DNA from: Nocardiopsis salina YIM 90010
Lineage (GTDB): Bacteria > Actinomycetota > Actinomycetes > Streptosporangiales > Streptosporangiaceae
Direction of reading: 5' to 3'
NCBI RefSeq assembly: GCF_000341025.1
Contig: NZ_ANBF01000049.1
Coordinates: forward strand, 27,671 to 65,090
Length of the DNA: 37,420 bases
Shown here piece after piece: positions 1 to 37,420 of the stretch; position 1 is the first letter of the stretch; each line of letters starts with the position of its first letter. The notes beneath the pieces are model-generated. The model was not told the DNA's origin and did not search any database. It worked only from the letters and a program-made list of their open reading frames with translations. The position numbers were made by a program, and so were the translations under genes.

Positions 1-930
1 CGCGTGGACCTGCGGCGTTCCCGGCTGGAGCAGATGCTCAAGGTGCTGGACGTCGACGGGGCCGTGCAGCGCGTGCGCGGTGGGTGGATCTCCACCGGGC
101 ACCCGTGGGTCTACGACTCCGAGCGCTACACGGCCGTCGCAGCCGCTCGCGATCGCGAACGCCGGGCCATGCTCGATTACATCGCCGCGACCACGTGCCG
201 CATGGAGTTCCTGCGCGGCCAGCTCGACGACGCCGAGGCCGAACCCTGTGGCCGCTGCGACGTGTGCACCGGCCGGTACTGGCCCACCGAGGTCGATCCC
301 GCCCGGCGCGACGCCGCTGCGGGCCTGCTCGACCGGCCGGGCACGCCCATCGCCCCGCGCCGCCAGTGGCCGACCGGGATGAAGGCCCTCGACATCCCCC
401 TCTCCGGCCGGGTTCCCGAGGGCGAACGCCACGAGGAGGGGCGTGCTCTGGCCCGTTTCACCGACGTCGGGTGGGGCACCGAACTCCGGCGGATCCTGGC
501 GGCCGACGCCCCGGACGAGCCGGTGAGCGATCGGGTGCTCCAAGGCCTGGTTCGGGTGCTCGCCGACTGGGACTGGGCTCAGCGCCCCGTCGCGGTGGCC
601 GCGATGCCGTCGGCGACCCGTCCCGAGCTCGTCACCGACCTGGCCGCACGCATCGCCGGCCTGGGGCGTCTCGAACCGCTCGGCTCACTGGAGTACGCCG
701 ACCCCTCCGGGCCGGGGGAGCGGCGGCACAACAGTGCTCTGCGCCTGGCCCAGGTGCACAAGGTTCTGCGGATCGGCCCCGACCTGGCAGCACGCGCCGG
801 GCAGATGGACGGACCGGTGCTGCTCGTGGACGATCACGTCGACACCGGGTGGAGCCTGGCGGTGGCCGCGTCGCTGCTGCGCCGAGCCGGTGCCCCCGCT
901 GTCCTTCCTCTCACCCTCGCCGCCGGCTGA
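1..930 (+). CDS. RecQ-family ATP-dependent DNA helicase, C-terminal part (5' truncated by window edge)
   Basis: Only the last 309 codons are present. The frame is open to base 1, so the GTG at base 4 is probably internal. The visible part starts in the winged-helix/RQC-like region. It then shows the RecQ zinc-binding module: a conserved CRMEFLRG-type segment followed by CGRCDVC (about residues 66-88), which supplies zinc-ligand cysteines. The helicase motor (DEAH box) lies upstream of the window. The last ~100 residues form a phosphoribosyltransferase-like domain with the PRPP-loop signature VLLVDDHVDTG near the end. RecQ proteins with such a tail occur in Actinobacteria, and the role of the tail is unclear. 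The family unwinds DNA 3' to 5' in recombination and repair. It converges on the PfkB kinase gene. The family call is firm; any enzymatic role of the tail is inference. Confidence 0.88.
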   Translation, partial: RVDLRRSRLEQMLKVLDVDGAVQRVRGGWISTGHPWVYDSERYTAVAAARDRERRAMLDYIAATTCRMEFLRGQLDDAEAEPCGRCDVCTGRYWPTEVDPARRDAAAGLLDRPGTPIAPRRQWPTGMKALDIPLSGRVPEGERHEEGRALARFTDVGWGTELRRILAADAPDEPVSDRVLQGLVRVLADWDWAQRPVAVAAMPSATRPELVTDLAARIAGLGRLEPLGSLEYADPSGPGERRHNSALRLAQVHKVLRIGPDLAARAGQMDGPVLLVDDHVDTGWSLAVAASLLRRAGAPAVLPLTLAAG

Positions 931-998
931 ACCGCGTACTCGGAAGGCGCGAACGCTCCGGCGCGGTGCGCACGGAGCCGTGGCTTCGCGACGGACAG

Positions 999-1029
999 GC
1001 CCCGGGCGTGAACTTCGGGTCACCGGGGC
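999..1029. terminator. Weak convergent hairpin between recQ-like gene and PfkB gene
   Basis: A 7-bp stem (GCCCCGG at 999-1005, CCGGGGC at 1023-1029) with a 17-nt loop lies between the convergent stop codons. There is no T-tract. It is a possible shared terminator, but the stem is short. Confidence 0.25.
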
Positions 1030-1036
1030 TCGGGGG

Positions 1037-1981
1037 TCAGCGGATGCGCTGGCCGCGCGGGGCGCCGCGCCGTACCGGCTGCCCCTCGCCCAGGTCGGGG
1101 CGGGCACCCGGCTGGTGCAGGGCGCGCGCCGCCAGGCGCTGGGCCCGGCCGAGCGCCTCTTTCGGATGGCGGCCCACCAGCCAGGCCGGCAGGAACCCGG
1201 CCATGAATGCATCACCCGCGCCGACGGAGCCCGGCGACGGCTCCACCGGCTCGGCCGGCGCCGTCACACAGTCCTCGCGGGTCTTGGACGCCCACAGGCC
1301 GCCCTCGTCACCCAACTTCAGCACCACGTTCGGGAACCACGCCGTGAGCACCTTGGCCGCGGCCTCGGGCTCCTCCCGGCCTGTGAGCACCTTGGCCTGA
1401 TCCATGTTGGCGAAGAGCAGCCGCACACCCTGCGTCCACTCCAGGAACTCCTCGGCGCCGGCACGCTTGAGCGGCGCGTGCGAACCGCCGTCCACCGAGA
1501 TGGACATTCCGGTCTCCTGTGCCGTCCGCAGCGCCACACGCGCCGCACGGCGGGAGTCCTCGTTGATGAGTGTGTACCCGGACACGTGCAGGTGCCCGTC
1601 CGGGCCGAACACGTCGCGGGGCAGGTCCTCGGGCTGAAGGCGGGCGTTGGCGCCGGGGTCGCTGAGCATCGTGCGGTCGCCGCGGTGCGTGATCATGACC
1701 ACGCACGTTCCGGTCGGGCGCTCCGGGTCCATGACCATGCGGGAGTCCAGCCCGTACCCCATGAGTTCCATCTCGCGGGTACGGCCGGTGATGTCGGAGC
1801 CCCTCCGGCCGACGAAGGTAGTGTCGGTTCCCTCGACGGCGAGCCACGAGGCGATGTTGGCGCCCGAACCCCCGCCGTACATGACCACCGATGCAGGGGT
1901 GTCGCTGCCGCGGGCCAACGGGTGGAACGCGCGCGCGACTGCATCGGTCATGAGATCACCGATTACGACCACTCGTGTCAT
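1037..1981 (-). CDS. PfkB-family carbohydrate kinase (ribokinase-like)
   Basis: The protein is about 314 aa with a ribokinase/PfkB fold. It has the N-terminal substrate-side motif with GGGSGANIA (about residues 35-43). The C-terminal PfkB signature carries GSVGAGDAF, whose Asp is the catalytic base. These enzymes transfer phosphate from ATP to a sugar or nucleoside hydroxyl. The substrate cannot be read from sequence. I chose the ATG at 1981 because a GGTGG-type site lies 8 nt upstream and the hydrophobic first strand follows at once. An in-frame GTG at 1993 is an alternative giving four more residues. The gene is monocistronic, convergent with the recQ-like gene and divergent from the GNAT/acyl-CoA synthetase gene. 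The C-terminal tail after the GAGD helix is Arg/Gly-rich and less conserved-looking. Confidence 0.87.
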   Translation of the reverse strand: MTRVVVIGDLMTDAVARAFHPLARGSDTPASVVMYGGGSGANIASWLAVEGTDTTFVGRRGSDITGRTREMELMGYGLDSRMVMDPERPTGTCVVMITHRGDRTMLSDPGANARLQPEDLPRDVFGPDGHLHVSGYTLINEDSRRAARVALRTAQETGMSISVDGGSHAPLKRAGAEEFLEWTQGVRLLFANMDQAKVLTGREEPEAAAKVLTAWFPNVVLKLGDEGGLWASKTREDCVTAPAEPVEPSPGSVGAGDAFMAGFLPAWLVGRHPKEALGRAQRLAARALHQPGARPDLGEGQPVRRGAPRGQRIR

Positions 1982-2040
1982 TTCGCCAGCCACCGCCGAG
2001 GGTTATGAGAATCCGTGCCCGAACGACGTTAACAGGTGAA

Positions 2041-2094
2041 CTGTCAGCTACGTGTAACGAAGTGACAGCGCCCCGGACACGCTGTGTCCAGGGG
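2041..2094. promoter_or_regulatory. Inverted repeat and hairpin in the divergent PfkB / GNAT-acyl-CoA synthetase spacer
   Basis: CTGTCA at 2041-2046 and TGACAG at 2063-2068 form an inverted repeat with a 16-nt spacer, an operator-like geometry. Directly after it a hairpin reads CCCCGGACAC (2071-2080), a 3-nt loop, then GTGTCC with a bulged A and GGGG (2084-2094). The position between divergent starts suits regulation of one or both genes. No regulator can be named. Confidence 0.3.
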
Positions 2095-2223
2095 ACGATC
2101 GGCCCACAGGCGGGGGAACCGGGACTCTGTGCGGATCGTTGAGAAAGGCCCAGCTCCGCGTGGTCCGAGCGGTGTTTTCGTGCGGGCAGCGAGGACTTTC
2201 CCCAGATTCGACCGAATGTCGTC

Positions 2224-2229
2224 TAGTCT
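2224..2229 (+). promoter_or_regulatory. Putative -10 element placing transcription start at the GTG of the GNAT-acyl-CoA synthetase gene
   Basis: TAGTCT fits the actinobacterial TANNNT -10 pattern and ends 7 nt before GTG 2237. No Shine-Dalgarno sequence precedes that GTG. This is the arrangement of a leaderless mRNA. No convincing -35 was found. Confidence 0.4.
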
Positions 2230-2236
2230 CGCAGTC

Positions 2237-4957
2237 GTGCAGTCCTACCCGAACCACTGGGAAGCCGACGTCGTGTTGACCGACGGCGGCACCGCGCACA
2301 TGCGCCCCATCACCCCTGACGATGCCGACCTGCTGCGCGAGTTCCACGCCCGGCTCTCGCCGGAGACGATCTACTACAGGTTCTTCGCGCCCTACCCGAA
2401 ACTGTCCGACCGGGACGTCGACCGGTTCACCAACGTCGACTACGAGGACCGCGTCGCTCTGGTGGCCACCATCTCCGACTCTCTCGTCGCTGTGGTGCGT
2501 TACGACAAGATCGCCCCCGAGGAGGCCGAGGTCGCCTTCGTGGTGGAGGACGGTCACCAGGGCCGCGGCCTCGCATCGGTCCTGCTCGAACACATCGGCG
2601 CGGCCGCGCGAGAGCGGGGCGTGCGCCGCTTCATCGCCGATGTCCTGCCCGAGAACCGCCGGATGGTCAACGTCTTCCGCGAGGCGGGATACACCGCCGA
2701 GCAGACCTTCGACGAGGGCGTCATCCGGCTGACCCTGGACCTGCAGCCCACCGACGACTCCAAGGAGGTCATGCGGGCCCGCGAACAGCGCGCCGAGTCG
2801 CGTTCCATCGCCCGTCTGCTCTACCCGGGCTCGGTCGCGGTCATCGGTGCCAGCCGCACCGCACACACGATCGGCCAGGGCTCCCTGCGCAACCTGCTGG
2901 GCGGTGACTTCCAGGGACCCGTCTATCCCGTCCACCCCGAGGCCAAGGCCGTGGCCGGCGTGCGCGCCTACCCCACGGTCAGCGACATCCCCGACGACGT
3001 CGACCTGGCCGTGGTCGCGGTGCGTGCCGAGGCCGTCGCAGCCGTCGTGGAGGAGTGCGCGGAGAAGGGCGTGCACGGGCTCGTCGTGGTCAGCTCCGGC
3101 TTCGGCGAGCTGGGTCCCGAGGGCCGCGCCCGCCAGGACGAACTGGTGCGCACCGCCCGCGCCGCCGGCATGCGCGTGGTCGGCCCGAACTGCCTCGGGA
3201 TCGCCAACAGCGACCCCAAGGTGTCCCTGAACGCCACCCTCTCGCCGGACCTGCCGCCCAGCGGCCCCATCGGGTTCTTCTCGCAGTCCGGCGCGCTGGG
3301 CCGGGCCATCCTGCAGCGTGTGGCCGAGCGCGGCATGGGGCTGTCGACCTTCGTGTCCGCCGGCAACCGCGCCGACGTCTCCGGCAACGACCTCATGCAG
3401 TACTGGCAGGAGGACCCCTCCACCGGTGTCGTGCTCCAGTACCTGGAGTCACTGGGCAACCCGCGCAAGTTCACCCGCCTGGCCCGGCGCCTGGCCAAGC
3501 AGAAGCCGGTCGTGGCCGTGCGCAGCGGCGGCGCCGCCCAGACCACCCCCACCGGTCATGCCGCAGGCGGGCTGTCCCTGCCCGACTATGCCGTCACGTC
3601 CTTGTTCCAACAGGCCGGGGTGGTGCGCGTCGACGACATCACGCAGATGTTCGATGCCGCACAGGTCTTCGCCTACCAGCCGCTGCCCGAGGGGCCGCGT
3701 GTGGGCATCATCGGCAACTCCGACTCCCTGGAACTGCTGGTCAAGGACGCCGCCGTGCGCCAGGGCCTCAAGCCGCACGAGCCCGTCAACCTGGGGCCGC
3801 AGGCCACCGCCGAGGACTTCGACCTGGCCCTGGAGACGGCATTGGCCGCGCCCGACGTGCACTCCGTCGTGGTCGTGTTCATCCCGGCTCTGCACCCGAT
3901 CTCCGACGACGTCGCACGCGTGCTGCGGGCGCGCGCAATGGAGTCGGACAAGCCCATCGTCACCACCTACCTGGCACGGCAGGGTATCCCGGAGGAACTG
4001 CGCCACTCGGGTGAGCGCGGCGAGACACTCAAGGGTTCCGTGCCCTCCTACCCCGCGCCCGAGGACGCGGTGCGTGCGCTGGCTCTGGCCACCCGCTACG
4101 CCCAGTGGCGCAACCGCAAGCCCGGACGCCACCCCGAGCTCCCCGACATCGACCGGGCCCGGGCGCGCGCAGTCATCACCCGTGCCCTGGACAAGGACAC
4201 CCCGGACGAGGAGGACATCGCCTGGTTCGGGGGCGAGCGCCGCTACGACGAGGAGACCGCGGTGTCCGGGCAGGACGCACGAGACCTCCTCGCCAGTTAC
4301 GGCATCGCCGCCTACCCCGACATCACCGCCGCCTCCGCCGACGAGGCCGTTGTTGCGGCCGGACAGCTCGGTTACCCCGTGGTGGTCAAGGCCGACGCCC
4401 CCGACCTGAGGGTGCGCGCCGGCGGCACGTTCGTGCGTGCCGACCTGCGCACACCGGAGGACGTGCGCAGCGCCTACAACTCCCTGGCCGACCGCTTCGG
4501 CGGCGAGGCCGAGCTCGTGGTGCAGCGCATGGCCGCACCCGGTGTGCCCACGGTGATCAGGGCCGGGGACAACCAGTCCTTCGGCTCGGTGGTCTCCTTC
4601 GGGCTGGCCGACGTGACCGCCGAACTCCTCGATGACCGGGCCTTCCGGCTGGCGCCGCTCACCGACATGGACGCAGCCGACCTCATCCATGCGGTGCGGG
4701 CGGCGCCGTTGCTGTTCGGCTTGCCGGCCGGGTCGACGTCCCTGGCCGAACAGCCCAACGTCGAGGCCCTGGAGGAACTGTTGATCCGGGTGTCGCGCCT
4801 GGTCGAGGCCTTCCCGGAGATCGGCTACGTCGACCTCGACCCCGTCCTGGTCAACGCCACCGGAGCCCACGTGCTGGGTGCCCGGGTGTGGTTGCGCGAG
4901 GCGCCCGAGGTGCGTCCCGACGTCGGGCCGCGCCGCCTCCGCGGGGTGACGTTCTGA
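2237..4957 (+). CDS. Bifunctional GNAT acetyltransferase / ADP-forming acyl-CoA synthetase-like protein (PatA-type protein lysine acetyltransferase)
   Basis: The protein is about 906 aa. Residues ~15-165 are a GNAT domain with the acetyl-CoA loop GHQGRGLA (about 105-112). From ~200 follows a CoA-binding Rossmann domain (SVAVIGASR). Succinyl-CoA-ligase-like domains come next, including TPTGHAAGG, which corresponds to the phospho-His segment of active acyl-CoA synthetases. The C-terminus is an ATP-grasp domain ending near YVDLDPVLVN. The domain order GNAT first, synthetase second is the Streptomyces PatA arrangement, the reverse of enterobacterial Pat. Such proteins acetylate and inactivate acyl-CoA synthetases. 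I chose GTG 2237 because homologues begin just before the PxHWEADVVL segment and a -10 element sits correctly upstream. ATG 2216 is the alternative. The downstream DUF5998 gene starts 65 nt after the stop and may be co-transcribed. Whether the synthetase half is catalytic here is not shown by sequence. Confidence 0.9.
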   Translation: MQSYPNHWEADVVLTDGGTAHMRPITPDDADLLREFHARLSPETIYYRFFAPYPKLSDRDVDRFTNVDYEDRVALVATISDSLVAVVRYDKIAPEEAEVAFVVEDGHQGRGLASVLLEHIGAAARERGVRRFIADVLPENRRMVNVFREAGYTAEQTFDEGVIRLTLDLQPTDDSKEVMRAREQRAESRSIARLLYPGSVAVIGASRTAHTIGQGSLRNLLGGDFQGPVYPVHPEAKAVAGVRAYPTVSDIPDDVDLAVVAVRAEAVAAVVEECAEKGVHGLVVVSSGFGELGPEGRARQDELVRTARAAGMRVVGPNCLGIANSDPKVSLNATLSPDLPPSGPIGFFSQSGALGRAILQRVAERGMGLSTFVSAGNRADVSGNDLMQYWQEDPSTGVVLQYLESLGNPRKFTRLARRLAKQKPVVAVRSGGAAQTTPTGHAAGGLSLPDYAVTSLFQQAGVVRVDDITQMFDAAQVFAYQPLPEGPRVGIIGNSDSLELLVKDAAVRQGLKPHEPVNLGPQATAEDFDLALETALAAPDVHSVVVVFIPALHPISDDVARVLRARAMESDKPIVTTYLARQGIPEELRHSGERGETLKGSVPSYPAPEDAVRALALATRYAQWRNRKPGRHPELPDIDRARARAVITRALDKDTPDEEDIAWFGGERRYDEETAVSGQDARDLLASYGIAAYPDITAASADEAVVAAGQLGYPVVVKADAPDLRVRAGGTFVRADLRTPEDVRSAYNSLADRFGGEAELVVQRMAAPGVPTVIRAGDNQSFGSVVSFGLADVTAELLDDRAFRLAPLTDMDAADLIHAVRAAPLLFGLPAGSTSLAEQPNVEALEELLIRVSRLVEAFPEIGYVDLDPVLVNATGAHVLGARVWLREAPEVRPDVGPRRLRGVTF

Positions 4958-5022
4958 CCATGTGGCCTGGGCTTTTCAGATCCCGGTCGCGAAATGTCGG
5001 CGGTAGGGGGCAGGATAGGAGC

Positions 5023-5619
5023 ATGAGGAAAACACGAGCCGTCTCCGCGGACTGGCGTTCGGAGATCGAACGGAGCGGGTACTATCCCGCGCTGGTCATC
5101 GACGCGGTCGCCGACGCCCTGGGTGAGGAGGACGCCGAGGCGTTCGTCGTGCACCACGAGGCGACCTTCGACCCGGCGATGGAGATGCGGCGGCACATCA
5201 CCGTGATGCTGCTGACCGCCAACCGGCTCGTGGTGTGCCACACCGACGAGCATCCGCCCACCGACCCCGCGGGAACCTCGCACGCCTCCACCACGACCGA
5301 CAGCATCCAGCTCGGCAACATCCAGTCGGTGGGGCTGACGCGCGTGGTGCCCAACCCGGCCCAGTACACGCCCGGCAGCCTGCCCAGCGAACTCGTGCTC
5401 AGCGTGAACCTGTCGGTGAACTGGGGGGCCGTCGCGCACATCGACCTCGAACCGGCCGCGTGCGCCGACGAGACCTGCGAGCTCGACCACGGGTACACCG
5501 GCGCCATCACCGCCGAGCCGCTCACGCTCAGGGTGAGCGAGGCCGCCGACGGAGCCGACGCCGTGCGTTCCATGATGGGATTCGCCGACGCGCTCTCGGC
5601 CGCGACCGGGGGGCGCTGA
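5023..5619 (+). CDS. Conserved actinobacterial DUF5998-type protein
   Basis: A 198-aa soluble protein starts at ATG 5023, with an AGGA site just upstream. It has no signal peptide or membrane segment. The middle is rich in beta-strand-like stretches with conserved Asp/His/Glu, such as a CHTDEH segment and ELDHGYTGAI near the C-terminus. The sequence matches what I recall of DUF5998, sometimes labelled phosphodiesterase in annotations. I see no diagnostic catalytic motif and do not assert an activity. It follows the PatA-like gene by 65 nt on the same strand and is followed by a strong hairpin, so the two probably form one transcription unit. Longer in-frame starts upstream overlap the previous gene and are disfavoured. 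Confidence 0.7.
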   Translation: MRKTRAVSADWRSEIERSGYYPALVIDAVADALGEEDAEAFVVHHEATFDPAMEMRRHITVMLLTANRLVVCHTDEHPPTDPAGTSHASTTTDSIQLGNIQSVGLTRVVPNPAQYTPGSLPSELVLSVNLSVNWGAVAHIDLEPAACADETCELDHGYTGAITAEPLTLRVSEAADGADAVRSMMGFADALSAATGGR

Positions 5620-5655
5620 CCGGAAACCGTTCGAGGTACGGTCGCGTAGACCACC

Positions 5656-5700
5656 ACGAGGGCACCGTCTCCACCTGCGGGTGGGGCGCGGTGCCCTCGT
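5656..5700 (+). terminator. Nested stem-loop terminator after the DUF5998 gene
   Basis: ACGAGGGCACCG (5656-5667) pairs perfectly with CGGTGCCCTCGT (5689-5700), a 12-bp stem. The 21-nt loop contains a second hairpin, CCACC/GGTGG (5671-5684). It lies 37 nt after the stop codon and lacks a T-tract, as is common in GC-rich actinomycetes. Confidence 0.65.
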
Positions 5701-6010
5701 CGTGCGGAGGGGCCACACGGGGCCCGTGAGCGCCGTGGCCTACCGTGTGAACGTCACGTGACAGAAGGCTCCACGCGCGTGATGAGGACTTAACGAACAC
5801 GACGTCATCGGACATGGTGATGTGATGACCGGTCCGTCTAGGGTGTGTCCGGTGGGCCCGAGCCCTCCGTCCCCACCGGGCCGGGGCGCCCGGTCCCCAC
5901 GTCCGGCGTGACCGGTCACGAACCGGGAGCGCACGCGCCCCCGACGATCGGTCCCGCGCGCGTAGAGACTGCCCCGCACCGCGGGGACGGACCCGGAAAG
6001 GTCAACTGCG
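5701..6010. other. Non-coding spacer upstream of the enoyl-CoA hydratase gene
   Basis: No coding region is supportable here. The stretch is less GC-rich around 5745-5840 and contains the perfect 10-bp palindrome GTCACGTGAC (5753-5762), a possible operator. TAGGGT near 5838 could be a -10 element. The promoter of the downstream gene presumably lies here, but its start cannot be fixed. Confidence 0.4.
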
Positions 6011-6826
6011 ATGACGCAGCAGCAGCCCCCCACCGGCGACACCCCCCTGGTGAAGCTCACCGTCGATCGAGCCGTCGCCACCATCACCCTCGACTCCCCC
6101 CGCAACCGCAACGCACTCTCGGCACGCCTGCGGTCGGAGCTGTCCAAGGCCCTGGCCGACGCGATGGCCGACGACGACGTGCGCGGGATCGTGCTCACCG
6201 CGACCGGGCCGGTCTTCTGCGCCGGCGCCGACCTCAAGGAGATCGGCGCCGCCCTGGCGGGTGAGCAGATCGAGCCGGCCCCGGAACTCCCGGAGATCTT
6301 CGAACAGATCATGGGCGGGCCCAAACCGGTCGTGGCGGTGCTCAACGGTGCGGCACGCGCCGGAGGTATCGGCCTGGTCGCCGCAGCCGACATCGCGCTC
6401 GCCCCGAAGAGCGCCACGTTCGCCTTCACCGAGGTACGCATCGGGGCGGTTCCGGCGATCATCTCCGTCCCAGTGTCGGCCCGGATGCACTCACGTCAGC
6501 TCAGTCGCTACTTCATCACCGGCGAGCTCTTCGACGCCGCCGACGCCGCCGACGCCGGCCTCATCACCCGGGCCGTGCCCGACCGGGAGATGGACCACGC
6601 GTCGGAGAGCGTGCTGGAGGGCCTTCGCGCCGCAGCACCCGCCGCCCTCTCGCGCACCAAGCAGTTGCTCGGTGAGGTCGGCGGGGGCGCGGAGGCCGCA
6701 CCCGACCGCAGGTCCGAGGCGTTCGAGCGCATGGGACAGCTCTCCGCGGAGTTCTTCGCCGGGGAGGAGGCGGCCGAGGGGCGGACCGCCTTCTTCGAGA
6801 AGCGCCCGCCGTCCTGGTCGCGTTGA
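6011..6826 (+). CDS. Enoyl-CoA hydratase/isomerase family protein
   Basis: A 271-aa crotonase-fold protein starts at ATG 6011. The CoA/oxyanion-hole segments are visible: FCAGADLKEIG (about residues 73-83) and ARAGGIGLVAAADIALA (about 115-131). The second catalytic-type Glu is retained in TEVRIGAVPA (about 142). The first catalytic position, Glu in classical hydratases (GGGCE), is Gly here. The protein therefore resembles the AUH/LiuC-like subgroup with GGxGLxAxxDI and SEVRLGxxP motifs. Such enzymes hydrate or isomerise acyl-CoA thioesters, for example in branched-chain amino-acid breakdown. The exact substrate is unknown. The gene stands alone, with a hairpin just after the stop, and the MBL-fold gene has its own promoter downstream. 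Confidence 0.87.
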   Translation: MTQQQPPTGDTPLVKLTVDRAVATITLDSPRNRNALSARLRSELSKALADAMADDDVRGIVLTATGPVFCAGADLKEIGAALAGEQIEPAPELPEIFEQIMGGPKPVVAVLNGAARAGGIGLVAAADIALAPKSATFAFTEVRIGAVPAIISVPVSARMHSRQLSRYFITGELFDAADAADAGLITRAVPDREMDHASESVLEGLRAAAPAALSRTKQLLGEVGGGAEAAPDRRSEAFERMGQLSAEFFAGEEAAEGRTAFFEKRPPSWSR

Positions 6827-6836
6827 CGCCTCCCCG

Positions 6837-6865
6837 CGCCCCGGTCCGCGCCCCGGTCCGGGGCG
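6837..6865 (+). terminator. Hairpin after the enoyl-CoA hydratase gene
   Basis: CGCCCCGG (6837-6844) pairs with CCGGGGCG (6858-6865), an 8-bp all-GC stem with a 13-nt loop. It begins 10 nt after the stop. No T-tract follows. Confidence 0.4.
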
Positions 6866-7004
6866 TTCGTGCCCCCGTCGGCGCACCGGTGGCAGCACGG
6901 GCCGCGGGCGCGGGAAGCGTTCACCGGGCCGTTCCCGAACACCGGGTGACCTGCACGGAAACGATGCATGGCACGGGTCCCGCACGAGGGGAGCGGGGTG
7001 GGGT

Positions 7005-7032
7005 TTGTGCGGTGCCGGGGCCGGGCCACAAT
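7005..7032 (+). promoter_or_regulatory. Putative promoter of the leaderless MBL-fold hydrolase gene
   Basis: TTGTGC (7005-7010) and CACAAT (7027-7032) are separated by 16 nt, close to a housekeeping -35/-10 pair. The -10 ends 6 nt before GTG 7039, and no Shine-Dalgarno site precedes that GTG, so transcription probably starts at or next to the start codon. Confidence 0.45.
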
Positions 7033-7038
7033 GGTCGG

Positions 7039-7692
7039 GTGAGCTACTCCGGAGATACGAGGGTCGGCGGCCCCGCCGACCTGCGAGAACTACCGCACCT
7101 GACGATCACCAAACTGGCCGTCGGACCGATGGACAACAACGCCTACCTGCTGCGTTGCCGTGCCACCGGCGAGGCGGTGCTCATCGACGCGGCGGCCGAG
7201 GCGGACCGCCTGCTCGAGATGCTCGGCGAGGACGGGCTGGCACGGGTGGTCACCACCCACCGCCACCAGGACCACTGGCAGGCGCTGGCCGAGGTCGTCG
7301 GCCAGACCGGCGCCCGCACGGTGGCCCACCCCGACGACGCCGACGACCTGCCGGTCTCCGTGGACGAACCGGTCGTGGACGGGGCGCGCATCCCCGTAGG
7401 GGACTGCTCGGTCTCCGTCGTCCACCTGCGCGGGCACACCCCCGGGTCGATCGCGCTGCGTTACGACGACCCCGCGGGGCACACCCACCTGTTCACCGGC
7501 GACAGCCTCTTCCCGGGCGGTGTGGGCCGTACGTGGTCCGACGACGATTTCCGCAGCCTCCTCGGTGACGTGGAGGAGCGGGTCTTCGCCACCATGGACG
7601 ACGACACCTGGGTCTACCCCGGCCACGGCCGCGACACCACCCTGGGCGCCGAGCGTCCCAGCCTCGCCGAGTGGCGCGAGCGCGGCTGGTAG
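7039..7692 (+). CDS. MBL-fold metallo-hydrolase (glyoxalase II-like)
   Basis: A protein of about 217 aa with the metallo-beta-lactamase fold. The metal motif THRHQDHW (HxHxDH type, about residues 73-80) is present. GHTPGSIAL, FTGDSLF and YPGHGRDT supply the remaining His and Asp ligands in the usual order. The compact size and GDxLF/PGHG spacing resemble the hydroxyacylglutathione-hydrolase-like group, which hydrolyses thioesters. The true substrate in a mycothiol-using actinomycete is unknown. I placed the start at GTG 7039, because the upstream in-frame extension to 6823 is low-complexity Pro/Arg/Ala sequence and a good -10 element sits 6 nt before the GTG. The gene converges on the CHAT gene with only 3 nt between stop codons. 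Confidence 0.87.
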   Translation: MSYSGDTRVGGPADLRELPHLTITKLAVGPMDNNAYLLRCRATGEAVLIDAAAEADRLLEMLGEDGLARVVTTHRHQDHWQALAEVVGQTGARTVAHPDDADDLPVSVDEPVVDGARIPVGDCSVSVVHLRGHTPGSIALRYDDPAGHTHLFTGDSLFPGGVGRTWSDDDFRSLLGDVEERVFATMDDDTWVYPGHGRDTTLGAERPSLAEWRERGW

Positions 7693-7695
7693 GCC

Positions 7696-9624
7696 TCACC
7701 CGCCGTAGCAGCAGAACCCCGCACGCCCGAGGTGGAGCGCAACCGCCTCGGGCACGGGCGTCCCCGCGGCCAGCGCCCGGTGGAACCTCCGCATGGCCGC
7801 GCCTGTCCCGGTGTCGCTCACCGGGACGGGACTGGCCACCACCGCACGCGCTCCCCGGGACAGCAACGCCCCCACGAACCCCAGCGGTGGGCCGGAACGG
7901 TGCCCGAACGCGCCTCCGTTCCAGCACGTGGCCAACGTGACCACCGACGGGACGCGGTCGAGGCCGACCAGGTCGCAGGCCAGCAGCGGGGCGCCCTCCA
8001 GTTCCACCGACGCCAGCATCGCCGCGCGGTCGGGGACGTACCCGTGCCCGGCCACATGTGCCAGGTCGGCTTCGCCCATCGACTCCAGTACCGCCCGCGG
8101 TCGGGCCCGCGTCCCGGACAGCACCCGGGCCTGCGGATAGAGACGGGCCAGCGCCGCCACCTCCTCGGCCGCCCCGGGCAGCACCGGACCCGCGGCGAGC
8201 AGGACCCGGTCCAGGGCCGGGACCCCGTCCGGACGCGCCACCCACGCGCGTGCCGACGGAACCAGCGACAGCGGTCGGCCACGTAGGGCGGGGAGTGCAC
8301 CCCAGGGCGGTTCGCCCAGGAAGGGCTCCCAGGACAGCACCAGCGGCCGGTCGCCGATCGCCTCCAGCACCGGGCCGAGCAGGACCTTGCCCGCTTCGTC
8401 GGCCGCTCGCGGGAGGTCCGGGTCGACGGGGACGCAGCGGGTGAAGCGCGTGGCCCGTGTGGCTGCCCGTGCAGCCGGGCCCAGTGGGAGGGCACGGACA
8501 CCGCCGTCCGCCACGACCAGGGCCCAGGCGCGGTCGTCGACCTGCACGTAACGGACGTAGGCGCGATCGCCGAGGCGGGAGAGCAGGGTTCCGGTCACCG
8601 GGTTCCAGGGTCCGGGGCGGGCCCGTGGCGGTAGCGGACCGCGCGGAGGACGCAGCGCGCGATGGACGTGCCGGGCGTAGAACGAACGCCGCCGGGACCG
8701 TTCCCACGCGTGTGCCTGCGCCTGCGCTTCGGCCGGGCTCGCGCGTGCGTGCGCGGTCCGGTAGGAGTCGGTGTGCGCGCGGCCGCCCGTCGCGTCCGGG
8801 CCCGGCACCAGGGGCGAGGTCCAGCTGCACCCGAGTTCGGCCCATTCCAGTGCCGTCTCGGCCTCACCCGTGGACAGAGCATGGGCCAGCGCGGTGCGTG
8901 CGGTGTGCGGCGGCGGTGCTGCGGACCCGGGAAGGGGGCAGGCTCCGCGCCTGCGGACGGCGGGGCGGCGCGCTGACCGGCGCACGAGGCGGTCGGCGAA
9001 GCGGTACCAGAGGGAGCCGGGTCCGTGCTGTTCCTGTACCTTCAGGCCGGCGTCGCGGGCATACCACGGATCACCCTCGAGGAGCCGGAGGGTGGCTTCG
9101 CGAAGGTGCGCCGTGGGCCCTGTGGGGGACCCGTCGCCCAGGGCCTCTGAGGCTTCCTGGAGGAGCCCCTCACTCAGCAGGGCCTCGGCCAGGTCCACGT
9201 GCAGGGCCTCGCTGCGGTCGTCGGGCATGCGCGGCAGCAGGTCGTGGAAGAGGCCGATCGCCGCTGTGCTGTCGCCCCGGTGCAGGGCCAGGCAGCCCAG
9301 GTTCTGGCGGATCATGAGATCCAGGACGCCGAGGCCGTGTGACTCGGCGCGGGAGCGTGCCTCCTGCAAGTGGTCGTGTGCGGCGTCGAAGCGGCCGCAG
9401 AGGCTCTGGGCGAGCCCGAGGTTGGCGAGAGTCCCGGGGAGGACCGCCGCGACCCGGGACAGGGGATGTCGGCGCAATCGGGACTGGGTTTCGTCGAGGA
9501 GGGTGACGGTGTCCTCGAACCGGCCGTCCTGGGCGAGTCGGACGCCCTCGGAGACCTGCCGCAGCAGGGTGTGGCCGGAGATCAGCGCGGCTGCGTGTGC
9601 GGGGCCAGGGGGACGCGAAACCAA
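7696..9624 (-). CDS. TPR-CHAT protein (caspase-like peptidase domain)
   Basis: About 642 aa. Residues ~25-200 are helical repeats of tetratricopeptide type (ANLGLAQSLCGRFDAA, RQNLGCLALHRGDSTAA and similar). The C-terminal ~250 residues are a CHAT domain, a caspase/separase-like peptidase fold. The catalytic His is in HVAGHG (His527) and the Cys in TLATCWNGG (Cys567), both intact. CHAT proteins act as proteases in bacterial conflict and programmed-death systems; this one's target is unknown. I chose TTG 9624 because it has an excellent GGAAAGAGG ribosome-binding site 5 nt upstream. The in-frame extension to 9825 is Arg/Pro-rich and looks non-coding. It lies downstream of the sigma-factor gene and the 141-aa gene on the same strand, separated by 694 nt. 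No signal peptide or membrane segment is visible, so it is predicted cytoplasmic. Confidence 0.85.
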   Translation of the reverse strand: MVSRPPGPAHAAALISGHTLLRQVSEGVRLAQDGRFEDTVTLLDETQSRLRRHPLSRVAAVLPGTLANLGLAQSLCGRFDAAHDHLQEARSRAESHGLGVLDLMIRQNLGCLALHRGDSTAAIGLFHDLLPRMPDDRSEALHVDLAEALLSEGLLQEASEALGDGSPTGPTAHLREATLRLLEGDPWYARDAGLKVQEQHGPGSLWYRFADRLVRRSARRPAVRRRGACPLPGSAAPPPHTARTALAHALSTGEAETALEWAELGCSWTSPLVPGPDATGGRAHTDSYRTAHARASPAEAQAQAHAWERSRRRSFYARHVHRALRPPRGPLPPRARPGPWNPVTGTLLSRLGDRAYVRYVQVDDRAWALVVADGGVRALPLGPAARAATRATRFTRCVPVDPDLPRAADEAGKVLLGPVLEAIGDRPLVLSWEPFLGEPPWGALPALRGRPLSLVPSARAWVARPDGVPALDRVLLAAGPVLPGAAEEVAALARLYPQARVLSGTRARPRAVLESMGEADLAHVAGHGYVPDRAAMLASVELEGAPLLACDLVGLDRVPSVVTLATCWNGGAFGHRSGPPLGFVGALLSRGARAVVASPVPVSDTGTGAAMRRFHRALAAGTPVPEAVALHLGRAGFCCYGG

Positions 9625-10318
9625 CGTGGCCTCTTTCCACGGTGTGGGGCCGTTGCGCTCCCAGTGTGGGCAGGCCACCCGCGTTGTCGGGAGGGCTCGG
9701 CCGGATCTCGCCCGATCTGCGGGGGGCGAACCGCCTCCAACCCGGACAAGGGGACGCGCGCGGCCGTGGTTTGTGCGTGTCCCGGGGCCAGGGATCGGAA
9801 CGTCCGCTTCTGTTGCCGGTGGCATCTGCGGTGTGAGACGTGCCTTCGTGCGCCGTGGTGCACAGGATCAGCAGCCCACCCGCCCCGTCGGCTCCACCTA
9901 CCTCGCTGTCGGCCGTGGGCTGTGCACGGAGCGCCCCTCATGGGGCCTTCGGCGCTGATGGAAATGCGGAGTGCCTGCCGGCTGAGGTGCGGTGCAAGGG
10001 TGGCGTGGTCTCGTGCGGGCTGTGCGCACGCAGGGTGCAGTCCGTGGTGCGGGGTGTGGCCGGGCCGACAGGGCGTGTGCGGGCGGGGAGCCGCGGGGTG
10101 CGCGTCCGGATCGATCGCCGCCGGTGGCCGGGTGCAGGGCGGCGATCGGGGCGTGCGTGGCGCGTGTGGTGGGTGTGCCCTGGGGATCGAGGAGGGCGCG
10201 GGGTGTGGGAACCGGCGGGGCCGAACGGTGGCGCAGCGGGTGTGGTGCCGGGGTCGAGGGGGAGTGCGCGGCGGGCGCACTGGTGCGGGAGGCACGGGGC
10301 GTGCGTGCTGTGCGTGGG
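9625..10318 (-). other. 694-nt non-coding gap with C-rich, G-poor minus-strand transcript
   Basis: I see no convincing gene on either strand. Seen as the minus-strand transcript coming from the sigma-factor unit, the stretch ~9960-10318 is markedly C-rich and G-poor, the composition expected of a Rho utilisation region. The part next to the CHAT gene (9625-9850) is more balanced and should hold its promoter. Open frames through the gap are Pro/Arg/His-rich low-complexity shadows. Confidence 0.45.
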
Positions 10319-10744
10319 TCAGACCGTGAACCAGTCCGTCGCGACGGCGCCGTCGCGACGGTGCTCCACCACCAGGCTCACCGGCCCCGGGGCGAGGCCC
10401 GCGACACCGAACGAGCCGTCCAACGCCACCCGTCGGCCGAGGGTGCGGTCCGGCCGACGCACGTGGACCCGGGCTCTGGGGGAGTCCGGATCCTCCTCGG
10501 CGACCAGCCCCGACAGCGAGCGCATCCCGCCCTCGGCCCGCACCCACACGTCCAGTGTGAATGCATCGTGGTCGAAGCGCAGGTGGGTGAGTAGCTCCGG
10601 ACCCCCGGACCGCAGGGGTTCGGGGGCGGGACGGTGCTCCGCGGCCACCGGTGCGTGCCCCCGCAGGTCGTCGGAGCGGTCGAAGGCCGCCAGGGCGGCG
10701 GCACGCCCCCGCAGGTCTCCCGTGTGCGCGGAACGGTGGTTCAA
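10319..10744 (-). CDS. Small protein of unknown function coupled to the sigma factor
   Basis: A 141-aa protein that I do not recognise. It begins with TTG 10744, which overlaps the sigma-factor stop codon (TTGA), and has a GGAGG site 4 nt upstream, so translation is coupled. It has an N-terminal helix-like part rich in Arg/Ala/Asp. The C-terminal ~90 residues look like alternating beta strands (ELLTHLRFDHDAFTLDVWV, then ARVHVRRPDRTLGRRVALD and GSFGVAGLAPGPVSLVVEHR), similar in style to carboxypeptidase-regulatory-like or small Ig-like folds. There is no membrane helix or zinc motif, so it does not look like a classical membrane anti-sigma factor. Its position between a sigma gene and a CHAT gene suggests a regulator or adaptor of that unit, which is inference. 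Confidence 0.72.
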   Translation of the reverse strand: MNHRSAHTGDLRGRAAALAAFDRSDDLRGHAPVAAEHRPAPEPLRSGGPELLTHLRFDHDAFTLDVWVRAEGGMRSLSGLVAEEDPDSPRARVHVRRPDRTLGRRVALDGSFGVAGLAPGPVSLVVEHRRDGAVATDWFTV

Positions 10745-11388
10745 CGGTCCTCCCTGAGGATTCGGTGGAGTCGGCGTTTGAGGCGCCGCCGCTCCACGGG
10801 TGTGGTCTCGCCGGGCTGGGCCTGGCCGAGGTAGTAGAGGGCCGCACGCCGGTCGGCGGGATCGGTGAGGGTTCCCAGGGCGCGGTGCAACGCTTCGTGG
10901 ACCTCTTTGCGCAGGTACAGCGCTTCCGGGTCGAGGTCCTCGGAACCGCCGTCGGGGTGCCGTGCCGCCAACGCGTGCGGGTCCACGGGGTGCAGGTCGA
11001 GGCCGTTGCGGCGTTGGCGTGCACAGGTGGAGCGGGTGACCCGGCGCAGCCAGTGGCGCAGGTGGTGCGGCGAGTGCAGGCGGGGCAGGTGCTGGTTGAG
11101 CGTCAGCCACACGGTCTGCACGGCGTCCTCGCGGTCGGGCGAGCCCAGGCGGTAGGAGCTCGCGATGGCGTTGACCATGGGCAGGTGCCGGTCGACGATG
11201 GCGGCCCAGGCGTCGGCGTCGCCCTCCCTGGCCCGGGCGACCAGGGCACCGTCGTCCTCGTCCGATCTGGCCGGAACCGGCAATTCGGGCGGGGTTTTAC
11301 CCTCGGATGTGGTCGAAAGTACCGTTTTCCGTGACTCGTCCGTGCCGTGTGTGCCCTCACCCGGCTGGTCTGGCACAACTGCCCCCAT
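10741..11388 (-). CDS. ECF-like sigma-70 family RNA polymerase sigma factor
   Basis: About 215 aa. After a ~40-aa acidic N-terminal extension, residues ~45-125 form sigma region 2 (ALVARAREGDADAWAAIVDR, then SSYRLGSPDREDAVQTVWLT and LRHWLRRVTRS). The C-terminus holds a short region-4-like helix set ending LKRRLHRILRED. There is no region 1 or 3, which fits the ECF type. ATG 11388 was chosen for the GGGAG site upstream and because it is the last Met before region 2. Region 4 is rather degenerate. The next gene overlaps its stop codon (TTGA). It diverges from the DUF3145 gene across 206 nt. No anti-sigma gene with a zinc or membrane motif is adjacent, so control may be by the small downstream protein or by transcription. 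Confidence 0.85.
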   Translation of the reverse strand: MGAVVPDQPGEGTHGTDESRKTVLSTTSEGKTPPELPVPARSDEDDGALVARAREGDADAWAAIVDRHLPMVNAIASSYRLGSPDREDAVQTVWLTLNQHLPRLHSPHHLRHWLRRVTRSTCARQRRNGLDLHPVDPHALAARHPDGGSEDLDPEALYLRKEVHEALHRALGTLTDPADRRAALYYLGQAQPGETTPVERRRLKRRLHRILREDR

Positions 11389-11594
11389 TATGATCGGACT
11401 CCCTGCCCTTATGAAGCTCACGGTAACCGCTGAGGCCCTCGGGCACGGGGGTAACGCAGGAAAAGGACCAGCGTGACCGCTGGTTCTCCCGTTGCCCTTG
11501 CGGCACAATGGGGCAAACGCATCAAGGCGGGTATGCAACCTTCTCGTGGTACGAGGGCGTCGGGGAAGCGCACTCGTTCGTATCAGGAGGTTCG

Positions 11595-12089
11595 GTGTCC
11601 GCACGTGGCGTCTTGTACGTCCACTCCGCGCCCGCGGCGCTGTGCCCACACGTCGAGTGGGCGGTCGCGGGTGTCGTCGGAGTGCCCGTCAAACTCGATT
11701 GGGTCGCCCAACCGGCGGCCCCAGGAAACCATCGGGCCGAGCTCAACTGGCAGGGAAAGCCCGGAACGGCCGGGGTGGTGGCCTCGGCCCTCAACGCGTG
11801 GCAGCGGCTGCGGTTCGAGGTGACCGAGGAGGGATCGCCCGGCTGCGACGGTGTCCGCTACAGCTACACGCCCTCCCTGGGCATGTTCACCTCCATCATG
11901 AGCGCCGCCGGCGAGGTCCTCGTACCCGAAGGGCGTCTGCGTGCGGCCGCCGAACAGGCCGCCGCCGGGGGGACCGAGCTCGCCACCCAACTGGACCTGC
12001 TCACCGGCAAGGCCTGGGACGAGGAGCTCGAACCGTTCCGTTACGCGGGTGACGGCGCGCCCGTGCGCTGGCTGCACGCCGTCGGCTGA
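11595..12089 (+). CDS. DUF3145 family protein
   Basis: A 164-aa protein starts at GTG 11595, with a near-perfect AGGAGG site 4 nt upstream. It shows the conserved DUF3145 features: an N-terminal RGVLYVHSAPAALCPHVEW segment, then LDWVAQPAAPG and a ...RLRFEVTEEGSPG stretch. The family is restricted to Actinobacteria, with no assigned biochemical function that I know of. The longer in-frame start at 11508 is unlikely because the ribosome-binding site fixes the GTG. It is divergent from the sigma-factor gene and convergent with the DUF1707 gene, so it is probably monocistronic. Confidence 0.87.
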   Translation: MSARGVLYVHSAPAALCPHVEWAVAGVVGVPVKLDWVAQPAAPGNHRAELNWQGKPGTAGVVASALNAWQRLRFEVTEEGSPGCDGVRYSYTPSLGMFTSIMSAAGEVLVPEGRLRAAAEQAAAGGTELATQLDLLTGKAWDEELEPFRYAGDGAPVRWLHAVG

Positions 12090-12114
12090 GGCCGGGGCTC
12101 CGCGGACCACTGCT

Positions 12115-12141
12115 CCGGAGGCCCGCCACTGCGCCCTCCGG
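12115..12141. terminator. Hairpin between convergent DUF3145 and DUF1707 genes
   Basis: CCGGAGG (12115-12121) pairs with CCTCCGG (12135-12141), a 7-bp stem with a 13-nt loop, in the 61-nt gap between two convergent stops. It is a plausible bidirectional terminator, though short. Confidence 0.35.
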
Positions 12142-12150
12142 CCCCCACCC

Positions 12151-12606
12151 TCAGGTGCGCTGCCCCCTCGGCCCGGGATCCACCGCCGACACCAGCAGCA
12201 GTGTCGCCCAGATCGCGAGGGGTACCGCGGGCCAGAAGGGCAGCAGGCCCCCGCCCACCAGGCTGGTCACTGCCCACAGGCCCGTGAGCACCGCCGCGGC
12301 ACCGCCCCACCAGCGCCACTCCTCCTTCCACTCGCGCGGCGGGATCATCCACGAACCGGCGTCGCCGCTGCGCCGCGTCTCGTTGAACCGGGGGCGCCGA
12401 CCGGAGAAGGCGGGGCGCGGGAGGTCTGCGGTGAGGAGGTTGAGCTCGCCCAGGCGGACCGCACCCAACGCCACCCCGACACGGCGTTCGTACTCGTCGC
12501 GGTCGAGACGGCCCTCGACGAAAGCACGTGTGAGGCGTTCGACGGTGAGGTCACGTTCGCCGTCGGAGGCTCGGATCTGTTTCAGCGGCAGACGTTGGTC
12601 CTGCAC
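12151..12606 (-). CDS. DUF1707 domain membrane protein
   Basis: About 151 aa. The N-terminal ~55 residues are a DUF1707 domain (IRASDGERDLTVERLTRAF, then EGRLDRDEYERRVGVAL), a SHOCT-like helical module common in actinobacterial membrane proteins. The C-terminal part has two hydrophobic helices (about 98-115 and 118-138) with a short turn, so it is an inner-membrane protein with the DUF1707 head in the cytoplasm. The start is uncertain. GTG 12606 is used here; GTG 12639 is also in frame, and neither has a clean Shine-Dalgarno. The gene is 127 nt downstream of the inositol monophosphatase gene on the same strand. The function of the family is unknown. Confidence 0.8.
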   Translation of the reverse strand: MQDQRLPLKQIRASDGERDLTVERLTRAFVEGRLDRDEYERRVGVALGAVRLGELNLLTADLPRPAFSGRRPRFNETRRSGDAGSWMIPPREWKEEWRWWGGAAAVLTGLWAVTSLVGGGLLPFWPAVPLAIWATLLLVSAVDPGPRGQRT

Positions 12607-12733
12607 TTCCCACCCCCACAGGTGCGAGCTGGTGCCCACACGATACGTGCCGCACCAGGGCGCGGAAAGACCTTGTGGGCGCCGCTTCCGGGCGGTCCGG
12701 CCAAGCTTCGGTGAAGCGTGTTCCAGTGTCCGG

Positions 12734-13528
12734 TCAGTTCGCCAACCAATGCGCCACCTGCCGCCCCGTGGAGGGGTCGGCGGCTGCCACGAGGCCGGTG
12801 TGCTCCCACGGTCCGCGGAACCCGAACCCACCCCCGTCCAGCCGGGTCACGTGCCCGCCGACCTCCGACAGCAGCAGGGCCGGAGCGGCCACGTCCCAGT
12901 CGCGAACGGGGACGTCCTTGACGAAAAGGTGGGCGGTGCCCTCGGCGATCCGGCACAGCTTCAGTGAGATGCTCCCGCTCTCCATGTACCGGCCGTAACC
13001 GAACCGTTCCTGCACCTGCAGCGCCACCCCGCGCGGTTGCGGGGTGTTGTCGGTGAGCACCCCGTCACCCGGAGGACAGGAGCCCAGCGGCGGCAGCGGA
13101 ACCCCGTCGCGGAACGAACCCCGACCCCGTACCGCCGTGTAGAGGGTGTCGCTGTCGGGAGCGTGTACCGCAGCGACCTCAGGGCGTTCGCCGATGACGA
13201 GCGCGGCCTGGGTGACGTAACCGGTGAACCCGTGCGTGTAACTGGCGGTCCCGTCGATGGGGTCGATGAGCCAGTAACGCGAGGGCCGGTACCGGGGCAG
13301 GCCCGCCGGGTCCTCCTCGCTCAACACCGGGATGGTCGGGTCGATCGCCGCGAGCCGCTCGCTCAACGCCCGGTGCGCCATGGCGTCGGCACGGGCCTTG
13401 AACTGGCTGCCCTCCCAGACGCCGTCCAGGCTCGCCGGGTCCTCGCGCCAGGTACGCAGCAGGGTTCCGACCTCGGTGACGGCGGAGGCCAGGGAGTCCG
13501 ACAGCGGGTGGGTCCTCGGGGCGCTCAC
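12734..13528 (-). CDS. Inositol monophosphatase family phosphatase
   Basis: A 264-aa protein with the IMPase/FIG signature: SEEDP (first metal Glu pair), WLIDPIDGTASYTHGF (about residues 89-104, metal-binding Asp residues) and RDWDVAAPALLLSEVGG (about 215-231). These Mg2+-dependent enzymes hydrolyse inositol phosphates, 3'-phosphoadenosine phosphates or sugar phosphates. The substrate is not determinable here. The GTG start at 13528 overlaps the stop of the ATP-grasp gene by 4 nt (GTGA), so the two are translationally coupled and probably act on the same substrate or product. Length is normal and all key residues are present. Confidence 0.88.
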   Translation of the reverse strand: MSAPRTHPLSDSLASAVTEVGTLLRTWREDPASLDGVWEGSQFKARADAMAHRALSERLAAIDPTIPVLSEEDPAGLPRYRPSRYWLIDPIDGTASYTHGFTGYVTQAALVIGERPEVAAVHAPDSDTLYTAVRGRGSFRDGVPLPPLGSCPPGDGVLTDNTPQPRGVALQVQERFGYGRYMESGSISLKLCRIAEGTAHLFVKDVPVRDWDVAAPALLLSEVGGHVTRLDGGGFGFRGPWEHTGLVAAADPSTGRQVAHWLAN

Positions 13529-14598
13529 CGTGCACGCACCGGGGCGCGGTGGTCGGCCGGGACACCGTCGCGCGCGGGTGGCGCCGCGGGCGGGGACGCC
13601 GGTGAGATCCCGTGCGAGGCGAACTGGGTCTCGCTCAGGAACTCGTCGGTCCAGCGCCGTACCATGGCCACGCCCTCCTGCCAGTCGTCGCGGATCCGGG
13701 GGCCGCCCGCCGTCGCCTGGCGCAGCAGCCCGGTGATCTCGTCGACCCCGGAAGCGACGGTCAGGGCCGCGGTCGAGGAGAAGCGCGGGTTGATCTCGAA
13801 CACGCGCGGCCGACCCTCCGGGTCGAGGCAGAGCTGCACGTTGAAGGGCCCGTCGGCGCGCAGGGCCCGCTGCACCGCGCGGCAGGTCTCGATCACCGCC
13901 TGGTTCCGGCGGGTCACGGCGTACTTGGTGACACCCTGCTTGAGCACGACCTCCTTGGGCACGACCGCCTGCACCTCGCCGTCGCGCCAGACGACGACGG
14001 AGACGGTGTACTCCGGGCCAGTGATGCGCTCCTGCACGATGAGGTCGTCGGAGCCGTACCCGCCCTCGGCCACGACGCGGGCCAGATCGCGGGCGGAATC
14101 GACGAAGGCGACCCCGCGACTGCCGCGTCCGCTGCGTGGTTTGACGACCAGGCCCTCGGGGGCGCTGTCGGCGGTCTGCGCGGGCCACCGGGAAGCGGTC
14201 CAGGTGCGCGGGACACCGACACCGGCGGCCTCGAGCTCGCACATGAGCACGTACTTGTCCAGGCAGGTGCGGACGAACCCGGGGCGGGGCAGGAGAACAC
14301 TCGTGGCGGGGCCGTCGAGCGTGCCCACCGCAAGGAGCTCCTCGTCGACGAGCGGGATCACCGCGACGGGCTCCTCCTCTGCGATCAACTGCCGCATCCG
14401 GGGCAGGAACGCCTCGCTGTCGCCGGGCGGGACCAGGCATCCGCGGTCGGCCAGGTACAGGCCCGGGGCGGTGGGATCGACGTCGGTGGCCACCACGCGG
14501 AACCCTCTGGAACGCAGGTGGAGGATGGTGCCCGGTGTGGACGCCGAGCCGGCGGTGGTCACCACGACGGTCGGTCGCGTGGTTGTCTGGTCTGGCAC
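13525..14598 (-). CDS. ATP-grasp domain carboxylate-amine/thiol ligase-like protein
   Basis: About 357 aa. An N-terminal Rossmann-like pre-ATP-grasp domain (TVVVTTAGSASTPGT, VVATDVDP) is followed by the ATP-grasp fold. The glycine-rich phosphate loop is KPRSGRGSRGV (about residues 149-159). VQERITGPEYTV supplies an ATP-contact Glu, and FEINPRFSSTAAL (about 283-295) is the Mg2+-binding segment. It resembles the carbamoyl-phosphate-synthase-like/PylC-like stand-alone ATP-grasp group, which joins a carboxylate to an amine through an acyl phosphate. The substrate is unknown. GTG 14598 has GAGGGG 7 nt upstream. The TACTCT hexamer at 14656-14651 on this strand may be its -10 element. It is the first gene of a two-gene unit with the inositol monophosphatase. 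The C-terminal ~30 residues are Pro/Ala-rich and probably disordered. Confidence 0.85.
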   Translation of the reverse strand: MPDQTTTRPTVVVTTAGSASTPGTILHLRSRGFRVVATDVDPTAPGLYLADRGCLVPPGDSEAFLPRMRQLIAEEEPVAVIPLVDEELLAVGTLDGPATSVLLPRPGFVRTCLDKYVLMCELEAAGVGVPRTWTASRWPAQTADSAPEGLVVKPRSGRGSRGVAFVDSARDLARVVAEGGYGSDDLIVQERITGPEYTVSVVVWRDGEVQAVVPKEVVLKQGVTKYAVTRRNQAVIETCRAVQRALRADGPFNVQLCLDPEGRPRVFEINPRFSSTAALTVASGVDEITGLLRQATAGGPRIRDDWQEGVAMVRRWTDEFLSETQFASHGISPASPPAAPPARDGVPADHRAPVRAR

Positions 14599-14719
14599 CG
14601 GTGCACCCCTCGAGGCGGTCTGGGAGACAGGGAGGCTGGTCAGACCACAGAGAGTAACGCCGAACAGCCGAACGGGTGGCGGAATGGCCGGTTCCGGTTG
14701 GGTGATTGTCGCAAGTGAA

Positions 14720-14806
14720 CCTTTCGGGGGGCTCGCGCGTGTACCCAGAGCCCCCGGGAGGAAAGGCTGAGGGCGGGCGTGGCCGGGGAGACCACCGCCC
14801 GCCCTC
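14720..14806. terminator. Tandem strong hairpins in the 365-nt spacer between ATP-grasp and PEBP-like genes
   Basis: Hairpin 1: CCTTTC (14720-14725) pairs with GAAAGG (14761-14766), and inside it GGGGGCTC (14727-14734) pairs with GAGCCCCC (14748-14755). Hairpin 2: GAGGGCGGGC plus GTGG (14769-14782) pairs with CCAC and GCCCGCCCTC (14792-14806), with one bulged C. They probably end transcription from the PEBP-like gene before the ATP-grasp promoter. The rest of 14599-14963 has no supportable gene. Confidence 0.55.
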
Positions 14807-14963
14807 TGGGGCCGGCGGACACCGCTACCCGTCGCCCGCCGCCAACCTCCGAACGACGCCTGACGGCGCAGTGGCCGGCCGGAGCGACGGAAGGCGTCCA
14901 CCAACAGGGCCCGGTCCGTCCCGGTGTGGGGACGGCTGCGCCCGCTGCTGAGAGCGGACGCGG

Positions 14964-15491
14964 CTACTGCTCGTAGACCGGGGTGAGGATCGCCCGGGCC
15001 AGGGTGTGCGAGAACAGGTTGAAGCCGAGGAAGGCCGGGCTGGCCGATTCGTCGACCTCGAGGCGGGGCACGTCCACCGCGTGCACGACGAACATGTAGC
15101 GGTGCGGACCGTGCCCGGGAGGCGGGCCGGCGCCGATGTAGCGGCGGCTGCCCGCGTCGTTGCGCAGGGTCACCGCGCCCTCGGGCAGGCCCGAGCCGTC
15201 ACCCGCGCCGGAGGCGAGCTCCGTGACGCCGGCGGGGATGTTGGCGACCGCCCAGTGCCAGAAACCGCTGGCGGTGGGGGCGTCCGGGTCGAAGCAGGTG
15301 ACGGCGAAGCTCTGGGTGCCCTCCGGGAACCCGCTCCAGGACAGCTGCGGCGAGACGTCCTCGCCGCCGGCGCCCATGATCCCGCTGACCTGCGGCTTCG
15401 GCAGGGTCTGGCCCTCGGCCACGTCGGTGCTCGTGACCGTGAACGACGGGACCTCCGGCAGGAAGTCGTAGGGGGAGGGTGGCGTGGCCAC
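14964..15491 (-). CDS. YbhB/YbcL-type PEBP (Raf kinase inhibitor-like) protein
   Basis: A 175-aa phosphatidylethanolamine-binding-protein fold. The family core is visible as [19 protein letters not shown], then CFDPDAPT (anion-pocket Asp-Pro-Asp) and [14 protein letters not shown] (about residues 76-89). [19 protein letters not shown] (about 124-142) contains the conserved GPxPPxGxxHRY-like motif. Bacterial members are cytoplasmic ligand-binding proteins of unclear role. The GTG start at 15491 has AAGGAGG 8 nt upstream. The gene is divergent from the LLM oxidoreductase across 251 nt. There is no signal peptide. Confidence 0.93.
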
Positions 15492-15682
15492 TGGCTGGGC
15501 CTCCTTCGTTCGCTTCGGGTGTGCCTTCGGTTACGAAGATACGCCCCAGCGGCCCTTTCTTCACACGTGACGGGGGTGCGGGTCGGGCCATCGCGGTATG
15601 GAGCCCGATTTCGGGCGGGTACGCGTTGGGCGCGGCGGGGCCGTGCGCGCTTCGGGGGAAGGATCGGGAACACCGTGAGGGG

Positions 15683-15710
15683 TGTCAACAAACCGACCGG
15701 GCGGTATGCT
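15683..15710 (+). promoter_or_regulatory. Putative promoter of the LLM oxidoreductase gene
   Basis: TATGCT (15705-15710) is a good -10 element 33 nt before ATG 15743. TGTCAA at 15683-15688 is a weak -35 at 16-nt spacing. This would give a normal leader containing the AGGGAG ribosome-binding site. Confidence 0.35.
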
Positions 15711-15742
15711 CTCCGAGAGCACCCGACCCACAGGGAGACGCC

Positions 15743-16708
15743 ATGACCACCCCCCGTTGGGGTATCACCGTCCCGCTCGAAGGATTGTCCCTCCTCGACC
15801 AGAAGGACCTCTTCCAGCGCATGCCCGATCTCGGCTACACCGACGTCTGGTCGGCCGAGGCCAACGGCAACGACGCCTTCACCCCGCTCGTCCTCGCGAG
15901 CCAGTGGGCCCCGCAGCTGCGGCTGGGCACCGCGATCGTGCCCGTGTACACCCGCGGCCCCGCGACCCTGGCCATGAGTGCCGCAAGCCTCGCCGCAGCC
16001 GCGCCCGGGCGGTTCGCTCTCGGGGTCGGCACGTCCTCCAACGTCATCGTGGAGCGGTGGAACTCGATCCCCTTCGAGGAACCGTTCAAACGCATGCGCG
16101 ACACCGTGCGTTTCCTTCGCACCGCCCTGACCGGGGAGAAGGTCAAGGAGGACTACGACACGTTCTCGGTCAACGGCTTCAAGCTCGCCACACCGCCCGA
16201 GCAGAGTCCGCCGATCCTGGTCGCCGCGCTGCGCCAGGGCATGCTGCGCCTGGCCGGCCGTGAGGGCGACGGCGCCATCATCAACTGGCTCTCCGCCGAG
16301 GACGTGCGTACCGTCGCTCCGCACGTGCGCCAGTACGGGGACGACAAGGAGATCGTCGCGCGGATCTTCGTCGTGCCCGACACCGACGCCGAGACGGCGC
16401 GCAACATCGGGCGCTGGGCGATCTCGGCCTACCTCAACGTCCCGGTCTACCGGGCGTTCCACGAGTGGCTGGGGCGCGAGGAGCTCGGCCCCATGTGGAA
16501 GAAGTGGGAGGAGGGCGACCGCAAGGGTGCGCTCGCTGCGATCCCGGACTCCGTCGTCGACGACCTCGTCGTGCACGGGTCGGCGGAGCAGTGCCGAGAG
16601 CGGGTGCAGGCCTACGTCGAGAACGGGGTCACCACGCCCGTGATCGCTCCGATCACCCCGCCCGGGACCGACCCCGCCGCCGTCGTGCGCGCCCTCGCCC
16701 CCGCGTAG
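15743..16708 (+). CDS. LLM-class (luciferase-like, probably F420-dependent) oxidoreductase
   Basis: A 321-aa bacterial-luciferase-like TIM-barrel protein. The N-terminal strand (WGITVPLEG), the DVWSAEANGNDAF segment, LRLGTAIVPVYTRGPATLA (about residues 54-72) and RFALGVGTSSNVIVERWN (about 88-105) match the F420-dependent N5,N10-methylene-H4MPT-reductase-like group. REGDGAIINWL and the late HGSAEQCRERVQAYVENGV helix are also typical. These enzymes move hydride between F420H2 and varied organic substrates; this one's substrate is unknown. ATG 15743 has AGGGAG 5 nt upstream. It is convergent with the PucR gene. Confidence 0.9.
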   Translation: MTTPRWGITVPLEGLSLLDQKDLFQRMPDLGYTDVWSAEANGNDAFTPLVLASQWAPQLRLGTAIVPVYTRGPATLAMSAASLAAAAPGRFALGVGTSSNVIVERWNSIPFEEPFKRMRDTVRFLRTALTGEKVKEDYDTFSVNGFKLATPPEQSPPILVAALRQGMLRLAGREGDGAIINWLSAEDVRTVAPHVRQYGDDKEIVARIFVVPDTDAETARNIGRWAISAYLNVPVYRAFHEWLGREELGPMWKKWEEGDRKGALAAIPDSVVDDLVVHGSAEQCRERVQAYVENGVTTPVIAPITPPGTDPAAVVRALAPA

Positions 16709-16766
16709 CTCACGCCGCCCCCGTTCCGGGACGCTTCGGGCGACCCGAGCGCTCGTCCGGCGCGGT

Positions 16767-16802
16767 GTGCCCCCTCGGGATGCCTGTGCGCCGAAGGGGC
16801 AC
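16767..16802 (+). terminator. Hairpin terminator after the LLM oxidoreductase gene
   Basis: A 12-bp stem with one mismatch (16767-16778 with 16791-16802; arms begin GTGCCCC and end GGGGCAC) and a 12-nt loop, 58 nt after the stop. Confidence 0.5.
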
Positions 16803-16838
16803 GCACGAGTCCCCCATCGGGTGCACCAGGTCCGTGCG

Positions 16839-16872
16839 GTCGGCGGCGGAGCCGGACTGCTCCGCCGCCGAC
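16839..16872 (-). terminator. Strong hairpin terminator after the PucR-family gene
   Basis: A perfect 13-bp stem, GTCGGCGGCGGAG (16839-16851) with CTCCGCCGCCGAC (16860-16872), has an 8-nt loop. It starts 3 nt beyond the PucR stop codon and is also positioned to stop transcription from the convergent LLM gene. Confidence 0.7.
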
Positions 16873-16875
16873 GGG

Positions 16876-18090
16876 TCATTCCTCCAGAGGGCCGAGCAGG
16901 CGCCGGGCCCGCAGGACGAGCTCCAGCTCGAACCGCTCGGCCGGATCGCGCAGGCGCTCGCCGAACAGCCCCTCCAGCTGCCGCATCCGGTACCGCACGG
17001 TCTGCGGATGGATGCTCAGGCGTTCGGCGGCCTCGTTCGCGTTGAGCCCGGACTCCAACCACGCCAGCAGGGTGTCGGCCATGCGCTCGCGCTGCTGGGC
17101 GCGCAGCGCCGAGAGCGGCGCGAGGCGGGCGCGTGCCATCGCCCCCACGAGCCCCGTGTCGCGCGAGAGCAGCAGTTCCGGGAGGTGGTCGTCCCAGCGC
17201 ACCACGTCCCCGCAGGCCACGACCCCCGACCCCACCAGTTCTGCCAGGTCACGGGCGCGGACCAGGGACTCCGGTGCACGTCCCAGGGGAACGCTCGGCC
17301 CCAGTACGACCCCGAACCCGCGGAAGACCCGCTCCAGCGCCCGCGGTCGTCCCGGGCCCTCGGGATCGGGTACGAGTGCGCGGGGTTCGGCCCGGTCCAG
17401 GTCCACCAACACCTCGCCGGGGAGCAACGGCGCCGGCTCGACCTGCCCTTCCTGGTGCAGCAGTGCCACCGCCACCCGTTCGGGCACCCGCCACCGCGCG
17501 GCGCGGGCCAGGCCGCTGACCGCGCGGGCGTCGTACTCGTTCCCGGTCTCGCCCAGCAGGACCCGGGACAGGCGGGTCCGACGGCGGCGCAGGGCGTCCA
17601 CCCCGGCCCCGCGCACCCGTGCGTGTCCCTGCGCGGCCGCGGTCGAGATCTCCTCCTGGAACGCGAAGATCGCTTCGCCGATGGGGCCCATGTACCGGTG
17701 TGTGCGCGGATCGGAGGCGGCCATGTGCCGCCAGGCGACGGCGGCGGTGGTGCGCATCGCCGTGTGCAGGCACTCCAGCGTGCGGCCGAAGCGGGCCTCG
17801 TGCTCGCCGTAGGCCCGGAACTGCGCCGCCAGGCTCTCGCCCCGGCCGTCGGCGCCGTCCGGGTGCTCCACCCGTTCCAGGAACGCCCCGAGTGCCGCGG
17901 ACAGCAGCGCGTGGAGCTGGTCGGACTCCTCCGGCTCCAGAGGTGCGCCGTGTCCCTCCGCCCGGTGCCGGATGCCGTCGAGCGCCTCCTCGGCCATCGC
18001 GGGGACCAGGGTGCGCAGGGGGCCGCCCACCTCGGGAGGGATCTCCGAGAACGGGTCGGACCTCCGGTTCTCCCGTAGCGGACGGGTCAT
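16876..18090 (-). CDS. PucR-family (CdaR-like) transcriptional regulator
   Basis: 404 aa. ATG 18090 has an ideal GGAGGTGA site 4 nt upstream. The N-terminal ~160 residues form a helical sensor-like domain (FRAYGEHEARFGRTLECLHTA). The middle (about 165-300) is a GGDEF-like fold typical of PucR/CdaR proteins. The C-terminus is the diagnostic PucR helix-turn-helix: ERMADTLLAWLESGLNANEA followed by AERLSIHPQTVRYRMRQLEG (about 340-380). Proteins of this type control neighbouring catabolic or secondary-metabolic genes. The lipoprotein gene is divergent, 288 nt away, and the LLM gene is convergent, so targets cannot be assigned. Length is normal. Confidence 0.9.
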   Translation of the reverse strand: MTRPLRENRRSDPFSEIPPEVGGPLRTLVPAMAEEALDGIRHRAEGHGAPLEPEESDQLHALLSAALGAFLERVEHPDGADGRGESLAAQFRAYGEHEARFGRTLECLHTAMRTTAAVAWRHMAASDPRTHRYMGPIGEAIFAFQEEISTAAAQGHARVRGAGVDALRRRRTRLSRVLLGETGNEYDARAVSGLARAARWRVPERVAVALLHQEGQVEPAPLLPGEVLVDLDRAEPRALVPDPEGPGRPRALERVFRGFGVVLGPSVPLGRAPESLVRARDLAELVGSGVVACGDVVRWDDHLPELLLSRDTGLVGAMARARLAPLSALRAQQRERMADTLLAWLESGLNANEAAERLSIHPQTVRYRMRQLEGLFGERLRDPAERFELELVLRARRLLGPLEE

Positions 18091-18378
18091 GTTCACCTCC
18101 GGCGCGGACGCGCGGCAGCGCCGCCCGTGGCACGCCCGCGCGTGCTCCTTCGCGCCAGAAAGTCTCGTGTTCTGCCCGACCACGACTGTGGGTGATGCGG
18201 GCCACAGTCCATCCCACCAGAGGTCGCCGGAGGGGACAACCCCGGCCCGGGTGGAACGGTGTCCGAAGGGGCTGGCGCACGCTCCTGTCTGCACAAGTAG
18301 TCACGAGTCGGGCGAATGCTGTAACAATGATGCGCAATTCACACGTCTTTCCCCCGCTCGACGAAAGGCACGACCCCC

Positions 18379-18852
18379 ATGCGAGGCATCACCCCCGTGC
18401 GACGCACATTCGTGGCCGCCCCGGTAGCGCTCACTCTGATCCTGGCCGGGTGCGGAGGCGACGACGGGGCCGAGGCCGCCCCCGAACAGGACGACGGCAC
18501 AGCCGCTGTCGAGCAGGTCGCCGAGGACTTCACCCAGGCCGTGCGCGACCGCGACGGTGAGGCCGGATGCGCCCTGCTCGACGAGCCCGCGCAGGACCTC
18601 GTCGCCCAGACGCAGGAGGCCGACGACTGCGGCGCCGCCTTCGCCGACTACGCCGATTCCCTGCCCGACGCCGACGGCATCGAGGCCGGCGAGGTCGAGA
18701 TGGGTACCGACCTGGACGGCGGGACCGAGATCGCCACCGCCGACATCACCTTCCCCGGCGACGAGGAGGCCGGCGGCCTGGAGCTGCGCGAGGACGGCGA
18801 GGGCGCCTGGACCGCGACCCGCGTCCCCGGCACCACCCTCGGCGGCGCCTGA
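18379..18852 (+). CDS. Small lipoprotein of unknown function
   Basis: 157 aa with a signal peptide: Arg-rich start, hydrophobic stretch, then lipobox LAGC (Cys25). It should therefore be lipid-anchored on the outer face of the membrane. The mature part is very acidic, starting with a Gly/Asp/Glu/Ala linker. It contains two cysteines spaced ~20 residues apart (GCALLDEPAQD, DDCGAAFADYA), which could form a disulfide. It resembles the small actinobacterial lipoproteins that carry a single NTF2-like/DUF4878-like domain, but I do not assign it. ATG 18379 has AAAGG upstream. TAACAAT near 18322 may be the -10 element. The 288-nt spacer to the divergent PucR gene shows no other gene. Confidence 0.82.
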   Translation: MRGITPVRRTFVAAPVALTLILAGCGGDDGAEAAPEQDDGTAAVEQVAEDFTQAVRDRDGEAGCALLDEPAQDLVAQTQEADDCGAAFADYADSLPDADGIEAGEVEMGTDLDGGTEIATADITFPGDEEAGGLELREDGEGAWTATRVPGTTLGGA

Positions 18853-18871
18853 GCGTTCGCATGCGTGTCGG

Positions 18872-18898
18872 GCCGGCCCGCGCGTGTCGCGGGCCGGC
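18872..18898. terminator. Hairpin terminator between lipoprotein and convergent EgtD-like gene
   Basis: An 11-bp stem, GCCGGCCCGCG (18872-18882) with CGCGGGCCGGC (18888-18898), has a 5-nt loop, 20 nt after the lipoprotein stop. The rest of 18899-19041 has no supportable gene. Confidence 0.55.
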
Positions 18899-19041
18899 AC
18901 CCGGGAGGACCGCCGCGGAACAGGACCCGGCACGTCGAACCGGTCCGGCCCGACCGCCCTGGACGGGCAGCGGGGTCGGCACAGCGAATCCGGCCGGGGA
19001 ACGGACCGGCCCGTGCGTTCAGGAGATGCTTCCGTCGGTGA

Positions 19042-20063
19042 TCACGCCCGCCCCACGACCGGCGCCGACGGTGCGCGGCGGAACAGGAAGAGCCCGTACT
19101 GGGCCTCGGGGTCCAGCCACCGGGCCCGCAGCCCGAAACCGTGTGCGCCGACCTCGCGGGCCAGCTGTTCCTCGGTGAACTTCGCGGAGTAGCCGACGTT
19201 GACGGACCTGCCGCGCGCCAGGTGCAGCGTGAGGCCCAGACCCGGCACGGGCACGGTGCGGCCGGCCCGAGCGCGGAGATGCCCCTCCACGGTGGACGTG
19301 TCCTCGTTGTAGAAGGCCTCCGGAACGAAGTCGTCGAGCACGAAGCCGGCGCCGTAGCGGCTGTTGAGCCGGGTGAGGTAGTTGAGGCGGAAGTCTGCGA
19401 AGGCCGAGTGGCCCGGTGGATCGTTGTAGCAGGTCTCCAGGGTCTCGCGGTCCTTGTCCAGGTCGGCGGAGACCAGGAACCCTTCACCCGGGCGCAGGCA
19501 GTGCGCGATCCTGCTGAGCAGCCCCTCGCGTTCCTCGCGTGTGGCGTTCGCGAAGCTGCTTCCGAGGAAGGCCACCGCGAGAGGCCCCCGGTGTGTGTAC
19601 GCAGTCGCTCCAGCCCTGCTTCGTAGCTGCCCCACAGCCCGGCCACCTCCAGGCCGTCAAGCTCCGCGCACAACGCGGCGCCGCTGGAACGCAGCATGCT
19701 CCGGTCGACGTCGATCGGAAGGTACGTGGTCGCACGCAGGCGCAGACAACTCTCGAGGAGCAGCCTCGTCTTCTTGGCGCTCCCGCTGCCCAGCTCCGCG
19801 AGCTGCTCACAGGCGAGCAGTTCGGCGATCTCCTCGGAATGGCGCTCCAGCAGCCTCCGCTCCACGCGGGTCAGGTAGTACGTCGGCAGCTCGGTGATCT
19901 GTTCGAACAGTTCGGAACCGAGTTCGTCGTAACCGAGCCAGGGTCGCAACCAGGGCTGGGTCTGCTGCAGGCAGTCGCGAACGACAGCGCTGTCGCGCAG
20001 GGCGTCCTCCCTGTCGGCGAGCGGCAGGACGCGGGCCCGTGCAGCGGAGTCCGGTGCGTTCAC
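19042..20063 (-). pseudogene. EgtD-like SAM-dependent amino-acid N-methyltransferase, frameshifted as sequenced
   Basis: The two halves lie in different frames. From GTG 20063 the first frame gives the N-terminal EgtD features GYDELGSELFEQITELPTYY, then ELGSGSAKKTRLLL (SAM loop) and TTYLPIDVDRSML. It continues to about 19590. The second frame resumes with PLAVAFLGSSFANATREER and reads to 19042, ending in WLDPEAQYGLFLFRR. The switch falls exactly at a run of five C's on the plus strand (19585-19589); adding one G to the minus-strand run restores a ~340-aa protein. It is either a real loss of function or a sequencing/assembly slip. EgtD trimethylates histidine in ergothioneine synthesis, but relatives use other amino acids and no egtB/egtC is visible here. 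The start overlaps the previous stop (GTGA), making this the last gene of the CDGSH/HDO operon. Confidence 0.82.
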
Positions 20064-21058
20064 GGAATCCTCACATCCCGGACCTCGCGGAAGCTCGACT
20101 CGCCGCGGCCCCAATGGTGCAGCATGTGCTCCTCCGTCCGGGCCCCGAGGAACGTACTGCCGCGGATCCCGAAGACGAGGTCGGAGGCCGAGTCGGGCTC
20201 TGCCTCCAACAGAGGTGCGATCACCTCGCGCCGCACGAGCTGTTCGTGCACCGCGTCGGCCTCGACGTGCTCGGCGTAGAACCGGATGGCTGCCGGGCCG
20301 CAGCCCAGTCTCCGCATGGCCTTGACCAATCGGTCTGACCCCGGTGACGACGTGAGCTCGATGGTCGCGAACTGTCCGATCAGCGCCGCACGCGAGGCGC
20401 GGTGCAGCCCGCACCACGACATGAAGTTGACCTCGGCCAGCATCTCGGCAGGTGCGGAGTCGAGATAGGTGCCGTACGCCGGGGACAGGTCCAGTTCGAG
20501 CATCATGTCGGCGAACAACTTGGCGTGCGCACGCTCGGGATCTCCCGCACCGTACTCGTCGTGCTGAACCGTCACGAGGGCAGTTTTGGCGGACCCGTCC
20601 AGCCGCGGGATGACGAAGGACTGCGGGTCGGCCTCCTTCAGGTGGTACAGCGAGCGGTGAGCGACGTATTCGCGCAGTTGCCACAGTTCTCCGTGATGCC
20701 GCAGGTGGTGGGAGACGCCGTACGCATCGACGTGTTCGACGAGGAGGGCGTCGAGCTCGCCCCGGACGTCCGCGCCGGCGGGTACGTCGTTCCTGAGGGC
20801 GTCGACGAAGACCCTCTCCAAGTCGCCGCGGAGCGCGATCAGGGCCGGGTCCCACTCGCGGTCGGGGTCGACCTCCCGGAAACCGCGGTAGTGGAGTTCG
20901 TAGCAGCAGTAGAGCGCCAGTTGCAGGTCCTCGCCGTAGGGCGTCGACCCCTCCACGGCCGGCGGCACCGTCCGGTCCCCGCGGAGCGCGGACAGGACCG
21001 CCTCGGAGACCGGGCCGCGGGGCATCGGAAGCGCCGGTGCTTCCGGGGTGGTGGTCAT
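20060..21058 (-). CDS. Iron-containing redox enzyme family protein (haem-oxygenase-like di-iron oxidase/oxygenase)
   Basis: 332 aa of mostly helical sequence. Candidate metal ligands occur in the order expected for haem-oxygenase-like di-iron proteins (HDO). REYVAHRSLYHLKEADP is Glu130/His134. VQHDEYGAGDPERAHAKLF is His166/Glu168/His178. EHVEADAVHEQ is Glu263/His264/Asp268/His271. Such proteins use Fe(II) and O2 for N-oxygenation, C-C cleavage or desaturation of small amino-acid-like or fatty substrates. The reaction here cannot be read. ATG 21058 overlaps the CDGSH stop (ATGA), and its own stop overlaps the EgtD-like start. The coupling to an iron-sulfur protein suggests the latter is its electron donor or iron partner, which is inference. 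Confidence 0.87.
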   Translation of the reverse strand: MTTTPEAPALPMPRGPVSEAVLSALRGDRTVPPAVEGSTPYGEDLQLALYCCYELHYRGFREVDPDREWDPALIALRGDLERVFVDALRNDVPAGADVRGELDALLVEHVDAYGVSHHLRHHGELWQLREYVAHRSLYHLKEADPQSFVIPRLDGSAKTALVTVQHDEYGAGDPERAHAKLFADMMLELDLSPAYGTYLDSAPAEMLAEVNFMSWCGLHRASRAALIGQFATIELTSSPGSDRLVKAMRRLGCGPAAIRFYAEHVEADAVHEQLVRREVIAPLLEAEPDSASDLVFGIRGSTFLGARTEEHMLHHWGRGESSFREVRDVRIP

Positions 21059-21270
21059 GGATCGTTCTCCTTCCCCACGTCGTCGCGTACACGGCGGCGA
21101 TGGCTGGTGTCGCAGAAGGGGCGGCGGCGACTGCGTCCACAGGCGCAGAGCGCGGTGACAGCCCTGTCGCTGTGCACGTGTGTTCCGTCGGGCATCTCCA
21201 CGTCGACCGGGCCGTGGACGAGGATCGGTCCCTCGCCCGTGACGACGACCCGGCGCCGGTCCTCAGCCAT
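21055..21270 (-). CDS. CDGSH iron-sulfur domain protein
   Basis: A 71-aa protein, almost only the domain. The CDGSH signature is CACGRSRRRPFCDTSH: Cys42, Cys44, Cys53 and His57 are the 3Cys/1His ligands of a 2Fe-2S cluster, with T in place of the G of canonical CDGSH. The first half is a small beta unit (RRVVVTGEGPILVHGPVDV) common in bacterial members. ATG 21270 lies within the end of the upstream methyltransferase gene (8-nt overlap). It is probably a cytoplasmic redox partner for the haem-oxygenase-like enzyme encoded next. Upstream in-frame codons reaching 21384 belong to the overlapping methyltransferase gene and are not used. Confidence 0.88.
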   Translation of the reverse strand: MAEDRRRVVVTGEGPILVHGPVDVEMPDGTHVHSDRAVTALCACGRSRRRPFCDTSHRRRVRDDVGKENDP

Positions 21271-21925
21271 GACGCGCCTCGATGACCACGAGGTCCTCCT
21301 CCAGCTGATCGGGGCCGAGCAGCCCCCTGGCGCGCAGGTCCGGGGCCCGCGCCCGCAGGACCGGACCGAACGGCACACGCGCACGTCGGACCACCTCGGG
21401 GACCAACCCGGCCTCCTCGAACCTCTCCAATGTGATCTGCTCGTCGGAGAGGCCGGAGTGCACGAGCAGGAGGGTGCCGTCCTCGTCGAGCACCGACGGA
21501 GCCCCCGCGCAGATGCGGTCGATCAGGACCCTCCCGTCCGGTCCCGCGTCCCAACATCTCGCCATCCTGTGGCGGGACGGCAACAGGCCGGCAGCGGGCA
21601 TGTAGGGCGGGTTGGCGAGCACCAGATCGAAGCGTTGCCGACTCACGGGCGCGAACAGATCACCGCGCCGGACCATCGCCGGCACACCGTGCAACCGGCT
21701 GTTGAGCCAACTCGCCAGGACCGAGCGCAGCGACAGGTCGATCGCGGTGAGGCTGGAAGCGCCCGCACGGAACGCCTCGATGCCCAGCGCCCCGGTTCCT
21801 GAACCGACGTCGAGGACCGAACGGCCGGTGACCCGCCCCTGTTGGCCGCGTTCACGCAGGACGCTGCGGAGCAGGGAAGTGTCCTCCTGAGCCCGGTATA
21901 CCCCCGGTGGCCTCACTAGCAGCAT
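21263..21925 (-). CDS. HemK2/MTQ2-type SAM-dependent methyltransferase
   Basis: About 220 aa. The SAM-binding loop is VLDVGSGTGALGIEAF (about residues 37-52). The catalytic NPPY motif is in LVLANPPYMP (about 101-110), which marks methyltransferases acting on planar nitrogens, such as HemK/PrmC on glutamine or N6-adenine enzymes. The compact one-domain size with N-terminal RPPGVYRAQEDTSLL fits the MTQ2/HemK2 group. ATG 21925 has AGGGGG 5 nt upstream; GTG 21931 is an alternative. It is the first gene of a four-gene overlapping operon. Because a release-factor methyltransferase would normally sit with prfA, a small-molecule or dedicated protein substrate within this cluster is more likely, as inference. 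Confidence 0.85.
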   Translation of the reverse strand: MLLVRPPGVYRAQEDTSLLRSVLRERGQQGRVTGRSVLDVGSGTGALGIEAFRAGASSLTAIDLSLRSVLASWLNSRLHGVPAMVRRGDLFAPVSRQRFDLVLANPPYMPAAGLLPSRHRMARCWDAGPDGRVLIDRICAGAPSVLDEDGTLLLVHSGLSDEQITLERFEEAGLVPEVVRRARVPFGPVLRARAPDLRARGLLGPDQLEEDLVVIEARHG

Positions 21926-21975
21926 GGCCACCCCCTACCCGAGCTCCGAACCGACCAATCCGGAACTGCGATGCG

Positions 21976-21996
21976 CCCCGAACATGCTCTTCGGGG
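21976..21996 (-). terminator. Hairpin between the Sir2 gene and the methyltransferase operon
   Basis: CCCCGAA (21976-21982) pairs with TTCGGGG (21990-21996) over a 7-nt loop. It lies 92 nt after the Sir2 stop and 51 nt before the methyltransferase start. It could be the Sir2 terminator or a leader hairpin of the operon. Confidence 0.35.
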
Positions 21997-22010
21997 TGTG
22001 TTCGTGAGCT

Positions 22011-22142
22011 CCCAGTAAGACACGGGAACGCGCCAAGCACGGCGATGTCGACGCCATCGCGGCCTGTCTGCCGGGGCGCGACTCCGGTCACGCCTCGGGG
22101 ACGGACACTCTCGTCGACGGCGGGGCGGTCGCTCCGAGCGGG
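22011..22142 (+). pseudogene. Relic of the C-terminus of a short-chain dehydrogenase (SDR), antisense to the end of the Sir2 gene
   Basis: Reading the plus strand in the frame of 22032 gives HGDVDAIAACL followed by GHASGTDTLVDGGAVA (22086-22133). This is the standard C-terminal helix and GTDxLVDGG tail of SDR enzymes. No SDR body precedes it: stops and loss of similarity occur upstream. The frame ends at a TAG near 22164. The relic overlaps the last ~18 codons of the Sir2 gene on the other strand. It is called from motif recognition only. Confidence 0.55.
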
Positions 22143-22999
22143 GTCGGGTCGGCCGGCTGCCCGTAGGAGGACGCGAGTGCACGCAGCACCTCCGAGCACC
22201 CCGCGTCGACGGTGAGCGCGGCCAGCTCGTCGCATCTGGTCTCTCCCCGGTTCAGGATCACCACGGGCTTGCCCTGCTGGGCGGCGCGCTTGACGAAACG
22301 GCGACCGGAGAAGACCGTCAACGACGACCCCGCCACCAGCAGGCCCCGCGCCTGCTCGACCAGGTCGTAGACCTCCTCGACCCGCGGTTTGGGCACGTTC
22401 TCCCCGAAGTAGACGATGTCGGGCTTCAACATGCCCCCGCACGCGGCGCAGTCGGCGACCCGGAAACCCTCGGTGGAGGCGAGCACAGCGTCGGCGTCCG
22501 GCGCGAGCTCGATGTCCTCGACCGTCACGGAGAAGTGCGGGTTCAGCTCCGCGAGGCGTCGGTCCAGACTGCTACGCGAGGTGACCTGGCGGCATTCGAG
22601 GCAGATGACCCGGTCGTAGCGCCCGTGCAGGTCGACGACGCAGCGGCTGCCCGCGAGCTCGTGCAGGGTGTCGACGTTCTGGGTCACGACGGCCGAGACG
22701 GCCCCGGCCGACTCGAGGTCGGCCAGAGCGCGGTGCCCGTCGTTGCACTCGGTGCGTTCCATGTACCGCCAGCCCACATGGTTGCGCGCCCAGTAGTGGC
22801 GGCGGAAGGCGTGGTCGCCCACGAACTGCTGGTAGGTCATCGGGTTGCGCGGCGGGGAGTCGGGGCCGCGGTAGTCCGGGATGCCGGAGTCGGTGGAGAT
22901 CCCCGCGCCGGTCAGCGCGAGCACCGGACCCTCGCCGAGGGTCGCGCGCACGCGTTCTGCGATGGCGGTCGGTTCGCCGGCGTCGAGCTTTTCGGTCAC
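22088..22999 (-). CDS. Sir2-family NAD-dependent protein deacetylase (sirtuin)
   Basis: About 303 aa. NAD-binding motifs: LALTGAGISTDSGIPDYRG (about residues 28-46) and VVTQNVDTLHELAG (about 104-117). The catalytic His is in VVDLHGRYDRV. Zinc cysteines are CLEC and CAACGG, in a class II/III-like arrangement, followed by KPDIVYFGENVP and AGSSLTVFSGRR. Sirtuins remove acyl groups from lysines and form O-acyl-ADP-ribose; in actinomycetes they oppose PatA-type acetylation of acyl-CoA synthetases. GTG 22999 lacks a Shine-Dalgarno site but has TACCCT ending 6 nt upstream, a leaderless arrangement. The last ~18 residues are encoded over an antisense SDR relic, so this tail is probably not conserved. 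Confidence 0.92.
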   Translation of the reverse strand: MTEKLDAGEPTAIAERVRATLGEGPVLALTGAGISTDSGIPDYRGPDSPPRNPMTYQQFVGDHAFRRHYWARNHVGWRYMERTECNDGHRALADLESAGAVSAVVTQNVDTLHELAGSRCVVDLHGRYDRVICLECRQVTSRSSLDRRLAELNPHFSVTVEDIELAPDADAVLASTEGFRVADCAACGGMLKPDIVYFGENVPKPRVEEVYDLVEQARGLLVAGSSLTVFSGRRFVKRAAQQGKPVVILNRGETRCDELAALTVDAGCSEVLRALASSYGQPADPTPLGATAPPSTRVSVPEA

Positions 23000-23005
23000 G
23001 CCCCG

Positions 23006-23011
23006 AGGGTA
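23006..23011 (-). promoter_or_regulatory. Putative -10 element of the leaderless Sir2 gene
   Basis: TACCCT on the minus strand fits TANNNT and is separated from GTG 22999 by 6 nt. There is no ribosome-binding site. Confidence 0.4.
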
Positions 23012-23186
23012 CGTGCCCGCGCCGACCCGCCACGGATGGCCGTCCCCGAGGAGCACGTGACACGTGCCGGGTACGGGGGTGCGGGGAACGCACGCGGCCT
23101 GTGCGGGTGGGTACGCCTTGAGGCCGGCGTTGCCGGTCGGGGGAGTGCGCAGGGCCGGTGGTTCCGATGGCGCCGTGTGTGGTCGG

Positions 23187-23546
23187 TCAGTTGAGCAGTT
23201 CCTGCCAGTTCTGCGGGACCTTGCCCTCGGGCCCCGGAACCGGCTGGTCCTCCGGCCGGTTCGCGGGAGGCGCCAGGTCGGGCCCGAGCCCGAACCCGTC
23301 CGATCGGAAGTCGTAGAACCAGTCCTCGTCCGGCTCGAAGCTCTGCACGAGCGGGTGCGAGGTCTGTTCGAAGTGGCGGCGCCCGTGCTGCCCCGGGGAG
23401 GTGTCGCAGCACCCCACGTGGCCGCAGGAGGCGCAACGGCGCAGATGGACCCACCAGCCGTCCTGCGCGAGGCATTCCTGGCATCCGGTCCCGCTGGGAT
23501 GTGCCGCCGGATCGATGGGCGGGGTCCGGTCTCCGGGGTCGCTCAT
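23187..23546 (-). CDS. UBP-type zinc finger domain protein
   Basis: A 119-aa protein with the UBP/ZnF-UBP pattern. CQEC (Cys22/Cys25), RRCASCGHVGCCDTSPGQHG and RRHFEQTSHPLVQSFEPDED supply the zinc Cys and His ligands in the usual spacing. In eukaryotes the fold binds the C-terminus of ubiquitin; in bacteria stand-alone copies have no established role. The C-terminal ~35 residues are Pro-rich and end VPQNWQELLN. ATG 23546 is preceded by TAGCGT at 6-nt distance, suggesting a leaderless mRNA. It lies upstream of the Sir2 gene on the same strand, 187 nt away. Confidence 0.9.
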   Translation of the reverse strand: MSDPGDRTPPIDPAAHPSGTGCQECLAQDGWWVHLRRCASCGHVGCCDTSPGQHGRRHFEQTSHPLVQSFEPDEDWFYDFRSDGFGLGPDLAPPANRPEDQPVPGPEGKVPQNWQELLN

Positions 23547-23933
23547 GGCCTCACGCTAACCTCGTCCCGGTCCGCGCTCCGGGTGGAACACGCTCGGCCT
23601 TTCCAGGGGTCCGCGGCGGGCCCCGAGGGGATCCCGCGCCGCACATACGACACCGGCCGTGCGGGGCTCTGCTCCGTGTCGCGGTCCACGGACCGGGGGC
23701 TATCAGCATGACCCCCGGTCGTGTCCGGTCCCGGACCCCAGGGGTCTCCCCGTGTTCCCGGAGGTCACACCCCTCCCGGGGATGAAGACGGTGACTGCCC
23801 CGGCCGTGGTCGGGGCCAGGCCACCCGGGCGGCCGTACGGGCGCTGCCGAGGGTGGTCTCGCACACCTCACGCATGACCGGCCGCTGTGCGGGGAGGGCG
23901 GGGGTGGACGCCACGAACGTAAGGAGGTCCGAC
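23547..23933. other. 387-nt divergent spacer with hairpin upstream of the GlsB/YeaQ gene
   Basis: No gene is supportable. TAGCGT at 23558-23553 on the minus strand sits 6 nt before ATG 23546 and may be the -10 of the UBP-type gene. A perfect 9-bp stem, GACCGGGGG (23691-23699) with CCCCCGGTC (23712-23720), has a 12-nt loop and lies 214 nt before the plus-strand membrane-protein gene. It could be a leader element or an isolated terminator. Confidence 0.4.
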
Positions 23934-24182
23934 GTGGACATCACCGGAATCATCAGTGCACTCGTCGTGGGTCTGATCATCGGCGCCCTGGGCCGGCTGG
24001 CGGTCCCGGGCAAGCAGCACCTGCCGATCTGGCTGACGATCGTCATCGGCATCGTGGCCGCCTTCGTCGGCAGCGCGATCGCGAGCCTGTTCACCTCGAT
24101 GTGGATCTTCGTCTTCGCGGTGCAGATCCTGGTCGCGGCGGCCGGTGTGCTGGTCATCGACGGCGCCTACTCCCGGCGCTGA
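23934..24182 (+). CDS. GlsB/YeaQ/YmgE-family stress-response membrane protein
   Basis: An 82-aa protein with three hydrophobic helices: IISALVVGLIIGALGRL, then IWLTIVIGIVAAFVGSAIA and IFVFAVQILVAAAGVLVI. The conserved GxxIGxLxRL-vPG segment of the transglycosylase-associated (GlsB/YeaQ) family is present near residues 12-24. These small inner-membrane proteins accompany stress responses; no enzymatic activity is established. GTG 23934 has AAGGAGG 6 nt upstream, which fixes the start. It is monocistronic and ends before a strong bidirectional hairpin. Confidence 0.9.
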   Translation: MDITGIISALVVGLIIGALGRLAVPGKQHLPIWLTIVIGIVAAFVGSAIASLFTSMWIFVFAVQILVAAAGVLVIDGAYSRR

Positions 24183-24303
24183 CCCGGTTCCGAACCGGAG
24201 CGGATCCGGAGCTGGTCCGGTCCCCGGTACTGACCGGAAACGGCTCGAGGGCCCCTGGACAAACCCTCGAGGTTCCCCCGAGGCCCCGGTACCGACGAGA
24301 CGA

Positions 24304-24341
24304 GAGGCGCCGCCCGTGGGCACGATCACGGGCGGCGCCTC
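24304..24341. terminator. Strong bidirectional terminator between convergent membrane-protein genes
   Basis: A perfect 15-bp stem, GAGGCGCCGCCCGTG (24304-24318) with CACGGGCGGCGCCTC (24327-24341), has an 8-nt loop. It lies between convergent stop codons at 24182 and 24383. Confidence 0.75.
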
Positions 24342-24382
24342 ATTCATGTGGCCGAACGTCCGAGGCCGGACGGAGCCACCGG

Positions 24383-24724
24383 TCAGACGAAGACGGCGAT
24401 GCCGGTGTTGAGAACCGCGAGCGCACCGGCGACGGCGGCCGGGCGCGGGCCGGGGTTGCGGGTGTTCACGATCGCGGCGACGAGGACCCCGACCATCACC
24501 ACGGTCTTGGCGGTGATCTTCATGTGGTCGACCTCGACGCCGCCGTCCATCTCGAGGATCGCGACCAGGCCGAGGCCGGAGACGAGCTGCAGCAGGGAGC
24601 TGTGCAGGATCACCTTCGGGGCCTTGGGAGCGGAGGACCCCAGGGCCTGGGTCAGGAACCCTCCGATGATCCCGGCCAGGCCTATGAAGTGCAGGAACAG
24701 CAGGAACGAGAAGAGAATGTCCAT
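24383..24724 (-). CDS. Small four-helix integral membrane protein
   Basis: 113 aa, starting at ATG 24724 with GAGGT just upstream. Four hydrophobic helices are visible: FSFLLFLHFIGLAGIIGGFL, then the SSLLQLVSGLGLVAILEM region, ITAKTVVMVGVLVAAIV and the C-terminal AAVAGALAVLNTGIAVFV. The pattern with an early His in the first helix and a second-helix LVSGL resembles small CopD/DUF2269-like membrane proteins, but I do not assign it. It stands alone, convergent with the GlsB/YeaQ gene and 167 nt downstream of the GNAT gene. Confidence 0.8.
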   Translation of the reverse strand: MDILFSFLLFLHFIGLAGIIGGFLTQALGSSAPKAPKVILHSSLLQLVSGLGLVAILEMDGGVEVDHMKITAKTVVMVGVLVAAIVNTRNPGPRPAAVAGALAVLNTGIAVFV

Positions 24725-24891
24725 ACACCTCGTTCTAAGGGACGCAGCTCGCGGGCGGGGGCGGTCCCGGGCGGAAACAGTCCGACGAAGGTCCTGTTCC
24801 TCCACCTCTTGATGGATTGACACGGGTGAGGACCGCGGCGGGCCCGGCCCGCCGGTCCGTTGTCCGGTGCGTTCCCGCGCCCCGGGTCCGG

Positions 24892-25230
24892 TCAGGCGGT
24901 CTGCGCGGAACGCACCGCCGTCAGGGTCTCCGGGGTGACCGGGGCCGCCACGTCGTCGAACTCGTGGTGGGTGCGCAGGAACTTGGCCACGTACGGGCAC
25001 ACGGGAACGATGCGCATCCCGGTCGCGCGTGTGTCGGTCAGGGCTTGGGACACCAGGATCCCGGCGAGTCCGCGCCCGCCGAAACGCTCGTCGATCTCGG
25101 TGTGGAAGAAGATGCGCTGCTCGTCCTCGGTGTCCACGTACTGTGCGAACCCGGCCGTCTCCCCGTCGACGAGGATCTCGTAACGGTCGCGCCGGTCGAC
25201 CCTGGTGACCGTCGGATGTGTGTCGCTCAT
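24892..25230 (-). CDS. Small YjdJ-like GNAT-family N-acetyltransferase
   Basis: A 112-aa minimal GNAT. The acetyl-CoA loop is FGGRGLAGILVSQAL (about residues 50-64). RIVPVCPYVAKFLRTHHEF (about 73-91) matches the conserved C-x-Y segment of the YjdJ/GNAT_acetyltr_2-like small family. The N-terminal strands (DRYEILVDGETAGFAQYV) complete the fold. The substrate is unknown. ATG 25230 has CACAGT 6 nt upstream and no Shine-Dalgarno, so it may be leaderless. The gene is 91 nt downstream of the monooxygenase pseudogene on the same strand. Confidence 0.88.
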   Translation of the reverse strand: MSDTHPTVTRVDRRDRYEILVDGETAGFAQYVDTEDEQRIFFHTEIDERFGGRGLAGILVSQALTDTRATGMRIVPVCPYVAKFLRTHHEFDDVAAPVTPETLTAVRSAQTA

Positions 25231-25321
25231 GGGGCCACTGTGCCCGGTGCGGCGCGGCTTTTCACGCCCGGCGCGACCCCGGGCGTGGCCCGCGGCCCGG
25301 CCACGCCCGCCGGCCGTCGGC

Positions 25322-26923
25322 TCACACGTGCACGAAACCCGGGTACCCCTTCGCGGCGACGTCGTCGCACTGCTGCCGGTACAGGTGCATCCCCCCGGCG
25401 TAGGGCATGAAAGCGCGGGGCTTCCCGGGGAGGTTGGCGCCCATGTACCAGGAACCGCCCTCCGGGTAGACGGTGTAGGAGGCGACCTCGGCCACGTGCG
25501 CGGTCCACTCCCGTTCCGCGGCCTCCGCGGGCTCGGTGGTGCACACACTCTCCGCCTCGAGGTGGGCGATGTAGTCCGAGACCCACTCCACGTGCTGTTC
25601 GATCGACAGCAGCACGTTGCCCAGGACCGACGGGCTCCCGGGGCCGGTGAGCATGAACAGGTTGGGGAACCCGGACGTGGCCACCCCGAGGTAGGTCAGC
25701 GGACCCTCCTCCCAGCGGTCGGCCAGCCGCACGCCGTCGCGCCCCCGCAGGTCCATGCACAGGTACGGGCCGGTGATCGCGTCGAACCCGGTGGCCATCA
25801 CGACCACGTCCGCCGCGTGCTCGGCACCGCCCGCCACGATCCCCGTGCGGGTGAATCCCTCGACGGGCCGCTCGCGCACCGACACCAGGCTCACGTCGTC
25901 GCGGTTGAAGGCGGCGTGGTATCCGGACTCCACACAGATGCGCTTGCTGCCGAGGGGATGGTCGTCCGGGCAGAGCAGATCGGCGGTCTCCGGGTCCTCG
26001 ACGGTCTCCCGGACGCGATCGCGCACGTAGTCGGCCATGACGTCGTTGGTGGTGCGGTTGACGAGCGCGTCGCCGAAGGAGGCCAGGAACGCCAGACCGC
26101 CCATCTGCCAGCGTTCGTCCAGTTCGGCGCGGCGCTGCTGTTCGTCCAGCCCCTCGGCGGTCTCCGGTGCGGGAGGGTAGGGAAGGCCGCCTGCGTTCTC
26201 TCGGGCGGCCTGGCGCACTCGCGGGTAGTCGGCGCGCAGCTCGTCGAACTCGCCCTCGGCGTAGCGGCGGTTGCGGGACGGCACCGCGTAGTTGGCGGTG
26301 CGCTGCAGCACGGTCGTATGAGCGGCCCGGCGCGCCACCTCGGGCACGAGCTGGATGCCCGTGGAACCGGTGCCCACGACCACCACGCGCTTGCCCTCCA
26401 GGTCCACGCCGTCCTCGGGCTAGCGGGAGGTGTGCAGCACGGTTCCCTCGAACTCCTCGGAACCGGGGAGGTCGGGGGTCTGCGGCGCGGACAGGCAACC
26501 CACGGCCGTGACCAGGTACCGCGCCTCGTACCGGTCGCCGCCGTCGGTGGTCACGCTCCACACCTGCGCGGCGTCGTCGAAGTGGGCGGACTCCACCCGG
26601 GTTCCGAAGGTGATGTCGCGGTACAGGTCGAAGCGTTCGGCGACGTGTTCGGCGTAGGCCAGGATCTCCGGCTGGGAGGCGTAGCGTTCGCTCCACGTCC
26701 ACTCCGCCTGGAGGTCCTCGTCGAAGGAGTAGGAGTAGAAGAGGGACTCCGCGTCGCAGCGTGCACCCGGGTAGCGGTTCCAGTACCAGGTGCCGCCGAC
26801 GCCGTGGCCGGCCTCGAGGACGCGGACGCTGAGTCCGACACGGTCGCGGAGGCGGTGGAGGGCGTACAGTCCGGCGAAACCGGCGCCGACGACGACGGCG
26901 TCGAGACGGGGAACGTGCGGCAC
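25322..26923 (-). pseudogene. Baeyer-Villiger-type flavin monooxygenase interrupted by an in-frame amber codon
   Basis: Two open stretches in the same frame together give a normal 533-codon FAD/NADPH monooxygenase. The N-terminal half has the FAD Rossmann motif VVVGAGFAGLYALHRL, GGTWYWNRYPGARCD and the start of the BVMO fingerprint, FEGTVLHTSR. The next codon is TAG (26422-26420), where the fingerprint FxGxxxHxxxWP requires Trp (TGG), and Pro follows immediately. The second half starts with the NADPH Rossmann VVVVGTGSTGIQLVPE and runs to a normal C-terminus. A single G-to-A change (TGG to TAG) explains it. Start GTG 26923 has GGAAGGA upstream. A TetR-type gene is divergent, the usual partner of such oxygenases. 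The gene is either recently inactivated or affected by a base-call error. Confidence 0.9.
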
Positions 26924-27159
26924 GGGGGAGATCCTTCCAAACCCTGGGGGCGGTGCTGGGGGCGGGGCGGCAGTCACGGTACCGGTCCGTGCCGGACTGG
27001 GCCCGGGTGCCCCCGGGGATCCGCGCCGGAAGGGGGTTTCCGGGGGCGGGTGTCGGTCCGGGCGTCCGGTGCCGGCCCCCGGACATGGCCCGCATCGACC
27101 ACTGCTTCCGGCACATGCGGTCAACGGACGGGGAAGGGGACGGCGTTTCGGAGCTGCCT

Positions 27160-27165
27160 TAGCCT
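27160..27165 (+). promoter_or_regulatory. Putative -10 element of the leaderless TetR-type gene
   Basis: TAGCCT fits TANNNT and ends 6 nt before GTG 27172. No clear ribosome-binding site precedes the start. The 248-nt divergent spacer (26924-27171) also has to hold the monooxygenase promoter. Confidence 0.4.
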
Positions 27166-27171
27166 GGAGCC

Positions 27172-27828
27172 GTGTCACGACCCAGCCCTCAGCGCCCCGA
27201 GCGCTCTCGGCGCCATGAGCCCGACCCGCGCAAACGACGTTCCCGCCGTGCCATGGAGGGCGCCCTCCTCGAACTCGTGGCCGAGCGCGACCTGTCCCGG
27301 CTCTCGGTCTCCGACGTGACCCGCCGGGCCCGTGTGCACCGTACGACGTTCTACGAGCACTACACGGACGTGCACGACGTGGCGGCCTCGGCGTGCACGC
27401 AGATGTTCGACGAGCTGGTCGACGCCACCCCCGTGTTCCGGATCGGTCAGGGAAGCGCCGGCGCGGACGAGGCCGGCGTGGGAGCCGCCGAACGCGGGCA
27501 CGCGGAACTCACCGCGGTCTTCGAGCACATCGCCGGGCACGCCGAGCTGTACCGCGCGCTGCTGGGCCCCGAGGGCAGCGCCCGCGTCATCGATCACCTG
27601 CTGCGGCGCATCAACGTCGCCGTGCACGTCAACCGGGTCGGTACGGCCGCCACCACGCACGCGGACGACCCGGAGGAGACTCCGCCCGATCCTGCGGCGG
27701 CTCTGCTGTCCGGCGCGCTCATGGGAGTGATCACGGACTGGCTGCGGCGCGGGTGCGAGGGCACGCCGGAGGAGCTGAGCGCCGCGGTGGCCGAACACTT
27801 CGAAGGGGCCGTCGCCCGCCCCGCCTGA
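27172..27828 (+). CDS. TetR-family transcriptional regulator
   Basis: 218 aa. After a basic N-terminal tail, residues ~25-72 form the TetR helix-turn-helix (AMEGALLELVAERDLSRLSV, then DVTRRARVHRTTFYEHYTD). The rest is a helical ligand-binding domain (FEHIAGHAELYRALLG, LLSGALMGVITDWLRRGC) of the TetR_C type. The gene is divergent from the monooxygenase pseudogene, so that gene is its most probable target, with repression relieved by a substrate-like ligand (inference). It is convergent with the alpha/beta hydrolase gene, 25 nt between stops. Confidence 0.9.
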   Translation: MSRPSPQRPERSRRHEPDPRKRRSRRAMEGALLELVAERDLSRLSVSDVTRRARVHRTTFYEHYTDVHDVAASACTQMFDELVDATPVFRIGQGSAGADEAGVGAAERGHAELTAVFEHIAGHAELYRALLGPEGSARVIDHLLRRINVAVHVNRVGTAATTHADDPEETPPDPAAALLSGALMGVITDWLRRGCEGTPEELSAAVAEHFEGAVARPA

Positions 27829-27853
27829 GCCGATCGGGCCGGAACGGGCCGGG

Positions 27854-28705
27854 TCAGGGGGTGTGGTCGACGGCCCAGGAGCCGAGCAGCTCCACCATCC
27901 GGTCGCCGCCCGCGTCGTGCAGCAGCTCGTGCCGGCCGCCCTCGACCAGGTTCATCGTCTTGTCCTCGGCGGGGATCCGCTCCACCAGGCGCACGCTCAT
28001 CCGCGGGTCCGTCGAGGTGTCCCGCGTCCCGTGCACCACCAGGGACGGTGTGTGCCACCGGTCCACCCGGCGCCACAGCCGCGAGGCGGTCTCCAACGTC
28101 GTCACACCCGTGCGCATCGGCACCTTGCCCACGTACAGCAGGGGCTCGCGTTCGGCCGCGCGCAGCGCCACCCGTTTACGGGCCGGGTCGGAGGCGGGCT
28201 CCCGGCGGACCGGGACGGGCACGTGCGGCACCACCCGCGAGACCAGGTCGGCGCTCACCCGCACCGCGCCGGGCGCGCGGGGCACGATCGCGGGGCCGGT
28301 CATCATGATCCCGTGCACGCCCTCGGGCGCACGCAGCATCGACCCGGCGCTCACGAGCCCGCCCAGCGAGTGCCCGAAAAGCAACACCGGCAGCCCGCGT
28401 GCCAACATCCTTGCGCGTACACTCCCGTGCTCGCGCACCGCCTCGCACACGTCCGTCACACCCCGCCGACCGGGGGAGCGCCCGTGTCCGCGCAGGTCCA
28501 TCGCCCATACCTCGAAGCCCAGTCCCACCAGGTGCGGGATCAGGCCGTGGTACCGGTGCACGTACCGTTCGCCGTACTCCCCGAACCCGTGCTGGAACTG
28601 CACCAGCGCCCGCGGTTCCGACTGCGGTGACCACAGCTGGACCACGGACCCGCCGGGGGCCGTGGTCGTCGAGGTGGGCGCGAAGTCCTCGGGGGTTCCG
28701 GTCAC
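27854..28705 (-). CDS. Alpha/beta hydrolase, monoacylglycerol-lipase/lysophospholipase-like
   Basis: About 283 aa. An oxyanion/lid segment, QFQHGFGEYGERYVHRY (about residues 37-53), is followed by WAMDLRGHGRSPGRRG. The nucleophile elbow is FGHSLGG (about 105-111, Ser). The acid is in VVHGTRDTSTDP, and the catalytic His in EGGRHELLHD. The HGxGEYxxRY and GHGxSxGxRG motifs place it in the Serine aminopeptidase S33/monoglyceride-lipase group, which cleaves lipid esters. GTG 28705 has GGGAGG 7 nt upstream; the in-frame ATG 28783 has none and adds Pro/Gly-rich sequence. No signal peptide. Confidence 0.9.
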   Translation of the reverse strand: MTGTPEDFAPTSTTTAPGGSVVQLWSPQSEPRALVQFQHGFGEYGERYVHRYHGLIPHLVGLGFEVWAMDLRGHGRSPGRRGVTDVCEAVREHGSVRARMLARGLPVLLFGHSLGGLVSAGSMLRAPEGVHGIMMTGPAIVPRAPGAVRVSADLVSRVVPHVPVPVRREPASDPARKRVALRAAEREPLLYVGKVPMRTGVTTLETASRLWRRVDRWHTPSLVVHGTRDTSTDPRMSVRLVERIPAEDKTMNLVEGGRHELLHDAGGDRMVELLGSWAVDHTP

Positions 28706-28786
28706 CGCCGGGCCTCCCTTCCCGCGTGGTGCGGGCGGCCCGTGTGGGTCCTGGTGTCCAAGGCTGCTCCCGGGGGTCTTCAAAGG

Positions 28787-28948
28787 TCAGCGGATCGGTT
28801 CCAGCGGGTGGCTCGTCAGCGGCTCCAGCTGAGCCGCACCCCCAGAAGAGTAGAGCGTGACCCCCGCGTCGTCGGGCTCGGGGTGGGCGAGCGCGGTCCC
28901 GGTGAGGGAACCGCCGTCGACGAAGACCGCCAACGAAGGCTCCTCCAC
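28787..28948 (-). pseudogene. C-terminal relic of a GH32-type fructan/sucrose hydrolase
   Basis: A 53-codon open stretch on the minus strand. It contains LAVFVDGGSLTGTALAHPEP (about residues 6-25) and VTLYSSGGAAQLEPLTSHPL (about 30-49), then stops. This looks like the last strands of the GH32 C-terminal beta-sandwich and can be aligned with the end of the intact GH32 protein in this window (VEVFGGRGQAVITDLVLP, AEGGTAHVTSLDVHGL). A TAA codon directly precedes it, and no GH32 catalytic part lies upstream. It sits 28 nt beyond the end of the enzyme I gene. It is called a relic, not an expressed gene. Confidence 0.55.
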
Positions 28949-28976
28949 TTACTCGCTCACCCCTCCTCCGGTTCAC

Positions 28977-30650
28977 TCACAGTCCCCGCTCCTCCGCGGC
29001 GAGCTCCCGGGCCGCCGCGTCCCGCGCCTCCTGCGGGGAGTCGGCCGCCAGCGCCGCCCGGGCGGCCCGCCCGAACGCCTCCCGCGTGTGCTCGGCCAGC
29101 ACCGACCCCACCGGGGCCAGGGCCGCGGCCGACATCGACAGGCTGCTCACCCCGGCACCGGCCAGCACCCCGGCCAGGCGCGGGTCCGCGGCCGCCTCAC
29201 CGCACACCCCCACCGGGACACCGTGCTCCTGCCCCGCCCGCGCCAGCTCGGCCACCAGCCGCAGCAGCGCCGGCTGCCACGGGTCGTTCAACTCGGCCAG
29301 GGCCCCGCTCAACCGGTCGGCGGCGAACGTGTACTGGGCCAGGTCGTTGGTGCCCACACTCACGAAGTCCACCGCCCGCACCAGCGCGGGCCCGGTCAGC
29401 GCCGCCGCGGGCGTCTCCACCATCACCCCGACCCGCTCCAGCCCGGCAGCGCGTGCCCGCTCGGCGAACCAGCGTGCCTCCGCGGCCGTGGCCACCATCG
29501 GCGCCATCACGCTCACTCGTGCCCCGGTGTCGGCGGCCGCACCGGCGATCGCCGACAGCTGGCGGTCCAACAGTCCGGGGCGGTCGAAGGCCACCCGCAG
29601 CCCGCGTACGCCCAGGGCCGGATTGGGTTCGTCGCCCATCGACAGGAACGGCAGGGGTTTGTCGGCGCCAGCGTCGAGCGTCCGCACGACCACGGGCAGC
29701 CCGGACAGCGGTTCCAGCACCGCGCGGTAGGCCTCGCGCTGGGCCGCCTCGGAGGGTTCGGTCCGCGCATCGAGAAAGCAGAACTCGGTCCGGAACAGCC
29801 CCACGCCCTCGGCACCGCCTTCCATCGCGGCCCGGGCGTCGGCCGGCGACCCCACGTTGGCCAGCACCGGAACCGGGTGCCCGTCGTGGGTGCGCCCTGT
29901 CCCGTCCCAGGCCACCTCTGCCACGGCGGCGGCCCGAGCGGGCACAGCCTCCGCGTGCAGCGTGACCTCCCCGGTCGTGCCGTCCACGTCCGCGCCCCCG
30001 GCCGGGTGCTCCAGCAGGCCGCGGGTCGCGACCACCGCGGGGATGCCCAGAGCCCGGGCGAGTACGGCGGTGTGCCCGGTCGGGCCGCCCCCCTCCGTGG
30101 CCAGCGCCAGTACGAGGGAGGGGTCCAGGTCGGCGGTGTCGGCCGGGGCCAGGTCGCGGGCCAGCAGCACACACGGCCCGTCCAGGTCGGGCACACCGGG
30201 TGGGACGGTGCCGCGCAGGCGGGCCACGATCCGGTCGCGCACATCGAGCACGTCGCGTGCCCGTTCGGCCATGAGCCCGCCTGCGGCGCCCAGCATCTCT
30301 GCGAACTCGCCCGCGGCCTCGTGCACGGCGCGCTCGGCGGGCAGGCGGCGTTCGGAGACCAGGGCCTCGGCGCGGGAGGTCAGCGACGGATCAGCGGCCA
30401 TCTCGGCTGTGGCGGCCAGCACCGCGGCGGCCTCGTCGGTGGTCGCGGTGCGCTCGCGCAACGAGTCGGAGACCTCCTGTGCAGCCGGTGCGATGCGCGC
30501 CGCCTCGGCAGCGGGGTCGTCGGGGGGCGGTCCGACGGCCGGTTCGGGCGGGCGTTCGGTGACGCGGACCGTCGGTCCCGCCGCTGTTCCGGGGCTCACC
30601 CCGACCCCGCGCAGCAGTGGGGTCGGGTGGGGGAGCGAACCGGTCGCCAT
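28977..30650 (-). CDS. ptsI: PTS enzyme I (phosphoenolpyruvate-protein phosphotransferase)
   Basis: 557 aa, typical length. It is the first, PEP-dependent phosphotransfer step of the sugar PTS and passes phosphate to HPr. The phospho-His motif is GGGPTGHTAVLARALGIPAV (His193), where the usual Ser before His is Gly. The PEP-binding barrel shows VGLFRTEFCFL, then NPALGVRGLRVAF, GVMVETPAAAL, DFVSVGTNDLAQYTF and the active-site Cys in VPVGVCGEAA (Cys483). ATG 30650 has GGAGG 4 nt upstream. It is divergent from the fructose operon across 99 nt, so one regulator can control both. Cytoplasmic. The substitution in the His loop is the only oddity. Confidence 0.95.
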   Translation of the reverse strand: MATGSLPHPTPLLRGVGVSPGTAAGPTVRVTERPPEPAVGPPPDDPAAEAARIAPAAQEVSDSLRERTATTDEAAAVLAATAEMAADPSLTSRAEALVSERRLPAERAVHEAAGEFAEMLGAAGGLMAERARDVLDVRDRIVARLRGTVPPGVPDLDGPCVLLARDLAPADTADLDPSLVLALATEGGGPTGHTAVLARALGIPAVVATRGLLEHPAGGADVDGTTGEVTLHAEAVPARAAAVAEVAWDGTGRTHDGHPVPVLANVGSPADARAAMEGGAEGVGLFRTEFCFLDARTEPSEAAQREAYRAVLEPLSGLPVVVRTLDAGADKPLPFLSMGDEPNPALGVRGLRVAFDRPGLLDRQLSAIAGAAADTGARVSVMAPMVATAAEARWFAERARAAGLERVGVMVETPAAALTGPALVRAVDFVSVGTNDLAQYTFAADRLSGALAELNDPWQPALLRLVAELARAGQEHGVPVGVCGEAAADPRLAGVLAGAGVSSLSMSAAALAPVGSVLAEHTREAFGRAARAALAADSPQEARDAAARELAAEERGL

Positions 30651-30684
30651 GGTGCCTCCGCGTTTTCCGGGCGTTCACAGACCC

Positions 30685-30719
30685 TTGACAATATGGCAAC
30701 AGCGGGCAAAATCAGTCAA
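30685..30719. promoter_or_regulatory. Overlapping divergent promoters and operator-like repeats between ptsI and the fru operon
   Basis: On the plus strand TTGACA (30685-30690) and CAAAAT (30707-30712) are 16 nt apart. On the minus strand TTGACT (30719-30714) and CATATT (30695-30690) are 18 nt apart. The two promoters therefore occupy the same 35 bp face to face. Within them GGCAA repeats at 30695-30699 and 30705-30709, exactly 10 bp apart, a likely binding site for the DeoR-family protein encoded next door. Confidence 0.55.
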
Positions 30720-30749
30720 TACCAAACCGGACAACGGAGGGAACCGGGC

Positions 30750-31511
30750 ATGTACGGGGCCGAGCGCCGACAGCTGTTGGCGCAGAAGGCACGCCAGGAC
30801 GGACGGGTCGACGTCTCGTCGGCCTCCGATGAACTGGCCGTGGCGCCGGAGACGATCCGGCGCGACCTCGGGGTGCTCGAACGCCAGGGTGTGGTGCGCC
30901 GGGTCTACGGAGGCGCGATCCCCGTCGAACGCCTGGACTTCGAACCCAGCGTCACCCTGCGCGACCGCACCAACGAGAACCAGAAGGAACGCATCGCTCG
31001 CACGGCCGCCCGGCATCTGCCCGAGCGTGGAACCGTGCTCCTCGACGGCGGTACGACCACCGCCCGGCTGGCCGCGCTGGTGCCCGAAGGGGCCGAACTC
31101 ACCGTCGTCACCAACTCCCTGCCCGTCGCACAGCAGCTCGTCGGCCGCCGCGACTGCGAACTCCACATCCTCGGCGGACGGGTCCGTGGCACCACCCTGA
31201 CCTCGGTCGGGTCCTGGCCCCAGGACGTCCTGGACGGCCTCACCGTCGACGTCGGGTTCTTCGGCACCAACGGGTTCTCCGCCGACCGCGGCTGCACCAC
31301 CCCCGATCCCGCCGAGTCCGCCGTCAAGGCCGCCATGGTGCGCGCCTGCCGCCGCAGGGTCCTGCTCGCCGACCACACCAAGTACGGCGACGACCGCTTC
31401 AGCCGCTTCGCCCACCTGGACGAGATGGACGCGGTCGTCACCGACGAGGGACTGGACGAGCAGGCCCGCGAGGCCCTCGCCGGAACCGAGACGGACGTGG
31501 TGATCGCGTGA
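30750..31511 (+). CDS. DeoR/GlpR-family repressor of the fructose PTS operon
   Basis: 253 aa. The N-terminal winged-helix HTH is visible: GRVDVSSASDELAVAPETIR then RDLGVLERQGVVRRVYGGAI (about residues 17-56). The DeoR sensor domain follows, with LLDGGTTTARLA, VTNSLPVAQQL, GGRVRGTTLTSVG, DVGFFGTNGF and LADHTKYG, the sugar-phosphate-binding pattern. The expected effector is fructose-1-phosphate or a related metabolite (inference from context). ATG 30750 lies 9 nt after GGAGG. It is the first gene of the operon; its stop overlaps the start of the kinase gene (GTGA). It probably represses itself, the fru genes and ptsI through the shared spacer. Confidence 0.93.
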   Translation: MYGAERRQLLAQKARQDGRVDVSSASDELAVAPETIRRDLGVLERQGVVRRVYGGAIPVERLDFEPSVTLRDRTNENQKERIARTAARHLPERGTVLLDGGTTTARLAALVPEGAELTVVTNSLPVAQQLVGRRDCELHILGGRVRGTTLTSVGSWPQDVLDGLTVDVGFFGTNGFSADRGCTTPDPAESAVKAAMVRACRRRVLLADHTKYGDDRFSRFAHLDEMDAVVTDEGLDEQAREALAGTETDVVIA

Positions 31512-32449
31512 TCGCCACCGTCACCCCCAACCCCAGCCTGGACCGCACGGTCGCGGTGCACACCCTGCACCGCGGAGAGGTCCACCGCGCTCGGGCCCGC
31601 CTCGACCCCGGAGGCAAGGGCGTCAACGTCGCCCGGGTCCTGGCAGCCGCCGGACACCCCACCACCGCCCTGCTGCCCAGTGGCGGTCCGGAGGGCGCAC
31701 ATCTGGGAGCCCTGCTGCGGCGGGAACAGGTACCGGTCGCAGAGGTTCCCGTACGCGGCGCCACCCGCAGCAACCTCACCGTGGTCGAGGCGGACGGCAC
31801 CACCACCAAACTCAACGAACCCGGGGCCGCCCTCGACCCGGCGGAAGCCCGGGAACTGTCCGAACGCGCCGCGCGCCTGGCCGAGGGCGCCGACTGGCTC
31901 GCCACCTGCGGGAGCCTGCCCGCCGACGCGCCCGAAGGGCTGCACGCCGACCTGGTTGAGGCCGGACGCCGGGCGGGCGCCCGCACGGCCGTGGACACCT
32001 CAGGCCCTGCACTGGAACGTGCCGTCCAGGTCCGCCCCGACCTGGTCAAACCCAATCACGACGAACTCGCCGCGCTGGTCGGGCACCCGCTTCCCACGCT
32101 CGGTTCCGTGCTCGAGGTCGTGCACCGCCTGCGCGAGCGCGGCGTGGGGGCGGCGCTGGTCAGCCTCGGAGCCGACGGGGCCCTCCTGGTCGAGGAGGCC
32201 GGCGCCTGGCACGCCCACGGCCCCGCACCTGCGGTTCTGAGTACCGTGGGCGCCGGTGACGCCCTGCTCGCAGGGTTCCTCGGCGCCGGAGGCAGCGGCC
32301 CTCAGGCCCTGCGCTCGGCCGTGGCCCACGGCACCGCAGCTGTCGGCCTCCCGGGCAGCCGTATGCCCGCCCCCCACGACCTGCACCCCGAGACCGTGCA
32401 CGTCACCACCGTCGACACCGCCCTCACCCTCACCGGAGCTGCACCATGA
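31508..32449 (+). CDS. fruK: 1-phosphofructokinase
   Basis: A 313-aa PfkB-superfamily kinase of the FruK/LacC subgroup. It starts with IATVTPNPSLDRTVAV, then DPGGKGVNVARVLAAAG (about residues 34-50), KPNHDELAAL and the catalytic TVGAGDALLAGFLGAG (Asp base, about 243-258). It converts fructose-1-phosphate, delivered by the PTS, to fructose-1,6-bisphosphate. GTG 31508 overlaps the repressor stop, and its own stop overlaps the EIIA start (ATGA). It is distinct from the other PfkB protein at 1.0-2.0 kb, which lacks the TPNPSLD start. Confidence 0.95.
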   Translation: MIATVTPNPSLDRTVAVHTLHRGEVHRARARLDPGGKGVNVARVLAAAGHPTTALLPSGGPEGAHLGALLRREQVPVAEVPVRGATRSNLTVVEADGTTTKLNEPGAALDPAEARELSERAARLAEGADWLATCGSLPADAPEGLHADLVEAGRRAGARTAVDTSGPALERAVQVRPDLVKPNHDELAALVGHPLPTLGSVLEVVHRLRERGVGAALVSLGADGALLVEEAGAWHAHGPAPAVLSTVGAGDALLAGFLGAGGSGPQALRSAVAHGTAAVGLPGSRMPAPHDLHPETVHVTTVDTALTLTGAAP

Positions 32450-32895
32450 CCGAACTCGTCACCACCGACCTGGTCGACCTCGACCTCGCCCCCACCGACC
32501 GGCGCGCCGTGGTGCGCTCCCTGAGCGAACGCCTGAACGCGGCCGGCCGGGTCACCGACCTCGAACAGTTCGTCGCCGACGTCGAGGCCCGCGAGGCCCA
32601 GATGGCCACCGGCCTGCCCGGCGGCATCGGCATCCCGCACTGCCGCTCGGAGGCCGTCACCGTCCCCACGGTCGCCGTCGGCCGCAGCGCCGGCGGTGTG
32701 GACTTCGGCGCCGACGACGGGCCTGCCCACCTGATCTTCCTCATCGCTGCGCCCGAGGGGGGCGACACCGACCACATGACCGTGCTGGCTTCCCTCGCAC
32801 GCCTGCTCATGCGCGCGGAGTTCACCGAGACCCTCCACAACGCCACCGACCCGGCCGCCGTGGCCGAGTACGTGCGCACGGAGGTGACCCCGTGA
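32446..32895 (+). CDS. PTS fructose-type EIIA
   Basis: A 149-aa EIIA-Fru/Mtl domain. The phospho-acceptor His65 is in GGIGIPHCRSEAV. The preceding VADVEAREAQMATGLPGG and following FLIAAPEGGDTDHMTVLASL are typical of the family. It takes phosphate from HPr and gives it to the EIIB cysteine. It overlaps fruK at its start and the EIIBC gene at its stop (GTGA). In many actinomycetes EIIA is fused to EIIBC as FruA; here it is a separate chain. Confidence 0.94.
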   Translation: MTELVTTDLVDLDLAPTDRRAVVRSLSERLNAAGRVTDLEQFVADVEAREAQMATGLPGGIGIPHCRSEAVTVPTVAVGRSAGGVDFGADDGPAHLIFLIAAPEGGDTDHMTVLASLARLLMRAEFTETLHNATDPAAVAEYVRTEVTP

Positions 32896-34463
32896 AGATC
32901 GTCGCCGTCACCTCCTGCCCCACCGGGATCGCCCACACCTACATGGCCGCCGAGGCGCTCGAACAGGCCGGGCGCGCCGCCGGGCACGAGGTCTCCGTCG
33001 AGACCCAGGGGTCGGCCGGTACCTCGGCCCTGTCCGACGAGCGCATCGCCGAGGCCGACGCCGCAGTGTTCGCAGCGGACGTCGGTGTGCAGGGGCGCGA
33101 GCGCTTCGAGGGCAAGCCCTGCGTGGAGGCCACCGTCAAACAGGCCGTGAACGATGCCGCCGGGCTTCTGGAGCAGGCCGTCGCCGCCGCCGAACAGCAG
33201 GGGGCCGAGGACGGCGAGGCCGCGCCCACCGAGGGGCAGGCCGGTTCCGGGGCCGCCGCGGAGGAGCCCGTGGCCGAAGCCGCGGGTTCCGGCTCCGCGA
33301 CCGCCGGAACCGCCCCCGCAGGGTCGGCCGCGCCGGGCGACGGTGCCCCCGCGCCCGAGACCAAGGTGACCGGTACCGGCGGGTTCGGCAGCAACCTCAA
33401 GCAGTGGCTCATGACCGGGGTCAGCTACGTGATCCCGTTCGTGGCCGCCGGCGGACTGCTCATGGCGCTCAGCTACGCGCTCGGCGGTTACGACATCACC
33501 GAGGCGCCGCCGGTCACCGAGCACTTCGACGTCCTCAGCCTCACCAGCTGGGCCGCCCTGGCCAACCAGATCGGAACCCTGGCGATGGACTTCCTCGTCC
33601 CGGTCCTGGCGGGCTTCATCGCCTTCGCCATGGCCGACCGGGCCGCCCTCGCCCCAGGGTTCGTCGGCGGGGCCGCTGCCGTGGCCGTGGAGGCCGGGTT
33701 CCTCGGCGGCCTGCTCGCGGGCCTGCTCGCCGGTGGCGTCGTGGCCGGGCTCCGCCGCGTCCCCGTGCCCCGTGCGGTGGCCGGGGTGATGCCGGTCCTG
33801 GTACTGCCCCTGATCGGATCCGCGGTGGTCGGGACCCTGGTCTTCGTGGTCGTGGGCGAACCCATCGCCGTGGCCATGCAGGCCATCACCGCCTGGCTCA
33901 ACGGCCTGACCGGTACGAACGCGATCCTGCTCGGTGCGCTCATCGGCGCGATGATGGCCTTCGACATGGGCGGGCCCGTCAACAAGGTCGCCTACACGTT
34001 CGCGGTCGGCGGGCTCACCACCGGCAGCGAGACCGCATTCGCGATCATGGCCGCCGCGATGGCCGCGGGTATGACCCCGCCGATCGCGCTGGCGCTGGCC
34101 ACCAAGATCAAGCGGAACCTGTTCAGCCCCGCCGAGCACGCCAGTGCACGGCCCGCCTGGCTGCTGGGGGCCTCCTTCATCACCGAGGGCGTGATCCCCT
34201 TCGCCGCTGTCGACCCGCTGCGCGTCATCCCCTCGATCGTCCTGGGCTCGGCCACCGCCGGCGCCCTGGCCATCGGTTTCGGCAGCACCCTCATGGCCCC
34301 GCATGGGGGCGTGTTCGTGCTGCCCCTGGTCGGCGGGCCGTTGCTGTACCTGGTCGCGGTCCTCATCGGGATCGCGGTCTCCACCGCCGCCGTGCTGCTG
34401 GCCAAGAGCATCGGCCGCGGCGAGCGCACTCCGGCCGAAGCGCCTGTCACGGCCGCTGCCTGA
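32892..34463 (+). CDS. fruA: PTS fructose-specific EIIBC permease
   Basis: 523 aa. EIIB is residues 1-~98, with the phospho-Cys9 in VTSCPTGIAHTYMAAEAL. Residues ~100-160 are a long Ala/Gly/Glu/Pro-rich flexible linker. EIIC (about 165-515) has about nine hydrophobic segments. The conserved sequences include LMTGVSYVIPFVAAGGLLMA, DMGGPVNKVAYTFA and SFITEGVIPFAAVDPLRVIP, with a late PHGGVFV. It imports fructose with concomitant phosphorylation at C1. GTG 32892 overlaps the EIIA stop. The linker composition is unusual but clearly in frame. It is the membrane component of the operon. Confidence 0.95.
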   Translation: MKIVAVTSCPTGIAHTYMAAEALEQAGRAAGHEVSVETQGSAGTSALSDERIAEADAAVFAADVGVQGRERFEGKPCVEATVKQAVNDAAGLLEQAVAAAEQQGAEDGEAAPTEGQAGSGAAAEEPVAEAAGSGSATAGTAPAGSAAPGDGAPAPETKVTGTGGFGSNLKQWLMTGVSYVIPFVAAGGLLMALSYALGGYDITEAPPVTEHFDVLSLTSWAALANQIGTLAMDFLVPVLAGFIAFAMADRAALAPGFVGGAAAVAVEAGFLGGLLAGLLAGGVVAGLRRVPVPRAVAGVMPVLVLPLIGSAVVGTLVFVVVGEPIAVAMQAITAWLNGLTGTNAILLGALIGAMMAFDMGGPVNKVAYTFAVGGLTTGSETAFAIMAAAMAAGMTPPIALALATKIKRNLFSPAEHASARPAWLLGASFITEGVIPFAAVDPLRVIPSIVLGSATAGALAIGFGSTLMAPHGGVFVLPLVGGPLLYLVAVLIGIAVSTAAVLLAKSIGRGERTPAEAPVTAAA

Positions 34464-34536
34464 CCCCGATCCCGGCCTTCTGGCCCTCCGATCCTCCAGA
34501 GACCGACTCACCGACGTCCCGATGTAAGGAACCACC

Positions 34537-34815
34537 GTGTACCGACGCGTCACCATCGCCTCCCCCGTGGGGCTGCACGCCCGTCCCGCCTCGCTGCTGG
34601 CCAAGGCCGCCGCGGACCACCAGGGCGCCGTCAAGCTGGCCAAGGTCGTCGACGGCGAGGCCGGGACCCCGGTCGACGCCGGCAGTGTCCTGGCCCTGAT
34701 GTCGCTGGGAGCCGCCCACGGCGACGAGGTCGAACTGACGGCCGACGACGAACAGATCCTGAGCGAGCTCGCCGAACTCCTCGAGGACGAACACGAAGGC
34801 AGCCCGGCTCATTGA
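34537..34815 (+). CDS. ptsH: PTS phosphocarrier protein HPr
   Basis: 92 aa. The phospho-His motif is SPVGLHARPASLLAKAA (His14), followed by VDAGSVLALMSLGAAHGDEV, which keeps the Ser equivalent to Ser46 of Gram-positive HPr. It shuttles phosphate from enzyme I to EIIA. GTG 34537 has AAGGA 8 nt upstream. It is 73 nt after EIIBC with only a weak 4-bp hairpin between, so it is probably read through with the operon. With ptsI divergent nearby, the locus carries a complete PTS chain. Confidence 0.95.
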   Translation: MYRRVTIASPVGLHARPASLLAKAAADHQGAVKLAKVVDGEAGTPVDAGSVLALMSLGAAHGDEVELTADDEQILSELAELLEDEHEGSPAH

Positions 34816-35149
34816 CGGCTGCACGGGTGCGTCCCTCGGCAGGGCCTCGCCCTGTGGGAGCTCGGCATCGACGGAGATCCCGCCTGGCCGGGGGCCGGGC
34901 CTCTTCCCGGGGGCCTGGGCCGTGTTCGAGCCGCATCCCGGGTGGGCCGTGGCGTGCCCCGAGGGCTCGCGTCCGTGACCAGGGCGCGGGCAGGCATGGC
35001 CCTGGACGTCCACAGACATGCACCTGTGGTTGGGCCGTGTGCTCTTCCGCTCAGGGGCCGCTCGCGGCGCCCGTTCCCTGCACACCACCCCCGACACAAC
35101 TGGATGAACGACCCCGAGAACTCGTGTACCTGACCCCCAGGAGGACACT
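34816..35149 (+). other. Spacer between ptsH and the GH32 gene, with weak hairpins and a GH32 relic
   Basis: A 6-bp stem with a 3-nt loop, CAGGGC/GCCCTG (34840-34854), lies 25 nt after ptsH and may end the operon. CCACAG/CTGTGG (35010-35029) is a possible operator-like inverted repeat. The segment 35078-35133 is a decayed copy of GH32 coding sequence, listed separately. No intact gene is supportable, and the GH32 promoter was not located. Confidence 0.45.
35078..35133 (+). pseudogene. N-terminal relic of a second GH32 gene (NWMNDP motif) directly upstream of the intact one
   Basis: The stretch contains AACTGGATGAACGACCCC (35098-35115), which is identical to the active-site motif of the intact gene (NWMNDP), with matching flanks. 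LHTTP lies before it and LVYL after it. Compared with 35297-35359 it needs two single-base deletions to align. LVYL differs from LVHL of the intact gene, so it looks like a diverged paralogue fragment and not a fresh copy. The reading frame ends at TGA 35131. Confidence 0.7.
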
Positions 35150-36697
35150 GTGAACACCCCCGACCAGCCACACCGCATCGGACGGCGCCTCTTCATCGGA
35201 GGGACGGGCGCAGCGGTCGGCGCCGGACTGTTCGCCGCGGGCTTCGCACCCGCGGGCCGTCCGGCCGCTGCGGACCCGACGCCCCGCTGGCGCCCCCTGG
35301 TGCACTTCACCCCCGAACGCAACTGGATGAACGACCCCAACGGGCTCGTGCACCTCGACGGCGAGTTCCACCAGTTCTTCCAGTACAACCCGGGAGGCAA
35401 GGACCACGCCGACATGCACTGGGGCCACTCGGTCAGCACCGACCTCGTGCACTGGGAAGAGCGCCCGGTCGCCCTGGAACCCGACGAACTCGGCGAGGTC
35501 TACTCCGGCGGTGCCGTGGTCGACCACGACGACGACAGCGGGTTCTTCGACGGGGGACCCGGCCTGATCGCCTTCTACACCAGCGCCGGCGACGAGCAGG
35601 TCCAGAGCCTGGCCCACAGCGACGACAGCGGCCGCAGCTGGACCATGTACGAGGGCAACCCGGTCATCGGCAACCCCGGGATCGAGGACTTCCGTGACCC
35701 CAAGGTTGTGTGGCACGCAGATTCCGGCGCGTGGGTGCTCATGCTTGCCGCCGACGACCGGATCCTCTTCTACCGCTCCTCCGACCTGCGTGAATGGGAG
35801 GAGGTCAGTGGCTTCGGCCCGGGACACGGTGCGCACGGGGGTGTGTGGGAGTGCCCGGAACTGTTCGAGCTGCCGGTGGACGGCGACGACCGGAACACCC
35901 GCTGGGTCCTGGTCGTCAGCATCAACCCCGGCGGACCGGCCGGGGGATCGGCCGTCCAGTACTTCGTCGGCGACTTCGATGGATGGGGGTTCACCCCGCA
36001 CGACCCTCCCGAGCAGACCCTGTGGGCCGACGGGGGATCCGACTTCTACGCCGTGCAGTCGTGGTCGGACGTGCCCGAGGAGGACGGGCGCCGCATGTGG
36101 ACCGGGTGGATGAGCAACTGGGACTATGCGGAGGACGTGCCCACCGACCCCTGGCGCGGTGCCATGTCCCTGCCCCGCGAGGTCGGTCTCACCGAGACCG
36201 CGGACGGCATCCGCCTCACCCAGATGCCGGTCGCCGAGATCGAGGGCGCCCGCACCGGACACGAGCACTGGGAGGGCGAGCTCGTCGAGGACGGTGAGGG
36301 TCCGGCCTTCACCGGCACCAGCCTCGACGTGGAGCTGGAGGCCGACCCCGGTTCGGCGTCGGTCGTCGGGCTCGAGGTCCTGACCGGCCAGGACTGCCGC
36401 ACGCTGGTCGGCGTGGACCTGGACGCCGGTGAGCTCTTCGTCGACCGCACCGAACACGGATCGGTCGAGGTCACCGAGGGGTTCCGGGCCCGTCACACCA
36501 TGCGGCTGGAGGACGGCGACGGGCCGGTGCGCCTGCGGGTGGTGGTGGACCGTTCCACCGTGGAGGTCTTCGGCGGTCGTGGCCAGGCGGTCATCACCGA
36601 CCTCGTGCTGCCGGACGCCGACGCCGACGCGCTGCGACCCTACGCCGAGGGCGGCACCGCGCACGTGACCTCGCTGGACGTACACGGACTGGGCTGA
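35150..36697 (+). CDS. Secreted GH32 fructan hydrolase (levanase/inulinase/invertase type)
   Basis: 515 aa. A twin-arginine signal is visible (RIGRRLFIGG, hydrophobic GAAVGAGLFAAG, then an Ala-x-Ala-like region near residue 41), so export is probably by Tat. The three GH32 catalytic motifs are intact: NWMNDPNG (nucleophile Asp62), EDFRDPKV (transition-state Asp, about 183) and WECPEL (acid/base Glu234). A five-bladed propeller (about 45-345) is followed by a beta-sandwich ending VEVFGGRGQAV and EGGTAHVTSLDVHGL. It cleaves terminal fructose from levan, inulin or sucrose outside the cell, feeding the adjacent fructose PTS. GTG 35150 has AGGAGG 5 nt upstream. The exact fructan cannot be told. 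Confidence 0.94.
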   Translation: MNTPDQPHRIGRRLFIGGTGAAVGAGLFAAGFAPAGRPAAADPTPRWRPLVHFTPERNWMNDPNGLVHLDGEFHQFFQYNPGGKDHADMHWGHSVSTDLVHWEERPVALEPDELGEVYSGGAVVDHDDDSGFFDGGPGLIAFYTSAGDEQVQSLAHSDDSGRSWTMYEGNPVIGNPGIEDFRDPKVVWHADSGAWVLMLAADDRILFYRSSDLREWEEVSGFGPGHGAHGGVWECPELFELPVDGDDRNTRWVLVVSINPGGPAGGSAVQYFVGDFDGWGFTPHDPPEQTLWADGGSDFYAVQSWSDVPEEDGRRMWTGWMSNWDYAEDVPTDPWRGAMSLPREVGLTETADGIRLTQMPVAEIEGARTGHEHWEGELVEDGEGPAFTGTSLDVELEADPGSASVVGLEVLTGQDCRTLVGVDLDAGELFVDRTEHGSVEVTEGFRARHTMRLEDGDGPVRLRVVVDRSTVEVFGGRGQAVITDLVLPDADADALRPYAEGGTAHVTSLDVHGLG

Positions 36698-37420
36698 GCC
36701 CGCTCGCGTCCCGATCCGCGTGCGTGTGCTCCGCGCGCGCTTCCAGTCCGGGAACGAACGGTTCGGGGGTCGCTACTGCGTTCCCAGCGCGAGCTGGATC
36801 GGGTGTAGCGGCCCCGGACCGGATCCGGGCCCGACCCCCCGCGCGGCAGGCGATGGAGCTTCTTGCCAGTTGGGTCCACACATCGACCGAGGGAGCCACT
36901 TTCGACCGCCGGTTCGTCTGAGCGGGTTCCGGGCCCTGTGGGTGGGATCTGGGAGTCGGGGCTTGTGGTTGGGGTGGGTGGTGTTCGTCGTCGGGTCGAG
37001 CGTAGCCCGGCCGGGGCCTCCCGCAACCCGCGTCGGCGCCACCCCCTGTTCGTTGGTCTGGGTGGGGGTGTGTCGGAGTTCTGCGGGGTTGGGGCCGGCG
37101 CCTCGGGGTGTGCGGTCCGCCCCTTTCCCGGGCTGGACCGCTCTCGCCGACGAACACCCTCCGGCCCGCCCCGCAACCGAAAAGGTGTGGGGTCCAAAAG
37201 CAGACCCCCTGGGGTGGGCCCGTTGCGACCAACGCTTGCGGCGTGCGGGCGGCGGCTCGCTCCTGCGACGGCGAACTACTCGGCCCCGCGCGCTCCCGGC
37301 AGAGCATTGAGTGTCGGGGGCGCGTGGGTGTGTGGACGGCCTCCGGGCCCCGCTGCCGACCGGGGCCTGGCCGGCTCCTCCGACTGAGTCGGAGCCACAC
37401 CTTGCCCCGGCCCGTCGGCC
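36698..37420. other. 723-nt right-end stretch with no supportable gene
   Basis: Several long open frames exist on both strands, but all are low-complexity Pro/Arg/Gly-rich sequence without family signatures. Small hairpins occur at 36813-36829 (CCCGGA/TCCGGG) and 37189-37208 (GGGGTC/GACCCC). The segment ~36950-37120 is strongly G-rich on the plus strand. Around 36840-36925 the composition is more balanced, and it may be a dispersed non-coding element. Confidence 0.4.

Follow-up and report, generated by a model that had tools for sequence, protein, structure and literature searches.

A conserved core of three genes, encoding a HemK2-type methyltransferase (MT), a CDGSH iron-sulfur protein, and a haem-oxygenase-like diiron enzyme (HDO), is present in the window (the whole 37,420-nucleotide stretch of Nocardiopsis salina YIM 90010 DNA analyzed here), accompanied by an EgtD-like methyltransferase gene that is a lineage-specific accessory (Table 1). 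We somewhat favor reading the core as a general-stress module, in which an HDO resembling N-oxygenases would take electrons from the CDGSH protein and act on a small molecule similar to an amino acid. A first-pass annotation had proposed a unit of four genes; the unit is indeed conserved, but its core comprises only MT-CDGSH-HDO, the EgtD-like gene being accessory and, in the window, broken.

Table 1. Features of the gene chain and its predicted promoter in the window
Feature	Position	Strand	Remarks
SigB/SigF-type promoter (predicted), GATT-N16-GGGTAG	21935..21960	-	9 nt before MT start codon
HemK2/MTQ2-type SAM methyltransferase (MT), NPPY	21263..21925	-	ATG at 21925; TIGR00537
Single-domain CDGSH iron-sulfur protein	21055..21270	-	PF09360
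Haem-oxygenase-like diiron enzyme (HDO)	20060..21058	-	PF14518; E142 E168 H178 H264 D268 H271
EgtD-like methyltransferase, N-terminal part, first frame	19587..20063	-	PF10017 positions 4-130
Frame break inside EgtD-like gene	19587..19599	-	
EgtD-like methyltransferase, C-terminal part, shifted frame	19042..19599	-	PF10017 positions 135-303

Profile searches upheld the identities first given to the NPPY methyltransferase (94.6 bits against TIGR00537, cut-off 87), the CDGSH protein (62.7 bits against PF09360, over the cut-off), and the HDO (185.9 bits against PF14518), while the EgtD-like gene matched PF10017 in two pieces of ~138 bits apiece. All three gene overlaps of 4 to 8 nt were likewise as annotated, with 8 nt shared by MT and CDGSH (21263-21270), ATGA by CDGSH and HDO (21055-21058), and GTGA by HDO and the EgtD-like gene (20060-20063). 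The annotated four-gene chain is therefore real and its EgtD-family member does start at 20063, but the coding sequence of this last gene is split between two frames, which the annotation overlooked. An ATGA or GTGA holds the CDGSH stop in all 14 Nocardiopsis-type loci matched by a regular expression (16 tried). The annotation had suggested looking for the same gene order elsewhere, and within the taxonomic order it is repeated in a further 13 genomes, counting one (G062) in which a contig end cuts inside the fourth gene; hence the chain is not a chance arrangement and the genes are not neighbors in this strain only. SIR2 and zf-UBP genes upstream were rejected as operon members, since they were not found beside the module in relatives, save for a short 70% stretch of SIR2 ~10 kb from the module in one locus (L088). 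No RNA element in the window scored above the gathering score.

Across 101 genomes of the order, a CDGSH gene lay within 3 kb of a close HDO in 56 of 58 cases and, conversely, single-domain CDGSH genes adjoined such an HDO in 56 of 58; MT (E<=1e-15) was found beside HDO in 25/26 and beside CDGSH in 26/26 cases in genomes of the order. Among named genomes spanning several orders, CDGSH was within 3.5 kb at 70 of 77 HDO loci and the full triad at 64, the triad being incomplete in the remaining 13, which counts against the stress-module reading. Of all 138 loci, 129 have a CDGSH motif no more than 4 kb from the HDO. Three loci (L095-L097) come from the same genomes as L040, L048, and L046; they are still inside the 138-locus counts and the first promoter test below, and were left out of the 77-locus linkage count, the HDO ligand count, and the main promoter test. 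In two genomes (L142 and G091) the CDGSH gene is elsewhere, without MT, and all four Streptomyces genomes in which the HDO stands apart from both partners carry an MT-CDGSH pair at another site. Two genomes encode in-frame CDGSH-HDO fusions (L102, 424 aa; L215, 467 aa), each with both Pfam domains over cut-off. The link thus persists through rearrangement, splitting, and fusion, and the pairing of CDGSH with HDO already proposed from the window is a well-supported partnership, given the near 1:1 adjacency in the order and the two fusions. In a more distant group an extra gene is found between HDO and CDGSH, with one weak glycosyltransferase match below cut-off.

The CDGSH protein carries the four cluster-ligand positions (3 Cys / 1 His) in the motif C-x-C-x2-S-x3-P-x-C-D-x-S-H. 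Proteins of the CDGSH/NEET family bind a redox-active [2Fe-2S] cluster. A dedicated redox partner for the HDO is plausible given the precedent of MboA-MboB, in which an HDO is served by an iron-sulfur redox protein of its own, perhaps the first pair of this kind according to its description (PMC13185094). CDGSH would accordingly not be the first iron-sulfur protein to partner an HDO. The likeness is by description, not by sequence: MboB is described there as an NAD(P)H-using reductase with flavin and Fe2S2, whereas the partner here is a 71-residue CDGSH protein that is fused to the HDO in two genomes. Counting against the stress-module reading, a review of HDOs states that those studied so far require no protein effector (PMC13108848). 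The literature searched contained no description of CDGSH as an HDO electron donor.

The HDO has a predicted haem-oxygenase-like helical fold, with a 3 His / 3 carboxylate ligand set on the core helices that aligned with SznF and RohS. E142, H264, D268, and H271 are kept in 135/135 rows, and E168 and H178 in 134/135; at position 175, a candidate for the extra glutamate of the SznF-type 3H/4C set, 81 of the 135 have E and 36 have D. Among solved structures, those of the N-oxygenases HrmI, SznF, and RohS come closest by sequence (~20% identity) and by fold; the HDO differs from these enzymes in its paired or fused CDGSH, its linked HemK2-type MT, and its SigB-type promoter sites. By analogy with these nearest relatives, it would N-oxygenate an amine or guanidine. 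In MT, N107 P108 P109 Y110 are invariant in an alignment of 38 rows, and the model is closest in fold to human N6AMT1/HEMK2. With TIGR00537 over cut-off, MT resembles HemK2/MTQ2 (N6AMT1) in family, motif, and fold, and differs in its linkage to HDO and CDGSH.

Of 16 Nocardiopsis-type loci, 15 have a predicted SigB/SigF-type promoter upstream, and GGGTA precedes the ATG by 9 to 10 nt in all 16 (the spacing in L042 was counted by eye). These sites match the consensus GNNT-N14-16-GGGTAY (PMC5402319, PMC8346170) except at the last base, which is G (once A) rather than Y; S. coelicolor SigB-homologue promoters in the same sources include GGGTAG. Because the promoter ends 9 nt before the start codon, the MT mRNA is probably leaderless. 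Sites occurred at 67 of 219 module gene starts vs 24 of 944 control starts, the rows being related, with up to two starts per locus, and the control starts coming from a crude composition-based gene caller; a first test with 250-nt stretches gave 71/188 vs 43/931. Elsewhere the site was present in 23 of 54 loci of a mostly Streptomyces group, 8 of 23 named loci outside that group, and 3 of 26 in a more distant order group, so control is not universal or other promoter forms are used; in GCS2-linked loci the site may fall in the end of the upstream gene. Regulation by a SigB/SigF-type factor is well supported in part, and the promoters suggest that many lineages, though not all, place the module under general stress control.

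In Mycobacterium smegmatis, MSMEG_1771-1773, annotated only as a methylase and conserved hypotheticals, are strongly SigF-dependent, with log2 values without sigF of -6.17/-5.69, -5.91/-6.43, and -5.98/-4.09, respectively (PMC4694148), and all three are raised in spray-dry-cycled log-phase cells (PMC5445863). They share with the module a methylase first, a short second gene, and a third gene with its own SigF-like site, at a spacing of ~667 nt vs 668 in L217; from layout rather than sequence comparison, we infer that they are the module. Their published promoter had no match among the 396 genomes searched.

A different account of the stress link, which we hold improbable though the best of the rivals, is that the CDGSH-fed HDO protects directly, removing peroxide or O2 or guarding iron during drying, with no metabolite and with MT modifying a protein. 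DtpC of Acinetobacter baumannii, an HDO likewise tied to stress survival, shields dried cells and limits H2O2, its metal ligands being required, according to the available part of its description (PMC13232832). The SigB-type sites would suit such a role, as would the CsbD, Mn-catalase, hemerythrin, STAS, and RsbU/SpoIIE genes beside the module in the three loci looked at, a tally with no control set. However, DtpC is likened here by description and not by sequence, and that part describes KatE catalase as its partner and no CDGSH or methyltransferase (PMC13232832). The N-oxygenases nearest to the HDO, the GCS2 ligase present in 20 of 138 loci, and the EgtD-like enzyme with an altered pocket point instead to small-molecule chemistry, which is plausible from sequence.

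The EgtD-like parts starting at 20063 and ending at 19042 are in different frames. The genome also carries the four genes a second time on contig C115 (HDO 78% identical to that of the window); there too the EgtD-like gene is interrupted at this point, where the assembly has an N. A third EgtD-like copy, in G062, is split over two contigs, so an assembly fault is likely. A hairpin was rejected as the cause, there being no excess folding (z 0.39, 0.16, 1.38). In the 101 genomes, 15 of 15 EgtD-like copies adjoin the module. The annotation's EgtD-like assignment stands at the level of the PF10017 family, with N166, Y206, Y39, and Y56 retained as in EgtD; beyond the frameshift in the window, the copies depart from EgtD at M252 and E282, residues of the histidine pocket. 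Among 16 distinct cluster copies, 15 carry G and one A at position 252 and all carry G at position 282, whereas canonical EgtD has M and E in 17/17; duplicates (L095, L097, L180-L187, and L175) stand outside these counts, and rows of <230 residues (including the two pieces each of the window copies and of L035, and L037) were left out of the alignment. Guided by L040, the window gene also has G at both positions (motifs VEGHLRAR and VNVGYSAKF). Four intact relatives score 240.3, 237.1, 250.2, and 255.2 bits against TIGR03438, under its cut-off of 290.9 (the window gene was scanned against TIGR models in two pieces only), and the copies form a clade separate from EgtD. By these sequence criteria the gene is not EgtD, and the loss of M252 and E282 means that its product is probably not histidine-specific; no literature on EgtD M252V/E282A was found.

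An ergothioneine cluster was rejected because the genome carries egtA (a match to only part of the model), egtB, egtC, and egtD together on contig C58, the pocket residues are lost, and, as the annotation had remarked for the window, EgtB and EgtC are missing: neither (E<=1e-5) matched in any locus bearing the EgtD-like gene. Loci without that gene included six with an EgtC-like match (28-31%) and one with an EgtB-like match (33%).

Still less probable is that the genes serve mainly as a natural-product pathway rather than in stress, making an oxidised, methylated amino-acid compound as the annotation had proposed. Tailoring reactions are typically the work of enzymes such as HDOs, N-methyltransferases, and EgtD-family members, and HrmI, SznF, and RohS work in such pathways (PMC13108848), but apart from the GCS2 ligase, clustering revealed no peptide synthetase or other biosynthetic gene recurring across lineages within 5 kb, the class sample has close HDOs in 52 of its 126 genera, among them the group without a recognised MT, and the promoter sites are of stress type. 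An ABC transporter gene and further Streptomyces neighbors, presumably Ppx/GppA-like and protease-inhibitor-like, were not counted as functional members since they are found mainly in one lineage. Least credible is a shared protein or RNA target of MT and HDO with CDGSH as redox relay: a protein target would fit an MT closest in fold and family to the protein methyltransferase HEMK2/N6AMT1, but the HDO groups with small-molecule N-oxygenases and the EgtD-like partner retains the alpha-amino-acid binding residues N166 and Y206.

For the stress module that we prefer, we infer the following steps. A SigB/SigF-family sigma factor would start transcription just upstream of the MT gene; CDGSH would supply electrons to the HDO as its dedicated donor (or serve it as an iron-sulfur partner); the HDO, using its diiron site and O2, would oxidise a small substrate resembling an amino acid, most likely by N-oxygenation; MT would N-methylate that substrate or the HDO product; and in some lineages the EgtD relative, with its non-histidine pocket, would add methyl groups to an alpha-amino group. 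Either the resulting product or the oxidation reaction itself could help cells survive drying or oxidative stress. The fullest form of this proposal, a stress-induced N-oxygenated, N-methylated amino-acid metabolite that is a betaine in some lineages, is tentative. As the annotation had supposed, no paper describing this gene combination was found in the open-access literature.

The CDGSH-HDO pair, even naturally fused, offers a ready system for testing HDO electron supply, and the accessory gene provides a relative of EgtD from whose pocket the histidine-binding glutamate is naturally missing. Since the module often carries a general-stress promoter, it may protect actinobacterial cells under stress via chemistry not yet described, which would give a concrete possible function to genes catalogued as hypothetical in an actinobacterial stress regulon. 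If the metabolite proposal is true, it would represent a second, ergothioneine-like protectant system across Actinobacteria, unrecognised in the mycobacterial SigF regulon.

The overlaps that the first-pass annotation claimed for the four genes are exact, amounting to 8 nt between the HemK2-type methyltransferase (MT) and the single-domain CDGSH iron-sulfur protein, 4 nt between CDGSH and the haem-oxygenase-like diiron enzyme (HDO), and 4 nt between HDO and the EgtD-family gene. That annotation had also read the fourth gene as continuous, which does not hold for the window copy, where a break near 19587-19599 splits it over two frames. The genome (5.8 Mb, 272 contigs) carries a second four-gene copy on contig C115 (locus L035), with an HDO 78% identical to the window HDO and an EgtD-like gene broken at the same place, where the assembly has an N; in G062, a related genome, a contig end cuts the gene there too. 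The gene is intact in 12 other loci of the order, and codons ~157-169 are broken, cut or contain N in 3 of 15 copies (window, L035 and G062), suggesting a hard-to-sequence stretch. The break in the window is probably an assembly fault. The Sir2-family deacylase and small zf-UBP protein encoded just upstream of the module were not retained beside it in relatives.

Coordinates of the module genes and the adjacent upstream pair in the window
Feature	Position	Strand	Remark
MT	21925-21263	minus	
CDGSH	21270-21055	minus	
HDO	21058-20060	minus	
EgtD-family gene	start 20063	minus	two halves in different frames
Sir2-family deacylase	22088-23056	minus	
zf-UBP protein	23187-23546	minus	

Across the 101 genomes of the order, HDO relatives comprised 58 close and 7 distant members, and CDGSH lay within 3 kb of 56 of the former (median gap 95 nt) and none of the latter. 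Twelve of the 70 CDGSH domain matches fell within six large two-domain proteins, observed as open frames of 600-750 aa unlinked to HDO (G003:C24, G009:C11, G035:C35, G060:C24, G078:C3 and G081:C1). Of the remaining 58 CDGSH genes, 56 adjoin a close HDO; the exceptions are G091, where HDO is on a different contig, and G051, a genome with no detected HDO, in which MT adjoins CDGSH (L202). MT relatives (E<=1e-15) were near HDO in 25/26 cases and near CDGSH in 26/26, and were present at just 25 of the 58 HDO loci, recognised MT being absent from the distant half of the order group.

With at least 532 relatives confirmed, a scan of named genomes retained 80 loci. Discounting three duplicates, CDGSH was found within 3.5 kb of HDO in 70/77 and MT in 67/77. 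The triad of MT, CDGSH and HDO occurs within this distance in 64/77 named loci, in several gene orders; the EgtD-like gene is restricted. Among the 13 loci without the triad, four from Streptomyces have HDO without either partner nearby, and all four genomes encode MT and CDGSH together at another site; in L142, MT adjoins HDO and the genome's two CDGSH genes lie elsewhere, without MT. Some others stop near a contig edge. Close HDOs (E<=1e-40) occurred in 176/345 genomes and 52/126 genera of the class sample, a count that takes in the group without recognised MT.

CDGSH and HDO are fused in frame in two genomes, a Pseudonocardiales MAG (L102, 424 aa) and G305 (L215, a 467-aa open frame), with both domains over Pfam cut-offs in each. 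Together, adjacency and fusion come close to showing that CDGSH is a partner of HDO, to which it may transfer electrons. As described in the available text of PMC13185094, the HDO MboA has its own redox partner, MboB, with a flavin and an Fe2S2 cluster, providing a precedent for an HDO with a dedicated redox partner. According to the accessible portions of a recent review of the enzyme family (PMC13108848), no HDO characterised so far requires a protein effector; CDGSH is not mentioned in them. In L066-L091, which encode more distant HDOs (39-47% identical), ~1 kb containing perhaps a glycosyltransferase separates HDO from CDGSH, and a different methyltransferase lies upstream in some.

Thirteen relatives, and the own genome with two copies, encode EgtD-like proteins at least 73% identical to the L040 copy, and each of these genes adjoins the triad; all further matches listed were at most 40% identical. 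The gene is missing beside the triad of G068, a Nocardiopsis-type locus, and precedes MT in L098 and L105 of Saccharopolyspora as well as in the two Pseudonocardiales MAGs L102 and L108. A truncated remnant of 81 codons, with no Pfam match, follows HDO in Pseudonocardia endophytica (L104:8002-8247); the frame downstream is presumably integrase-like. The clade was separate from canonical EgtDs (SH-aLRT 100, tree of 33 rows), and four intact members scored 237-255 bits, below the EgtD cut-off of 290.9. N166, Y206, Y39 and Y56 (M. smegmatis numbering) are retained; M252 and E282, present in 17/17 canonical EgtDs, are replaced in the 16 distinct intact copies by glycine (15/16; alanine in one) and glycine (16/16), respectively; the C-terminal piece in the window has glycine at both. 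Engineered EgtD M252V/E282A reportedly shifts activity towards tryptophan, hence a non-histidine substrate is likely for the cluster enzyme.

Upstream of the MT ATG in the 16 Nocardiopsis-type loci, GGGTAG (GGGTAA in one) occurs at 9-10 nt, preceded in 15/16 by a GNNT element 14-16 nt further upstream, and sequence beyond this site is unconserved. According to the excerpted sources, SigB of S. coelicolor has the promoter consensus GNNTN-N14-16-GGGTAY (PMC5402319), promoters of SigB homologues include GGGTAG -10 elements (PMC8346170), and the M. smegmatis SigF consensus resembles that of SigB (PMC7693655). Across all groups, SigB-type sites were found at 67/219 module gene starts versus 24/944 control genes (Fisher p 4e-33, with related rows counted as independent). 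By locus, they occurred in 15/16 Nocardiopsis-type and 13/16 other order loci (HDO identity 51-58%), while the distant order group had them in 3/26. Among named loci, the counts were 23/54 for the mostly Streptomyces group and 8/23 outside it. The whole window held no excess of sites (5 versus 4.46 expected), so the promoter evidence depends on where the sites lie and how they are conserved. The own genome has nine SigBFG-family matches, two of them over the cut-off. One of those below it, a SigBFG-like sigma gene cut by the contig start (191.7 bits), lies ~1 kb upstream of the C115 copy.

In genus f6/g34, probably Mycobacterium, all five loci have MT, CDGSH and a convergent HDO, and three of them carry a SigB-like site immediately before MT or HDO; the surroundings of three scanned loci encode CsbD, Mn-catalase and hemerythrin, together with regulators of the SigB type (STAS, RsbU, SpoIIE). 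M. smegmatis MSMEG_1771 (methylase), 1772 and 1773 would correspond to this module, a match of layout rather than of compared sequences. The reported distances from the promoter to 1771 (29 nt) and to 1772 (696 nt; PMC4694148, in part) imply a first gene of ~667 nt, against 668 in locus L217. The same excerpts record a sharp drop of all three genes without sigF, and those of PMC5445863 an increase in spray-dry-cycled log-phase cells; MSMEG_1773 also features in the available text of PMC7390352. The published MSMEG_1771 promoter sequence matched 0/396 genomes.

Around HDO, a GCS2/YbdK-type carboxylate-amine ligase (three members checked against family models) was encoded in 20 of 138 loci, duplicates L095-L097 included (e.g., L050, L053, L058, L120 and L168), and 13 of the 20 genes end within ~90 nt upstream of HDO, hinting at further variable small-molecule steps. 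A short-chain dehydrogenase closely follows CDGSH or HDO in L054, L056, L060, L062, L064 and L109 (Pfam-checked in L054 and L109). EgtC-like proteins (28-31%) were encoded near HDO in L142, L151, L152, L158, L166 and L169, all without the EgtD-like gene; that of L166 is a class-II glutamine amidotransferase by Pfam.

The view that no described pathway has this combination agrees with searches of the open-access literature, which turned up no paper describing it. The parts of the module are of known kinds, and pairs of HDO and redox partner have one precedent. New to us are the CDGSH-HDO pairing, with its fusion, and the stress-type promoters. Judging from its nearest relatives, HDO may catalyze N-oxygenation, and the promoters, some neighbours, the SigF data and an analogy with DtpC (PMC13232832, in part) suggest that the module may serve in stress protection.
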